This document shows, in pieces, positions 1 through 64,000 of a stretch of DNA of 64,000 bases. The stretch spans positions 1,010,176 through 1,074,175 of the forward strand of contig RPFO01000084.1 in NCBI GenBank assembly GCA_009746045.1, given 5' to 3'. The notes beneath the pieces were generated by a model, which saw only the letters and a program-made list of their open reading frames with translations, did not search any database and was not told where the DNA came from. The number at the start of each line of letters is the position of its first letter. Positions within the stretch are counted from its first letter, which is position 1. This DNA is from Mesostigma viride. Taxonomy: Eukaryota > Streptophyta > Mesostigmatophyceae > Mesostigmatales > Mesostigmataceae. The position numbers and the translations under genes were made by a program.

Positions 1-78
1 CTCCCTCCATCCATCCATCCGGGTTAATGCTCCGTGATGTCCCAGTGGAAGCACGAGTTTAATTATATAATTAATTAA
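1..78 (+). mobile_element. 3' tail of a LINE, truncated by the window edge
   Basis: A CATC repeat is followed by an imperfect hairpin (TGCTCCGTG... to ...AAGCACGAG) and then TTAATTAA-type repeats. The same order occurs on the minus strand at 21165-21235, directly downstream of LINE C-terminal coding sequence. By that comparison this is the 3' end of a plus-strand LINE whose body lies before the window. Nothing else is seen up to the kinase gene at 285. Confidence 0.6.
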
Positions 79-284
79 TGTGGACATGTGTGTGCATGGG
101 CAAAAGCTGGCTAACTCAATCAAAAGACGTGATAATAATTTAGTACTTAATAAGTTAATTAATAAGACATGTGCACCGTGTGTACAACAGGCATCAGTAA
201 TCACCGATAAGTAAACCAAGGCAACCACGATGTTAGATCATGGATCCAAGTCGACAAAGCTGCTGTCACGGTATCCTACATGTC

Positions 285-1466
285 CTAACCCCTGACACGC
301 GGGAGGGGCACCGTGTTCCGTGGTGTCCCTGGAGCGTTCTCTGGGCAAGGCCTGGAAACAAAAGGCCGAGCATTGCGAAACAACTCCTCCACTTCAGACA
401 TCGTGGGTAGCGGGAAAGCAAGGGGGCCCAACCTTTTGGTGTGGTAATAGACATTGTGACACAAGTTAAATAGCCCTGAATCCACAGAATTCACGAAGAG
501 AGCGCGGCCCTTATGCCGAAACAAGGATACCACCATTACAAGGAAGGAGTACACATCATGGTCTCGCTGCGCTGTCACCACCCCTCCTGTCATGCCGGGC
601 TGGTCCACTGTTGCGGGATGCCACCGAGGCTGACGATCCTTACCAGCCTGATGCGTGAAAATCCGTTCCCCCCCTCTTGTCGCCAGGCCGAGATCTGCAA
701 TACGGATTATCGGATGTGCACTTCCTGGCGCCATGGTGTAGAGAAAATTATCGAGCTTGACGTCATTGTGTATAATGTTAACGGCGTGCAAGCCAGCCAA
801 TGCCTTTGCACAGTCTGCAAGGACGCTGGGTGAGCAAACTTCGAAAACACGCTGATTTTCCGGGGCATCACGGGCAGCATGCAAGTCACCACTCATTCTC
901 TCCATGACAATACCACCTACTTCACCGCACGTGGACCAGAGCCCTTCTACTGCAGGGCAGACCTGCGGGCCAGCTATAGACATGAAACCGGCCTCCTTGG
1001 CCACTGCCACAACGGCGGTTATAACAGCCTCCTGGTAGTTCACCAGCAGCGTGTCTCGTCGAAGGCTTGCCAGCTTTACCACTAGCGTAGCCTCGCCACC
1101 TGGTGCACTCGAGCTAGCAGGGATAGCGTATAACGTGCCATGAGCACCTTTTCCTATCCGGTCACCGGACAATTTCACTGCGATGACATGCGTCAACTTG
1201 CTAGCGCTGTGAGAAACCTTTTGATCATAATTCGTCAGCCGCTGCAATGCAATGCTCCAATCCGACGGTGCATTGGTTTGCAGCTCAACGTCCCTGCGAG
1301 CGTGCGAGTCCGCGGCGTTGAACACACGCGACACCCTATGCAAAGCGGTGCATGTACGCAGTCTGTAAGTCCGTGAATTAAAAGCCTGTCTCGCCCTTAA
1401 TGCCGACAGGGTTCCCGGCGACAGGTCCTGTCTGTTGGTCGACATTTTTCTTTTGCAGCTGGCCAT
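285..1466 (-). CDS. Protein kinase-like protein, single exon
   Basis: The 393-residue frame starts at ATG 1466; a second Met at residue 8 is also possible. Kinase landmarks appear in order: a glycine loop GKGAHG (105-110), a VVK lysine (131), a candidate helix-C glutamate (146), a catalytic loop HNDVKLDN (233-240) with Asp235, Lys237 and Asn240, DLG in place of DFG (258-260), and DVYSF (304-308) matching the DVWS region. Catalytic residues look intact, so activity is plausible, probably Ser/Thr given the Lys after HxD. The usual APE motif is not obvious. About 95 residues before the domain resemble nothing I recognise. It lies between a LINE tail and a hairpin-repeat block, 0.5 kb from the 12-kb TIR element, so it may be transposon cargo. 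The substrate is unknown. Confidence 0.75.
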   Translation of the reverse strand: MASCKRKMSTNRQDLSPGTLSALRARQAFNSRTYRLRTCTALHRVSRVFNAADSHARRDVELQTNAPSDWSIALQRLTNYDQKVSHSASKLTHVIAVKLSGDRIGKGAHGTLYAIPASSSAPGGEATLVVKLASLRRDTLLVNYQEAVITAVVAVAKEAGFMSIAGPQVCPAVEGLWSTCGEVGGIVMERMSGDLHAARDAPENQRVFEVCSPSVLADCAKALAGLHAVNIIHNDVKLDNFLYTMAPGSAHPIIRIADLGLATRGGERIFTHQAGKDRQPRWHPATVDQPGMTGGVVTAQRDHDVYSFLVMVVSLFRHKGRALFVNSVDSGLFNLCHNVYYHTKRLGPLAFPLPTMSEVEELFRNARPFVSRPCPENAPGTPRNTVPLPRVRG

Positions 1467-1544
1467 TGTAGGTAGGTATGAATGATCTCGATGCTGTCAA
1501 TTACGATGATACACGAGGTAGTCTATACCTAGGATCGAGAGCTT

Positions 1545-1992
1545 CTTCTTGTATGGCAATGCCGGCTGGGCGATGACGGTGACGGCCGTCACCGTCATCG
1601 CCCTCGACGGGCGTGATGAAAAGTACCTGGTTGATAGGCGGCAGCTATTCACAATATAGGCCGTTTTTTATTACTCCGAATAAAGAGTTAAGAGGTTGGC
1701 CCTCGGCAGGGCGATGACGGGGCGCTGACGGGGCGATGACGGGGCGATGACGGGGCGTTCACGCGCGTGATGAATACAACCTGTTTGATAGGCAGCGGCT
1801 ATTGGTAATATACTTTGTTGATTAAGAGAAGAGTTTAGATGTTGGCCCGTCGAGGGCGATGACGGTGACGAGCGTCACCGTCATCGCCCTCGACGGGCGT
1901 GATGAAAAGCCCATGTTTTATATGCGGTAGCTATTGGTAGTCCGTAGTATATAGGTCGTTGACTATCACTCCGAATAAAGAGTTAACAGGTT
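1545..1992. repeat. Three tandem units with perfect GC-rich hairpins
   Basis: Three related units of about 145-160 bp each run into a shared stretch near ACTCCGAATAAAGAGTTAA. The first and third contain a perfect inverted repeat (GGGCGATGACGGTGACG and its complement, at about 1568-1603 and 1853-1890). The middle unit has a degenerate run of GATGACGGGGC. The block lies upstream of the kinase start and abuts the left end of the 12-kb element. It could be the subterminal region of another transposon. Confidence 0.75.
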
Positions 1993-2395
1993 AAGTGTCG
2001 GCGCTTGCATACTGTACATACATATGTTATGTAGTGGCGTGATCCACAACGTCGTTGTGGGTCACGCTACACTTCGGCCCACCGCCACGCTCAAGTGTCG
2101 GCGCTTGCATACTGTACATATGTTATGTAGTGGCGTGATCCACAACGTCGTTGTGGGTCACGCCACTACATACAGTGCATACAGGGCCTTAGCGTGTGGC
2201 AGTAGACCGAAGTGCACCCGGCGTGTACACCCGTGTACACCCGGAGTGTACACCCGTGTGCACCCACTTCGTTGTGGGTCACGCCACTACATACAGTGCA
2301 TACAGGCCTTAGCGTGTGGCAGTAGACCGAAGTGCACCCGGCGTGTACACCCGTGTACACCCGGAGTGTACACCCGTGTGCACCCACTTACACTT
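1993..2395 (+). repeat. Left terminal inverted repeat and subterminal array
   Basis: The TIR start occurs twice (1993 and about 2092). It is followed by two tandem units of about 120 bp that each contain GTGTACACCCG motifs and a GTGTGGCAGTAGACCG block. The motif holds the palindrome GTGTACAC. Such clusters near transposon ends usually bind the transposase; that role is inferred here. Confidence 0.75.
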
Positions 2396-2701
2396 GGACA
2401 TGTACAGGCAGTGCCGAGCGCCGAGCAGCCGACTTTCAGGTGAACCGCCCAAAGCAATTGAACATAATGCATGGAGCGATAATAATATGGAAATAAACTA
2501 ACACCCATTTCACCGGAAATAATGCATGGAGCGATAACGTACGCCCAAAACCAAAACCTAGAGGAAGCATTTTCGCGCACTGTGTGTTGCTATAAAACAT
2601 CAAATATTTACTGATACTGAATTCATTATCTACTTAGTCATACCACAAAAAAAAAAATACCACGCGGGTTGTCAGACAGACATACCAGTACATACATTGT
2701 A

Positions 2702-3669
2702 ATGGCGTCTGTACAGCCACCAGATCCTGCGAAGGAGCTAAATCGCAAACTCAATGCCAACGCCCGGCGAGCTACGTACGTGGCTAAGCGGATTAAAGAA
2801 ATGGGCAAAGACGCCTGGCTGGAGCAGCGCAGAGAAGCCCGGAAGAAGGAGTACGCAGCAGAATCGGCTGCTGTGAAGGCCGAGGAGCCGTGGGCAGTAG
2901 CGAAGCGGGATTGCGATAACGCCCAGCGGCGCTTCTTGTACCGCAACAAGAAGTGGTGGAGACGCTGTGCAGGCAACGAGCCGCCTTGTCACCCATGGAT
3001 TCGGTTGCGCATGAGGCCCAAATTGCTCTTGGGACGAGCGGCTTATTTAGGACATCAGGTCTTGTGATGCCATCAGAACTGGCCCTGCTTCGTGAAATGT
3101 CTCAGCCTGGAAATACGGTCTATGAGCCGATCTTCAACGCGGTAACTTACAACAAGAAAACTCGCGCATTCGTGACAAATTCTGGTGACAAGCACCGATG
3201 GATGGGCTTCGTGCCCTTCGAGCAGGGTGACCCGGCGCGTAGGATCGCAAATCGTCTGGTGCGTGTCCTGATGGGCCCGGACGGCAAGCATTTCCCAGTG
3301 AAGGGCTACTTTCTGTGGAGCAAGGCGGGATGCAAAGAGCAGCCCGCCCATTCGGACTACACGCGATACCCGGGAGCATGGGATGTGAACTACCCCGTGT
3401 CGGTCATAGTGGCCCCCTTCGCTGGCACATCGTTTGTGTACTGGGAGAACAGTATACTGTACCCAGGCGTGGACAACATGAGCTCCCGCCCTGACGTCAC
3501 GAAGAAGACGTTAGTGTTGGAGGCCGGCGATGTCTTGGTGTGGCACGGGGCGCTTGTGCACGCGGGAGCGGCGTACAAGGAAAGGGATAACTTTCGTTTT
3601 TTCTTCTACGCCCCGGCACTGGGTGAGAAGGGGCTCGTGAAGGACGCGGTGAACCCCGTCCTCGTTTAG
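2702..3669 (+). CDS. 2OG-Fe(II) oxygenase-like protein (apparent frameshift)
   Basis: ATG 2702 opens a lysine/arginine/alanine-rich, probably helical N-terminus. Reading then moves to the -1 frame between about 2920 and 2953 and continues to the stop at 3669; a shorter protein could start at ATG 2995. The second part has the order expected of a double-stranded beta-helix dioxygenase: an HSD metal pair (His at 3349-3351, Asp at 3355-3357), a beta-rich stretch, then GDVLVWHGALVH with the distal His at 3559-3561 and NFRFFFY with the Arg at 3595-3597, a candidate 2OG carboxylate ligand. TET/JBP-type oxygenases are known passengers of some fungal and algal DNA transposons, but I cannot assign this one to that family. 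The frame change may be an unrecognised short intron, a sequence error or a real break; no slippery site is visible. It lies just inside the left TIR. Confidence 0.6.
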
Positions 3670-3747
3670 GATAGGCTAGTGTCATGCACTTGTTGTACGG
3701 TCCTGGCTGACTGCTACATGTCAGAACAATATACAAGCATCCTGCAT

Positions 3748-3792
3748 TGACCTCCCCACGGAGGCATGTTATAATTTATAATTTAATCCTGC
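3748..3792 (+). repeat. LINE-tail-like hairpin downstream of the oxygenase gene
   Basis: CTCCCCACGGAG forms a short hairpin followed by GCATGTTATAATTTA and further TTTAAT sequence. This matches the LINE tails at 14405-14460, 49075-49125 and 54650-54700. It is either a LINE-tail remnant or part of the oxygenase 3' UTR that copies one. Confidence 0.5.
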
Positions 3793-3925
3793 ATTGAGTA
3801 GGATACAACATTACCTGTCCACACAGTGTTTGGTTGGACACTGATTACACGTGACCTGCTGAGCAAATAGTGTCCGTGGGCTTTGGTTTTCCTGCTGCTG
3901 TAATAAATAAAGCTTAAGTCCTCGT

Positions 3926-4620
3926 CACTCACTCACTCACTCACTCACTCACTCACTCACTCACTCACTCACACACTCACTCACTCACTCACTCACTCAC
4001 TCACTCACTCACTCACTCACTCACTCACTCACTCACTCACTCACTCACTCACTCACTCACTCACTCACTCACTCACTCACTCACTCACTCACTCACTCAC
4101 TCACTCACTCACTCACTCACTCACTCACTCACTCACTCACTCACTCACTCACTCACTCACTCACTCACTCACTCACTCACTCACTCACTCACTCACTCAC
4201 TCACTCACTCACTCACTCACTCACTCACTCACTCACTCACTCACTCACTCACTCACTCACTCACTCACTCACTCACTCACTCACTCACTCACTCACTCAC
4301 TCACTCACTCACTCACTCACTCACTCACTCACTCACTCACTCACTCACTCACTCACTCACTCACTCACTCACTCACTCACTCACTCACTCACTCACTCAC
4401 TCACTCACTCACTCACTCACTCACTCACTCACTCACTCACTCACTCACTCACTCACTCACTCACTCACTCACTCACTCACTCACTCACTCACTCACTCAC
4501 TCACTCACTCACTCACTCACTCACTCACTCACTCACTCACTCACTCACTCACTCACTCACTCACTCACTCACTCACTCACTCACTCACTCACTCACTCAC
4601 TCACTCACTCACTCACTCAC
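3926..4620. repeat. (TCAC)n microsatellite, about 0.7 kb
   Basis: An almost pure TCAC tetranucleotide array with one visible ACAC interruption near 3970. The true length may differ because such arrays collapse or expand in assembly. Confidence 0.98.
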
Positions 4621-5230
4621 TGGGTATTGGGTACCTTAGGCATTCGTATGGCAAGGTAGGGAAACTTGAGTCTGATTTTAGGGTAGTGCAATGTGGTAGT
4701 TTGTTTGCTGGGCCACTAAAACCCCTTGAGTGTGACCTTCATGAATCCAGGGTAGGGTAAGGGTTGGTTAGGGTATTACATAGTGGTGGGTATTGTAAGG
4801 TAGGTCTTGAGCTCCTTGAGTGTGACCTTCATGAATCCAGGGTAGGGTCAGGGTTGTAACTATAGAGATACTCACTTAAAAGACTGTGACATTCAAGAAA
4901 CCAGGGTATGGAAATGCGTGTTGTTTGGGGTTGTTTGACTGGCGTACATTACCATAGTTGTCTAACTTAATAGTGGCACGGGATGATGTTATTGCTACTA
5001 CTACTATAGTAATACTCCTAAATTATTGTCATGTGTATAGGGTTTGGGTCTGGTGGTGTGCCCTTTGGCATCCGGGGTGCATGTACATTTACATGAGTGA
5101 GCATTTGCATGGTACATTTGCATGGTGAATGCACTGGACATTTATTAAAAAGGAGGAAATAAACTGAATAGCCGTTGAGTGGAAATGGCTATGGACATGA
5201 ATCCAAAACCACATTGTTGGCATTGCAACA
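4621..5230. other. Non-coding spacer with short diverged repeats
   Basis: No convincing frame. A phrase around CTTGAGTGTGACCTTCATG with GAATCCAGGGTAGGGT following recurs near 4725 and 4815, and a weaker copy lies near 4880, so the spacer is built of diverged duplications. GGGTAGGGTAAGGGTTGG looks telomere-like but is not a regular telomere repeat. Confidence 0.6.
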
Positions 5231-5368
5231 TGTATGCTGTGCTGCAGCACTATGTTCTGTTTAGGACATCAAACAGCATTACATCAGAATAAGACATCAA
5301 AAGTGTGTCATGACAGGATCTCTCTCCTCACATTGAGGATAGACAGTTGTACAAGTATGGCACGGGCC

Positions 5369-8300
5369 TCAGGCACCAAACACCAGCCACTTGAGGGCAT
5401 AGTTGAAATCCGTCTGCTTGGTAAGGGTGTCATGCACAGCCTCCTCGCCCTCCTCCTCCGGGTCCCACAGGACGTTGAACGACCAGCCTGCCGTTGTCTT
5501 CTTGGGCAGCGGCTCGACACGGACCGAGTTGCGTGGCGGTGTGTTGGCGATGGTACCGTAGTACCACTTCCAGTAGGGCTTGCCGTCATCCCCCACCACA
5601 TCCCACAGCTGGCAGATGCGCCTGCCAACCATGGACTCAGGGGTCAGCTGAGAGAGGTGCAACACCTGGGCGGCCAGCAGCTCGGACGCCACAGGTGGGT
5701 CGATCTTCTTATCCTGCATGCGCTTGTACGCACCCTCCTTGTACGCATGCGGGTCGTCCTTGTTGGCATGCGGGTCCCACTTGATGATGACGCGAGCCTT
5801 CTTCGTGGGTGACGCCTTCTTCTTGGGCGACGCCTTGGAGGAGGTGGCGGGGCCCGCCTTGGTGGTGGTGAGGCCAGCCTTGGTGGTGGCGGGGCCCGCC
5901 TTGGTGGTGGTGGGGCCCGCCTTGGTGACGGTGGGGCCCGCCTTGGTGACGGTGGGGCCCGCCTTGGTGACGGTGGGGCCCGCCTTGGTGACGGTGGGCG
6001 CCGAGTGAACCGGTGGGAGGACGTCTGTCTCGTCAATGAACGGGCCACCTCCTCGGAATCCTCGAACGTTGACAGGCGTTTCATTTCGTACCGCCTCTTG
6101 AATGGCACCTGCACCTTGTCACCATGATGTGTCACAGTGGGGGGGGATGGCTCGTCGTCGTCCTCGTCGTCGCAGAGGTCGTCCTCGTCGTAGTCCTCGT
6201 CACTGTCCTCGGCATATGACACCTGCACGCAGTGAGGTGAGGTAAAGCAGCAGCAATGATGATGTCTGTCATGCGTGTACGGGCAAGAAAACCAGCACGG
6301 AGACTGTGTACGCTGGACTAGGGAACCCCATGCATACTAAAATGGGTCACAAAAGTACCGCTACCTTAAGGGTTACACACTCACAACTCCTACATTGCAA
6401 ACAATAACAAGCAAGGGACAATCTGACAAGCATGGACATACCTTCTTGCGAGCCGCACGCGTGCGCTTGCGTGGGGGCACGGCAGCTTCGCCATCTGGGC
6501 GGGCATTGGAGGTGGTCGCGGCCTCCACCACAGGGGTCGGGACAGCTGGCGCCGTCTTTGTGTTGTTGGTGGATGAGCCCGCACGCCCCCTCTGCTTCTT
6601 GGTGGGCGGGCCACCTTGGGCAGCATTGTGGGCGGCCAGCGTCTTCTTGCTGCCCCATACGCGGCACTCCTCGGGGGGTTTGTAGCCCACCACCCCCCTC
6701 TCACCTGCTGCATCTGACGCAGGGGGGGGGGGCAACCCAGTTGGGGTCGACCTCGAAAACGGTGCCTTCAGCGGGCATGGAATCTGGACCGGGCGTGTTG
6801 GCCAGGGGCACCCGCAAGGAAGCAGCCTCAACCTGTTACATACATACAAGGCAAACACACACACACACGGTGCGAGGCAGGCCAACACGCAAAAAGTCAG
6901 CTAAAGGGATTGTGCGGACAGGACAAGTATCAGTTGGTTTGCCAAGTTAAGAAGTCAGCCAGTGGTCCACACATTGCAAAGGCACACCAGCTGAGTTCTT
7001 TTGACATGGTGTCAGAGGATTGATGAAAATGCTCGACTACGCGATGCATTAGCAGCCTGACTTACCGCATCAGCGTTGGGAGTGACCGCCAGTTCCTCGT
7101 CAGTTGGGCGTGGGACCTCGTATTTCGTGAAGCCCTCGGGGCAGACGAGTGCGTCGCGCTTCGGATCCCGCTGGAGGCTGACGGCACAGCCGGTCTGCGT
7201 CCAGCCCTTCATGATGGTCAGCCTGCCCTCAGGCCCGCAGAGGCGGATCCAGGCGATAGCCACGGCATTCTGGATGATGATCCGCGTCTCGGAGGCGTTG
7301 GGCGGGTCAAGCCCATCGCGGGCCCTCGCGTCCATTATGCGGGTGACCTCCGCGTCAAACCAGCGCTTGAACACGGCATTGATGCAGCAGTCATTTGGCT
7401 GCCACAAGTGGGTCATGTTGCCCGGCCCATACCACGGCAACACCCCCATTTCCCGGAGGACTTTCCGAAAGGCGGGGGAGACCTGCATGCACCGATCCAC
7501 CGCAGCACCAAAACACCCAGGCATTGGAAACGACACATAAAAAAAAGAGAATATTAGTCTCCGGCATCATCATCACCACATGCCTTGCAGCCAACATGCA
7601 CATGCACTGAAACGAAACAAGCCAAAGAAAATTGGGGTAATAAGGAAGGAAACACATGCCCACCTGAACAGCGAGGTTGTCCAAGAACAAGAGGACGTCA
7701 CGCTTGCCGTGCTTGGCGTACAACTTCTTCAAAAAGGCTTCAAACAGTTGCAACCACACCTCCGGGGCGTGGTCGCTGAACCAGGCGGAGGCCTGAAAGG
7801 TGACAACCGCCTCAGGCATGTACTGGTTGGTCTCGTAAGCCATACGAGCCACGTTCTTACCCGCGCCGGGGAAGATGATGAGGGGGGGGGCATGTCAGCC
7901 AGCCAGTTCTCGTCAAAGGGGGAGTGGGGGGCGGTGGTCAGGCAAACGGTAACTGCCCGGTGCTTGTAATCCACCTTCTTGGTGCCCATGTTCACGTGGG
8001 ACGCCCCTTTCTCCGCGAAGCACTTGCCCTTCATGTTCCTCAAGGCAAGGCCCACCTGGTCCATGTTAAACCGAAACGTGCCGGTAGCGGGGCCGATGGG
8101 GAAACGCCCCCAATATGGGTCCCTGAGCGCCCTCAAGCCGCTGTTCAAACCGGCGACGATGAGCCCGGAATGAAACTGCTGCAACGCGGGCAACGCCTCC
8201 TCCATGGTGACATTGCGGTGGTTGCTCGCCATCCGCGTGACAAGGCCCCGTCGGCACGCGAACTCGCGGGCCCACGTGTCGGAGTACGCAAAGCCCATCC

Positions 8301-8962
8301 CCGCCGTCGGGTAATGTTTAGCCATCAAGATCTTGGCCTGTGCTTTGACGACGCTGCAATACGATTGGGAAAAACAGGCACGCAAGCAATGAGAGGGCGA
8401 CAATCAGCAAGCTTTTGCGCTCCTTCGAATGTTCACCAAATACACATGCCGCTGTTTAAAGACAGAAACTACCCATCAGTGTTTTCAGCAAAACGAAGAA
8501 CAAGGAAAGCATGCAAACTTACGCAAGCACAGGGGCTCTCTTCTGGCTGACGATCCAGTCCCTCAAATCCGCCTCCATTAATGGAAAGCGGCCTTCTCGT
8601 TGTTTGCCGGGCACCAACCCTCGGCCCGAGTGGTTTTTCAGGCTTGGGTCATCAGCCATGGCACGGATCTTCGCCTTCGTCTCAGATTCCAGCCACCGGC
8701 AGACGGTCGAAGTGCTCACTCCATATTGCTTGGCGACGGCCGACGGCGTGGTAGTTCCCTGTTCGATACACGTGACTGCGACAACTTTCTGCTTCGCGCT
8801 CACGAGCGTGACCAGCTTTGTCTTGGGTGGCTCCAGGATGGGCGCCGCCTTGTCGTCAGCGGTGGGCAAAACATTGTCACTATTGGCCGGAACGCGCGCG
8901 CACAGCTGCGGCTGTCTCCGCCGTGGTTTAGCCCCACTTTCTTTGCCTGTGAAGTTAGTCAT
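5369..8962 (-). CDS. pogo/CENP-B-like DDE transposase with C-terminal chromatin-reader-like segment
   Basis: Five exons fit with GT-AG junctions: 8962-8523, 8353-7664, 7482-7066, 6832-6442 and 6222-5369. Exon 1 holds a psq/CENP-B type helix-turn-helix (SAVAKQYGVSTSTVCRWL). Exon 2 holds a second HTH region (WAREFACRRGL) and the first catalytic Asp in FNMDQVG. The second Asp is in LLFLDNL at the end of exon 2. The third is in LWQPND of exon 3, preceded by the WYGPGNMTHL block that corresponds to PPNTTHLLQP in this superfamily. Exons 4-5 add a basic and then acidic linker, KAGPTVT repeats, and a final segment (from about 5555 down) around MVGRRICQLWDV...WYYGTIAN that resembles Tudor/PWWP/BAH readers. 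Frame slips sit at a G9 run near 7885, a G run near 6725, and near 6055. All three DDE acids are present. Confidence 0.75.
5805..6005 (-). repeat. Coding minisatellite in the transposase tail
   Basis: A 21-bp unit (GCCCGCCTTGGTGACGGTGG on the + strand, plus one base) repeats with variants. In the frame that joins the terminal segment it encodes KAGPTVT and related heptads, followed by lysine-rich KKKASPTKKA sequence like a linker-histone tail. This suggests a flexible DNA-binding linker between the catalytic core and the reader-like end. Confidence 0.8.
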
Positions 8963-9244
8963 GGGGCGTGGCTATGGCGCCAGCCCTCGTGGTGGGCACA
9001 CGTGTACAGTATGGATGGTGCGCACACTTGGGTTGTGCGCAGGTCAGGTTGGTGGTGGATGTGCCACAGGACGACCGATGCTCTTTTTTATATGCAAATT
9101 TGGGCGCCAAACTCAATTTGCACCGACTTTGCCAGATATTTGCCGACCTACACGTGGCTGAGTTGACGTTTCGCGGGCATCGGACGCGCGGGTTAGTCAG
9201 TGTTGCGAATCTGACCATTCGCAAATCGGCGTCGGGCCTGGATC

Positions 9245-9450
9245 TGGCGCCTCGCAATTTGAAAATTGCGGTCTCATTAGGTACGCAATCTACCGACTTG
9301 CGTACATAAGTAGTACTGTAGGACGGCGCAAGGGCGCAAGTGCGCACTTGTCGCGCCTCGCAATTTGAAAATTGCGGTCTCATTAGGTACGCAATCTACC
9401 GACTTGCGTACATAAGGAGTACTGTAGGACGGCGCAAGGGGGCCAGTGCG
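9245..9450. repeat. Two tandem 110-bp units with paired hairpins upstream of the transposase
   Basis: Each unit carries CGCAATTTGAAAATTGCG and, about 10 bp on, GTACGCAA/TTGCGTAC around a 9-bp loop. They lie about 290 bp upstream of the transposase start (minus strand). They may be promoter elements or transposase binding sites; the sequence shows only the symmetry. Confidence 0.75.
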
Positions 9451-9464
9451 CAACTTGTCGCGCC

Positions 9465-10027
9465 TCTTCACCGTGTACACCCGGCATGTATACCCGGAGT
9501 GTACACCCGGAGTGTACACCCGTGTGCACCCGGCAGTGCAGACCGAAGTGGAGCGTGACCCACAACGACGTTGTGGGTCACGCTACACTTCGGCCCACCG
9601 CCACCAAGTGTCGGCGCTTGCATACTGTACATATGTTATGTAGTGGCGTGATCCACAACGTCGTTGTGGGTCACGCCACTACATACAGTGCATACAGGGC
9701 CTTAGCGTGTGGCAGTAGACCGAAGTGCACCCGGCGTGTACACCCGTGTACACCCGGAGTGTACACCCGTGTGCACCCACTTCGTTGTGGGTCACGCCAC
9801 TACATACAGTGCATACAGGGCCTTAGCGTGTGGCAGTAGACCGAAGTGCACCCGGCGTGTACACCCGTGTACACCCGGAGTGTACACCCGTGTGCACCCA
9901 CTTCGTTGTGGGTCACGCCACTACATACAGTGCATACAGTGCCTTAGCGTGTGGCAGTAGACCGAAGTGCACCCGGCGTGTACACCTGTGTACACCCGGA
10001 GTGTACACCCGTGTGCACCCACTTACA
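9465..10027. repeat. Internal array of 121-bp units with GTGTACACCCG motifs
   Basis: Three tandem units with a spacing of about 121 bp (markers at 9708, 9829 and 9951) match the left subterminal array in the same orientation. Just before them, at 9465-9605, lies a right-end-like segment, and the AAGTGTCGGCGCT end motif recurs at about 9605. This could be the joint between two elements or an internal duplication. Confidence 0.8.
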
Positions 10028-10108
10028 GGCGGACTTGAGGATGAATTACCATCCTTGAAAAAATGATGTTTTGACGTAGGTGGTCGGAAAGTTGCACGAA
10101 CGGCAGCG

Positions 10109-13100
10109 ATGGCAGACGGCTTGGCTACGTCGGCGGAGAGAGTGAAGGACACACTGGCCACCATGCGCTCGACATTGCGTGAGCCGGTAAGTACAGTAGA
10201 CGGTTACGCAGTTGGCGGGTATAATTTCATGTTACGCGGCTGGGCATATTACGGAGACAAGGTCGTTGTCCCTGGCGTTATGCAGGCAGGTGATGCGTGG
10301 CCGGGCGCCATGCCCTTTTTGTTTTTTTTGGGCCAACATGCACCTGATGCTTTTCGTCGGTTGTTGACAACCCAATCTGGTGGCTGGCATCCATGCTTTG
10401 GACGTACGCGGGCCGGGATGCACGTGCACGGAGCGCAGGTGAACAATTGCAAGACACCGAATGACTTCGTCAGTCTGTCCAGAGATTTTAAGGGCTCTCC
10501 CGTTGAGAGGCTCGTCGTTACCTTACACACGAAACAGGAGTTACACAGGCGCAAGGATGACCTGAAGAAGCTGGCTGGCGATACGTGGGACGTCAACGCA
10601 TGCACGGCCGCCGTAAGGTTTTCCCTGTAATGTAGCTACAATGTTGTTGCTTTCTGTTGGATGCATTGCAGGTAGAATGCTAGGCCTTGAACCAACCGGC
10701 CGAGGCACATGGGTGACGTCTCTGAATTTGTGGCATGGGGTGTTCCTGGTTTCATGCTGCTTCAATGTACATGGATGCCGTTTGTACGCAGCATCGACGA
10801 CTGAATGAGCACCAGAATAAGCGCGCTGCAAAGGTGTGGCCTGTCAAGAGTGAGCGCGATGCAAACCTGCGGAAGCTTGGAGCCTCAACATCGTCTGCTG
10901 ATGAGCAGAAAGAGGCTGAAGGTGCAGCGCCGGTTGCGTCTGGGGGTAATACACGGCAACCAGCGACGCAGGGTCAGCTCGCAGTCCTTCCCCCGCCCCT
11001 AACCTCCGCCTCCCCCCCAATGCCGTCCTTGGCTCTCTCAGGGGGCTTATCAAGCCTCCCACATGCGGACAGTGCTGCCCGTGCTGGCTACGAGGTAGCA
11101 AATGAGGCGCAACATCTGCTTCGAGCTGCGCTAGAGGCTTTGCAAGGCGTGACAGCAAGTGCGGCGCCAATCCTTAAAGACCCCGTTGCAGCGGGTAATC
11201 TGGCGCAGGCAGTCGTGACCAACCAGATACTCGCGCAGGTAGGGCTCCTGTTATTTTGCACTGAGTTTACCTGTTTATCGGGTTGTTTGTTGTGTTCAAG
11301 CAGTAACGTCTTATCTGAGCATCTCCATTGTTAGGATGTCCACGGCCTTGGCACACCGGGCTTATTTACAGCAATAATCTGCCTGGTGATGTGTGTGATC
11401 GGCACTGTGTGTTGCAGCTCATGCGCGTGGCATCAGCAGCCAATCGGGGCAGCGGGGACGAGGCCGCCACGGCGGTGGTGGGCGGGGGCAGCGGGGACGA
11501 GGCCGCCACGCCGGTGGTGGGCGGGGGCAGCGGGGGTGAGGCCGCCACGGCGCCGGTGGGCGGGGGCAGCGGGGGTGAGGCCGCCATGCCGGTGGTGGGC
11601 GGGGGCAGCCGGGATGAGGCCGCCACGGCGGTGGTGGGCGGGGGCAGCGGGGGTGAGGCCGCCACGGCGGTGGTGGGCGGGGGCAGCCGGGATGAGGCCG
11701 CCACGGCGGTGGTGGGCGGGGGCAGCGGGGGTGAGGCCGCCACGGCGGTGGTGGGCGGGGGCAGCCGGGATGAGGCCGCCACGGCGGTGGTGGGCGGGGG
11801 CAGCGGGGGTGAGGCCGCCACGGCGGTGGTGGGCGGGGGCAGCCGGGATGAGGCCGCCACGGCGGTGGTGGGCGGGGGCAGCGGGGGTGAGGCCGCCACG
11901 GCGGTGGTGGGCGGGGGCAGCCGGGATGAGGCCGCCACGGCGGTGGTGGGCGGGGGCAGCGGGGGTGAGGCCGCCACGGCGCCGGTGGGCGGGGGCAGCC
12001 GGGATGAGGCCGCCACGGCGGTGGTGGGCGGGGGCAGCGGGGGTGAGGCCGCCACGGCGGTGGTGGGCGGGGGCAGCCGGGATGAGGCCACCACGGCGGT
12101 GGTGGGCGGGGGCAGCGGGGGTGAGGCCGCCACGGCGCCGGTGGGCGGGGGCAGCGGGGACGAGGCCGCCACGGCGGTGGTGGGCGGGGGCAGCGGGGGT
12201 GAGGCCGCGGGCAGCGGGGGCGGGGTCGCGGCCAGCAATGATGGGTGGACAGTTTCTGAAGATGCGGAGGAGGTGGACAGTGCTGAGAAGCGCCCAACCG
12301 AGGAGCAGGCACGTACGGGGCCTGACGCATTCATAGACGTGGATGCGTGGGCGGATGCGGTTGAGGCTGCGGCTGCGGCTGCGGGGGGGAAGCGAAAGCG
12401 AAGCCCAAGGCCAGCCGCGCCACTGAAGGTGGTGGGTGATGATGCCCCGTGCACGTCTTGCCAGCAGGGTGCCAGGTTTATGGCGGAGGAAGACTTGGTC
12501 GTAACAGGCGAGCATCAACGCGTTATGAAAAACCAAGGCAACAACTGTTGCTTCTTAGATGCAGCAGTTGACGTGATTTTTTTTACCATCTTGTTTGTCT
12601 TGCAAACACTTGGCGCCCCAGGACTGTCATTCCTCGTGACACGTCCGCCTTGTGTGCCACATACCCCGGATATTTGCCGGATCGGCTGGATTCTCATGAA
12701 ATTGATGTTCTACCGGAGTGCTGGTAGGCTGGACATGATGACTACTAAATGGCGGAATGAGCTGTTTGATCAGCTTTCCAAAGTCGCCCGGGTGCGTGAG
12801 CTGCCGATTCAAGTGGGAGGAATGGGGTCCGTCCATGAAGCATTGTCGCTACTTCTTGTACATTTGAAGGGGTGCCAGCCTACCTTTACACCCTACAAGT
12901 GTGTCGCACGCGCTTCGGAAAAAGAAGATTGTGAACCCCCGCATCCAATCGACCTACGTGTGGCGCACGGTTCCGTACTGGAACGCCTCATGGACAACGC
13001 CGGTTTGTTGGCCAACATGCGGGCTGTCTGCCTGGAAGGCTATATAAGCATCCACCAAGTCGCACGGTGTAAAAGCTTGGGACCGGAACCGTGCCTGAGG

Positions 13101-13478
13101 CAGCGTGTCTTTAAAGGCAACCCCGCATACCTGGTGTTTACCATGCTCCATGGGGAGAAGAGTATCCCCTTGGACAACTACAGTGGGCCTCCTTTGCCCG
13201 TCGCTTTCAATGTGGAAATTAATGTGGATGAAGACGGTGCCATGTCTAAACGCACAGTGGACCTGCGCCTTGCAATTCTCATGCGAGCGTATTATAAGCA
13301 CTGGACCACATTGGTGCCTGCAAGCACTGACCCCACCAGGTGGTGCGAACAGTGGGTGGAGTATGATGACCTTAAGAAAACCGTCCAGCCACGTGGTCGT
13401 CTGAGTGATGTCGTCCAGCAGTTGACCGGCTGCATGTATGGAGCGGTGTACCGTGTGATTACGCCATGCCAGAACTAA
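10109..13478 (+). CDS. Multidomain protein with C-terminal USP-like (C19) protease domain
   Basis: Three exons join cleanly: 10109-10612, 10792-11238 and 11418-13478, with two GT-AG introns of 179 bp each, both in phase 0. This gives about 1003 residues. Residues 1-168 match nothing I recognise. The second exon is Ala/Pro-rich. Residues about 330-590 are a Gly/Ala repeat. The C-terminal 330 residues contain NQGNNCCFLDAAVDV (Cys codons at 12546-12551), the position of the USP cysteine box, and HWTTLV followed by WCEQWVEYDDL (His codon 13299-13301), the position of the USP histidine box. Overall spacing fits a compact deubiquitinase-like peptidase; ubiquitin or a related modifier is the inferred substrate. 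It lies in the right half of the 12-kb element. Which Cys is catalytic is uncertain because two are adjacent. Confidence 0.7.
11451..12225 (+). repeat. In-frame 39-bp minisatellite (Gly/Ala linker)
   Basis: About twenty units of 39 bp encode GGGSGGEAATAVV or GGGSRDEAATAVV. The GG and RD versions largely alternate, giving a 78-bp higher-order unit. Near identity of the copies points to recent unequal exchange. All three frames on both strands stay open, which generates spurious long ORFs. Confidence 0.95.
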
Positions 13479-13489
13479 CCGAGTGCAGT

Positions 13490-13595
13490 GTCAATCATGC
13501 TCCACGGCTCCCCACCGGGACTCCGCGTAGTTAATTAAGTAATGCCAATAAATGTGAATGGTGAGGACAACTTAATATCAACTTGTCATCGAGTA
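13490..13595 (+). repeat. 106-bp segment after the USP-like gene, duplicated at 14777-14882
   Basis: It begins 12 bp after the stop codon and contains TGCTCCACGGCTCCCC...GGGACTCCGCG followed by TTAATTAAG, resembling the LINE tails elsewhere in the window, then AATAAATG. It is probably the gene's 3' UTR. An apparently identical copy lies 1.3 kb downstream, outside the element. Confidence 0.85.
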
Positions 13596-13829
13596 CTGAC
13601 CGCGTACATGTGTCTCCCATGCACATGCTGACAGGTTTACTGGGGATTAGCGTGCACTTTAGGTTGGTCAGTCAGTCAGTTTATTCCCACGCCGGTTATC
13701 CGACAGAGTTATATTAAGGGGGTTAGTCAGTGTTGCGAATCTCGCCTCCTAAGTCCTACGATAATCTTAGTTAATACTCGTACATTATTACAACTAGGTA
13801 CTGGTGAACTTATGAACTTTCTACATAAT

Positions 13830-13980
13830 ACACCCGGCGTGTACACCCGTGTACACCCGGAGTGTACACCCGTGTGTACCCGGGAGTGCACTGCGAAGTG
13901 GAGCGTGACCCACAACGACGTTGTGGATCACGCCACCACATACATATGTACAGTACATACTTGTACTAGCGCCGACACTT
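13830..13980 (-). repeat. Right terminal inverted repeat and subterminal motifs
   Basis: GTGTACACCCG motifs come first, then GAAGTGGAGCGTGACCC, the ACAACGACGTTGT palindrome, and the terminus GCGCCGACACTT at 13980. This is the left end in reverse order. GGTT follows directly. Confidence 0.8.
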
Positions 13981-14404
13981 GGTTAAACATACATGAACAT
14001 TAATACTTGTGACATGATTAGAATTAATATAATGGTAACCCCTTCCTTGCTGGGTAAATAATAATAGTTAGTAACTTGGGCTGGACAAGCATGGTTAAGG
14101 TAATGGCAACATGACTTGCCTAAAGCATTGTTGTTCACTTTGTCTTGACCACCATGGTAAGGGTACATGGTAACATCACTTGGCGTGTATCAAATGGTGA
14201 CTTGGGCTTGACAACCATAGCTAGTGTAGATGGTACCATCACTTGGCTTGATTTATTAAGTTAGACAACTAACTTGATAAACATTGGAGGCCTGAGGTTG
14301 AGTTCCATGGTTATGGTAGGGGTAATACCAGCATCACTACCCTAACTCATTAATTGAGTGATGTTTAATTGAGTATGTTAGTGGGAGCATGTACAATGTG
14401 ATTT
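13981..14404. other. AT-rich spacer without genes
   Basis: A phrase close to CTTGGGCTTGACAACCATGG, with TAAGGGTA-like continuation and variants, recurs loosely at 14070, 14140, 14195 and 14285, suggesting an old tandem repeat. No frame or RNA gene is supported. Confidence 0.5.
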
Positions 14405-14731
14405 TAATTTTAAATTTAATTAAATTATAACATGCCTCCGCTGGGGGGCCATGTAGCACATATTCCAGTGGGGGGTGGGGGTGGGTGGAAGCTGAACCGC
14501 GGGGCCCAAAGGGGGCCATCTATTCTAATCTACTCTAAACCTTTCTAGCCTTGCGCTTGCCCCGCCCTGTGGTGGGGGGTTTGCCCACAGGGGCAGGCTC
14601 ATGTGCCAAGACAATGTCTTGCCACAATGTGATATGACTTCCACTATGAGTATAAAAGTCCTCATGGCATCGGGAAGGAGGGTTAAGGCGAGACATGGGG
14701 CCCCCAGCAATATGACCGCCCGTGCATGCAA
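14405..14731 (-). mobile_element. 5'-truncated LINE 3' end
   Basis: On the minus strand, C-terminal coding sequence (PLWANPPPQGG) leads to a CCACCC stretch, GAATATGTGCTACATG, a CCCCCAGCGG hairpin loop region, and GCATGTTATAATTTAATTAAA. The same order ends the nearly complete LINE at 49075-52460. Only about 330 bp is retained. Confidence 0.65.
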
Positions 14732-14747
14732 TGCAGCCTACAAACTA

Positions 14748-14915
14748 ATGTTTCACTTAATACAAACTAATGCACAGTCAATCATGCTCCACGGCTCCCC
14801 ACCGGGACTCCGCGTAGTTAATTAAGTAATGCCAATAAATGTGAATGGTGAGGACAACTTAATATCAACTTGTCATCGAGTATGTTTCACTTAATACAAA
14901 CTAATGCACAGTCAA
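14748..14915 (+). repeat. Inserted copy of the 106-bp UTR segment between 34-bp direct repeats
   Basis: The second copy of the 13490-13595 segment is at 14777-14882. It is bracketed by identical 34-bp direct repeats (14748-14781 and 14882-14915, starting ATGTTTCACTTAATAC). This looks like an insertion with a long target-site duplication, although local duplication is also possible. Confidence 0.75.
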
Positions 14916-14918
14916 CCT

Positions 14919-15477
14919 AAACTATACTAGTACGATGAAAGGCTAGACACCCCGGGCCCCACGACGGAGGGCACGGCTAGCCCGCCGGCTAGCACGGCTA
15001 GATGTAGCATGTTCCTTCCAATATGAACCTAAATCTCCTGCATCAAGTATATAGCAGTCATTCACTTTATATACATGCATGCTGTAGCGAGCAAATAAGT
15101 GGACAACTGAAAGGGGTCAACCAAGGCAATTGCAAAGCCGTAGTATGTCTGCAAGCAAGCCTGCCTTTAGATAAGGAGAGTTGGGTCTTATGACAGGTCC
15201 TATCATAAGACCCAACTCTCCTTATCTAAAGGCAGGCTTGCTTGCAGACATACTACGGCTTTGCAATTAAATTGGTTGACCCCTTTCAGTTGTCCACTTA
15301 TTTGCTCGCTACAGCATGCATGTATATAAAGTGAATGACTGCTATATACTTGATGCAGGAGATTTAGGTTCATATTGGAAGGAACATGCTACATCTAGCC
15401 GTGCTAGCCGGCGGGCTAGCCGTGCCCTCCGTCGTGGGGCCCGGGGTGTCTAGCCTTTCATCGTACTAGTATAGTTT
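14919..15477. repeat. 560-bp near-perfect palindrome
   Basis: Two arms of about 270 bp (AAACTATACTAGTACG... and its complement) meet near 15198 with only a few bases between them. A few mismatches (for example near 15130 versus 15270) show the arms are separate sequences. It has no coding frame. A foldback/MITE-like element or an inverted duplication is likely; an assembly artefact at an inverted junction must be excluded. Confidence 0.85.
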
Positions 15478-15558
15478 ACTGCTACCAGGCTTCCTAACAC
15501 TCTAGCAACGATGGAAGTTTATGTTCATCATGGCACTACATCCATGTAAGTACCGTAA

Positions 15559-16441
15559 GTTACGTTAAATAGTGCCGGAACCTTTTGCCGCCTGAGGCAA
15601 ATCGGTCCGTAACACTATTTTGCCCGGAATAACCACTTCCGAGCACCCAAGTTAATTCGGCCGAATTAACTTGGGTGCTCGGAAGTGGTTATTCCGGGCA
15701 AAATAGTGTTACGGACCGATTTGCCTCAGGCGGCAAAAGGTTCCGGCACTATTTAACGTAACTAAAACCTGGCCTCATGGAGGGGGGACGAAGAGCCCGA
15801 GACATCCGCCTAGGCCGCTGAGCACGCACCACTAAATGCGCCGGAACTGCCTCAGTGAGGATTCGAACCCCTGACCTCCAAGGTGCACAGGTTTTAGTTA
15901 CGTTAAATAGTGCCGGAACCTTTTTGCCGCCTGAGGCAAATCGGGCCGGAACACTATTTTGCCCGGAATAACCACTTCCGAGCACCCAAGTTAATTCGGC
16001 CGAATTAACTTGGGTGCTCGGAAGTGGTTATTCCGGGCAAAATAGTGTTCCGGCCCGATTTGCCTCAGGCGGCAAAAAGGTTCCGGCACTGTTTAACGTA
16101 ACTAAAACCTGTGCACCTTGGAGGTCAGGGGTTCGAATCCTCACTGAGGCAGCTCCGGCGCATTTAGTGGTGCGTGCTCAGCGGCCTAGGCGGATGTCTC
16201 GGGCTCTTCGTCCCCCTCCACGAGGCCAGGTTTTAGTTACGTTAAACAGTGCCGGAACCTTTTTGCCGCCTGAGGCAAATCGGGCCGGAACACTATTTTG
16301 CCCGGAATAACCACTTCCGAGCACCCAAGTTAATTCGGCCGAATTAACTTGGGTGCTCGGAAGTGGTTATTCCGGGCAAAATAGTGTTCCGGCCCGATTT
16401 GCCTCAGGCGGCAAAAAGGTTCCGGCACTGTTTAACGTAAC
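15559..16441. repeat. Nested palindrome made of three copies of a 205-bp palindromic MITE
   Basis: The copies at 15559-15762, 15897-16102 and 16236-16441 each start GTTACGTTAAA and end with its complement. Each is itself a full palindrome centred on TTAATTCGGCCGAATTAA. The two intervening segments (15763-15896 and 16103-16235) are inverted copies of each other, so the whole 0.88 kb is one large palindrome. The name MITE is inferred from shape; no transposase relative is in view. Confidence 0.85.
16103..16160 (+). other. tRNA-like T-arm (B-box) sequence, inverted copy at about 15840-15896
   Basis: GGTTCGAATCC sits inside AGGGGTTCGAATCCTCACTG, which matches a tRNA T-arm and pol III B-box. No matching 5' acceptor strand or D-arm is visible, so it is not a complete tRNA. 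It is probably the head of a tRNA-derived SINE or a tRNA fragment carried between the MITE copies. Confidence 0.45.
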
Positions 16442-16575
16442 TCCGTACTGTAGGTTGTCTCCACATATCGCTGATCAATTCTACTTGTGTTGGAAAGGTT
16501 TTTCCATCACATTGGTGCCCACACTTTGGTGGGTCACAGAAGGGTTAGCATGACATGCGTCCAGCCAAGGTTGTT

Positions 16576-17586
16576 TCACTTAGCACATTCTCCATCGCCA
16601 CATCCCTTTGCGGCAAAATCGTCCACCGGCACAGCCCCTGGCGCCACAGCCACTGGCGGCTCAGCCATTTGCGCCACAGCCACTTCCGGCACAGCCACTG
16701 GCGCCACAGCCACTTGTGGCACGGCCACTTGCACCACAGCCACTTGAGATGATGCCACTGGCGCCACATCCTCGAGAGCCGCATCCACTCCCGGCACAGC
16801 CACTGGCGCCACAGCCACTTGCGCCACATCCACTTGCGGCAAAGCCTCCTGTGGCACAGCCACTTGCGGCACAGACGCTTGCTGCACAGGGTTCTCTTCC
16901 TCGTAGTTGGCCCTTCGCCAGACGTCCACGCTACGGCGGGCATTGGCAATCAACTCGCACTTGCCTTCGTGATTAAGCAAAAAGTGCCGTGCTTGACATT
17001 CCGAGGAGCAATAAGTTGCGTCCATGCAATCCCGGCATACCTTCAGATCGACGCCAGCGCCACCATTGAAACACTTGACGCAACGACCACCCTCGGACGG
17101 CTTCTCGTCATAATAGAACAAAACCCCGTCGCAGTCACCCGGAGTTCCCTGCGCGGTGACGGGGAAAGACGCCGCGACTAAGACGCCGTCGTTGTCGCGC
17201 TCCGTAAATCGCACAAACACGTCGTAGCGAGACGAAGACTGGCGAGGAATGCCTGCGAGATAAGCGGCAACGCTCGTGCCTGCAAATTCTGCCAACAGGG
17301 CGTTTGCGGAGACGAAGCGCAGGGGGACGGCAGTAAATGCCTCCGACAGGTACTCAACAGGAAAACGCGCCTCCAAAAGCAGCACCGTCTCCTCCGAAAG
17401 ATTCTTCAACTTCTTCTCGGTGTTCATCTGGATCGTTACATTGGGCACGGCCGAAATGCAGCCGCGAAATGTTTGTAGATATTCGTAAAAATCATAAATG
17501 ACGACGTCTCTCGCCGCCGCCATTTCACGACGCTCCGGCAGCACAGCCGGGAATATCTCAATGGCGATTCCTTCCATCTGCTTCAT
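16576..17586 (-). CDS. MYND-type zinc-finger protein with C-terminal VAVP repeats
   Basis: A single-exon frame of 336 residues from ATG 17586. The N-terminal half has no motif I can name. A MYND finger follows: CVKCF...CRDCMDATYCSSECQ...H...C, with the Cys-X2-Cys, Cys-X2-Cys, YC-X3-CQ and final His/Cys pattern, all ligands present (about 17065-16950). MYND fingers mediate protein contacts, often with transcriptional repressors. After the finger the protein ends in about 90 residues of degenerate V-A-V/P-Q repeats coded by a minisatellite. No splice sites are needed. It may be a host gene or domesticated; neighbours on both sides are repeats. Confidence 0.8.
   Translation of the reverse strand: MKQMEGIAIEIFPAVLPERREMAAARDVVIYDFYEYLQTFRGCISAVPNVTIQMNTEKKLKNLSEETVLLLEARFPVEYLSEAFTAVPLRFVSANALLAEFAGTSVAAYLAGIPRQSSSRYDVFVRFTERDNDGVLVAASFPVTAQGTPGDCDGVLFYYDEKPSEGGRCVKCFNGGAGVDLKVCRDCMDATYCSSECQARHFLLNHEGKCELIANARRSVDVWRRANYEEENPVQQASVPQVAVPQEALPQVDVAQVAVAPVAVPGVDAALEDVAPVASSQVAVVQVAVPQVAVAPVAVPEVAVAQMAEPPVAVAPGAVPVDDFAAKGCGDGECAK
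16625..16880 (-). repeat. Coding minisatellite in the MYND gene
   Basis: Units near GCCACAGCCACTTGCGGCAC, mostly 15-30 bp long, encode the VAVPQVAVAPVA tail. Copies are diverged, so the array is older than the one in the USP-like gene. Confidence 0.85.
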
Positions 17587-17712
17587 AATACCACGAAACC
17601 AGCTTTTAGAGCAAAAGTTATGGATGGATTGTGAACTTCGAAGTGAGACGATGCCTGTGAATATACATGCGCACGCAGACCTCGCCACCTTGGAAATAAA
17701 ACAGTCAAGACG

Positions 17713-17739
17713 CCAACCGATACAGGATGTATCGGTTGG
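17713..17739. repeat. Perfect 12-bp-stem hairpin
   Basis: CCAACCGATACA, a 3-base loop, then the exact complement. It lies 127 bp upstream of the MYND start codon. It may be a small MITE remnant or a regulatory palindrome. Confidence 0.7.
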
Positions 17740-17880
17740 GGGCTCCTCTTTACGTTCTGTACTTCTGTAGGTACATTACGTGTTGGGCCGGTGGTCAGCT
17801 CGTAACAAGTCAGTCAGTCTGTCTCTTGCGGAACTTCAAGTACAGAATTCGCCACCACTTTGGGCCGTATCGGTCCTTGG

Positions 17881-17938
17881 TAGTTACGCAACAAACATTC
17901 GAACGGTCGCCGTGGAAAGTACCTTTGTTGCGTAACTA
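17881..17938. repeat. 58-bp inverted repeat, 15-bp arms
   Basis: TAGTTACGCAACAAA and its exact complement enclose 28 bp. The shape fits a very small MITE. Confidence 0.7.
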
Positions 17939-18234
17939 GTTGCGTTACCGCGGGTTGGTACTGTACCAGCTGCGCGGCAGCTCATGTCTATATAATTTTT
18001 CAAACATGGGCTGCATGTGCCGGCGCACGTTCACGACTCGCCAGTAGTGACGTAAAGCGCCTGAGGATCGACTCTAGTCTGAGTCTGCATGCAGGCCATG
18101 CCAGGCTAGGGCTCGATGAGCTCACGCAATTGCATGGCCGAGGCGTATAGATAATCTGATTTGGCACGCCGCAAAGGTGAAAACCATTTGCATTCAGTGC
18201 CGGTCCGCAGAAAACGTGGAAAAACGCGATCTGC

Positions 18235-18345
18235 AAATGAATCCAGGCCGGAATCAAACTGGGGACCTCTCGCACCAATTTTGCTGACTACAGATAATGT
18301 ATGTATGACAGTCCATGAGCTCGCAGCCAGGTTGCTCAGTCATGC
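18235..18345 (-). other. tRNA-Pro-like 3' half, probable SINE head
   Basis: The minus strand reads GGTGCGAGAGGTCCC followed by CAGTTTGATTCCGG, closely like the anticodon-to-T-arm part of eukaryotic tRNA-Pro, with a possible D-arm-like GAGCTCATGGAC upstream. The acceptor arms do not pair, so a functional tRNA is unlikely; a tRNA-derived SINE fits better. Confidence 0.4.
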
Positions 18346-18424
18346 AGTGTCTTTTTCAGTGCGATTTTTATCATATACGGCATGCGCATTATGAACTGCA
18401 GTCGATATATGATTAAAAAAATAT

Positions 18425-18700
18425 AATTTCTGGCCTGCGCTGGTTGTCTCCTTGATAATTACTTACATCAGAGTGAAGGCATGCACCCGCTTAAAAATAA
18501 ACAAAGCCAACGCTAACAAGACAGTCGATATACATTCATTGAGAATGATAAATTACGGAGGTGAGATTGGCATCGATATATATTCCTCGAGAGTGATAAA
18601 TTACGGAGGTGAGATTGGCATGCAAGAAAGGAAAACCCCGAAAAGAAGAACCCTGAAGAAATTAATAGTATTAAATCTGACATGCATGGACATCCAAGGA
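18425..18700 (+). repeat. Dispersed repeat family, dimeric copy
   Basis: TTCTGGCCTGCGCTGGTTG begins the copy. Two units then contain ATAAATTACGGAGGTGAGAT and GGCATGCAA. Related copies are at 22625-22745 (reverse), 23230-23440, 23655-23760 and 35990-36085. It carries no coding frame and is probably a short non-autonomous element. Confidence 0.7.
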
Positions 18701-18761
18701 TCACGCCAGCTGCAGGCACAAGTTACAACTAACTACTGTACATCACAAAACTACGACACGC

Positions 18762-20640
18762 AGAAACATCGCTGCCGGCCCACCATGCACGGGCCTGGGA
18801 GGGATCTATAGACTGCATGGGTCGCGACAAAGTCGGCCCGGGTGCGGCGGACTAACACATCAGCCACGGTGCGATCGAGTGAGGGCGCGAGTGCCAGGCG
18901 CTGCCGCCAATACGAGGACCACGTGCCGGAGCAGAGTCACCACGGGACGGTCTGACCCTCGAGGTCGAGGCGGTCCGGCTTCACGGCGCTGGCAGCATGC
19001 GTGGAAAAACTCCGCCGTCTTGGGGCCTGCATGGCCCCGAACTCCTCAAGGACAAACGGGATGCCCCGGTGGGGCCCAACATATTTGCCGCGTAGGAGGC
19101 AAACTTGTCGCGCTCAGCCACAGCGGCTGCAGCGCTGGCATCCACAGCCGCCCAGAGGATGTGGCGAATGGAGAGCCACGGCAGAGCCACGGCTGAGACA
19201 TCGATGAGCAGGTGGCAACCCTGCCCATCGATCGTAGTCAAGCACGGTAATGTCGGGGCGGTGGTAGAGGGCGGCCCCATCCGCGTACGTCCTCGCACTT
19301 GATGGTGGAGTGGGGAAAGACCGACCGAACCATTGCCGTACACACCACCTGGAGGACGGGAGAGCGGTATGGAGATCAGAGGAACCAGTTCTGGTTCTGC
19401 TGGCCAGCCACCCATGCACGCGATGTAGTGCGTCCCAGTAGTATCCAGAGCAAGCCCGCAGCTGCCGCAGGACGCACCCGGGGACGTGTCAATGAGAGGT
19501 TGCGGGGCCAACAGCTGGTGGCGGAGGGCGATGGCGTACAGTCTGTAAAGGGCCGGAACCAGCGTGAACAAAGGGCTCATGGGGAGGGCACGCAGGAATG
19601 CGGCGCCCCCCACGCTCCCCTCAAGGGAAACGGAGTGAAGCCAAGCCTAGTAGTTCCCCTGATCGGTCGTTCAAGCTCGCATGCAGACCCATTCAGTCGG
19701 CACAGTGTACATACTATATCTGCGTCTACAGGTCTTTTGTTGTTTTTCATGAACGCGGCCCGAGGGAAGACACTAGGACTGACGACAGTGGACACGCCGG
19801 GCGTGCCCCGTGGCAGGCCCGACGGTGGATGGCCTTGGCGGGGCGGATGAGCTAGGTCGCAGGCCTGCTGGATCCCGAGGTATAAGAACCCTGCACAGCC
19901 TGCACAAAGGGGATATCAAGGGGGATGGGGTGACCAAGTCGGGAATGCATGGCGCTGACGGCGCTGGGTCGACCAATTAACCGGCGGATCTCCGCCCAGG
20001 CCTGAGCAACAGAGCCATTGAAGGATCGTTCGAAGGCGGCGGGGGCGAGGCGGGCGGCGCAGGTAAGCCGACGTACCCGCCCATGCGGCAGGGGAGGGTG
20101 GCCAAGCATGGAGTGAGCTGGCAGGCTAGGGCCGGGGAGGAGCACCTGCATGCAAGGCGGCCTGTTCAAATGCGCTCGTCGTGGCCCTCCGCGGCAAGCC
20201 GCACCATTTGAGTGGGCCGGGGAGCGCCACGGAGCCAGTGAACCACGGGCCGCGGGTGGGCGCAATTAAACCAGAGGAGGAGCCCTTTGGACCGGGGGGT
20301 CCTTGAGGCGCGCCCAAGACTCGAGGACATGGGTGCGCTGTTCCATGCACGGTGGCCCGGACTCTCCTCTTCGACGTAGTCAGGGTCACCAACAGGGACG
20401 CCCAGGCACGAGAAACCGCGTGCCCGCGCCAATGCCACCGGGATATTAGCCGCGGGGTCCAAGCCAGAGCAGTCCCCCTGGGGCGAAAAGACTGCACACT
20501 TGGGGAGGGTGAGCTGAAGGAATTGATGGCTGCCATCGATATACATATCAACACATGCTCCGGGCGGCTGTGGATGCCGGCGCTGCTGCCGCTGTGGCTG
20601 AGCGCGACAAGTTTGCCTCCTACGGCAATTAATGTGGGGC
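18762..20640 (-). pseudogene. RLE-type LINE, C-terminal half (broken)
   Basis: The minus strand shows, in order but in different frames: the end of a reverse transcriptase and its thumb (LPKCAVFSPQG then GFSCLGVPVGDPDYVE, near 20400-20500), the RLAPAAF...AQAWAEIRRL block (about 19990-20060), a CCHC knuckle (CGSCG...GTHYIAC, about 19415-19470), RPDITVLD (about 19235-19270) and LLIDVS (about 19195-19215). RPD-X-LIDV is the core of the restriction-like endonuclease of R2/CRE/Dualen/Utopia-like LINEs, which nick DNA for target-primed reverse transcription. Multiple frameshifts and an internal inversion make it inactive. The clade cannot be fixed by eye. Confidence 0.75.
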
Positions 20641-20960
20641 CCCACCGGGGCATCCGGTCCCTGTGTCCTTGAGGAGTTCGGGGCCATGGGCCCCAAGACA
20701 GCAGAGTTTTTCCACGAGTGCTGCCAGAGCCGTGAAGACGGCCTCGACCTCGAGGGTCAGACCGCCCCGTGGTCTGCCCGCACGGGCGTGGTGGCAGTGG
20801 TCCTCGTATTGGCGGCAGCGCCTGTCACTCGCCCTCACTCGCACCGTGGCTGATGTGTTAGTCCGCCGCACCCGGGTCGATCGACTTTGTCGCGACCCAT
20901 GCGATCTAGATCCCTCCCAGCCGGCCTGCATGCATGGTGGCCCGGCAGCGGCGATGTTGC
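20551..20960 (+). mobile_element. Second RLE-LINE 3' end in opposite orientation
   Basis: This 0.4-kb segment is the inverted counterpart of 18762-19160 (shared blocks include the sequence around CTGCCGCTGTGGCTGAGCG and CCGCACCCGGGTCGATCG). The two copies face away from each other around the body of the minus-strand element, making a large inverted repeat. Confidence 0.7.
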
Positions 20961-21029
20961 TCGGTGTCCTAGTTTTGCACGTGACGTAGTTAGGTGTACG
21001 TACCTTGTGCAGCTGGCGTGATCCTTGGA

Positions 21030-21150
21030 TTAATTAATTAATAATTAGTTAATTAAACTCGTGCTCCCGTTGGGGAGTCACGGAGCACCGGAGTGCTTTT
21101 AATCCCTGCAGTGTGCACAACAGGAAGAAAGGGCAGAGACCCCCTTTCTC
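21030..21150 (-). mobile_element. LINE 3' tail (outer copy)
   Basis: On the minus strand, AAAGGGGGTCTCTGCCC leads to GGTGCTCCGTGACTCCCC, AACGGGAGCACGAG and TTAATTAA repeats. The same tail is at 58140-58280 (+). It abuts the next LINE's tail, showing nested or tandem insertion. Confidence 0.7.
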
Positions 21151-21164
21151 CTTCATGCCAGAGG

Positions 21165-22620
21165 CATTAATTAATTAATTTATTAGACTCGTGCTCCCGT
21201 TGGGGAGTCACGGAGCATTAACCCCGATGGATGGATGGATGGGTACAAACATTCCTACCGGTCTAATCTATCTACATTGGCTACATACTACATCTATCTA
21301 ACAGCATTCTAACTACAACATCTATCTAGGCAGCCGCACGCTGCCCTAGGGGGAGCTATCTGGCGTGCCTCCCGCGGGATTGCACACGCGGGCGCTTCCC
21401 CACTGGGGGGGGCTCGTTGTCCTCTATGACCTGGGCCCATTTGGCCTTGTCCATCATCTTCTTCCAAATCACGGAGAGGCCTAGGCCCCCCATGTCCTCT
21501 ACTAGCTGTTCTTTGAAGGTGCGGGCCTTGCGGCGTCTAACATCACTGGGCCCAGCCCACGTCAGGAGGTGCCGGCCAGGCTGGGCTGGTCGCAGTCCTG
21601 CGGGGGGGCCACGTGAGGTGTCTACCTGGTTGGTGCGAGCTAGGTGCCCTACTAGCTGCAGGCGGCGTTGCTTAATGGTGCTGGTGATATAGGGCATGCC
21701 CTGGTACAGGTCCTCATTGCGGACATGAGCAGCATATATCCTACTCTGAAAATGGAACGCAGCATGCTGGTGACCGCGCCGTCTAGCTTGCGGGCCAGGT
21801 CGGCGGTGAGGGTCCACGTCTCGGCGCCATACGTGAGAACAGGAAGGACGAGGACCTTGAACAGGTCCTGTTTCTCGATCTTGCCCAGGGGCTTGCGCCA
21901 CAGGGCCCCGGCGGTACTGGCGTAAAGCGTGCCAGGCGAGGGAGATGCGATGGTCCACATCAACCTCGCAGCTGGGGAGCAGGCTGCCCAGCCGAGCTTA
22001 ACGCGGTCCCGATACAGGACTCGAGAGCCGTCTAGGAGATAGAGGGGCGGCGGTGAGCCAGAGGCATTCCATGTGCAGTAGTAATCGGACACGATATACG
22101 ATCCGGCAAGTTCTGTGGGTGCAATAAGACCCATGTGAGCATATCATAACAATGAGCGTGGGCAAGTAACCTGTATCTGACATAGCCAAGACGTAGCATG
22201 GCTGTACAAAAGCTAAGCTAAGGCGATGGCTTGTTGTGTGCCGTGCGTGAGCGGGGCACACGTGTGAAGTCCTAGGTACTGAGGTGGCTTGCCTAGGCAA
22301 ACATCATCTTGGCATGGCTGCCCGATGGCGGCAGTGACTACCAATGGACGTTCAAGCTAGGGCTATTCAGCCTATTCTAGCCCGCAGGGGGCGACCACAT
22401 CTTGTGGTTGATCATCAGGTCCCGGCCGCCCCTCCATGCAGTACGTACATACACCTTGGGCTTCTGGGGGTCCTGCTTGTGGCGGGGGTATTCAGGCCAC
22501 GGGTCGCGTCGCTGCTGCTGCTGCTGCGCGGGGGTCCTGGGTCGTCGTCCAGCGTCCAGGTGAGGTCGTGCAACCTCTTGCGACGAGAGAGGATCGAACC
22601 GCTGCAGATCCTTGGATGTC
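21165..22620 (-). pseudogene. Internally deleted APE-class LINE (ORF1 end plus ORF2 C-terminus)
   Basis: Reading right to left: an ORF1 C-terminus (about 22620-22380), a spacer, then ORF2 C-terminal sequence with LVLPVLTYGAETWTLT and VGHLARTNQVDTSRG (about 21850-21590) and WAQVIEDNEPPPVGKRPR. The 3' end has a CATC repeat, a CTCCCCAACGGGAG hairpin and TTAATTAA (21165-21235). The reverse transcriptase itself is missing. The C-terminal pattern resembles RTE-like LINEs. Frames are broken. Confidence 0.75.
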
Positions 22621-22624
22621 TGTG

Positions 22625-22745
22625 TCAGATTACTATTAATTTCTTCAGGGTTCTTCTTCTTTTCGGGGTTTTAATGTTGCATGCCATTGAATCTCATCTC
22701 CGTAATTTATCGTTCTCAACAATGAATATATATTCAAGACCTACG
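22625..22745 (-). repeat. Dispersed repeat family, reverse copy
   Basis: The complement of TAAATTACGGAGATGAGATT and the adjacent AAAACCCCGAAAAGAAG is found here, matching 18540-18680. Confidence 0.7.
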
Positions 22746-22754
22746 CGGGTATAC

Positions 22755-23220
22755 TATATGTACACTGTGCCGACTGGATGGGTCTGCATGCGAGCTTGAA
22801 CGATCAGGGGAAGGCTTGGCTTCACTCCGTTTCCCTTGAGCCGCGTACTAGGTTGTTTTTCATGAAGGCGGCATGAACCAGGGAAGACCCTATAGGACTG
22901 ACGACAGTGGACACGCCGGGCATGTCCCGGGGCAGGCGACGAGCTGGACGGCCTGCCAGGGCGGGGCGGACGAGGTCGCAGGCCTGCTGGATCCCGAGGT
23001 AAGAATCCTGCACAGCCTGCACACAGGGGAATGGGGATGGGATGACCATTGAAGTCGGGAATGGCGCTGACGGCGCTGGGGACCAACCGGCGGATCTCCG
23101 CCCAGGCGTGAGCAACAGAGCCAAGGAAGGCGGCGGGGGCGAGGCGGGCGGCGCGGGTGAGCCCACACCCGCCCATGCGGCAGGGGAGGGTGGCCAAGCG
23201 CATGGAGTGACCTGGCGCAT
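22755..23220 (-). pseudogene. RLE-LINE fragment (thumb region)
   Basis: LPCRMGGCGLTRAARLAPAAF and SVAHAWAEIRRLV (minus, about 23190-23080) match the corresponding block of the 18762-20640 element. The left 90 bp (22755-22845) corresponds to 19620-19710 in inverted orientation, so a segment has flipped. No intact frame. Confidence 0.65.
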
Positions 23221-23229
23221 TGATTATAT

Positions 23230-23440
23230 ATTCATTGAGAATGCCATAAATTACGGACATGAGATCTCGGCAATGATGCAAGTACATGCATAAGGAAAAA
23301 CCCAAAACTGAAGAAGAAGAACCCTAATGAAAATAATAGTAATCTGACACGGATGTATGCAAGCGATCGATGTATATATTCATTGAGAATAATTAATTAC
23401 GGAGGTGAGATTGGCATGCATGCAACAGAAGGATATCCAT
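23230..23440 (+). repeat. Two copies of the dispersed TTACGGA repeat
   Basis: Copies around 23232 and 23375 share TATATTCATTGAGAAT and AATTACGGA with the family at 18425-18700. Confidence 0.6.
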
Positions 23441-23448
23441 ACACACCC

Positions 23449-23642
23449 CACCGTCTAGGTCATCTAGTCGCTCTACACGTAAGCCAGCCATAATTTCAAT
23501 GCACACGGATACACATTTCCATCACCATTCATATTCATCATCCTGAACGACTCGAACACGCGGACAAGATAACGGCAGGCTCGAGCTACCATGGTCCGGA
23601 TTCTCCCGATTTCTGGCCTGCGCTGGTTAATGTCTCCTTGAT
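23449..23642 (-). repeat. 194-bp repeat, reverse copy of 57826-58022
   Basis: Both copies contain the block GTCCGGATTCTCCCGATTTC (this orientation) and CTAGGTCATCTAGTCGCTC with few differences. A partial copy is at 52600-52745. High similarity suggests recent movement. It has no coding capacity. Confidence 0.8.
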
Positions 23643-23654
23643 ACACATATCCTT

Positions 23655-23760
23655 CTATATATTCATTGAGAATGATTAATTACGGAGGTGAGATCAACAG
23701 AAGGAAATCCCCGAAAAGAAGAAGAATCCTGAAGAAATTTAATTGTATTAAAACGTAAAT
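23655..23760 (+). repeat. Dispersed TTACGGA repeat copy
   Basis: TTCATTGAGAATGATTAATT then ACGGAGGTGAGAT and GAAATCCCCGAAAAGAAGAA match the family. Just downstream, up to 24015, there is a short open frame but no recognisable protein. Confidence 0.6.
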
Positions 23761-24014
23761 GCCATGCGTGGGCGCAAGCCGCCATGGCCAGGTCGTCGTT
23801 TTCCGGAATGCACGTCGTACGTGAAAAAGTACCCTGACCCCTTGTACTTTGACCGGCCAGAACACCTCTATAACTTTGTCAGAAGTAAGCAAACCCTAGT
23901 ACCATGCTGTGAGGAAAATTATAAACTTTCGATCTTCTCAGCTAAACTTTTCCTAATTCTCAATAGTTTTCGCGGCATTTGGTCCCCCGAGAAGGGGCCG
24001 ACGTGTCGGCTGTA

Positions 24015-24056
24015 ACTCAGTTTTAGGCGGAAAATCGGCAGCCAGACCATTTAGAG
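24015..24056. mobile_element. Relic piggyBac right end
   Basis: GAAAATCGGCAGCCAGACC then ATTTAGAGG and TTAA resembles the right end of the piggyBac element at 27160-27195 (GAAAATCGGCACGAGGACGG then TTTAGGGG and TTAA). No partner end is identified. Confidence 0.5.
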
Positions 24057-24232
24057 GTTAATGGGCGTTAGTAGGTATAATGATGAGACAATGCGTTAAC
24101 CGGGCCCAAAGCGCAGGCCTGAAATACAGATGGAGGATCGATCCCGACCATGGTCATGCAGGGAAGCCCAAGCCTGCCTTTGTCTTACCCACGTCTGACA
24201 GCCCGTTCAGGCTGGACATGTAGGTGAATTAA

Positions 24233-24330
24233 GTAAGTAAGTAAGTACTTGCGTGTCATGCCGGCATGCGCAAAGGCATGCCACGGAGTACTATGCTAAT
24301 CTCATTAGAAAGATAATTACACAAAAGTTT
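24233..24330 (+). mobile_element. LINE 3'-UTR fragment
   Basis: AAGTACTTGCGTGTC, CGCAAAGGCATGCCACGGAG and TACTATGCTAATCTCATTAG are the reverse complement of 54490-54560. The piggyBac element begins at its end. Confidence 0.65.
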
Positions 24331-24667
24331 AACCCCTCAACCGTCTTTGACTCGTGACTAAAATGAGTCACGAGTTGCACAGTATGCCACAGGTGCCCCC
24401 ATTCAGCCTAATTATTTTTTCTAGACCATACTAGGAACCAAGCATAACCATATTAGGGCCCACCTGGGGGTATAGTGGGTGGTCCCAGTGCTAGCCCCCC
24501 CTGCTCTATAAATAGCCCCCCCCTCAGGGGGGTACGGTGAGTGTGCGCGGTGACACCCTTATAATGGATGATAGACCCCTTTCCTCAATGAGTTGACCCT
24601 GGGGTTGGTTTTGTAGATAGATTTTTTAGTTAGGATGGGATACAAACACTAAAAATTGTAACTCCCC

Positions 24668-25145
24668 CAGGGACCCATCAGCTGGTGCTAAAAATAACTG
24701 GTGACTATTTCGAGTCGCGAGTTTTTGGGGGGCTAAAATAGGCATCCTAGTGCAGTTTTGAACATGGAAACGATATGCAAGCATGGAGTATGGGCAAACA
24801 TGCATGCTAACACTTATTCCAACCTGTGTGCCACCAATACCTGCCATAACCACTACAGGTCCCTGCCGGATATGATTGGAGACGACTACGCGCGGGCCGC
24901 GAGTACGGGGTTCACAACCTTATCATACATGATGGAGCACGTATACCTTGGATTTCACCCTAGTATTTCAGGGGGGACTGCAACTGTACCCAAGCACTAC
25001 ATCCAAACACTTACATGTCTTGTTTCACCCAGGGACCCACAAGATAATGCTAAAAATAGCTGGTGACTATTCTGAGTGACCAGTTTGGGGGGGCTAGAAT
25101 AAACATCCTAGTGCAGTTTTGAACATGGAAATGATAGGTAAGCAT
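24668..25145 (+). repeat. Diverged direct duplication inside the piggyBac element
   Basis: Segments 24668-24787 and 25028-25145 share GGACCCA..., GCTAAAAATA, CTGGTGACTATT and CCTAGTGCAGTTTTGAACAT at a spacing of 360 bp. No coding potential is seen here. Confidence 0.75.
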
Positions 25146-25305
25146 GAAACATGCATGATTATGTTTATTCCAGCTCCTATGTGGCACAAATATATGCCAC
25201 AATAAGCGTAAATGCTTGCAGACCCGCTGATACTGTGGTACTTATTTTTACATGCATGATGGACCTTGCACACAAAGTCAAAACATCCCAGCACTCCTAG
25301 ATAAA

Positions 25306-26880
25306 TTAGTGACCAAGGGACCATGCATGCAGTAACACTGAAAATTGCCAACTAGAAATAGGTGGCACTGTGACCATCACGGAGCAGATTTTCAAACTGC
25401 ACAAGTTATGCATAAACATGAAAGCTAATAAGACATGACCATGAAACAATAACCCATGCAGGCTAACAACATGAAACCAAATAACACATGCACAGGTGGG
25501 TCCATGAAACAATAACACACACTTCAAACCATGCCGGCCCATGGTGATACACGGCGCGCATGAGCGCGGGCAGGAAAGGCCAAACGCCATGCCACGTAGG
25601 CAACAAATGCTAGCATTCTTAGTCAGCCTCCGTAGGACTATATCCCAGGCGGACATGCTCCGCCCTGAGATGGCGGCGCCGCGCCACCCCCTTGAGCTTC
25701 CGGGTGGTGGCTGCTGACCCCTCGTGGTAGTGGCGCCCTTGAAATTCTTGGCGCATTCGCCACGCTGGGAGAGGCGCTGCCATACCCGCTGCTTCGTCAC
25801 GTTGAAGTCCAGCCCCTCCACCTGCCCGGAGTGGAAGAGGCCGAAGCAGTTCCGCTCGCTGTTGCTGCAGAACGCCATGTCACAGTGCTCGCACATGACC
25901 GAGGTCTTGTGCTTCCTGCCTTGCGCGCAGCACAGTTGGCACAGCACCTGCTCCACCCAGAAATTTGCCCATCTCATGCATTGTTAAGGGGTGCCACTCA
26001 CGCTCACCTGGCTTGCCCGCCCCCTTGAGCTCAGCATAGTCGTTGGTCTCCTTGACAATCTTGGCCACGACATCACGTTGGGACCAGAAAAGGGAGAACA
26101 GCCCGAGGGGCCCAAACTCGAGCTGGGCAGGGGAAAGGTTTTGATAGCAGGCGGTACCCGTCATCGGCGACAGCACCGGAGTATCGGGAAAAGGAAACAC
26201 ACCTGGCTTGCCGAAACCAGATTTCCAGACAGTCTCGGCTGGCTCCTCAGTGGCAGGAGTGTCGTTAGGAAAAACGAATCATCGAGCTCAGCCTCACCGC
26301 TCGGCACCGGACCCTCCGCACCCTTCTGGTAAACAAAGTCGTCATCGGAAGCGTCCGAGACAACGCTCTCGCTGGCCGCCGCCTTGGTCTGACGGCGCCT
26401 TTTCGGGGCGTGGCTGATGGCTGGGTTCTTCTTCGGGTTGCCGACAGCGCGCTTCCCCGGCTCGCGTCGCTTGACCGGTGTGGGCAGCTCGATATCCTCG
26501 GATTTGTCGTCGTCGTCCTCGCCGGCGTCAGAATCGCTATCCTGGCCCTGCTCGCTATCATCGTCACTGCTACCTGCCGTTGGGACCTTCCTGGCGGCGC
26601 ATTCTTTCACTAGAGCTTCGTACTCATCTGAGCTGCACGAATATATGAAAATCTGCTCACGGGTGAATGGGTACGTGAGCTTGTCGTCCGGGAAATAGCA
26701 CCGTGCACCATCTCCGGACCTGTTCACTGTCACTACCTTGCCCGGCAAACGTACCTCGCTTTGTTTTTCCCCATACTGCTCTATCGCCCAGTCTCGTCCG
26801 AATTTTTCCACAGGCACTGCCATGAAAATGCCCTTCTTTACCTTGAAAGTCCGTATATCTGCCTGCATTTCGTCCGCCAT
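25306..26880 (-). pseudogene. piggyBac transposase, catalytic core deleted
   Basis: Exon 1 (26880-26203, ATG at 26880) encodes an N-terminus followed by an acidic, Ser/Asp-rich region and KRRR-type basic stretches. A GT-AG intron joins phase 0 to 26122, where LGLFSLFWSQRDVVAKIV, KETNDYAELK and WHPLTMHEMGKFLG match the N-terminal start of the piggyBac DDE domain. At about 25965 the reading jumps directly to the cysteine-rich C-terminal finger (CQLCCAQGRKHKTSVMCEHC...FCS...CFGLFH). The whole DDD catalytic region between is absent, so the product cannot transpose. The frame also changes at the joint. Homology ends near 25820; the remaining open sequence to 25306 is of doubtful relevance. Confidence 0.8.
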
Positions 26881-27191
26881 GTCTACGTCCGCGCTCCCCC
26901 CTTTTTTCGCATCCTTCGTTTTCGTACGTTTTTGTCAATTTTTTTTACCGCCCAAACCTGCATGCACCAGGGTACCCTGTTGACTTTGACCAGGGTTTCC
27001 ACCCTGATACGGTGGTCAAATACGGTCAGACAAGTGTCCTACGGATAGAGTGAATCTAGATCTTTTCGGTGGTCTAGTTGGTTCCCGCCAAAACCCTCCC
27101 GCCAAATCCCTACAGGGCGCACAAACTCATGCCGAATGTGAGGCATGAGAAAAACTCGCAGTCGAAAATCGGCACGAGGACGGTTTAGGGG

Positions 27192-28855
27192 TTAAACAAA
27201 TATCGTCTGCATCATCCCCCAACCGTTAGGCACTAGATGGGGATCAATCCGAGCTGTCCTCTACTGTAATGGCAGACGAGGCGCCGATATAGTGCAGTAG
27301 CGGCTATCCTCAGGACCAATAACCTCCACCTGCGGACTTCTACCCTGGCTAGCAACGGGCCGCGGGGCCCGTGGGGAGAAAACAGGAGCATACCCCTCAG
27401 GAAGGTGCTTATCGCAGATGGCAGCCCATTTCTCCTTGTCAATCATGCGGGCGCGGAGTACGGATAGTCCCAGAAGCCCTGTGCACATCTTCAAGCAGTT
27501 GTGTCACATAGGTCCGGATCGCGCCGCGCCGGTGCCCGGCGCGCGCAAGTTTGCCAGTGGGTTGCGATGGGACAAGGGGACCCTGCCATAGGAGGAGGTG
27601 TCTACCTGGTTGGCCCGTCTTAAGCCCCCCGGCAGGGCCCACATCGGTATTCACCTGGTCTGTGCGGGCAAGATTGCCGGCAAAGAGGAGGCGGCGGTGT
27701 CCGGGATGGTATGGGTGACAAGAGGGAGCTCGCAGTAGAGCTCGGCCCGGGTGCGGCGTTCTTGGTAGCGGACGCCGAGGATATCAAGGACGCCGAGGAT
27801 ATGACGGAGCATTCTAGTGACGGTGCCGTCAAGCTGCTGGCTCAGCGTCTGGTCCAGGGTCCACGCCTCGCAGCCATAAAGGAGGATGCTGAGGACAAGG
27901 GCCTTGAACAGAATGCGCTTGCGTCGCTCACTCAGGTAGCGGCAGGTCCAGAACCTGTCGAGGCGGCGGAGGGCCGCCCAGGCCTGGCCAATTCGGATGT
28001 TGATGTCGTCGCGGCCGTGGAGGGAAGCCAGCTGCCAAGGAGCTTGAAGCGAGTCGCCGGGGGGACGGGGCTGCCGTCCAGCAAGAGGAGGGTGGGTGGG
28101 GCTATCCCAGCAGGGAAGCCGATGGCCATGACCTCCGTTTTCTTGCTGATCATAAGCCCCACCGCCCGCGCTTCCAGTGATAAGCTGTCTAGCCAGAGTT
28201 GGGCTGACTCCGGGGTTTCCACGAGTGTCGTGTCATCAGCGTAGATCAGATCGCTCAGGCGGTAGGGGGGGTCAACCCCGCCGTAGCTGGCGTACTCCGT
28301 TACCTCGATCCCCGGCGGGCGCCCCTCCACCCGGGCGAAGCGGGCTTGTGCACGCCGCATAATATAGTCCACCATAATGATGAATAGATATGGGGAGAGC
28401 ACACAGCCCTGCCACACCCCGGTGTGCAGGGGGAACGCCGGAGTGACGCCGTCGGCGGTACGGACCTGGGCTTGGGACCCTTCATAGAACTGGCGGATGA
28501 TCTCAACGATGTACGATGGGACACGGAACAGGTGAAGGACCACCCACAGGGCGTCCCATATAACCGTATCGAATGCCTTGGTGTAATCCACGAAGATCAA
28601 TAGCAATGGCAAGAGGCCGGGGGCCAGGCGGCCCACTTCCTCGATCAGGCGGCGCGCGGTAATGGTGACCATAACACAATTGCGACCAACACCGGGAAGC
28701 CCATCTGGGACTCACCTAGGTGGGGATCGAGGCTGGCGCGCATGCGGTTTGACAGCAGGAGAGGCATGAAGACTTTTAGCACGCAGCTTTGGAGGCATAC
28801 GCCGCGGTAGTTGCCGGTATCCGCGGCGGACCCCTTGCCCTTGGTGAATGAAGGT
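27192..28855 (-). pseudogene. 5'-truncated APE-class LINE (reverse transcriptase and C-terminus)
   Basis: The minus strand starts inside the reverse transcriptase (GNYRGVCLQS near 28800), continues through FVDYTKAFDTVIWDAL, GVWQGCVLSPYLF and the catalytic YADD (about 28235), and runs to C-terminal sequence near 27250. The clearest open frame is 28672-27932. The 3' end reads GATGATGCAGACGATATTTG then TTTAA, and the TTAA is shared with the piggyBac element. Related 3' ends are at 54412-54480. Truncation at the 5' end is typical of LINE insertion. Confidence 0.85.
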
Positions 28856-28954
28856 TACTGTGTTTGGCTTTTTACATTCAAACGACAAAATAAATTGTAC
28901 TTAATGGTGCATCCACTTTTTCTCCCCAGTTGAACGCTACCTCCAGGTCTCTCA

Positions 28955-29080
28955 ACAGGCGGCATTAATTAATAGACACGTGACTGCGTTATCACACACA
29001 GGCGGCATCATAGCATCAATTAATTGATTAATTAAGAAGTCTCGTGTCCCCGTTGGGGGACCACGGCGCACTGAATTCCC
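28955..29080 (-). mobile_element. Two LINE 3' tails in series
   Basis: On the minus strand, GCGCCGTGGTCCCCC, AACGGGGACACGAG and TTAATTAATC form one tail (about 29080-29015). GCAGTCACGTGTCTATTAAT (about 28995-28970) is the end of a second type seen complete at 54820-54875 and 58300-58355. Confidence 0.65.
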
Positions 29081-29151
29081 CAATCAAGATACAATCGAAG
29101 CATTAAAACGATCAATAACACGCTTCGCGTCAGCACTGACATCAGCAAGCT

Positions 29152-32100
29152 TCACGGACAATGACGCATAGCCGGCAGCTGCAGCAGGTGCCAACCCCCC
29201 CCCGAAGCGCCCGATTGGCCAGGCTGCCCTGAGCTGGCCAGGCCCCCTCTCTCTACATCCCCAATCACCCTATCCAACCCCTTGCCACCCTCGTGGGGCG
29301 CCACATCTACCCGTCGGCCTGCATGGGACGCGCCGCCCGCAATCGTGATCGTCATCTTCGGCACACCCTGGCCGTCCCCATCGCCCCCAGGGTAGCCAGG
29401 TGCAAACAGGGGTCGTCGCGACCCGTCCTCGTGCACTGAGTGTCGCCGTGCGACAGTGTTCCCCCCCACCTCCATTGGTCTGCCCTGTTTCCGCTCGCCG
29501 CTGCCTTGTTTCAACTCCACACTGCCTTGTTTCCATGAGGATAACTCGACCACCACCGCGGCATCTCCAGGGCCCAAGCTGCGGGTTGGGCGCAGGGTGC
29601 TTACCGGCGGGCGCAAACCCTGGCTATCAACCTGGTCGAACGACCTTCGCGGCGCCGACGCAGCGGGAGGAGCCTCAGGGGCACTGCTACGTATCTCCAC
29701 CACCGCAGGCGCCACACCTTCCGCCACTACCAACCCGGCCGCCCTTGTCGGCACTGCCCGCGCATTTGTGTCCGTCATGCGTGCGTGGCTGTCTGTACCA
29801 TCCGGGTCGTCGCCTTCCTCCACTCGCCGGTGGTTCACCTGCGCGGAGCCTAGAACGGTCGCACCCTGCAACGCGGCCCGCGCTCGAACCTCCCTCTCCA
29901 TAGAAGGTGCATGTCTCCCCCCGCCTCCCTGGGCAGCTGCCGCCAGCCCCGCATCCTCCAGGGCGCGCAAGCGGTTGCTGGATGCCGCCATGGGCTCCAC
30001 CAAGCCCACACGCGCCAAGTCCCCCACCCCCTCGCGGTCGCGGGAGGACACCTGGCTGTCTCGTGAGGGCTCCGTGGGCTCCCCTCCAGACGGTTGCGCG
30101 GCAACCAGTACACCCGAAGGGATGGGAACATGGCCATCGCGGCCGCCCATGCCGGCCGAATGAATCGCGTTACCATTGGCTTGGGCCCCGGATGCGCCAC
30201 TGGTCCTCTTGTCTTCCCTGCGTGAATCTGTTGGGGGAAACAGGTTCTTGGAATCGGTACCCTGGACGCTATCAACACCACTTGCGGCGCCTGTACTAGA
30301 CTCTCTGGGATCCGAGGCAGCGGGACCGGCCACCTCCCTCCCACTTCCCGCACTAGGTAGAACAACGCCACTGCCACCAGCGCTGAGCCGCGCGTCAAGT
30401 CCTGGCGGCCCGAACACAGTGCCAGCACGCTCCATGGGCATTGCTTGTCCATGCACTACTTGGGTGTGGTTGCTGCTGGGAGGCAGCCTGGGCGTGCGGT
30501 CAGCCAAAGCACCAAATGCGCTCACAGAGTGTCTTCTGCCACCATGGGGCAACTGGCTGCTGTCTTTGACCAACGCCTTGTCGCCGTTCATCAACTGGGT
30601 GCTGGCGTTCGCACGAACATCCTTTCCTTCTTGCCCACTCGTGGGGACCTCCACCCCTCCGTGCCCACCCGCTCTGCCACTGTTAAAACCCATCCGGCCT
30701 TTATTAAAGCCCATGTGGCTACCTGTTGTAATGTCGTGGGCGCCGTTGCCGGCGCACACGGGGCATTCGGCCTGCGCTTGGCAGACGGCGGTCGGGCACC
30801 AGGGTGCTGCCGTGTTCTCCTCCTTCCTCACCATGGAGAGGAGGCGCAGGGTGAGCCGCGCGAGCGACTCCCTGTTTCGTTTGGTGTAAGGTTAAGGGGT
30901 GAGGCCAAGGCGGGAGCAGAGCGAGGGCATGGGACGTGGGCGCAAGGGCACGCGAAGGGGAGGCCATGAGCCACACATTGACAGGTCGTCAAGGCTGAGT
31001 AGTCAGCAGGCGACGACAGACAGGCCTGTGCTGTACGCGCCGAAAAGCCGCGTGCGCGTGCGTGGTGGTGCGTGAAGTCATACCCTTCGCTCTCAGGGGT
31101 CTCAAAATGGTGGTGATAAGATATCTTGGGTACGAGCTGGTTGAACGTATTACAGGAAGCAGGAAAGAAGGGAAAAGGTAGCAAGCAATAGAGGCGGTGC
31201 ACCAAGCACTGCTTGGAATGACGAGATGTGGATGTGCCATGCGTCTCAATGCCTACCTAGTGTTGTAATTTTTAACGTAGGTTTCATCTCAAACAAACGC
31301 AGGAAATCTTTACAAGCAAAAAGGGTATGTTGGCGTAGCTAAGAAGTTCAAGGCATGCATTCACCAAGCCCCCTATCATACACCCAACCAAATCCCCCAT
31401 TTCAGCACCAGGAGGAAAATGTCCTTCGACATGCCGAGAAAGCGGTGTAAGTGCAGAGCATTGCTGATGTCAGCCTGTCGATGCCAGTTCGCGACAAAGT
31501 GACCGATGGCCCCCCCAACTCGGTGCACGCAGTAGCCTACAAGAGGACCACGGTCCCAGGCAGGTCACCCACCAGCACAGCTCATGACCAGCTGCGCCCT
31601 CCACCACGGCGGAGGCAACAAACATGCGCCTCCCCACGCTCCCTCTACGACATACCTGGTAAGAATCGTGCTCCTACACAACACAGTACAGAATCGTGCT
31701 CCTACACAACATAGTGCAGAATCGTGCTCCAATACAACATACCTAGTACAGAATCCTGCACCGAAAATTGCTACAATGCCATGGCATGGCCCTTGTCACT
31801 GCCGGCCTCCCATACACTGGCCTGCATGTACTGGCTGCCCGCCTATTCACACCCCCTCGGTCTGCTCCTAGAAGCACTCACACTGCAAAAAATGGTAGTA
31901 CAGGTACACATACAGTCGGCATTCCAGTGGGCAGGCATGTGCGCTGCACAACAGGGTGGCCAAGTCCATACCAGTCGCCCTGCTGCACCAGCATGGTGCC
32001 GGCCAGGGTGTCGGCGTAAGAGCCGCTGGCACCCGCCACATTGGCCAGGTGCTGGCGGTCGTGTTGTCGTTGGCTGGAGCTGCTGGCATCCCTGCACGAC

Positions 32101-35100
32101 GCCTCCAGCAGTGAGTGAAGAAGCTGCGACACGGGCAAGGGGAACCGTCACGAGTGGCACCCCGGTTGAATGGGTGGCATCCGAGTTGGAAATAATGTTT
32201 CGGATCCAGAGGGCAGGAAAGGGACCTAGGGATGTACTGAGCATGGTTGGTGGGGGGTGTCGACAGCGTGCATCCATTCAATAGCTTTGCAGGCCAATAG
32301 GGCACGTACCAAACGGTGCCAGATTCAGAGAAGCGATAAAAAAGAAGAATTAGTTACTACATACAAGGGAAAGTAGTGCCACTTTTAAAGCAAGCGCCAC
32401 AGAGGAATATGCCCCCCGAATATTGTGGCCAATGCTGCAGCAAGGGCATGTAATGATGGCGGCGTGAATGTCACTTATGTAATAAGATATTCAAAAGGAG
32501 AGATGTCTACCCAAACTCCAACTAGAGCGACCAATCAACCATCAACAAACAGCAAGCCAACGTGCCTTGGGTGATGTCTGGCATGCTTTGTCGACCGCTT
32601 CCCAGCCACCTTCAGTCCCACCGCGCAGCCCCCGATCCGTGCCCATGTCCGCGTGCGTGCCCATGTCCGCACCATGTCCCTCCCTGCGGCCATGATGGTC
32701 TCCTACCCGCGATAACTCCCGCCCGTGGCTGCTGCCACCATCCCAACCCCTCCTGTCCTCCAGCCCACCCATTGCGTCCTCATCCAGAACCCTCTGCGCA
32801 TCTTCAGGCGTGCCTAGCCTCTCAAAACGATTCGATGGCGGCAAAACCTCCCGCTGCCCCTCGCCATTCCCTCTCCTCCCCCCACTGTCGTCACCACGGG
32901 GTTCCTCACGCCCCTCTTCCCCTTGCGCCAGCCAACGCGGCCGGTGTGGGATGGCCTGCGCCGGGTCCGACCAAGCTGTCGGAGTCCCCCGTTGCGATGG
33001 GTACCTAAGCCTCCTGGCATCGGCATCCCTCGCATCCTCAACATGGCTACCCAGCGGCTCCATCACGTCCCTCTTGCCTCTCCCTCGGTACCCCCTTCCA
33101 TCCCCCTCGCTGCCATCCCCGCGTTCTATCCTTTCCCCGCCACCCCACCGATGAGGGCTCCCCCCATGACCCTCGACACTCCTCCCCGCCTCCCCACCGG
33201 CGGCCACATAGATGGCCTCCCCTCCATCGTGTACATCCCTCCCCTGCGCACCCTCATCACCCACACGGCCGCTGGCGTCCACTCCACGCCCGGCACCTGG
33301 CACGCTCCTAACCTGCCCATCAGCACCCGTAGCAACTTGACCCCCCTCCTCCCATGAACCTCTCCGCTGCCGGTCCAAACTGCCCACCGGATGGCGACTC
33401 CATTCCCCATACTCTACGCGCGCGGGGCCGCGCACAACATCCTCAGGGTGCGCCCCCTGATCCCCCAACCATAGGCCTCGGTAGCCATCCGGACCGCCGC
33501 CGCTGTACGCACCCTCCTCCCAGCCAGGGACCCTGGCGCCGGACCCCGCGGGCTCCCCCTGCTGGCCCTGGGGCCAAACATGGCGATCGCCCTCCCGCTC
33601 GCCCTCACCATCCCGCAAAACCTCACCGTCTCGCTCGCCATGGCCCTCCCACTCGCTCGTGCTCCTGTGCTCGCGGTGGTTGCCACGGTCGTATTCAGGC
33701 CCGGCATCATAGGGAGGGCGGGGATTGGGGTCCTCCCGTGCGGCAGCCTCCCGCGACTGGCCAGGCACCCCCCACTGATCTACACATTGTGCCGAGGCAC
33801 GGGACTCGACCGATGGCCGCGCGGCAGGGGCATCTGTTTCCCGTACCGCCACGTCATCGTTTGCCTGGGTGGGCTGCACGCTTCTGTGTCCGGATGCCTC
33901 ACCCGTGCCGCTGCCGTCACGATGGCCCGCAACAATGGAAAACTGGCCTGCGCTTCTGTACGGCACACCTGCACCACTGCCGTCCTGCTGGCCTGCAAAA
34001 TGTGGCTCATCGTGGTCGTCATGGCCGCGGTAGAACGGTCTAGCCGCCCCTGAAGAGCCAGCACGCGGTGCGAGACTGGCACGCTCCTCCCTGACCGCCC
34101 CCATGTCATGCCCATCGGCGACCTCCACTCCATTCGACAGCGCCCTCCGCGCGTCAACCCCCTCCCCGTTACTCTTGTGCACAGTGACCCCCTGGCCCCG
34201 CCCCTGCCAGCCATTCGCGTCCAACCGGCGACCTGCGCCGCGGATGCTGTCAAGGATGCTGTCCAATGCCGCTGGGCCGCCCCGCTCCTCCCCAGGTCCC
34301 CCCCCCCTAGCAGCCGCAGGAGCGGCCGCCGCGGCATCTTCGGATGAGACTCTCGGGTCCCATGTGCCCCGATCACGAAACACATCCGCATGAGCCCCAG
34401 TGGTCTGGATGCTGCCAACCGCCACACCATCCCATGCCTCCCCCCTCTGGAGCCGCGATGCAGAGGGTGGCGGGGGGGGCCGCGTGGATGCCACCCCTTG
34501 CACCCCTTGCCATGGGCCAGCCTCCCCCCTGCCATCGGAGTATGGAACGGCAGAGGCTGCATGAAACGCCGAGCGCGGACGATGGGATGGCGAGTATGGG
34601 GTCGAGAAACTAGCTGCTGTCGGCTGCTCAGGATACCCCCGATAGTCACTACCAACATCCGTCCCATTGCCGGCATCCCTCCCACTGCCAACATCCCGTT
34701 GCGCTGACTCCCCTTCCCCTAGCGACGACTCGTAACCCCCTCTCCGTGCGCCAGCAGAAGCGGCAACCCCATCTCGGCCGCTCGGCGGATACCCCAACGC
34801 GGCGCGGCGGGGCGACGCGCGGCCGTTGGCGGCAACACTGACACCTGGCACCCTCGCGAACGCAGGGGCCAAGGTGCTGCCCCGCAGGGGGATAGCGTCC
34901 AACTCGCTTCCTCTTCCTCGCACGGTGGCCGCGTTGGGTTCACTGCCCCGCGTGCCGGCGGGGGCGCGGACCCGCATCGCCGCAGGATCGAGCGTGATTG
35001 TGTCCACCACGAACGTGCGCGGGCTGTGCAGCGTGCCGACTGTAAAGTCGCGGTGCCGAGCCAGCCCGCCCACCTCCCTATTTGTCCTCTGCCCAAGACC

Positions 35101-36691
35101 AACCGCCCCCGCCCCCCGGTCACTGCCCCCCCCCCGCAGTTGCACTTGCCCCCCCCCCCCGTGGTGTCCACCGGCCCTCGTACCCAGCGGACACGGTGAA
35201 ATCGTGAACCGTGCGGAATTCATTCACGTCAAACCCTCGGTGGCCCGATGCCCCAACGGGTATGCTGGCCGCCGCGTGGTCCAGCCAACGTGAGCTGACT
35301 GCGGGCCAGGGGCCATGCCCGATGTCATCATCCCACAGGGACGCTGGCGCCATGGGCCCCCCATTTCCCTGCGGAGCCCTGCTACCCTGGCCGGTGTTCG
35401 AGGCGGCGGATGCGTCCGCACTGGAGTTTATGCCCGCTGCGGTGCCCATGCGGGGGGGCGGCCGTTCCCGTCCGTATGGCACCTCTCGCATGCGAGACTC
35501 ACCCACTGAGGCGGGTTCTGTGTACGCCATCAACTGGGCCTGCGCTGGCTTTGTTGCCCCGTGACCGTGGCTACCGTGGCTCTCGCCGCTGGCGCCCGTG
35601 CGCACGCGCAGGCCTGGAGGCGTGGTGACCTGCTTGGCAGATGGTAGCAGCCGTGGGGTGGCAACCAGGGGTGGCAGCCAAGGGAAACAAGCAGGATGGC
35701 AACCAGGGGTTCCAAGCACGGATGCAACTTATGACGATGTGCGGTCAAGTTCTGCACAGGACTGCGCCGCGATAATATCTTAAGATTAAAAAGAAAGTGA
35801 CAGCTTAAGGGTTACACAGCACTTGTCTTCACAAAAATCATGACGTGTTTCATACATTTTTGTAAAGCCAACTGCCAAATGCCCATGCACGCCAGGATTG
35901 AATTTAATGGTGACACTGGCAGTGACGGGGATAATGGAGGATGATAATGACACGGTGATGAGGACGCAAGCACGGTTGCAAGGATGGAATACTAGTATAT
36001 ATTTATTGATAATGAAAAATTACAGAGGTGAGATCGGCATGCAACATAAGGACAGCCCCGAAAAGAGGAAGGACACTAAAGATCACTGGCATGCAAGGAT
36101 CAAGCCGACACAACGAACAAAACTACAACACCGCACGGAATGTATTTAGTAGTACGAGCTCCTCTGTTACAAAACAAGAGCTACCACCCCCCGGGATCAT
36201 GGCAGGATACAACCTACTACTACACACCCAGTAGCCACTGATAGCAGCATGGTTGTTAACAGCTGGGTTGATAATGCCATCGTTGATACCAGCAATCCAG
36301 CATCGCTTGTGGTGGCAGCAAATGGCTAAAGCAAGTAAACACTCACCAAATCCCACGACTCGCTGCCGTCGTGCTGGCCATTTCTGGCAGCCGCCACGCC
36401 GCTCCTCCGTTGGAAGCCATCCGGACCACCCTGGTCCTTCTCCAGGCCCCCTTCTTGATCCTCACTCGCCCGCCTGCTACCACTTCTGTTGTCACTACTA
36501 CTCGTCACTCCCTTCCCTAGCGCTCGTTCGCTGCCCGCCGCACCCCTCATGTCCCGCTCCGCATGCGCGCCAGTAAGGGCCAGTCGGTCGAGCGAAACGC
36601 GGGGGGGTAGGCCAGATGGCACGCCTTCCGTGTGCCAGGTGTTCTCAGGGGAGATGGCGAGGGAATCGTCTGCCAGATGCAGGGAAGCCAT
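29152..36691 (-). CDS. Large disordered protein, multi-exon, function unknown
   Basis: Exons on the minus strand: 36691-36347 (ATG 36691, donor GTGAGT), 35629 to about 32550, 32123-31972, and 30871-29152 (stop). Joins 1-2 and 3-4 match phase exactly; the donor of exon 2 is not resolved. The protein would be about 1750 residues. The N-terminus (MASLHLADDSLAISPENTW) and the segment around LLHSLLEASC, GDWESLARLTLRLLSMVRKE and WCPTAVCQAQAECPVC look like folded islands, the last perhaps a small zinc site. The rest is rich in Gly, Arg, Asp, Ser and Glu with little secondary structure. Frame changes within exon 2 at a C/G homopolymer at about 35147-35160, most simply an indel error. I do not recognise the family. 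It diverges from the DUF647 gene across 1.7 kb. Confidence 0.65.
31668..31755. repeat. Short tandem repeat in an intron
   Basis: Three to four copies of about 29 bp around CAGAATCGTGCTCCTACACA within the third intron of the large minus-strand gene. Confidence 0.85.
35990..36085 (+). repeat. Dispersed TTACGGA-family repeat in intron 1
   Basis: GAAAAATTACAGAGGTGAGAT then CGGCATGCAAC and GCCCCGAAAAGAGGAAG match the family at 18425-18700, in antisense orientation to the gene. Confidence 0.65.
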
Positions 36692-38359
36692 GCAACGCAG
36701 GTGGGCCTTGGGCCATGCTCATGAACTAGGGCATGAGGGAGGCGAGAAAATTAAAACCTGGGGCCACTCCTCTCATAAAAATTCAGACTATGGATGCGTG
36801 ACAAGCCAAACCATGCAAGTATTTCTCTTTTCTCTTCCCCCCCTCGCCCCCCTCCCACAAAACAAGTGTACCATGCCATAACTAAAGAACCATTATCTTA
36901 GTAAATCATGCTGTTGTTCACGACAAACTGACTGTCTTGTGTGACCGTGCAAACGCGCATGTACCTGCCACGTAATATCATAGAGCAGCCACGCAATCTT
37001 CGGAATTACCATCGGTTGCAGTACATGAAACGGCAGGAGTGGCACTAAGGCACACCGCACAACGGAAATTGTTGCGGAAACTACCGGTGTTGCGAAGCAT
37101 TTATGGCGTGTTCGAGACAAAAAAACGGAGGTGCTTTTCTTTTGTGAAAAGGCCCTTACTAGTCGAACACTGCTTAGCCGGTGCAATTCCTGCTATTACT
37201 AACTCACTAAAATTGGAACAATCCGGCCTAGCTGTCACGATGTTCGACTTTCAGTGCAGAAAGACGGAATAGCTGAAGGGCGCGATGAATGGACAGGCGA
37301 CCTACCTCGAAGCCAGACAGGGCATCTCGGAGACGGTCTTGACATTCTCTGTGTAATCAGTAAATGCCCGAGCACGCCAGTGAGCTCCACTGCAGACTGC
37401 AACAGGCGATAACTACGGAGGCAACTCAACGTAAGCAGCTAGTCCTCTGGGCTGGAAAGCACAATTCCAGCTCAAGGCTAAGAACAGCGAATTCATCTGT
37501 ATACGAAACCAAGGTGCTTCGCACCCGTCAGGCCTCTGCAGGGTGCTACGTCCAATAGTGCACCATACTCAACGGCTGCGCTCCGCGGCCTAATGCAAGG
37601 GCACTACAGTAATGGCCACGTAAAATTGTTTAAAGTGTCTCCACGGCCTCGCGGACAGGACGGATGGAAGATGATGGATTAATAAATAACAGGTTTTCTG
37701 CTTCCCCGGCCCCGATGCCGGAAATCAGGCCATGCTTGTCTTACGTTTCATCGTTCCGGAAGTTCCGTTGGAACCAAACTTTTCTCCTTGCGACGTTGCC
37801 ACTTTCAACTTACAGGGCGTCCTGACGTCCTGTACGAATGAAAGGCACAGAATCCCCGTCCTGATTCTTGCGTGCGAGGGTTTGCAGCCAGTCAGTTGTC
37901 AGTTGGATGACTTGGATCCCAAGTTCCCAACCTGGAGTGATTGCAGGCTGCCAAGTTGTGCTGCCAGCTTGGGATATCCTTAGTATCCAAGTACAAGTAC
38001 ATTATGGCAACTTGGTTTGGCACCATTGTCAGCAACTCAGCGAAGTCGCTGCCCAAGTGCCCATGTGCGGGCAGTGCGGCGTGCGCAACAACGACAACTT
38101 CCTGGTCGCGACAGTAGTAGCTACCGGTGCATACCTACTCAATTGCCATGTGGGATTAGCGGTGCATTGCAAGAATAGGAAGCACTCCAACATCCGGGGA
38201 CACCAACCTGCACCAAGCCACCAACCATGTTTGTTGTTGGCTTTCACGGCTTGTTATACTACGTCCGCTACCACGGCTTCGAGTTTGATTTTTCAAGGGA
38301 AGGGCATACCGTAAACAGGCGGGCTCGGAAGAGCTCGTGAAGTGGTAAAGTGATATGCC
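36692..38359. promoter_or_regulatory. Intergenic region between two divergent genes
   Basis: No convincing coding frame, transposon end or RNA gene. Because the flanking genes start at 36691 (-) and 38360 (+), both promoters should lie here. I see no clear TATA box at the expected distance for either. Confidence 0.5.
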
Positions 38360-41300
38360 ATGGCGTCTTCGTTGTGTCTCTCTTCAATAGATGCACGTGT
38401 TGATGTTGGTCTGATAACCCCTTTTTTGGCCAAGACAGACCATTTTTGTAAATTTACCCGATGCAAAAGTACCGTTTATCGACAGGCCAAGCGTCAGGTA
38501 TATTGCCGGGCAGGAAATTTGTCAGCAAGCGGCAATGATAAGCCGGCGGATAAAGATTCCAAGGATGATCGCAGTGGAAAGAAGGGGATCTTGCAGAAAC
38601 ACAACATACTATGCCTCAGCGAGCCTGTTATAGCAACGGAACGTCGTGGGGCGCACGGCCATCGAGCGTATGTGGTCGGGGAGTCCGGAGGTCAGTGAAT
38701 TCTGTCAGCCTTAATGTTGGGAAAACAACCAATAAGAACCGCAGCCAAGGAGAAGTCCATCGCAGCGAGTAGGGTGTTCTTCTGTCACTGCCCACGCGGC
38801 ATTGCTGGGTCGTAAGCGTCTTTTTCAACTTTAGAAACGGTCCTTTATTAATGGAAATAGAAACGGAAAAATGCTGCCCGCATTTTTGCGGGCAGCTTTT
38901 GTAATGTCTTTATTTGGAGAGGGATCCAAAGTTGCAGTTTTGATTATTGGAACGTGGTCTTCCGCTAGGAAGGATGCCAGGTAGGCCAATAAGAAGAGAC
39001 GACAATTAGTGCTCACTTTTTCATTTGGGCTAGTCCTGGCGGTAGGTATAAGGGCTGTCCATGCATTTTTGCTTTCAAGACACTTTTTTGCTTAGCAAGA
39101 GTACATTTGACGCAGTGATGGTTGTAGTTAGTTTATGACATCGTAGGTGGAAATATATGGTATTAGTATCCCAGTTGCAGGCAGATATATTTGATTGCCT
39201 CAAGAATGGTAATGTCATCAACTCTGTGAGACAGTTGGCAGTGATGTGATGTCGATGGGACACATTCGAACGACTAGGAACAGTTGCTACGGATGCTGTT
39301 GACTGCCTTGCGCTTGTAAGGGCAGTACCCTGGGAAACCTGGCATTCTAGTTTCTAATGCCAAACGGGGGTATCAGCTGTCTCCAAAAATTCCCTCAATG
39401 TCTATGACATAGGCTGCGGTTGCTCCTTGCGCATCGTGCACCGTCACAGATGTATAACGTCGAGGCAAGCAGCAAACAGTTAGTTAAATGCTGCCGAGCG
39501 CCGGGACGCGAAAACCGCAAAAGTTCAAGTAGCTCCAACATGGATTCGAACTAGGACCTCTGGCAAAGTTCTGAGGCTATATGGGTCTCCTGATCCGTAC
39601 GCCTCCCAAGCTACAGCCCAACTGCGAAAAAACTTATTACCGGAGAGCGGTGCCAGATGTATATCTACATCTTCTGTGCTGCTCCATGATGCCGTGGGCC
39701 TAGTGATAGGAAGGAAAGGGTGCATGGATGCACTGTTACGGGGTATTATCAGAGCTTTGTCATCAGATCAACAGCGTTCTGAAGGCACGTGCTGCTGTTC
39801 CTGGGGTTCAACTTGCGTTGCACGAGGGTGTCACGCAGATTGGCCTTGTTCCACTCAGCTGGAGGGAAGCAGACGATCATGTGGCCTGTGGGATTTGTCA
39901 TGCAAGCATCAATACCGTTTTTGCCTTGGTGAACGAATTCCACAAAACTTCACACGTCCAGCAACGCTCTATCTACTCTAACAGCAGGGTCGCATCAGAA
40001 GGTGCCTGGACGCTTGAGAAGCTCCGTCTTGGTCAAATGCATCCGTGTGGCTTATTCCCTGCCTCGCTTCCGGGGTCTTTCCCTGGCATTCTCCACGACT
40101 TTTGGGGGGGGCTGGACGCCTTGCTCTTTCACTTTTCCTGGGCACCACCCTTGGCACTGCCCCTGGCCCCAGAGCTCAAGCTGGTCAAGAGCATGGAGGT
40201 GCGCAGCCCGCTGGAGCAGCTGACCGACTTCTTCCGTGGCCTGCTGCTGCCGCAGGGCTACTCGTCACTGGGGTCAGACTACTGGCAATTCTCCATCTGG
40301 TGAGCTGCTGCACGTGTCTTTAAGGGAATGGCTCCAGTGACTTGTACTTAAATTCTTCGCACCGGTTGGGCGCGTCTGCTCAGCAAAGTAGAACTAGGCT
40401 TTGGGTAGGCGACTGTAGATTTTGAAACGATATACAGGAGGGGATATTTTAGTGGCCAACGCAGCCTTGCCTTAAATGATCCTGGTTGTCATGCTGGCTG
40501 CCATTCCAAGTGTCCAGCGCACCGGCCACTTTAGCCAAAGCCGAGGCCATATCTTGCACCAAGTAAGACAACTTGCCTTGCAACCAATTCACTGCGTCTA
40601 CCAATTCTAGACACTGATCTCTCCCCCCCCCCCCCCTCCCCCCCGGAGGATGATCGCCCCCCCCTCTGCTGATGAGGATCGTCCCCCCCCCCTGCCCCCC
40701 TGCCCCCTCTCTTCAGGCATGCGCTGCGTAACGTGGTCTCCTCGGCCATGGCGGTGCTTGCCACGCGCTCGCTGCTGCTCGCCGTGGGCGTGGGCGCCTC
40801 GCACGCCGCGGCCGCCTCCGCCACCATCAATTGGGTGCTGAAGGACGGCCTTGGGCGCATCGGGTGCATCATCGCTGTCGCCATCGTCGGCAACCGCTTT
40901 GACAACGAGCCCAAGACATTCTTCTTTGCCGGTGAGGATGCCTAGTTTGCATTGCCCTTTGCCCGGTGGGGCTTGTTTTGCTCATTGAAACCCCCCTCCC
41001 CGCATCAACCACCATATAAAGGCCTGGTATATTCCTGCTGTCCCACGTCTCATCCCACCCCTTGTGGTAACAGCAGGGTCGTACTTTGATTTTGGCCAAC
41101 TTTGCCTTCTCCTTTCCTCGTTTGTCGTGTTGCACATGCCCGCCTCGTAAGTTGCTTCCCTGTTTTGCACATGCTTTCTTTGCCATCCTTGTTACCTGCC
41201 GACCTGGCCCCAGCTCTGAGCTCCCTTTGCTTTTTACGCCCCCTTTCCCCTCCCTCCTCTTCTTCCTCTGCCCCCCTCTGTTTCTCGTAATAACAACAAC

Positions 41301-44300
41301 AAACAGGCTACCCCCACCACACACATGCCCCCCCACCTCCCCATTCCCCCTTACCCCACCCTCACAAACCCTACCCGCCGGCCCAACCGTGCCCCCACCC
41401 CCACCCCCCCACCCGCTCCCTAAATGGCCACCATTAACGCCCCCACCGATCCCTAACAGGCGACGTGATCTACGAGATCGGCCTGGGCATCGAGATCATC
41501 ACCCCGCTGCTGCCGCACCTGTTCCTCATCACGGCCTCCATCGCCAACGCGGCCAAGACAATCAGCTACATGATGCGCCTGCCGCCGCGCGCAGCCATCC
41601 TCAAGAGCTTCTCGCGGAGGGAGAACCTAGGTGGGTGCCGCATGCACTTCCACGAGCTTCAAGTGTGGCTGACTTGTGCCCGCCCTCTCCCCGCATTCTT
41701 TCCCCCCATTTCCCCTCCTTTCCTCCCCCCTGTCTTCCCTGCCCCCCCCCCCCCCTCTTCCCGCCACCCCTTTCCCCTTGCTTTCCCCCCCCCCCCCCTT
41801 TCCGCCACCCTTCCCCTCCCCCTTCCTTTTCCCCCCTTTCCTTCCGCTTTCCCCCCCCCTCCCCCCTCCCTTCCCGCACTCCCTTGCGCCCCCTTCTCCC
41901 CCCTTTTGCTTGATACCACGTCGGGTTCCCTCACATCGCAGCCAGGCATGGACGGTACAAGCCTGTGCTCTCCTTTTTGTGGGAAGACTTCAGTGAGCCT
42001 GGGAATCAGTGACGGGGGTGCGGATGCCAGCCTGCCCCTTGCCCACACGTCGATGCAGCACAGTGCCTCCCACAGAGCGTGGCGTACGCTTGGCCTGCCC
42101 TCTGCTGTTGTCACCTGCTGCACTGGCTAGGGACTGCTACACTGTGCCTAGGCCCCCAACTGTGCTCGTCGGCCCCCACTTTGCGAGCCCCTGTGCAAGA
42201 GCGTCTAGATGGCTCGTATGAGCATTTTGTCTGTGCATCTCCCTCCTTCCCTCCCCGCCGCCCTGCGTGTTAGGAGCATTCTTTTCCCAGTGTTGTGATG
42301 GTCATCAGCATGCCGCAGTCATGCATGACTCAGCATGTTGGCATGACATGGAAACCTGCGGTGCCAAGATGTCAGCATAACCGCGACGCCGGCATTAAGC
42401 ATGACAATGACCCAAGTGTGATGCCGTTCTTCGAGATTCTGTCCATGAGGTTCAGGTCGTCCCTAGCATGTTTCGCTGTTGAAAAGACCCTGGACGCCTT
42501 GGGCATGCGCCTGCAAACTTAAAAAAAACACATCAAGGACAGCATTGACGAGAACGTTAAGTACAGCGTCAAGTAATAAACTACAACATACAACAGTGTC
42601 AAGAACATAAGCAAAGGTCATGCCTTATCCACACGTGCCCTGTGTGCAGGCGACGTCTCCGCCAAGGCCAACTCGCAGGAAGTGCTCTCCTCCCTGGTGG
42701 GCATGGCGATAGGCATCCAGCTGTCACGCGCGGTGGGCCACAGCGTGGCTGCCTCGCTGGCCTGCTACGTGGTCACGCTTGCCACTGTCATGTTCTGCTC
42801 CTACAAGTCCCTCGCGCGCCTCAAGCTCAACACGCTCAACTGGCAGCGCACCGAGATTCTGGGTGGGTAGGGAGGGCGCACACTGGGTGGGTTGGCGGCC
42901 GGAAGAACTGGATGGGTTCAGGTAACGGCTGAGGTCGATGAGGGATTCGTGTAATGGCTCTATGGTGAGCGCACGGATCGCGGGTGGTTTGGTCGACAGG
43001 CTTCTGGGTGGGTAGTTGATAGTTCTTATCTTGGGTAGGTGGTATCTTATCTGGCGCCTCCTGATTCCACCCCAAGCGTTGAAGTAAGACCCATCACTGT
43101 TCAATTGACCTCAATACCCGTACACGCGCCGCACCCACCCACCCACCCACTGCATTTCAACCGTGCAGGGCCCCCATGCCCGTGCCTTTAGACGGCCTTG
43201 CGCTTGCCCTACATGCCGAACACCCTAGTTTGGGTCCTAAGCGCATCGTGCACTCCCTGCGAATCCACCCCCAACAATCTGGTCATTCCTTCTCTCCTGT
43301 TAACATGTCCATAAGTGCAATACATTTCAATGCCTTTTCTCCCCCCCCCTCCCCCCCAGCCCGCCACTACGTGCGCACAGGGGAGGTGCCTCACCCGTCG
43401 AGTGTAAACAAGATGGAGCGCATGTGGCCGCTGGGCCTGCCCGCGGAGATGCGTGTCGCGCGCTGGCAGTGCACTTACGGCGCGCCGCTGCATGCCACAT
43501 GCGAGACGCAGACCGAGTTCAACGCAATGCGGACGCTGTATAAGAAGGAAGAGTAGGTGCTACTGAACAGGAAAGAAGAGTAGGTGCTGCTGTACAAGAA
43601 GGAAGAGTAGGCGGCCGCTGGTGGGGTTGCTGAGGATGTGGTAAACGTAGTGCGGTAGAGCGAGTGGGTGCTTTGTGCGTGCGTGCGGTGATGGCCTCGG
43701 GAGGACAGAAGAGGCAGCAATGTGCCGCCCATGACGGTGTGTCTCGTTGTAGGCTAGGGGGATGGGACCCAGGTTCGGCACATCCGCTGATTGCGCGGTC
43801 TGTCGTTGCCGCACATGTCACAAGGCCGCAGCTATGACCTCCTCAGAATAGGCCGCTGACAGCACCAGGGGAAGGTGTAGCATTGCCACAATGGCGCATG
43901 GCCCTCATGCGCAGGATGTCAGTGTCATGAGTTAGGATGCCGTGCAGAGTGGAATGCCCACATGTGGGTATTGTAGAGTTTCTGGTGTCGTGCTTGTATG
44001 GGCTCAGATGTCAGGGCTCAGTGAGTGTTTCGTGGTGGGGAACTGGGTGGGGTTTCCTTGCCTCCTCTGCCGTCATTTGCAGGTACCTGCTGAGCTGTCA
44101 CTGGAATCCTAGCCAAGACAAGTCTTACATCAGGTGCGTGGTTGGTGGTCGATGGATGGTGGCTGTCTTACATGGGCATGCATCACCATTAATTATCGCT
44201 GGCTGTCGTAACTTTTGTTAGTCTCCTGTTTTCTGGAGACGGCAACAGTTCCAGGGATCAAGGTCTCTAGTTCTTGTGCATGCAAAACGGTAACCCACTT

Positions 44301-47133
44301 GCTTGCGGTCTGTGTCTTGTGGCAGGTGTCCCTTGCCAGTGGCTGAAAACGCGAGCCCCGTCCTTGCAGGCGCTACCTGTCTCAGGGGTTGATAAGAGCC
44401 TGGACAGCTGCAGTGGCGCATGAGGCCCTCAAGTTTTGATGTTGTACCTTTTTTGATGTGGTACTACGAATCATGCCGGTACGTGGCAAGATAAACAGGA
44501 TGATGCTGGTAAATATTGTACAAGATTCACATACAGAATCATGCTGGTATGTGACACGTCAATGACATTACATGTAGCATGCACTTACGTGTGCGTGGGA
44601 CGCCTAGTTTACGATCCTGAAGCTTGTCGTTGCTGCCATGCCCATGTCCTTTTCCGCCACCTTTCTCTAAAACTTGTCATCGCCTTGTTTGGTGCCTGCG
44701 CGTTGCTCGTGGATCGACGTGCCTGCGTGTTGCCGTGCCTTTTGCCCCTTTTTGGCCTTTTGTTGGTCTCCTTTGTCCGTGTTTTGTTCTTCCTTAAGGC
44801 CCTCCACTGGCCTTCCTGTTGCCACCCGTGGCTTTTGGCTTTTGTTCTTCTTTCGGCCCCCCTTTGGCCTCCCTGTTGCCACCCCCCGCCAGCGTGAGCG
44901 CCAATGCCAAGGCGGGCGACATCCTCAAGAGCGTGCTGCAAGCCGAGTACCTCCAGCAGCACCGGGGGTGTCCGATCGAGGAGTCATACCAGTACACGTG
45001 CGCGCACATCGACCGCTTCCTGCAGGGGTTGTCCGGTGCGTGGTGGCGGATAAAGCCAGCACCCGTCACCTGCATCATCTTATTATAGCCTGCATTGCGA
45101 CGCCATGTAGAGAGAGGGCAATCACGCCCAGCGTGATGTTATATAATTGCCACTGGCGCTTGGTGGGTATACGCCACTGCCTTCGTGCGCGTGCTGACAC
45201 CGAACCAGCGTTGCTCTGTGAGCTAGCCTGGAAATGATTTGAGGGCTGGTAAGCTTTTCCTGTTTATGCAGGGAATAGGGCCCTACTCCGGCGCCTGGCC
45301 CATTGGACCGCAAGTGGTCATCCAACGCTATCCACCCTTTTTGGCGTAGGTATTGCGTGGGCGGGCAGTAGATAGGCGGGGTTGGCCGTGATAGTGCCAC
45401 ATACCTTTACGCCTCATGTTATATGTATTCTGACTGGGTGCCTGCTGTGTTGTTTGGCTTGCCAGTCCAGGATGATGGTCTGTTCTTGCCCTTTGCCAGC
45501 AATTATCGCTGATTGGTGGCAATGAAGCCCACTGCCGCCGCCGGTGCTGCTGGTGTTTCCGCTGCCACTGCCGCTGCCTGCCTTTTCCCACTCTCGGTCG
45601 GCATCCCGATTACCCACATTCCGGACAGGAAGAAAGTCGCGGCTTTGATGAAACCGCGCCCTCTGGCTCCTTCAGACGCAAAATTGTGCATGACACGAGG
45701 AGGTCCTGCGTTGACATTGTTGGGGGGCTTGTATCCAGAGATCACCCGTCTTGTGTCAAAAAAGCTGCATCGTGGGACAGATCCGCGGAACCTTCTAGTT
45801 GTTTATATACAAGACAAAATGAGGTCTTTAAAAATGGAACAAAAGCTTCTGTTTATGTTTGTTTTTGCTGACCTGCCTTGGCGTGGTAGCATGTCGCTGG
45901 GCCGTCATCGGTGGTTAGTCATACTTATTAACCTAAAAAATGATCTTATAACTGTTTTACAGCCGGGGTTGCTTTTCAACCCGGTCTCAATGCTGCTGCA
46001 TATTGTGCCTGAGTTCAAGTAATTGCATGATGATGGCGGTGCATGATGATGGCTGTGCATGATGATGGCTGTGCAAGATGATGGCGGTGCATGATGATGG
46101 CTGTGCATGATGATGGCTGTGCATGATGATGGCTGTGCATGATGATGGCTGTGCATGATGATGGCTGTGCATGATGATGGCTGGGCATGATGATGGCGGT
46201 GCATGATGATGGCGGTGCATGATGATGGCGGTGCATGATGATGGCTGTGCATGATGATGGCGGTGCATGATGATGGCGGTGCATGATGATGGCTGTGCAT
46301 GATGATGGCGGTGCATGATGATGGCGGTGCATGATGATGGCGGTGCATGATGATGGCGGTGCATGATGATGGCGGTGCATGATGATGGCGGTGCATGATG
46401 ATGGCGGTGCATGATGATGGCGGTGCATGATGATGGCATGAACGGTGAACCCCAACGTTGTCTTGGTATGGTTGCAACCCACGGTGCAGTTGTGCCCTTG
46501 ACTACGTTGCGTGTAAAAGTCGGTGCCTCTAGTGCCTTGCCTTTTGAGTTTCGAGGGCAGGCTTGTGGTCTTGAATGGCATGTCAGTGGAGTGCATGCCA
46601 TTGGGAGGGGCATTTGTCATGTAGCGAAAGAGCATTAGCATTCCTTGTGTCGGTTTGGTGGATCATGTATAAAGAAAGAGCATAGCATTCGTTGTGTCGG
46701 TTTGGTGGATCATGTATAAAGAGAGAGCATAGCATTCGCTGTGTCGGTTTGGTGGATCATGTATAAAGAAAGAGCATTAGCATTTGTTTTGTCGGCTTGG
46801 TGGGGAGAGCCCGAATCACGCCTTTGCACACGCCGCCGAAGCCGCACGCTTGCATGCTATCAATGGTACTGTTTCCCATTCACGCCACGTTAGTGTGAAG
46901 CAAGCTTGCATGCCCCTCCATTTCTTCGCGCTATGCAACAACTTGCATTTGAACGAACCTTATTCGAACCGCCCTGCGCCAACCACCCCGTTCCCACTGC
47001 AGACAACGGCTGGGTGGCGGAGCACATCGTGTTCACCGCGCCGCACATCGCCGACTGGGGATCGCACGCGCGCGATGAGATGCCCCAGGGTCTCGACAGG
47101 GAGCCACAGCTGAGCCAGGGGGTGGCGTCATAG
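38360..47133 (+). CDS. Root UVB sensitive (DUF647) family protein
   Basis: Nine exons: 38360-38690, 40173-40299, 40717-40931, 41460-41630, 42650-42862, 43360-43552, 44083-44133, 44893-45035 and 47003-47133. All junctions are GT-AG with matching phases, giving 524 residues. Exon 1 starts MASSLCLSSIDARVD and is Ser/Arg/Lys-rich with few acids, as in plastid transit peptides. Exons 2-6 carry the DUF647 core: LLLPQGYSSLGSDYWQFSIW, LRNVVSSAMAVLATRSLL, NWVLKDGLGRIGCII, the FAGDVIYEIGLGIEI block, GDVSAKANSQEVLSSLVGM and LNTLNWQRTEIL. Several hydrophobic stretches suggest membrane association. RUS proteins act in root UV-B sensing, vitamin B6-linked processes and auxin transport in plants; the biochemical role remains unclear, and the algal role is inferred only from family. 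Introns hold SINE-like and minisatellite sequence. Confidence 0.9.
38873..38896. terminator. Terminator-shaped hairpin in RUS intron 1
   Basis: GCTGCCCGCA, loop TTTT, TGCGGGCAGC, then TTTTG. It has the form of a bacterial intrinsic terminator, but it lies in a eukaryotic intron and probably has no such role. It could be a small palindromic insertion. Confidence 0.4.
39525..39630 (-). other. tRNA-like SINE head in RUS intron 1
   Basis: The minus strand contains TGTAGCTTGGGAGGCGTAC (D-arm/A-box-like) and, 50 bp on, AGAGGTCCTAGTTCGAATCC (T-arm/B-box-like). The spacing fits a tRNA with extra bases in the anticodon region. Acceptor pairing is weak, so a tRNA-derived SINE is preferred over a tRNA gene. 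Confidence 0.4.
46022..46437. repeat. 16-bp minisatellite in the last RUS intron
   Basis: About 26 copies of GCATGATGATGGCGGT and variants with CTGT. Because 16 is not a multiple of 3, all three minus-strand frames read the same HHHAPPSSCTAIIMHR repeat; these are not genes. Confidence 0.95.
46625..46803 (+). repeat. Tandem 56-bp repeat in the last RUS intron
   Basis: Three to four copies of a unit containing GTGTCGGTTTGGTGGATCAT and GTATAAAGAAAGAGCAT. Confidence 0.9.
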
Positions 47134-49060
47134 CCAAGGGAAGCAGGCTTTAGGGTGGACTTAACAGCCTTGTGTACATTGGAGCATTTTTTATTTGACC
47201 GCGGTGTGCTGTCTGTGGCAAGGCACGACCCTGGGCAAGGCCTGAACGACAACATGGCTCTTGCTGCGCACAGCGTTCCCACGTCTCTCCTTTGTGCTGG
47301 CATCCCTCCTTGGGGCAATCTGCCAAAGCATTCTCACGGTAAGTCTAGATGTTGGGAAGCCAGCCCTCGCATGTGCTTGGAGCCAGCCGCTGTCTTCCCT
47401 TAGAAGCCTGATGATGTATCGGGCGCTTGTCAAGGAGACGCCACGTGGGCCCCGCCGCTCATCTGGTGCAACATGGCTGCACAGCTGGTGTCCTGCTTGT
47501 TGGTTCTGCATGGCATGCCTGTTGAGGTGGCCGGCATGCATGGGGCGGGCTGGGGGACAAGATCTTTACACACCGCGACGGCCTTAGAGCCTTGGTGAGG
47601 GATTTGGTCAGTCACGTTGGGCAGGCAGCACGCACTGGCAACGTGGTCCCACCCTGCCTGTGGTTCTGGATAGCTGGCAGGAGCAGAGATCAAGTATTGA
47701 CGATAGAGCATCAGGGGCGCCGAAGCCGAGTCGGCGGGGGTCGACGCTGGGCCAAAGGGCAGCCCCATGGCTAGGACGTGTGCTTATGAGGACAATCGCA
47801 GCAGTCCAATACGTGAAGGTCATGTTGGAAAACCCACCGGCTCCCTCGCAAGACTGCTGGTACTGCCTCCTTGCCGCTGCTACAAAGAGGGGACGTGAGA
47901 AGAGGGATGTGCCAAAAGGGATGTGCCAAACGGTATGGAATATGGCACGGCTGGGCTGACGCCGCTTGTGTGATGTATGGTGAATAACCCCCAAGGGCGG
48001 CATGGCGCTGTCCGGTCGAGTGCCCCGGGTGGCTCGTGCCTGCCCGTTCTCATGGAGAACTCAAGGTGGCCTTCCTGCGGGTGTGGCGATGGCTGGTGTC
48101 ATTTGTCCTGACAACACGGGCGAACTGAATCCTCATCATGGGGATGCCTGTCTCGTCAGGGGCTCCAGCGTGTGTTGTGATATCCTGTCCACAGGTACAG
48201 CAGAGTTGACCATCCGAGCGAGACTCAGACTCGCTTACTCGGGGAGTGAGCTGTTTTGGTGACAAAGGGCTTGGTGCTGTGGACAATTCTTTATTGTTTT
48301 TGTCGGGTTCTGCTGCAACTCGCACCAGCCACCAGGTGCAGACCTGGGTCTGCAAGAAAGAGCTTGTGGTTGCTTCACATCCGTAACGTGCACATGCGGG
48401 ATCCTGTGCACACGGTCAGTGGCGTATGATGGCAGGCGGCTTGCGATCCGCAACAATTTGTTCAGGGGATGTTGGCCGTAGCTTGTTATGTCTCACATAC
48501 ATCTCTACGCTGATTGGTGATGGGCTGACCATCAAGCATAATTTAATGTTGGTTACCGATAAACGGTGGAAATGGTTCTCCCCGCATAGGCAGCTCAGCT
48601 CATGCCGTGCCTGCCAGTTATGTGGCTCAGACTTGTGCAGTACGCAGTCCTGTGCAGTACGCAGAGCAACCCACCAGTAGATACATATAGTATCAACCGT
48701 TGCTTCATGTGTATTGCCTTGCAGACAGCAAGGCCCAAGAGCAAAGTGGCGATGTGAGTATTAGCCTGTCCAGACGTGGACCATGCAGTGCACGGTCTAT
48801 TGCGGCTTGCACGGCTGGTCTCCAAAGCTGCGTAGCAAGGAAAACACAAGCAGCTAAATAGCTTCACGAAAGTTCCAAGCGACCACACGAGAGACAATTA
48901 TTCCCGTATTTCCAATATTTGAAGCGAAGTTTGAATGTTTACAATACTCTGAATGTTTACAATACGTCTGCTCGGAGTAAATTGTGCATGATGAGGCACC
49001 TCTCCATGTGCACTTTTTTATTACAGGGTTGCACATCGCTAGACCAAAGCAATCTTTCAT
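47134..49060. other. Intergenic sequence downstream of the RUS gene
   Basis: Presumably the RUS 3' UTR and then spacer. Open frames are short and show no recognisable domain. A tiny duplication (TGAATGTTTACAATAC twice, near 48930-48965) is the only structure noted. Confidence 0.5.
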
Positions 49061-49074
49061 GACTAAGAATTAAA

Positions 49075-52000
49075 TTTAAAAAATTATAACATGCCTCCGT
49101 TGGGAGATCATGTAGCACATATTACTTGATGGATGGGTGGATTGGAGGGAGCCGCGTAATCGAACTAACCTAACCCTATAAGCTATCTAGTCTAGAAAAA
49201 AAATCCTAACTACACTAGTCATCAAAATGCCGCCTCCGCTTGGGGGGAGGTGGCTTGCCCACAGGGGCTGGCGTGTGAGCCTTGACAATTAATCTTCTGC
49301 CACCGCGTCTTGTTCTGCATGGCAGTCCAAAGAAGGGAGAGAGAGTGGATGCGGTGTTCAAACTGGGCTGGGACCACTAGGTCGGCCAGCAACATCTGGA
49401 TGTAGTTCGCGACAGGTTTCCCTACCCTTTTGGGAATGCCCTTGGGGCCAGGCCAGGTCAGAATATGCCGCCCTGGCTGGCCAAGCCGCTGGGGGCCTGC
49501 CAGACCAAGGGCGGTGTCGACCTGGCTGGTGCAAGCAAGGTGTCCTACATATGCTATCCTACGCTGCCTAATCTCGTCCGAAATACGAGGCATACCCTGA
49601 TACAAAGACTCTAATGACGGGCGCTTGGAAAACCCTACGTTAAGGACCTGTCGGAGCATCCTGTAAACCATGCCGTCTAGCTTAGCTGCCAGTGTGTCCG
49701 TGAGTGTCCACGCCTCGGCGCCATACGTGAGCACCGTGAGGACGAGGACCTTGAAGAGCATGCGCATGCGGTGCTCGCCCAGGCCCTTCGAGCGCCAGTA
49801 GGTGTTGAGCGAACGGAGCTTGGCCCAGGCCAGGCCGATGCGGATGTCCACATCGTCTGCGGTGTCAGGGAGCACATGTGCTCCCCAACAGTTTGAAGCG
49901 ATCGCGGAACGGGACCTCCGTCCCGTCGAGCAGGCGCGGCAGCGGTGGGCTACTGGAGGCCCCAATCACCATCGCCTCAGGTTTTACACTAATCTCCAAC
50001 CCCACCGCCCTCGCCTCCAGGCCCAGACAGTCCAGCCCCAGGTCTGAATGTGCTCGGGGCGTGCGATGAGGGTGGTGTCGTCCGCATAAGTCAGGTCGGC
50101 CAGGCGGTAGCCAGTGCTGACCCCGCCGTGCTCGCGCTCGTTAAGGATGTCCAAGCCTGGCTCGAACCCTTTAAGAGCAGTAAAGCGCGCACGTGCCCGG
50201 CGCATGACGTGATCCACGACAATAATGAACAGGTATGGGGACAGGACACAACCTTGCCACAACCCGTGGTGAAGGGGGAACGGTGGGGTGGTGCCTTCCG
50301 CAGTCCGCACTACTGCCTGTGAGCCCTCATACAGTCGACGAATGGCAGCTAAAAATTTCTGGTGGCACCCGATCCAGAGCTAGGATGGCCCAAAGAGCCT
50401 CCCAGAGGACCGTGTCAAAGGCCTTGATATAGTCAACAAAAATGACTTCAGACCAGCGGCAAACTGTCAGGGCAAAGGCTGCGCACCTCCTCCATCAACC
50501 GGCGCGCGACAAACACAGCCATGACAGTGTTACGACCACGACGGAAACCCATCTGAGACACACCCAGGTGTGGGTCCAGCGCGGCGCGGAGCCTGTGCAG
50601 CTCATCATGGGCATGAAGACCGTCAGCGCGGCGCTCTGGAGGCAGACACCCCGGTAGTTACCGGGGTCAGCAGCAGAGCCCTTAATTCTTGTACAGCATG
50701 ACGCGGATGGCCGTCTGCCACTCAGCAGGCGGAGGCTCGTCAGAGAGCAGGACACGGTTGCAGAACGCGCGCCAGCAGAAGATCCCTCACCGCCGGGTCA
50801 GGGGTCTTCAGCAGCTCAGCCGAAAGGTGGCCGGCACCGACCGCCGCGTCGTACCGCAGGCGAGCAAGGGCGCCGTCCAATTCCTTCAAAGTAAAGGGGT
50901 GGACGACGTCGTTGGTGGCAAGGCAGCCCTCCTGCAAGGCGGCCGGGGACTTGGTAGTCCGCGGCCGAGGAGGGGGGCGCCGGCGGCGGCGGGGGTCCGG
51001 CGACCCCGAGACGGGCGGCTGTCTCGGGGTGAAGCGGCGGGGGGGGGGTGCGAGCCCCAACGGTCAAGGAAACATTGTGGGCCAACCAGCGGTCAAGGCT
51101 TACCGGCGCCGACGTGCCGTCCCCCGTGTGCTCCACCGGGGTGCGCTGCCGCCGGCCGCCGAGCCGGTCGAGGTGGTACCACATGTCCTTGCCCTGGTTG
51201 CGAGCTTGGCAGGCCTTGCATGGCATCTGCGATGCACTGGGCCGCCTCCGCGTGCTGAGCGTGCTCGTAGGCCTCCATGCACGAGGGCGGCCTTGAGCAC
51301 CGGTTTCTGCAGCGGGTCCCGGTTACGTTTGAGGCGGTGCCGGGCGGCCAAGACCTTGGGGTCCTGGCGGTAGAGCGGGCCGGGGCGGCGGCGGGGCATG
51401 ACCGGCAGGTGCCGGGCCGCCAGCAACGGGGCACGGGCCGCAATTAAGCCCGCAAAAATGGCGGCGTTGGGGGAACCCTTGTCCAGCTCGTCGACGTCCG
51501 CCCGGGCGTCCAGGGCCGACAGGTACTCCAGTCGGCACCGGTTCCGCGCGTGCTCGGCGTCCGGCCGTCTAGTCCTCAGGATCTCCCCGGACCGGGCATA
51601 GAGCAGACCAGTCAGGGCGGGCCACTGGGGCCCGCGGCGCTCGGGGACATGGAACCGGAGCCGAATGGTCGCGCGCACCAACCGGGTGCAGTCAGAGCAC
51701 ACCGTGGGCGTGTCAAACACTCGGGTGTCCCGAGATTACCGAAATGCACCTGGGCTGCCGTACCACCACGTAGTCCAGACAGGCCTGACGGCCGTTAGGG
51801 CCCCGAAACTTGACCAAGTCCTGTGAGGGACGTTGGAAGTGGCAGTTGACAGCAACCATCCCGCTATCCCGCAAAAAGGCAGAAAACAGGGGAGTGTTGT
51901 CGTCATGCAGCAACAGTGTCAGCAGGCGCAAAGCGACTGCCAGCAGTGCCCACGGGGAGCGTGGCATTGGCGTCGAGCAGCATAACCAAAAAGTGGCGGC

Positions 52001-52460
52001 CGGCCGGGGTGGCCCCCTCAAGGCTATGCAGGTCCTCGAAGAGCTTCTGGCATTCCGACTCAGGTAGACCACTATGGGGTGCGTAGCCCACCCCCACCGT
52101 GAGGTGGTGTTTAGACCGCCCCTCGACGGAGGTGAAATGTGCTACCATAAGGCGTGGGGTGATAAACTTTAGCGTGCAGCTGAGGCTGGCATCTGCCGGC
52201 GGCGAACACAAAAGACCAACACCACCTTGGCCTGGCGTACCACTGCCAGCGAAATAAAACCGCCAGCCACCTGCAAGGCGATCAGTGCTCACCATGCCAA
52301 GTGGCACCGAGCGGCGATGCTCTTGCACGCCTAGAATAGACACACGATGGGATGTGCAGATCGAAGGCAACGAGCTCCTCTACCCGGTAGCTATGGCCGC
52401 TATCTGCTAGCAATGTGCGTGCGTTGAAGGTGGCAAGGGCCAAGGATGCCTGCTGGCCCA
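49075..52460 (-). pseudogene. Nearly complete APE-class LINE ORF2, frameshifted
   Basis: Reading from 52460 down: an apurinic-like endonuclease (LATFNARTLL, LGVQEHR, GVGYAPHSGL, LLDANATL; about 52450-51900), a linker, reverse transcriptase blocks (PFTLKELDGALARL near 50880, GNYRGVCLQS near 50660, GLWQGCVLSPYLF near 50250, YADD near 50075) and a C-terminus with LTVLTYGAEAWTLT and VGHLACTSQVDTAL (about 49720-49510). The 3' end has GTGCTACATGATCTCCCAAC, GGAGGCATGTTATAATTT. The layout, about 3.4 kb, resembles RTE-like elements that nick DNA with an APE domain. Several frame breaks are present, some at G/C runs. An ORF1 for this copy is not seen. Confidence 0.8.
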
Positions 52461-52599
52461 CCAGGGGAGCATGACTAAGAATCCCATGGGCATTCTAAGT
52501 CATGCATGGTAATCATTAAGCTGCAGATCTATATCCCGCTGATGGGATAAACCTGTGGTATGAATTTTTGCATTTGTCAAACGAGCTTGTGCTGCATAG

Positions 52600-52745
52600 T
52601 TGGACATCATATCAAGGCCGACAACCAGTGCAGGCCAGAAATCGGGACAATTAGGACGTACCATCATGGTAGCTCGAGCCTGCCGTCATTATCTTGTCCG
52701 CAGTTTTCGAGTCGTTCAGGATGGTTGTCATATATTTATTGAGAA
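52600..52745 (+). repeat. Partial copy of the 194-bp dispersed repeat
   Basis: GGCCAGAAATCGGGA, ATGGTAGCTCGAGCCTGCCG and GAGTCGTTCAGGATG match 57840-57930, joined to a TATTTATTGAGAATG stretch of the TTACGGA family. The join suggests the two repeats are parts of one longer unit. Confidence 0.65.
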
Positions 52746-52749
52746 TGTT

Positions 52750-52850
52750 ACAGTCATTACCGCGTTAAGTTGCTTTTTTAAAGATTCCGTTACTATGTTA
52801 AGTTGGACGCCGAAGTTTGGGGCGGCGACCGCAACAAGGTGGACCGTAGT
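52750..52850. repeat. MITE-like inverted repeat (ACCGCGTTAAGTTGC family)
   Basis: AGTCATTACCGCGTTAAGTTGC here is the complement of 58665-58687 and 59226-59245. An internal imperfect inverted repeat runs from GTTACTATGTTAAGTTG to GTGGACCGTAGTTAC. Confidence 0.6.
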
Positions 52851-53099
52851 TACCCCCCCCCCCCCCCTGCCAGGGAGGGTGACGCGTAATCATATACTGC
52901 GCTGGTTGTCTCCTTGATATACTGCGCACGCTGGTTGTCTCATTGATATATGCTAAAAAAATATAATTACTTACAGCAGAGTGAAATCACTCAAACCAAA
53001 GCAAACGCCCAGCTATAAACCTATATACAGAGCCATGTCAAAGCTCTATACGACGATAAGACCAATGGAAACGCCTAACGGGAGGAACCTAATAGCCCT

Positions 53100-54190
53100 G
53101 CTGCACCGCAAAATCAGCCCGCGTACGGCGGAGCATGAATCATGTCAGCCATGGCCCGAGTCAGCGCCACCGACAAGCGCTGACGCCAATATGACGTCCA
53201 GGTCCGCGCCGACCATGGGGCCCGCTGGCCCTCCAGGTCCAGCCGGTCCTCCCGGAGCCGGCAACACTCCTTGAAGAAGGCGGAGGTCAGGGGCCCCATG
53301 GCCCCAAACTCCTCCAGGACAAAGGGCACCACACGATGGTGCCCGACGTCGCCGTAGGCCAGGACGGCTTGGCCCGCTCCGCCCGGTCCGCCGTGTAACC
53401 TGCCGTGAGGGAGGCCCCAGCCACGTGGCTAAGAGCCGGCAAGGGCCGCGCCACCGAAACGTCGATAAGCAGATGCCGGCCACCCCCCTCAAAGTCCAGC
53501 ACCACGATGTCAGGCCGGTGGTTGGGGGAATAGAAGGCAGCGCCATCCGCATCCTCGGACCGGATGTTCGCGTGGGGGAAAACCGACCGAATCATGGCGA
53601 GCACCACCGTCAGGAGGACAGTGTGCAAATACAAATACCAATTCTGATTCTGTTGGCCCCCCATGCAGGCAAGGTAGTGAGTCCCCGTGGGATCCAGCGG
53701 CTGCCCACAGCTACCGCAAGGCCGCCCGGCCGGAACAAGAGGCTGCGGGGCAAATAGCTGGTGCCGGAGCGCCACCGAGTAGTGGCTGGGAGCTAAGGCG
53801 AATGGGGGGGCCATGGGAAGAGCACGAAGGTACGCCGAGCCCACACTCCGCAAGGAAAGCGAGAACAGCCACGCACGTCCCTGGGCGTTGAGGTCCGCGA
53901 AAAGAGCCATCCAATCAGCCGTGTGCAGAATACCCGCGTAGGTTTTCTGGTGTTTATCGATGACGCGAGCAGGGAATGCGGCGGGAGATTGAACGGAGGC
54001 GACCGAGGGAGTGCTGCGAGGGAGGTGGCGCTGTACCGCCTGAGCGGCACGGACGGGAGAACAGGCCTGCTGGATCTCAGCATAGGCCTCCTGGATGGCG
54101 GTGACGAAGGGCTAAGGGCTGCTGGGGTCCAGGAGGTCAGGCGCTGCCGTTGCCAAAAGGGGCAGGAGCCGGCGACATATGATATATGTG
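53100..54190 (-). pseudogene. RLE-type LINE C-terminus, best-preserved copy
   Basis: The minus strand carries a thumb/linker region, then WLFSLSLRSVGSAYLRALPM, a CCHC knuckle (CGSCGQPLDPTGTHYLAC, about 53725-53670), HRPDIVVLDF and LLIDVSVARPL (about 53525-53445), in one open frame 53910-53287. These are the zinc knuckle and PD-(D/E)XK endonuclease of RLE LINEs. Sequence after 53287 corresponds to the 3' coding end of the 18762-20640 copy. It is truncated at the 5' side. Confidence 0.8.
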
Positions 54191-54411
54191 CTGACATCTA
54201 GTGCCGGTAAGATTGTGATAGCTCAGCTGAAAGGTCTCATCAAGAGGATCCAGTATCGCGTGTACGACACCCAAATTGAAATCTTCCTCTACAAGTTAGC
54301 AAGTGGCACGCTGCAGTGCTCAGCTAAAAATAGGTTTTGGCTCCCAAGAGGCGCCTGGTTTGACTTTCTCCCACACTTTCTGACACTGAAGGGATGTTAC
54401 GTCCGCGGATA

Positions 54412-54575
54412 ACTAATTAATTAATTAATTAAACAAATGTGGTCTGCGTCATTCCCCATGCAGTTATATGCAACCATGTGTAATTATTTTTTCTAATGAG
54501 ATTAGCATAGTACTCCGTGGCATGCCTTTGCGCATGACCGGACACGCAAGTACTTACTTACTTAATTAATTAACT
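54412..54575 (-). mobile_element. LINE 3'-UTR and tail fragment
   Basis: The minus strand reads GTACTTGCGTGTCC...CATGCCACGGAG...GGAATGACGCAGACC, ACATTTGTTTAATTAATTAA. Its end matches the 3' end of the LINE at 27192, and its start matches 24233-24330. Confidence 0.65.
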
Positions 54576-54589
54576 AAGCACATACCTCG

Positions 54590-54880
54590 ACCAGCAAGGA
54601 ATATGTGCTACATGATCTCCCACCATGCTCACGTGACGCAGTCACGTGTCTATTAATGATCTCCCAACGGAGTCATGTTATAATTTAATAATGTTATAAT
54701 TTCATAGCTCGATCCGTGGATAAGTTGTTTTCAAAGCCCCAGTCAGACGGAAAAGGTTTACTATCTTTAAGGTTGCCATGTTTGAAATGGACATGCACAT
54801 GCTACCCTACCACTGAGGACTTATGCTCACGTGACGCAGTCACGTGTCGATTAATTAATTATCGATTAATTAATGCTACC
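54590..54880 (+). mobile_element. Series of three plus-strand LINE tails
   Basis: Tail pieces read ATATGTGCTACATGATCTCC (54600), GATCTCCCAACGGAGTCATG with TTATAATTTAATAA (54655-54705), and GCTCACGTGACGCAGTCACG with TTAATTAA (54823-54875). They represent at least two 3'-end types, inserted next to one another. Confidence 0.65.
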
Positions 54881-55277
54881 CTAGACGTGACGGGCTCACA
54901 CCCAGGCAGCCTCCTGGTTTGTCTGTAATATATGGAGGCAGATGGTGCGCAAGGATAGATAGATGGCAAGTAGTGATGAAGGAGACCACCCCCAAGTCTG
55001 TAGGGGCTCCGCGTGTGACCACGTATGGCATTCATAGCGATTCGGGCCGTGGTGCCCACAACCCTGTAACTAGGACCTAGATAGCTCATTCCATCCCATG
55101 TTCCCACCCATCCATCCGAGAATGACTGACGGCGGTATGGCTGACGGCGGAGTTCAGATCTTTTGCGTCTGAGCCCCAAATTCAGTCAGACCACTTGCAT
55201 TCGATGCGCCTTTTTAAGACGCACTCGCCAGTATAATCGGTTACGGCCGAAGCGCAGTATCCAAAAAGTTACCGCAC

Positions 55278-55735
55278 GTGACAATTAGCAGCTATGACGA
55301 CTCCAAAAGCAAAACGAGGTTTAGAAAAGGAGCTTTCCGGCTCCCAGCCCAGCCCATGCACTCGCCATCGTCCTTGCCCAGTCGACTGGGCCCGCAAACC
55401 CATTGCCAAGCGCCTCACCAGAGCCCAAGACCTCACCTGAACGCTGGACGACGACCTGACCCCCGCCCAGCAGCAGCAGCGACGCGACCTGTGGCCGGAA
55501 TACCTCCGCCACAAGCAGGACCCCCAGAGCCCAACCTTGGTTCAGTTTACTGGCGGGGCAGGGACCTGATGATCAACCACAAGATGTGGAGGCGCCCCCT
55601 GCGGGCTAGAATAGCTTATTAAAGCCCTAGCTTGTATCCATATTGGTAGTCACTGCCGCCATGGCAGCCATGCCTAGAATGTTTGCCTAGCTGTGCCACC
55701 ATACCTAGTCACGGGCACCGCTAACACACGGTACA
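55278..55735 (+). pseudogene. LINE ORF1 C-terminal fragment
   Basis: The plus strand encodes, with frame breaks and stops, TLDDDLTPAQQQQRRDLWPEY followed by a Tyr-Trp-Arg-Gly stretch, matching the end of the ORF1 at 56550-57665. The same segment with its downstream spacer (TTGGTAGTCACTGCCGCCAT) occurs in reverse at 22270-22620. Confidence 0.65.
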
Positions 55736-55770
55736 CCACCAGCGGCCATTAAGCCTTAGCTTAGTCCTTG

Positions 55771-56400
55771 TAAGAATTTAGCCATGTGATGCCTATGCAG
55801 GGAGTTACTCTCTGCTGAGATGCCATGTGTACACCAGCTATAGCCTAGCCACATTATTACCCTCCACCCCATATGTCATGCAGGCCTTCTAGGCCCTCTC
55901 CTCAAGCCCCCCCTGGGTGCCTGAGCTTGTTAAGGACTGCATGAACCATCATGGCGGTGCAGGTGCACCTTGTGCACCCTGGCAGAGCAGGTGATAGTTG
56001 TACATCCTCCACCTGCAGGTTGTAGCCCTGATTGTATTACAAACCCATTAATTAATTAATTAATTAAAATCATGCTCCGTTGGGAGCATATGTAACACAT
56101 AGCCGCCTGAGAAAGGGGCATCTATGGGTTTGTAATACAATCAGGGCTACAACCTGCACGTGTAGGATGTACAACTATCACCTACTCTGCCAGGGTGCAC
56201 AAGGTGCACCTGCACCGCCATGATGGTTCATGCCTCCTTATCAAGCACAGGCACCCAGGGGGGGCTTGAGGAGAGGGCCTAGAAGGCCTGCATGACATAT
56301 GGGGTGGAGGGTATGTGGCTAGGCTATAGCTGGTGTACACATGGCATCTCAGCAGAGAGTAACTCCCTGCTGCCATAGGCATAGCATGGCTAAATTCTTA
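55771..56400. repeat. 630-bp inverted repeat with a LINE tail as its loop
   Basis: Arms of about 275 bp (TAAGAATTTAGCCATG... and complement) surround 56048-56126, which holds TTAATTAA repeats, the hairpin ATGCTCCGTTGGGAGCAT and a LINE 3' segment. Arm identity is high but not complete (small indels near 55935 and 56245). Confidence 0.85.
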
Positions 56401-56549
56401 ATGCATCATCCATGGGAGGTCCCATTGTAGGCTGGGCGCGGCTAAATACTGAAAGCATCATCCATGGGGCCATTATGAGCGCACATGCGCGTGGGCCACT
56501 TGCAAAGGCTAAGCCTGTCTAATCTATACTACTGGTATATTCCCTAGTC

Positions 56550-57665
56550 TGGGGTGGCAGAAGGGGCCTGCCAGGGCTTGTGGTCAACGTGGATGACCGC
56601 CCCCCTCCAGTATACCGGCTTCCCCCCTGCACGCTGCCGGAGCTGAAGGTAGGTCGGCCATAGCTCGCGTCGCCGCTGTTGCTGGGCCAGGGTCAAGTCG
56701 TCGTCCAGCGTGAAGCGAGTCTCCGAGAGCTTCTTGCGGCATTTAAGGAACGCCAGCTTGTCCGCCATGTACTTAAAGGTGAGGAGCACAGGTGCCGGGC
56801 CAACCTTACCCCGCGCGCGGGGAAGGCGGACAGCCGACATGTCCAGCTCACCAGTGAGTTGCATGGGGGCAAGAATGGCGCGCTTAAATGCCTCAAGGAG
56901 GCTCGTGGAGGTCTCACCTGCCGGCTGGTCGAAGTGCTTGACGATGACATTGTGGCTGCGCTTGTCGAGCTCGGCCGCCTCGCGAAGGTCGAGGCCGGGC
57001 TTGTTGCTTGAGTTGTGCCGTGATGGTGGAGGTGGTGGAGGTGGTGTGCTGCTTAAGCAAGTCCGCCCAGGTGGAGGGAGCATCGCCGGCCGGGCCAGCA
57101 GGCGCCGGCTGGGCGGCGATGTCCTTCACCGCTTGGGCGGTGAGGTCGGCGGTGTCATGCAAGCACTCAAGGGCGGTGGCGGTGGCTTGAAGGCGTTGGT
57201 CGAGGTCGAGGAGCTGGGCTGTGTGTGATGTCGGCAGTGGAGGCGGAAATGGCAGTGGAGGTGGAGGCGGCGGCGGTGGAAATGTGAGGAAGTTCAGTAG
57301 CCAGCGTGCCACCGATTGCTGCTACGTCGGCAGCAAGGGGGGTCACGTGCTGCTGAAAGGCTTCCGCGAGGATGGAACGGAGTGTGGGGGCGGAGATGGA
57401 TGGAGCCCAGATCTCGCCGTCGGAGCGCTGGAGAAGGGAGTTGAGGATGGCGTGCTGGAGTTCGGGGCGGGTGCACCCGGACAGCGGGATGGGGAGCCAT
57501 CGGCAGCCGTCCGGGAGGAGGAGGCGACGGTTGTCGTGGAGATGGAGGCACAGGTCGTAAAGCGAAGCGTAGTCCCCGAAGAAGATGCAGCGCATAGCAT
57601 CGGTCGAAGACGGGTTGGCCCAGTCGTAATCATCGACCTTGAAAGGCCGGGGCCGAAAGCTCGGT
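56550..57665 (-). pseudogene. LINE ORF1-like protein (RRM-like nucleic-acid-binding type)
   Basis: Three frame segments join on the minus strand. The N-terminal part has FRPRPFKVDDYDWANPSS and a helical region. The middle has LLDLDQRLQATATALE, a probable coiled coil. The C-terminal part has RSHNVIVKHFDQP, PAPVLLTFKYMADKLAFLKC and FTLDDDLTLAQQQRRRELWP, the pattern of ORF1 proteins with an RRM-like and C-terminal domain that bind LINE RNA. The final Trp-rich stretch ends at about 56550. Frameshifts near 57230 and 57000 break the frame. The element's ORF2 is not adjacent; the copy is fragmentary. Confidence 0.7.
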
Positions 57666-57765
57666 TCTGAGGGGCACAAACCCATAGATGCCCCTTTCTC
57701 AGGGATATGTGTTACATATGCTCCCAACGGAGCTATGATTTTAATTAATTAATTAATTAGTCCTT
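57660..57765 (+). mobile_element. Plus-strand LINE tail
   Basis: CACAAACCCATAGATGCCCC, TGTTACATATGCTCCCAACG, GAGCTATG then TTAATTAA repeats. The same tail appears reversed at 56048-56126. Confidence 0.7.
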
Positions 57766-57825
57766 TTACAGCCATGCTACGTCCTGGCTATGCTCAGATT
57801 ACTTGCCCACGCACCTGTTATGATA

Positions 57826-58022
57826 TCAAGGAGACAACCAGCGCAGGCCAGAAATCGGGAGAATCCGGACCATGGTAGCTCGAGCCTGCCGTTATCTTGT
57901 CCGCGTGTTCGAGTCGTTCAGGATGATGAAGATGAATGGTGATGGAAATGTGTATCCTTGTGCATTGAAATTATATATGGCTGGCTTACGTGTAGAGCGA
58001 CTAGATGACCTAGACGGTGGGG
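57826..58022 (+). repeat. 194-bp dispersed repeat, forward copy
   Basis: It begins near CAAGGAGACAACCAGCGCAG and ends near GAGCGACTAGATGACCTAG. It is the forward copy of 23449-23642. Confidence 0.8.
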
Positions 58023-58064
58023 CCGGAAACAGCATGCTTGATCAGGGCGTGTGTTTCGAGCCTA

Positions 58065-58280
58065 ACCTGTTATGATATGCTCACATGGGTCTTATTGCAC
58101 CCACAGATCTTGCCGGATCGTTTATCGGGTCCGATAGCAGCTGTGGCATGCCTCTGGCATGAAGGGGAAAGGGGGTCTCTGCCCTTCCTTCCTGTTGTGC
58201 ACACACAGGGATTAAAAGCACTTCGGTGCTCCGTGACTCCCCAACAGGAGCACGAGTTTAATTAATTAATCAATTAATCC
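58065..58280 (+). mobile_element. Internally deleted LINE with intact tail
   Basis: The piece starting ATGGGTCTTATTGCACCC equals the ORF2 start region at 22080-22140. It jumps to AAAGGGGGTCTCTGCCC and the GTGCTCCGTGACTCCCC tail with TTAATTAATC. The same tail is at 21030-21150, so a deleted form may have spread as a non-autonomous element. Confidence 0.65.
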
Positions 58281-58284
58281 CATG

Positions 58285-58358
58285 TTCCCCTCCCACGGAG
58301 GACTTATGCTCACGTGACGCAGTCACGTGTCTATTAACTAATTAATTAATTGCAATGT
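58285..58358 (+). mobile_element. LINE tail with CACGTGAC hairpin
   Basis: CCTCCCACGGAGG, then CACGTGACGCAGTCACGTG (8-bp perfect stem), then TATTAACTAATTAATTAATT. This is the most complete example of this tail type. Confidence 0.65.
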
Positions 58359-58612
58359 GGCTGTTTCTATGCAAAGTTTAGCCTCAATATTTATAACTTG
58401 AGCTAGCCACCTCTACAAATCACGCGGACTGAACAGGCTAACTCGACGTGGACGTAACTATTTGGCTGCAAATGTTCAGCGTCAGAAGATTTGTTTTGTG
58501 GCCATGCCTAGGTTGGGGGAATGCCCCCCCCCCCATTGGGCCTGAAGTGTGACCTTTTGGCTGGGCTGGGGGCACCTTTGGCGGGGCGCGCGAGTTGGCG
58601 CCAAAGTCATGG

Positions 58613-58690
58613 CGCCGGGTACCGAAGGTTGCCTACGGTCCACCTTAAGCATCGGTGCCATCGCAACTTAACGCGGTAATGACTCAGTTT
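58613..58690. repeat. MITE-like copy (ACCGCGTTAAGTTGC family)
   Basis: GGTACCGAAGGTTGCC at one side and GCAACTTAACGCGGTAATGAC at the other give imperfect terminal pairing, as in the copies at 52750 and 59171. Confidence 0.55.
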
Positions 58691-59170
58691 GTAGGTGTCA
58701 GGCCATTTTTGGCCGCGCAGGAGGCCCCTTTTTGCCACGTCCGGACCTGGGCTATGTGGCTTTAGGCGGCAAAATGTATACGCAAGCTCCACTGGCGCGC
58801 AGACGCCCCCGCCTCCTGGCAATGATTGAAAAGCACGACTGAAACCTTGCAATCCCAATTAATTGTGCAGCCTGCGGACTGCGGTACATAGCATGCAGGG
58901 CGCACATGACGGCACATTTGTGGTATCAGTAAAACCCGGGCACTCACGCACTGTGTAGCTGGCCGGCTGCCGCACCCGCAGGCGGCGTGAATTGCGGCAG
59001 CCCACCTTTCTCGCAAAATCATGAGAAGATACCTGGTATGGAAAAACAGGAAAATGGACTTCGTGCGGCTTTGATCATGCTGCAGCTGAAATCGGGCTTG
59101 ACGAGAGCTGTTGAATGCCGTATAGAAGTCCGTGAGAGGAGGAGGGGGTGGGATGCTAGCCTAATTCTAC

Positions 59171-59250
59171 CATTAAGTTGCGTTACCGCGTTTAAGTTGC
59201 GACGCCGAATTTCAGGCGTCGATCGCTACTTAACGCGGTAATGACTGTAC
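59171..59250. repeat. Compact MITE-like inverted repeat
   Basis: TTACCGCGTTTAAGTTGCGA, CGCCGAATTTCAGGCG in the centre, and CTTAACGCGGTAA at the end make a nearly full palindrome of about 65 bp. It defines the family ends as TTACCGCGTTAAGT. Confidence 0.65.
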
Positions 59251-60913
59251 TTTGAAAAATTCCCAAGGCGACCAAACAACGCGATAGAAAAGAAACCAGT
59301 GACCTAGACAGCAAGTAAAGCCTGAGAACAACACTACAGCAGAACGCAGACCGTCTCATTACAATGTATGGGAGGATGTCGTGCGCCATGTGATCAATTA
59401 CAATTAGCCTTAAACTGTAGTCTCAAGTTTGAAATTTAGCATTATGATCAAACAACAACATTATGAATCGCAGGTATACGTCAAGTAATTGTGTGGGCGT
59501 GCGCCCGATCTACCCAGTGGCATACAGCTGCAGGCACGCGACTGCCGTGCAATTGACGTATTCCAGCATGCACGCGCGAAGTTCGCCCTTCAGCGGAGCA
59601 TAACCCTTATTATTATGGTGATGCCTGCAAGCACCTGGACGAGCAACGAGCCACCATGGCTGACATGATGTTGATAATGGCTGACATGACGGCGGCGCCC
59701 ATAACTTCCGCTTGTGTGTGCCGATCCGTGCCGGATCACTTGCATCAGATCCGCCGTGACAGAATCACTGAATACGCTCATACATGCTTCAAAAACTTAA
59801 AGCTCAACATCGGCTAAACGTATCCTGGTTAAGCCTGGTTTTGGCATGACGACCTCTCGTCGACACGAAAATGATGGGCGCGGGATCCCGGCCAGCTAAA
59901 ATTACAGCAACTGGACCAGAAGGAAATGACAAAGCTTGCGGTTCAGGTCCTGATGCTCCATCTTCCCTACTGTGCTGTCATCCATTGGCATGCCTAGCGG
60001 AGTTAGAGCGCGAAACCTCTTCGACTCCGACCCGAGCGAATTACGTATCTATCATTCGGAAATCTAGTCTGAACTTCTCCTCATGCTAATGCTGTTGCCG
60101 ACTCATGGTCGAGTCGGGGTAAAATTGACAGAATGGGGTAAAATTGGCTCCAGAATTCTCAATTCTCAAATTCTCAGAGGGCGAGTCGCGTTGACTCTGC
60201 GTCACAAACTCACAATTTCGCAAGACCCCGGAAGTCGCCAATATTATGTATATATGCCACGCGCAACTCGCGCAACTCGTGTTTCTGCCATGGCACGCCA
60301 CGCGCCCGCGCCCTCCCTGGGTACCCTTGAGCCTGCTTTGCTGTACAGCCGTCAGCATGCGGGTGTGCACGACGTGTCGAATATGTGTTGTTGTTGTTGC
60401 TGCCCAGACAGCCCAGTGCCCAGGCCCACGCCGCACAATATGGGCACTTGGGCAGCAGAGATTTCTTGGAAACGGCCGAGGGCCAGTCGAATCAGTATGG
60501 GTATGTTGCGTTGCGCGGAGGCGGGTGTACGCCGGATGCCCTGTGGCAAGTACCCTAACTAGGTACCTATACGGGACACTGAACTGAACTGATGTCTGTG
60601 CCCGTGCTGACCGCGATTTTCCGCGTCAGCACAATCCCGATATGACGACGTTCCCTGCAAGCGGTCAGTCCTCAAAACGCTGTCTCGATTGCGACATTGG
60701 GAACAGGAAAATTCGACAACTGCAAGCAAAGCGCGTTCTTTTTTCTCCTTTGTTTCTACAGGAGTAAGCAAGTAAGCCAACCAGGCAATCGGAAATTATA
60801 GCGAGACTGGTAAGACAACTAGCGCGCGACGTTGAGTGAAGCGATCGTAAGTAAAGTTGCCAACAACAAGTGCCGCCGCGGCAAATTTATAGCTGCGGCC
60901 TTCTCGAAAAAGA
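59251..60913. other. Intergenic and upstream region of the DUF3700 gene
   Basis: No supported coding frame. AATTTATAGC at about 60883 is 30 bp before the start codon and may be a weak TATA-like element. GGGGTAAAATTG is repeated at 60117 and 60137, and AATTCTCAATTCTCAAATTC follows. Confidence 0.45.
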
Positions 60914-63900
60914 ATGACTTTCCTTGCCGCTTTTGACAGGAATGTGGTGAGGGGCCCCCCGGCAATTGATTGCCATGGGCCAAGCGACGCCGAAGGCGTT
61001 GAATACAGTCTGCTAGCCCGAGAAATGGGTGCATCGGCGCGTATGCACGTGCATTGCATGTCCTCCTCCGTGAAACAAGCAGGCTTGGAACACCCAATCG
61101 TGGACCTGGAACTGAAAAGCCACGGCGGGGCGGCATTTGCCCTGGACAAAAAGGTGTTGAGCTGCACGTACGAATACCCTGGGTAAGTAGCCTCATGGTG
61201 CACCTGCAAATTTGGGTGAATTGTGACCTCAGGACAGCAGCAGTGAACCATATGTGCGAGGCGGGGCGGACTCATCAGTGAAATCACATTCACAGCATTC
61301 TGCAGTGGCCTGTGTCCCAAAAGTGTTTTCCAAGCTTTTGCAGCGCACCTCTTTAAAGACCAAGATGGGTGGGGGAAATGGTGAAACGTTCACGTTTTGG
61401 AGATTCCCGCAAGGCGGGTGGTACGATAGCCTGTGCGTTAGAAACGCATCGTCACCCTTTACCGTGCGTTTGTATCGGCTGCATTTTTTTCGGGGGGGGG
61501 TGTCCCTGAGGACAGTGTTTTTCTTTCTTGCACAGTATCCCACTTCAAAAGAGCCACAGCAGGACTGGCCTCTGAGAGGGCAGTGGCATTGTTGCTGGGA
61601 AGCGATGCGCTTTCTGGGTGCATGTTGGCACCTTTTCTTCTTTCCTTTTAGGATCCGGTACTACCCCAATGCCATCGAAGGGCTACAAATGCATGACTTG
61701 GATGTGGACTGTCTCATCGGGGTTGCCTCTCTTATGACTTGGTTGTCTGTCTGTCGAGCAAAGCAAAGTCTCCCACATCCCACACGGTTCTTTCCTTCTC
61801 CAAAATTCCTCCGCGCACACTTTCATCCCGCCAGCAATTGTACCACCCTGCCAGCGATTCTACCAGCCAGCCCAGCAGTTCTATCGTCTTGCCTCGTGCT
61901 AATTCTCGCTTTTCTTCTCCCCTTTCCTTTCCTTCCTCCCCCCCCCCCCCCCCCGGGTCCCCCCATTTCCCCAACCTTGAACCCGACCCCCCAACCCTCC
62001 TCCAACCCACCCACCCACCCACCCACCCACCCACCCACCCACCCACCCACCCACCCACGCCCACGTTTCCTGTGCTTTCTCCCCATCCCTCCCCCCCCAG
62101 CGATGGCCAGAAGGTGTCCGTGTACGTGATGGGCGCGGTGACCAACATCGATGAGATGGTCGAATTATACGCACTGGGGGCCGAGGGGGCCACCGAGCCG
62201 CCACCTGTCCGCGTGTCCGACACTGCGGAACTGCTCATGGCGCTGTACCTCAACGTGAGTGCTGCCTTGGTTGCGCGCGGTACAGCACCTACTAGGCTAA
62301 CCTGCTAAACTGGCCTTTCTCACGGGCACAGCACCTAGTGCGTGAGTGATGGGTCGTGATGTGAGGGGCCCAATGCAAGGAAAGGAACTGCAGGTTTCGC
62401 GTCCTGGTGGTGAACCTTTATCCGAATCCTTGGTCCATGCTTGTGCTGGCTGCTTGCTCCCGCAGGGCTTCAGTGATTCGGATGCCGACATGTCCCTGCA
62501 GCCCGCCACCTGCCTGGACGCGCTCCAGGTACGCGTCGTGTGCACAGGGTGTTGGATGGGCCGAATCTAGTGCGCCCTTGCCGGTAACGCTTTGGTTTCA
62601 TATATGCAACCCTTGACAGCTACGACATGGATTCCTGTAAGCACGCCTATCAAGCACTGCTAATGAGCTCAACAGATAAGTTTATTTGGTATCGCGCCTA
62701 ATGACCAGCGCTTGTTCTTATACGCATGAGTTAGGGGCGGTATTGGTCAACTAGGCCGCGACTTTGAGTCGATCGTAGCCTTTTCAGGTGCCGTTTTGTT
62801 GCTACAGGAAGCGTCAATGACGCACACCCTGCTGCTACGGGGAGGAAGATGCCGTGGCAGCGCTCACATGATTCTTGCATTTTTTTTTCGGCTGAGAAGC
62901 GTTGTGGAGGTGGAGGCTTGGGTGGAAGCCTCAGCCAGTTGGGGGATCCCGTTTGGAACGCCCCCCTGTTGCCCCCCTGTCATTGTGTGCATGGGGTGGC
63001 ACGGCCACCCTCGCCATGGCCCCTCTGTCAGTTGGGCTGACGCCGCATGCGCGCGCTGTTTTCTTGCACGCCTCTTGTTGACTTTCGTCTTTCTTGCCCC
63101 CCCCCCCCCCCCCCCCCCCCCCGCCACCAAACGCTTGTTTCCGCAGGGTGACTTTGCGTTCATGCTCTACGACGCCGCGCGCTCGTATGTGCTGGCGGCC
63201 CGCAGCGCGCAGCACCCGCAGCCCTTCTTCTGGGGCACCGCGCTCAGCGATGGTGAGCGATGGTCTCCCAGGACACTTGGGTTTCTCGTGTGCCTTGGCT
63301 CTAGCGTGCCTTGCTCTCGGGTGCCTCGGTCTCGGGTGCCTTGGCTGGAAGTGTCTAGCTCACGTCGTGCGCCGCGGCGGTCCCCCAGAACGCTGCTTTC
63401 ATGATGACCAAACCTTCCACGATGGCTTAAAATCCCACGGACGATTTAATTCTGCGATTGGCTCATGGATGAGCTGTTCTGCTCGCACTGCACACGTTTG
63501 GTGCGCGCACGAGTTGGGGGAAGGCATGCACCTGCCCGGTTTGCTGTGTGATATTTAGAGGGTTGTGGGAGGGGCGGAGACGTTGCCCTCTCTGTTCTTC
63601 CAGCCAGTCGTCTAAAAAAGTGTTTTTGTGAGAGTTGTCTGGTGTGCAAAGGCTCCCCTGCTCCCGCATTTCATCGCTCCCCCCCCTTCCCACTGCCCCC
63701 TTGTTTGGCCCCCTTGTTTCCATCCCCCCCCCCCCCCCCTCCCCCAGGCGCGATGCTCTTTTCCACGTCAGAGTCGGCGCTGGAGGAGTGTGGCCCCCAT
63801 GCGGCCGGCACGTTCGAGTTCCCGCAGGGATGCCTCTTTGAGAGCACCGAGGCCGACGACTTTGGCGCGCTCAAGTGGTGCGTGCCTGATGGCAGTATTG

Positions 63901-64000
63901 TGTATGTGGTTGTATTTATGCCAGGCTTGTGTAAGTGGTTCTATTTATGCCAGGCTTGTGTATGTGGTTCTGTTGATGCCAGGCTTGTGTATGTGGTTGT
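60914..64000 (+). CDS. DUF3700 (TSJT1 / aluminium-induced) family protein, 3' end outside window
   Basis: Exons: 60914-61182, a second starting 61652 (donor unresolved), 62101-62254, 62466-62528, 63147-63252 and 63748-63877 (donor GTGCGT), so at least one more exon lies beyond 64000. The start MTFLAAFDRNVV matches the family start MLAVFDKTV. Later blocks also match: VYVMGAVTNIDEMVELYALG, GDFAFMLYDAARSYVLAA, PQPFFWGTALSDGAMLFST and GTFEFPQGCLFES. The fold is related to class II glutamine amidotransferases, but the N-terminal catalytic Cys is absent, as in plant members; no amidotransferase activity is expected. Plant relatives respond to wounding, auxin or aluminium. Introns have extreme C-runs before acceptors. 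Confidence 0.85.
62005..62060. repeat. (CCCA)n microsatellite before an acceptor
   Basis: An array of CCCA units with C runs around it in the intron before exon 62101. It is one of several C-rich tracts (41745-41870, 61938-61955, 63099-63122, 63726-63746) that precede splice acceptors in this region. Confidence 0.9.
63893..64000 (+). repeat. Tandem 34-bp repeat at the window edge
   Basis: Three copies of a unit containing GCCAGGCTTGTGTATGTGGT, in an intron of the DUF3700 gene; the array continues past the window. Confidence 0.9.

Follow-up and report, generated by a model that had tools for sequence, protein, structure and literature searches.

Gene content of the locus

The window, i.e. the whole stretch of DNA analysed, comprises 64,000 nucleotides of the Mesostigma viride genome (C1702:1010176-1074175) and was compared with other copies in the same genome (439.9 Mb searched, 2243 contigs). 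Within positions 1993-13980, originally proposed to be a 12-kb transposon, three coding regions were found in the predicted order, namely oxygenase-like, transposase and protease-like (Table 1). The larger element to which this segment belongs also contains a gene for a MYND-finger protein and a kinase that was inserted, so that the predicted gene count of the mobile unit was too low.

Table 1. Features of the element and their positions in the window
Feature	Positions	Strand	Remarks
Element portion inside the window	1..17963	.	Comparison with same-genome copies
Protein kinase ORF, 403 aa	285..1496	-	Pkinase 4.8e-8; within the block insertion at TTAA, from about -961 to 1994
Left GGTT	1989..1992	.	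Kinase-block edge rather than target duplication of the 12-kb unit; TTAA at 1991-1994
Left sub-terminal repeat array	1993..2400	.	13-mer at 1993 and 2093
Oxygenase-like gene	2702..3669	+	Frame shifted in this copy
Transposase	5370..8962	-	Five predicted exons, putative HTH and DDE_1 (Pfam, exon prediction)
Internal repeat array	9471..10037	.	13-mer at 9606
Protease-like gene (USP-like by motif), 1003 aa	10109..13478	+	Predicted exons 10109-10612, 10792-11238, 11418-13478
Fast-changing protease-like domain	12486..13475	+	
Right sub-terminal repeats	13824..13980	.	Inverse 13-mer at 13968-13980
Right GGTT	13981..13984	.	Inside the larger element
MYND-finger protein, 336 aa	16576..17586	-	zf-MYND E 2.2e-6
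Outer right inverted repeat	17927..17963	-	37 bp, perfect match to left repeat
TA adjoining right end	17964..17965	.	

The oxygenase-like product was 96% identical over 98% to a protein (P0001) in which the HSD, H and R of the HxD...H...R motif were read by eye. The predicted oxygenase assignment was supported in part by a PhyH match of 24.1 bits (cut-off 22), but this match covers only 23 residues. PhyH alone was reported up to E 10 in Pfam and the TET/JBP profile gave no match; a distant TET/JBP relation is possible. A structure model was unusable (pLDDT 37.5). Relative to the six of seven other copies in which the search pattern matched, the oxygenase frame of the window copy is shifted; one of the six, C1568, is itself interrupted by two stop codons.

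A pogo-like DDE transposase, as had been predicted for a large DNA transposon, was recognised through DDE_1 (PF03184; 31.6 bits against a cut-off of 22, E 1.5e-7) in a read-through translation containing a single X, the match on the largest single piece being below cut-off (E 0.0012). The third acid of DDE/D, read by eye, is a D located 35 residues past the second. HTH_23 (24.4 bits, cut-off 24.6) and CENP-B_N (20.9, cut-off 21.2) both fell just below their cut-offs. No homologue was found in the protein collection at E<=0.001, and Pfam gave no match for the C-terminal 'reader' attributed to this protein. Frame changes occur in the window copy at two poly-C runs (about 7880-7890 and 6725-6740) and in exon 5. 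Nine C were present at the first run in all six matched copies (eight examined, window included), whilst the second varied from 11 to 13 C among copies and the exon-5 change was common to two of seven other copies. The frame change at the first run is either real or an assembly error common to the copies; the two runs may be slippage sites or reflect a shared sequencing error.

The protease-like gene reads through its three predicted exons, and the encoded protein contains a run of 13-aa repeats as well as a C-terminal domain. Its designation as USP-like found support in the order of Cys, then His and Asp, with C22, H272 and D294 of the domain kept in one relative (L069, 30% identity), but not in Pfam, PHROGs or the PDB: no Pfam match was reported up to E 10, PHROGs gave no match, and no USP occurred among the PDB matches. 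A search of the protein collection with the domain found nothing useful, and the structure model had a pLDDT of 36.3. We take the three residues to be the catalytic motifs, and their order is presumably nearer to USP than to Ulp1. A 119-bp copy of the 3' region of this gene (13477-13595, 96%) is located between 34-bp direct repeats at 14748-14915, a stretch skipped by the alignments of C1679 and C1635; this copy is possibly a processed or repair-templated insertion.

Outer ends and putative target site

Positions 1993-13980 are the middle of an element of about 20 kb and not a stand-alone transposon. In the window copy this element is 19,935 bp long, with its left end 1,971 bp to the left of the window (L031:8029, C1702:1008204) and its right end at 17963, and is bordered by terminal inverted repeats (CAGTACC...GGTACTG) that are perfect over 37 bp. 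Longer stretches from seven other contigs, one only 10 kb and one with 3185 N, were aligned, and similarity among the copies spans about -1973 to about 17967. Both limits are reached by C1679 and C1635, and the left one by C1568, C557 and C1468. Beyond the outer ends the flanks vary between copies, with similarity ending at the inverted repeats at every end compared.

The dinucleotide TA adjoins the outside of the left end in 9/10 copies and of the right end in 13/14, and stands at both ends of all seven copies for which both were seen (C1702, C1679, C1635, C1568, C557, C2034 and C302). The two exceptions, CA on the left of C1801 and TT on the right of C17, count against a TA duplication. Twenty-three of the best 40 of 184 candidates obtained with a right-end query match nearly the whole query and 17 match only its last ~226 bp, indicating that other elements also use the outer right end.

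Gene set across copies

Near-identical transposase exon 3 was found on 23 contigs, 19 of which also hold the protease-like gene, the MYND gene and the outer right end, some broken or spread by insertions. Copies therefore mostly keep the gene set together, as expected from the original prediction. Of the remaining four, two run off the contig (C2206, C902) and two lack the rest (C1801, C1468). More than 90% of the oxygenase span was present in 20/30 left-end loci. Two copies on C1579 combine the left array, the protease-like gene and the inner right end, with no transposase among the matches listed. On C998, a diverged sister locus carries a MYND gene (38%) and a transposase gene (54%) in the same order and strand, with no protease match among the matches listed; this shared arrangement links the transposase to a gene beyond the limits of the 12-kb unit. 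The element's own genes are four in number, i.e. the oxygenase-like, transposase, protease-like and MYND-finger genes.

Two further stretches were observed in the window copy. One, at 15201-16443, is palindromic, is largely skipped by the C1679 and C1635 alignments and is probably a later insertion in this copy. The other, at 3925-4650, consists of ~700 bp of an 8-bp tandem repeat within the element.

Inner repeats and the kinase block

The 13-mer AAGTGTCGGCGCT at 1993, its inverse at 13968-13980 and the GGTT outside each of them are present as had been reported. Their interpretation as mobile-unit ends with a 4-bp target duplication did not survive comparison of the copies, which share sequence far beyond the 13-mers. 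The GGTT on the left marks the edge of a kinase block and is missing from four copies. The 13-mer also occurs at 2093 and 9606 and is therefore a sub-terminal repeat. The original proposal is refuted in part by this recurrence inside the element and by a 12-kb unit not seen outside the larger one.

A 208-bp left-end query produced at least 113 matches and at least 30 loci (best 40 of 193 candidates). GGTT precedes the 13-mer in 24 of 30 loci fetched, and the same left-hand sequence accompanies it in 23 of these 24 (window copy included), similarity continuing leftward into the kinase ORF in most left-end loci. Four of the others (L018, L021, L022, L023) lack GGTT and continue directly to the outer end, and two (L028, L030) lack the end. 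The exception among the 24, L015 on C1679, has a TTAA-flanked insert at the point where the left similarity breaks. This contig was considered as an independent 12-kb insertion and rejected, its flank being a 1.36-kb insert (L032 8641-10000) that has CCC...GGG ends and lies between two TTAA. The insert resembles, as we suppose, a non-autonomous piggyBac element.

The distance from the outer left end to the 13-mer is 997-1005 bp in C2034, C302, C168 and C1801, which have no kinase in this interval, as compared to 3,964 bp in the window. The kinase-free junction reads CGCTTAAGTGTCGG (CGCCTAAG in C2034), and the edges of the window block are CGCTTAAGGCTCCG near -962 and AGGTTAAGTGTCGG at 1988. 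Comparison of these junctions places a ~2.95-kb kinase block between two TTAA and makes GGTT the block edge; the block is, to judge from the junctions, a later insertion carried by most element copies. Kinase copies that are nearly complete (400 or more of the 403 residues, 98-100%) occupied at least 39 rows among the best 103 of 441 candidates, and 32 of these 39 were not beside a left end among those listed. All six free copies examined (L063-L068) run from AACAGGTTAA into another array, such that the block may represent a repeat of its own in truncated form. At five loci (L017, L025, L026, L027, L029), short derivatives (~355-476 bp) carrying the 13-mer at either end adjoin the kinase-block edge and have a different right flank.

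These data bear on two other accounts of the copies. In a nested arrangement, the 12-kb unit would be an old transposon, with AAGTGTCGGCGCT ends and a GGTT duplication, that inserted into the outer transposon and has travelled with it from then on. The inverted 13-mers with GGTT outside both, and the short derivatives ending in the 13-mer, are as expected from such an event, but the left flank is common to 23 of 24 GGTT copies, the other having an insert there, the kinase block at TTAA accounts for a left GGTT that four copies lack, and the MYND gene, which lies beyond the unit, has retained its order relative to the transposase in the C998 sister. We consider nesting unlikely. Segmental duplication or unresolved haplotypes, instead of transposition, could produce copies as alike as these in an assembly with many small contigs, and abundant segmental duplications are named in the abstract of the Mesostigma paper (PMC6947507); since the flanks differ at every end compared and similarity stops at the inverted repeats, this origin is highly improbable.

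Sequence variation in the protease-like domain

As compared to the window copy, protease identity was lower than transposase identity in all 19 contigs, with medians of 94 and 99%, respectively (best row per contig, several being partial; secondary fragment rows dropped). MYND identity was 99-100% in 22 of 23 contigs, the other one having 90% and a stop. Across C1702, C1679 and C1635, the protease domain contained 37 variants in 1236 bp, as against 5 in 1631 bp for exons 1-2, introns and 3'UTR combined, with none in the 358 bp of the two introns. This is about ten times more variation in the domain (Fisher 1.4e-9, three copies), in a test that compares all rows with one copy and whose related rows are not independent. 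As copies align ambiguously in the repeats between 11418 and 12240, this part was excluded from the counts.

Pooled pairwise pN/pS was discarded as a statistic, as it counts shared changes repeatedly, and was replaced by distinct sites and codons. Inclusion of 499 bp of C1857 gave 33 variable codons, 30 by replacement and 3 silently, and 9 of the 33 showed more than one base difference. All 15 variable codons in the C-terminal part of the domain change the residue. The replacement excess was modest (one-sided p 0.034, 3-4 copies, with the same dependence among rows) and silent differences were raised too. Variation was also observed in non-coding sequence at 2400-2700 (7 variants in 301 bp) and in the oxygenase (about 13 per kb), and the former indicates that protein selection is not the sole source of local variation. 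Replacement:silent ratios for the C-terminal part of the oxygenase were 8:1 in two copies and 15:2 plus 2 stops in seven. As transposase exon 3 shows an excess too (9:0 in seven copies), no claim is drawn for the oxygenase.

We read the variation of the protease domain as a putative arms race with host defence; fast amino-acid change of this kind fits the putative escape from silencing that was originally proposed. There is nearly an even chance, however, that the variation stems not from protein selection but from a local mutation hot spot or from diverged paralogues, through gene conversion or recombination. In favour of such an origin are the raised silent differences in the domain, the 9/33 codons altered at two or more bases, the presence of diverged paralogues in the genome and the variable non-coding 2400-2700 stretch. 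Against it are introns without a single variant and a C-terminal part in which every variable codon replaces a residue and the rest is identical. The specific proposal of a pogo-type transposon with a counter-defence module, in which the protease (perhaps with the oxygenase) is in an arms race whilst the transposase and MYND protein are nearly fixed, and in which a protease-kinase pairing recurs in a second diverged gene family, is less likely than not.

Proposed mechanism and relation to known transposons

The best explanation of the locus, and a probable one, is a cut-and-paste transposon of ~20 kb from the IS630-Tc1-mariner/pogo group, inserted at TA, with four genes of its own, a later kinase block, anti-silencing cargo and a protease tracking a host factor. 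Assignment to this group fits the outer ends, the adjoining TA and the DDE_1 transposase, as judged from their sequences. The transposase would bind the outer ends, and perhaps also the sub-terminal repeats, excise the element and reinsert it at TA, with a putative TA target duplication. The MYND protein would recruit partners. The oxygenase-like protein would alter a mark on chromatin or nucleic acid, and the protease-like protein would strip ubiquitin, or a tag resembling it, from a host factor acting in silencing or repair, both thereby protecting the element against silencing. Counter-changes in the host would then drive change in a protease that tracks this factor.

With the DDxD/pogo superfamily the element shares a DDE_1-type core, a putative HTH region, inverted repeats starting CAG and TA beside the ends, but it differs in its ~20 kb, in at least three further genes and in a transposase with introns and a long tail. 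A length of 20 kb is long for the IS630-Tc1-mariner/pogo group and counts against the best explanation. The target duplication of this group is TA and lengths above 4 kb are commoner in pogo, according to PMC8533490.

Accessory genes are known on eukaryotic DNA transposons, and their anti-silencing action is largely conjecture. Some MULE and Plavaka elements carry Ulp1 proteases, cysteine proteases thought to act on ubiquitin-like tags; the Mesostigma element likewise has a cysteine-protease-like cargo, but its domain matches no Pfam model. Oxygenase cargo with a proposed anti-silencing role is also described, in PMC12730594, for TET/JBP-carrying DNA transposons, but those are fungal and have other transposases, and the Mesostigma oxygenase has no TET/JBP profile match. 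The words 'mariner', 'pogo' and 'protease' are absent from the main text of that source, in which IS3EU members also bear an alpha-kinase gene. No paper on a transposon with an oxygenase and a deubiquitinase or ubiquitin-specific protease was found among open-access full texts searched with this wording. The counter-defence proposal, if true, would describe a eukaryotic transposon with a fast-changing, effector-like cargo. Whether cargo acts against host silencing can be approached directly through young copies whose differences are concentrated in one cargo domain, since the residues that change point to the surface of interest.

Elsewhere in the genome, diverged kinase genes also occur near diverged protease-like genes. 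Of 18 diverged kinase rows (40-44%) among the matches listed, 11 lie 4.5-7.8 kb from a protease-like gene that is itself diverged (29-41%) and has the same orientation (C1824, C1679, C419, two on C446, C1502, C1591, C113, C661, C1623 and C557); these pairs are perhaps a second element family. A lone protease-like relative at C335:4003574-4004518 (46% identity) is intermediate between the two families.
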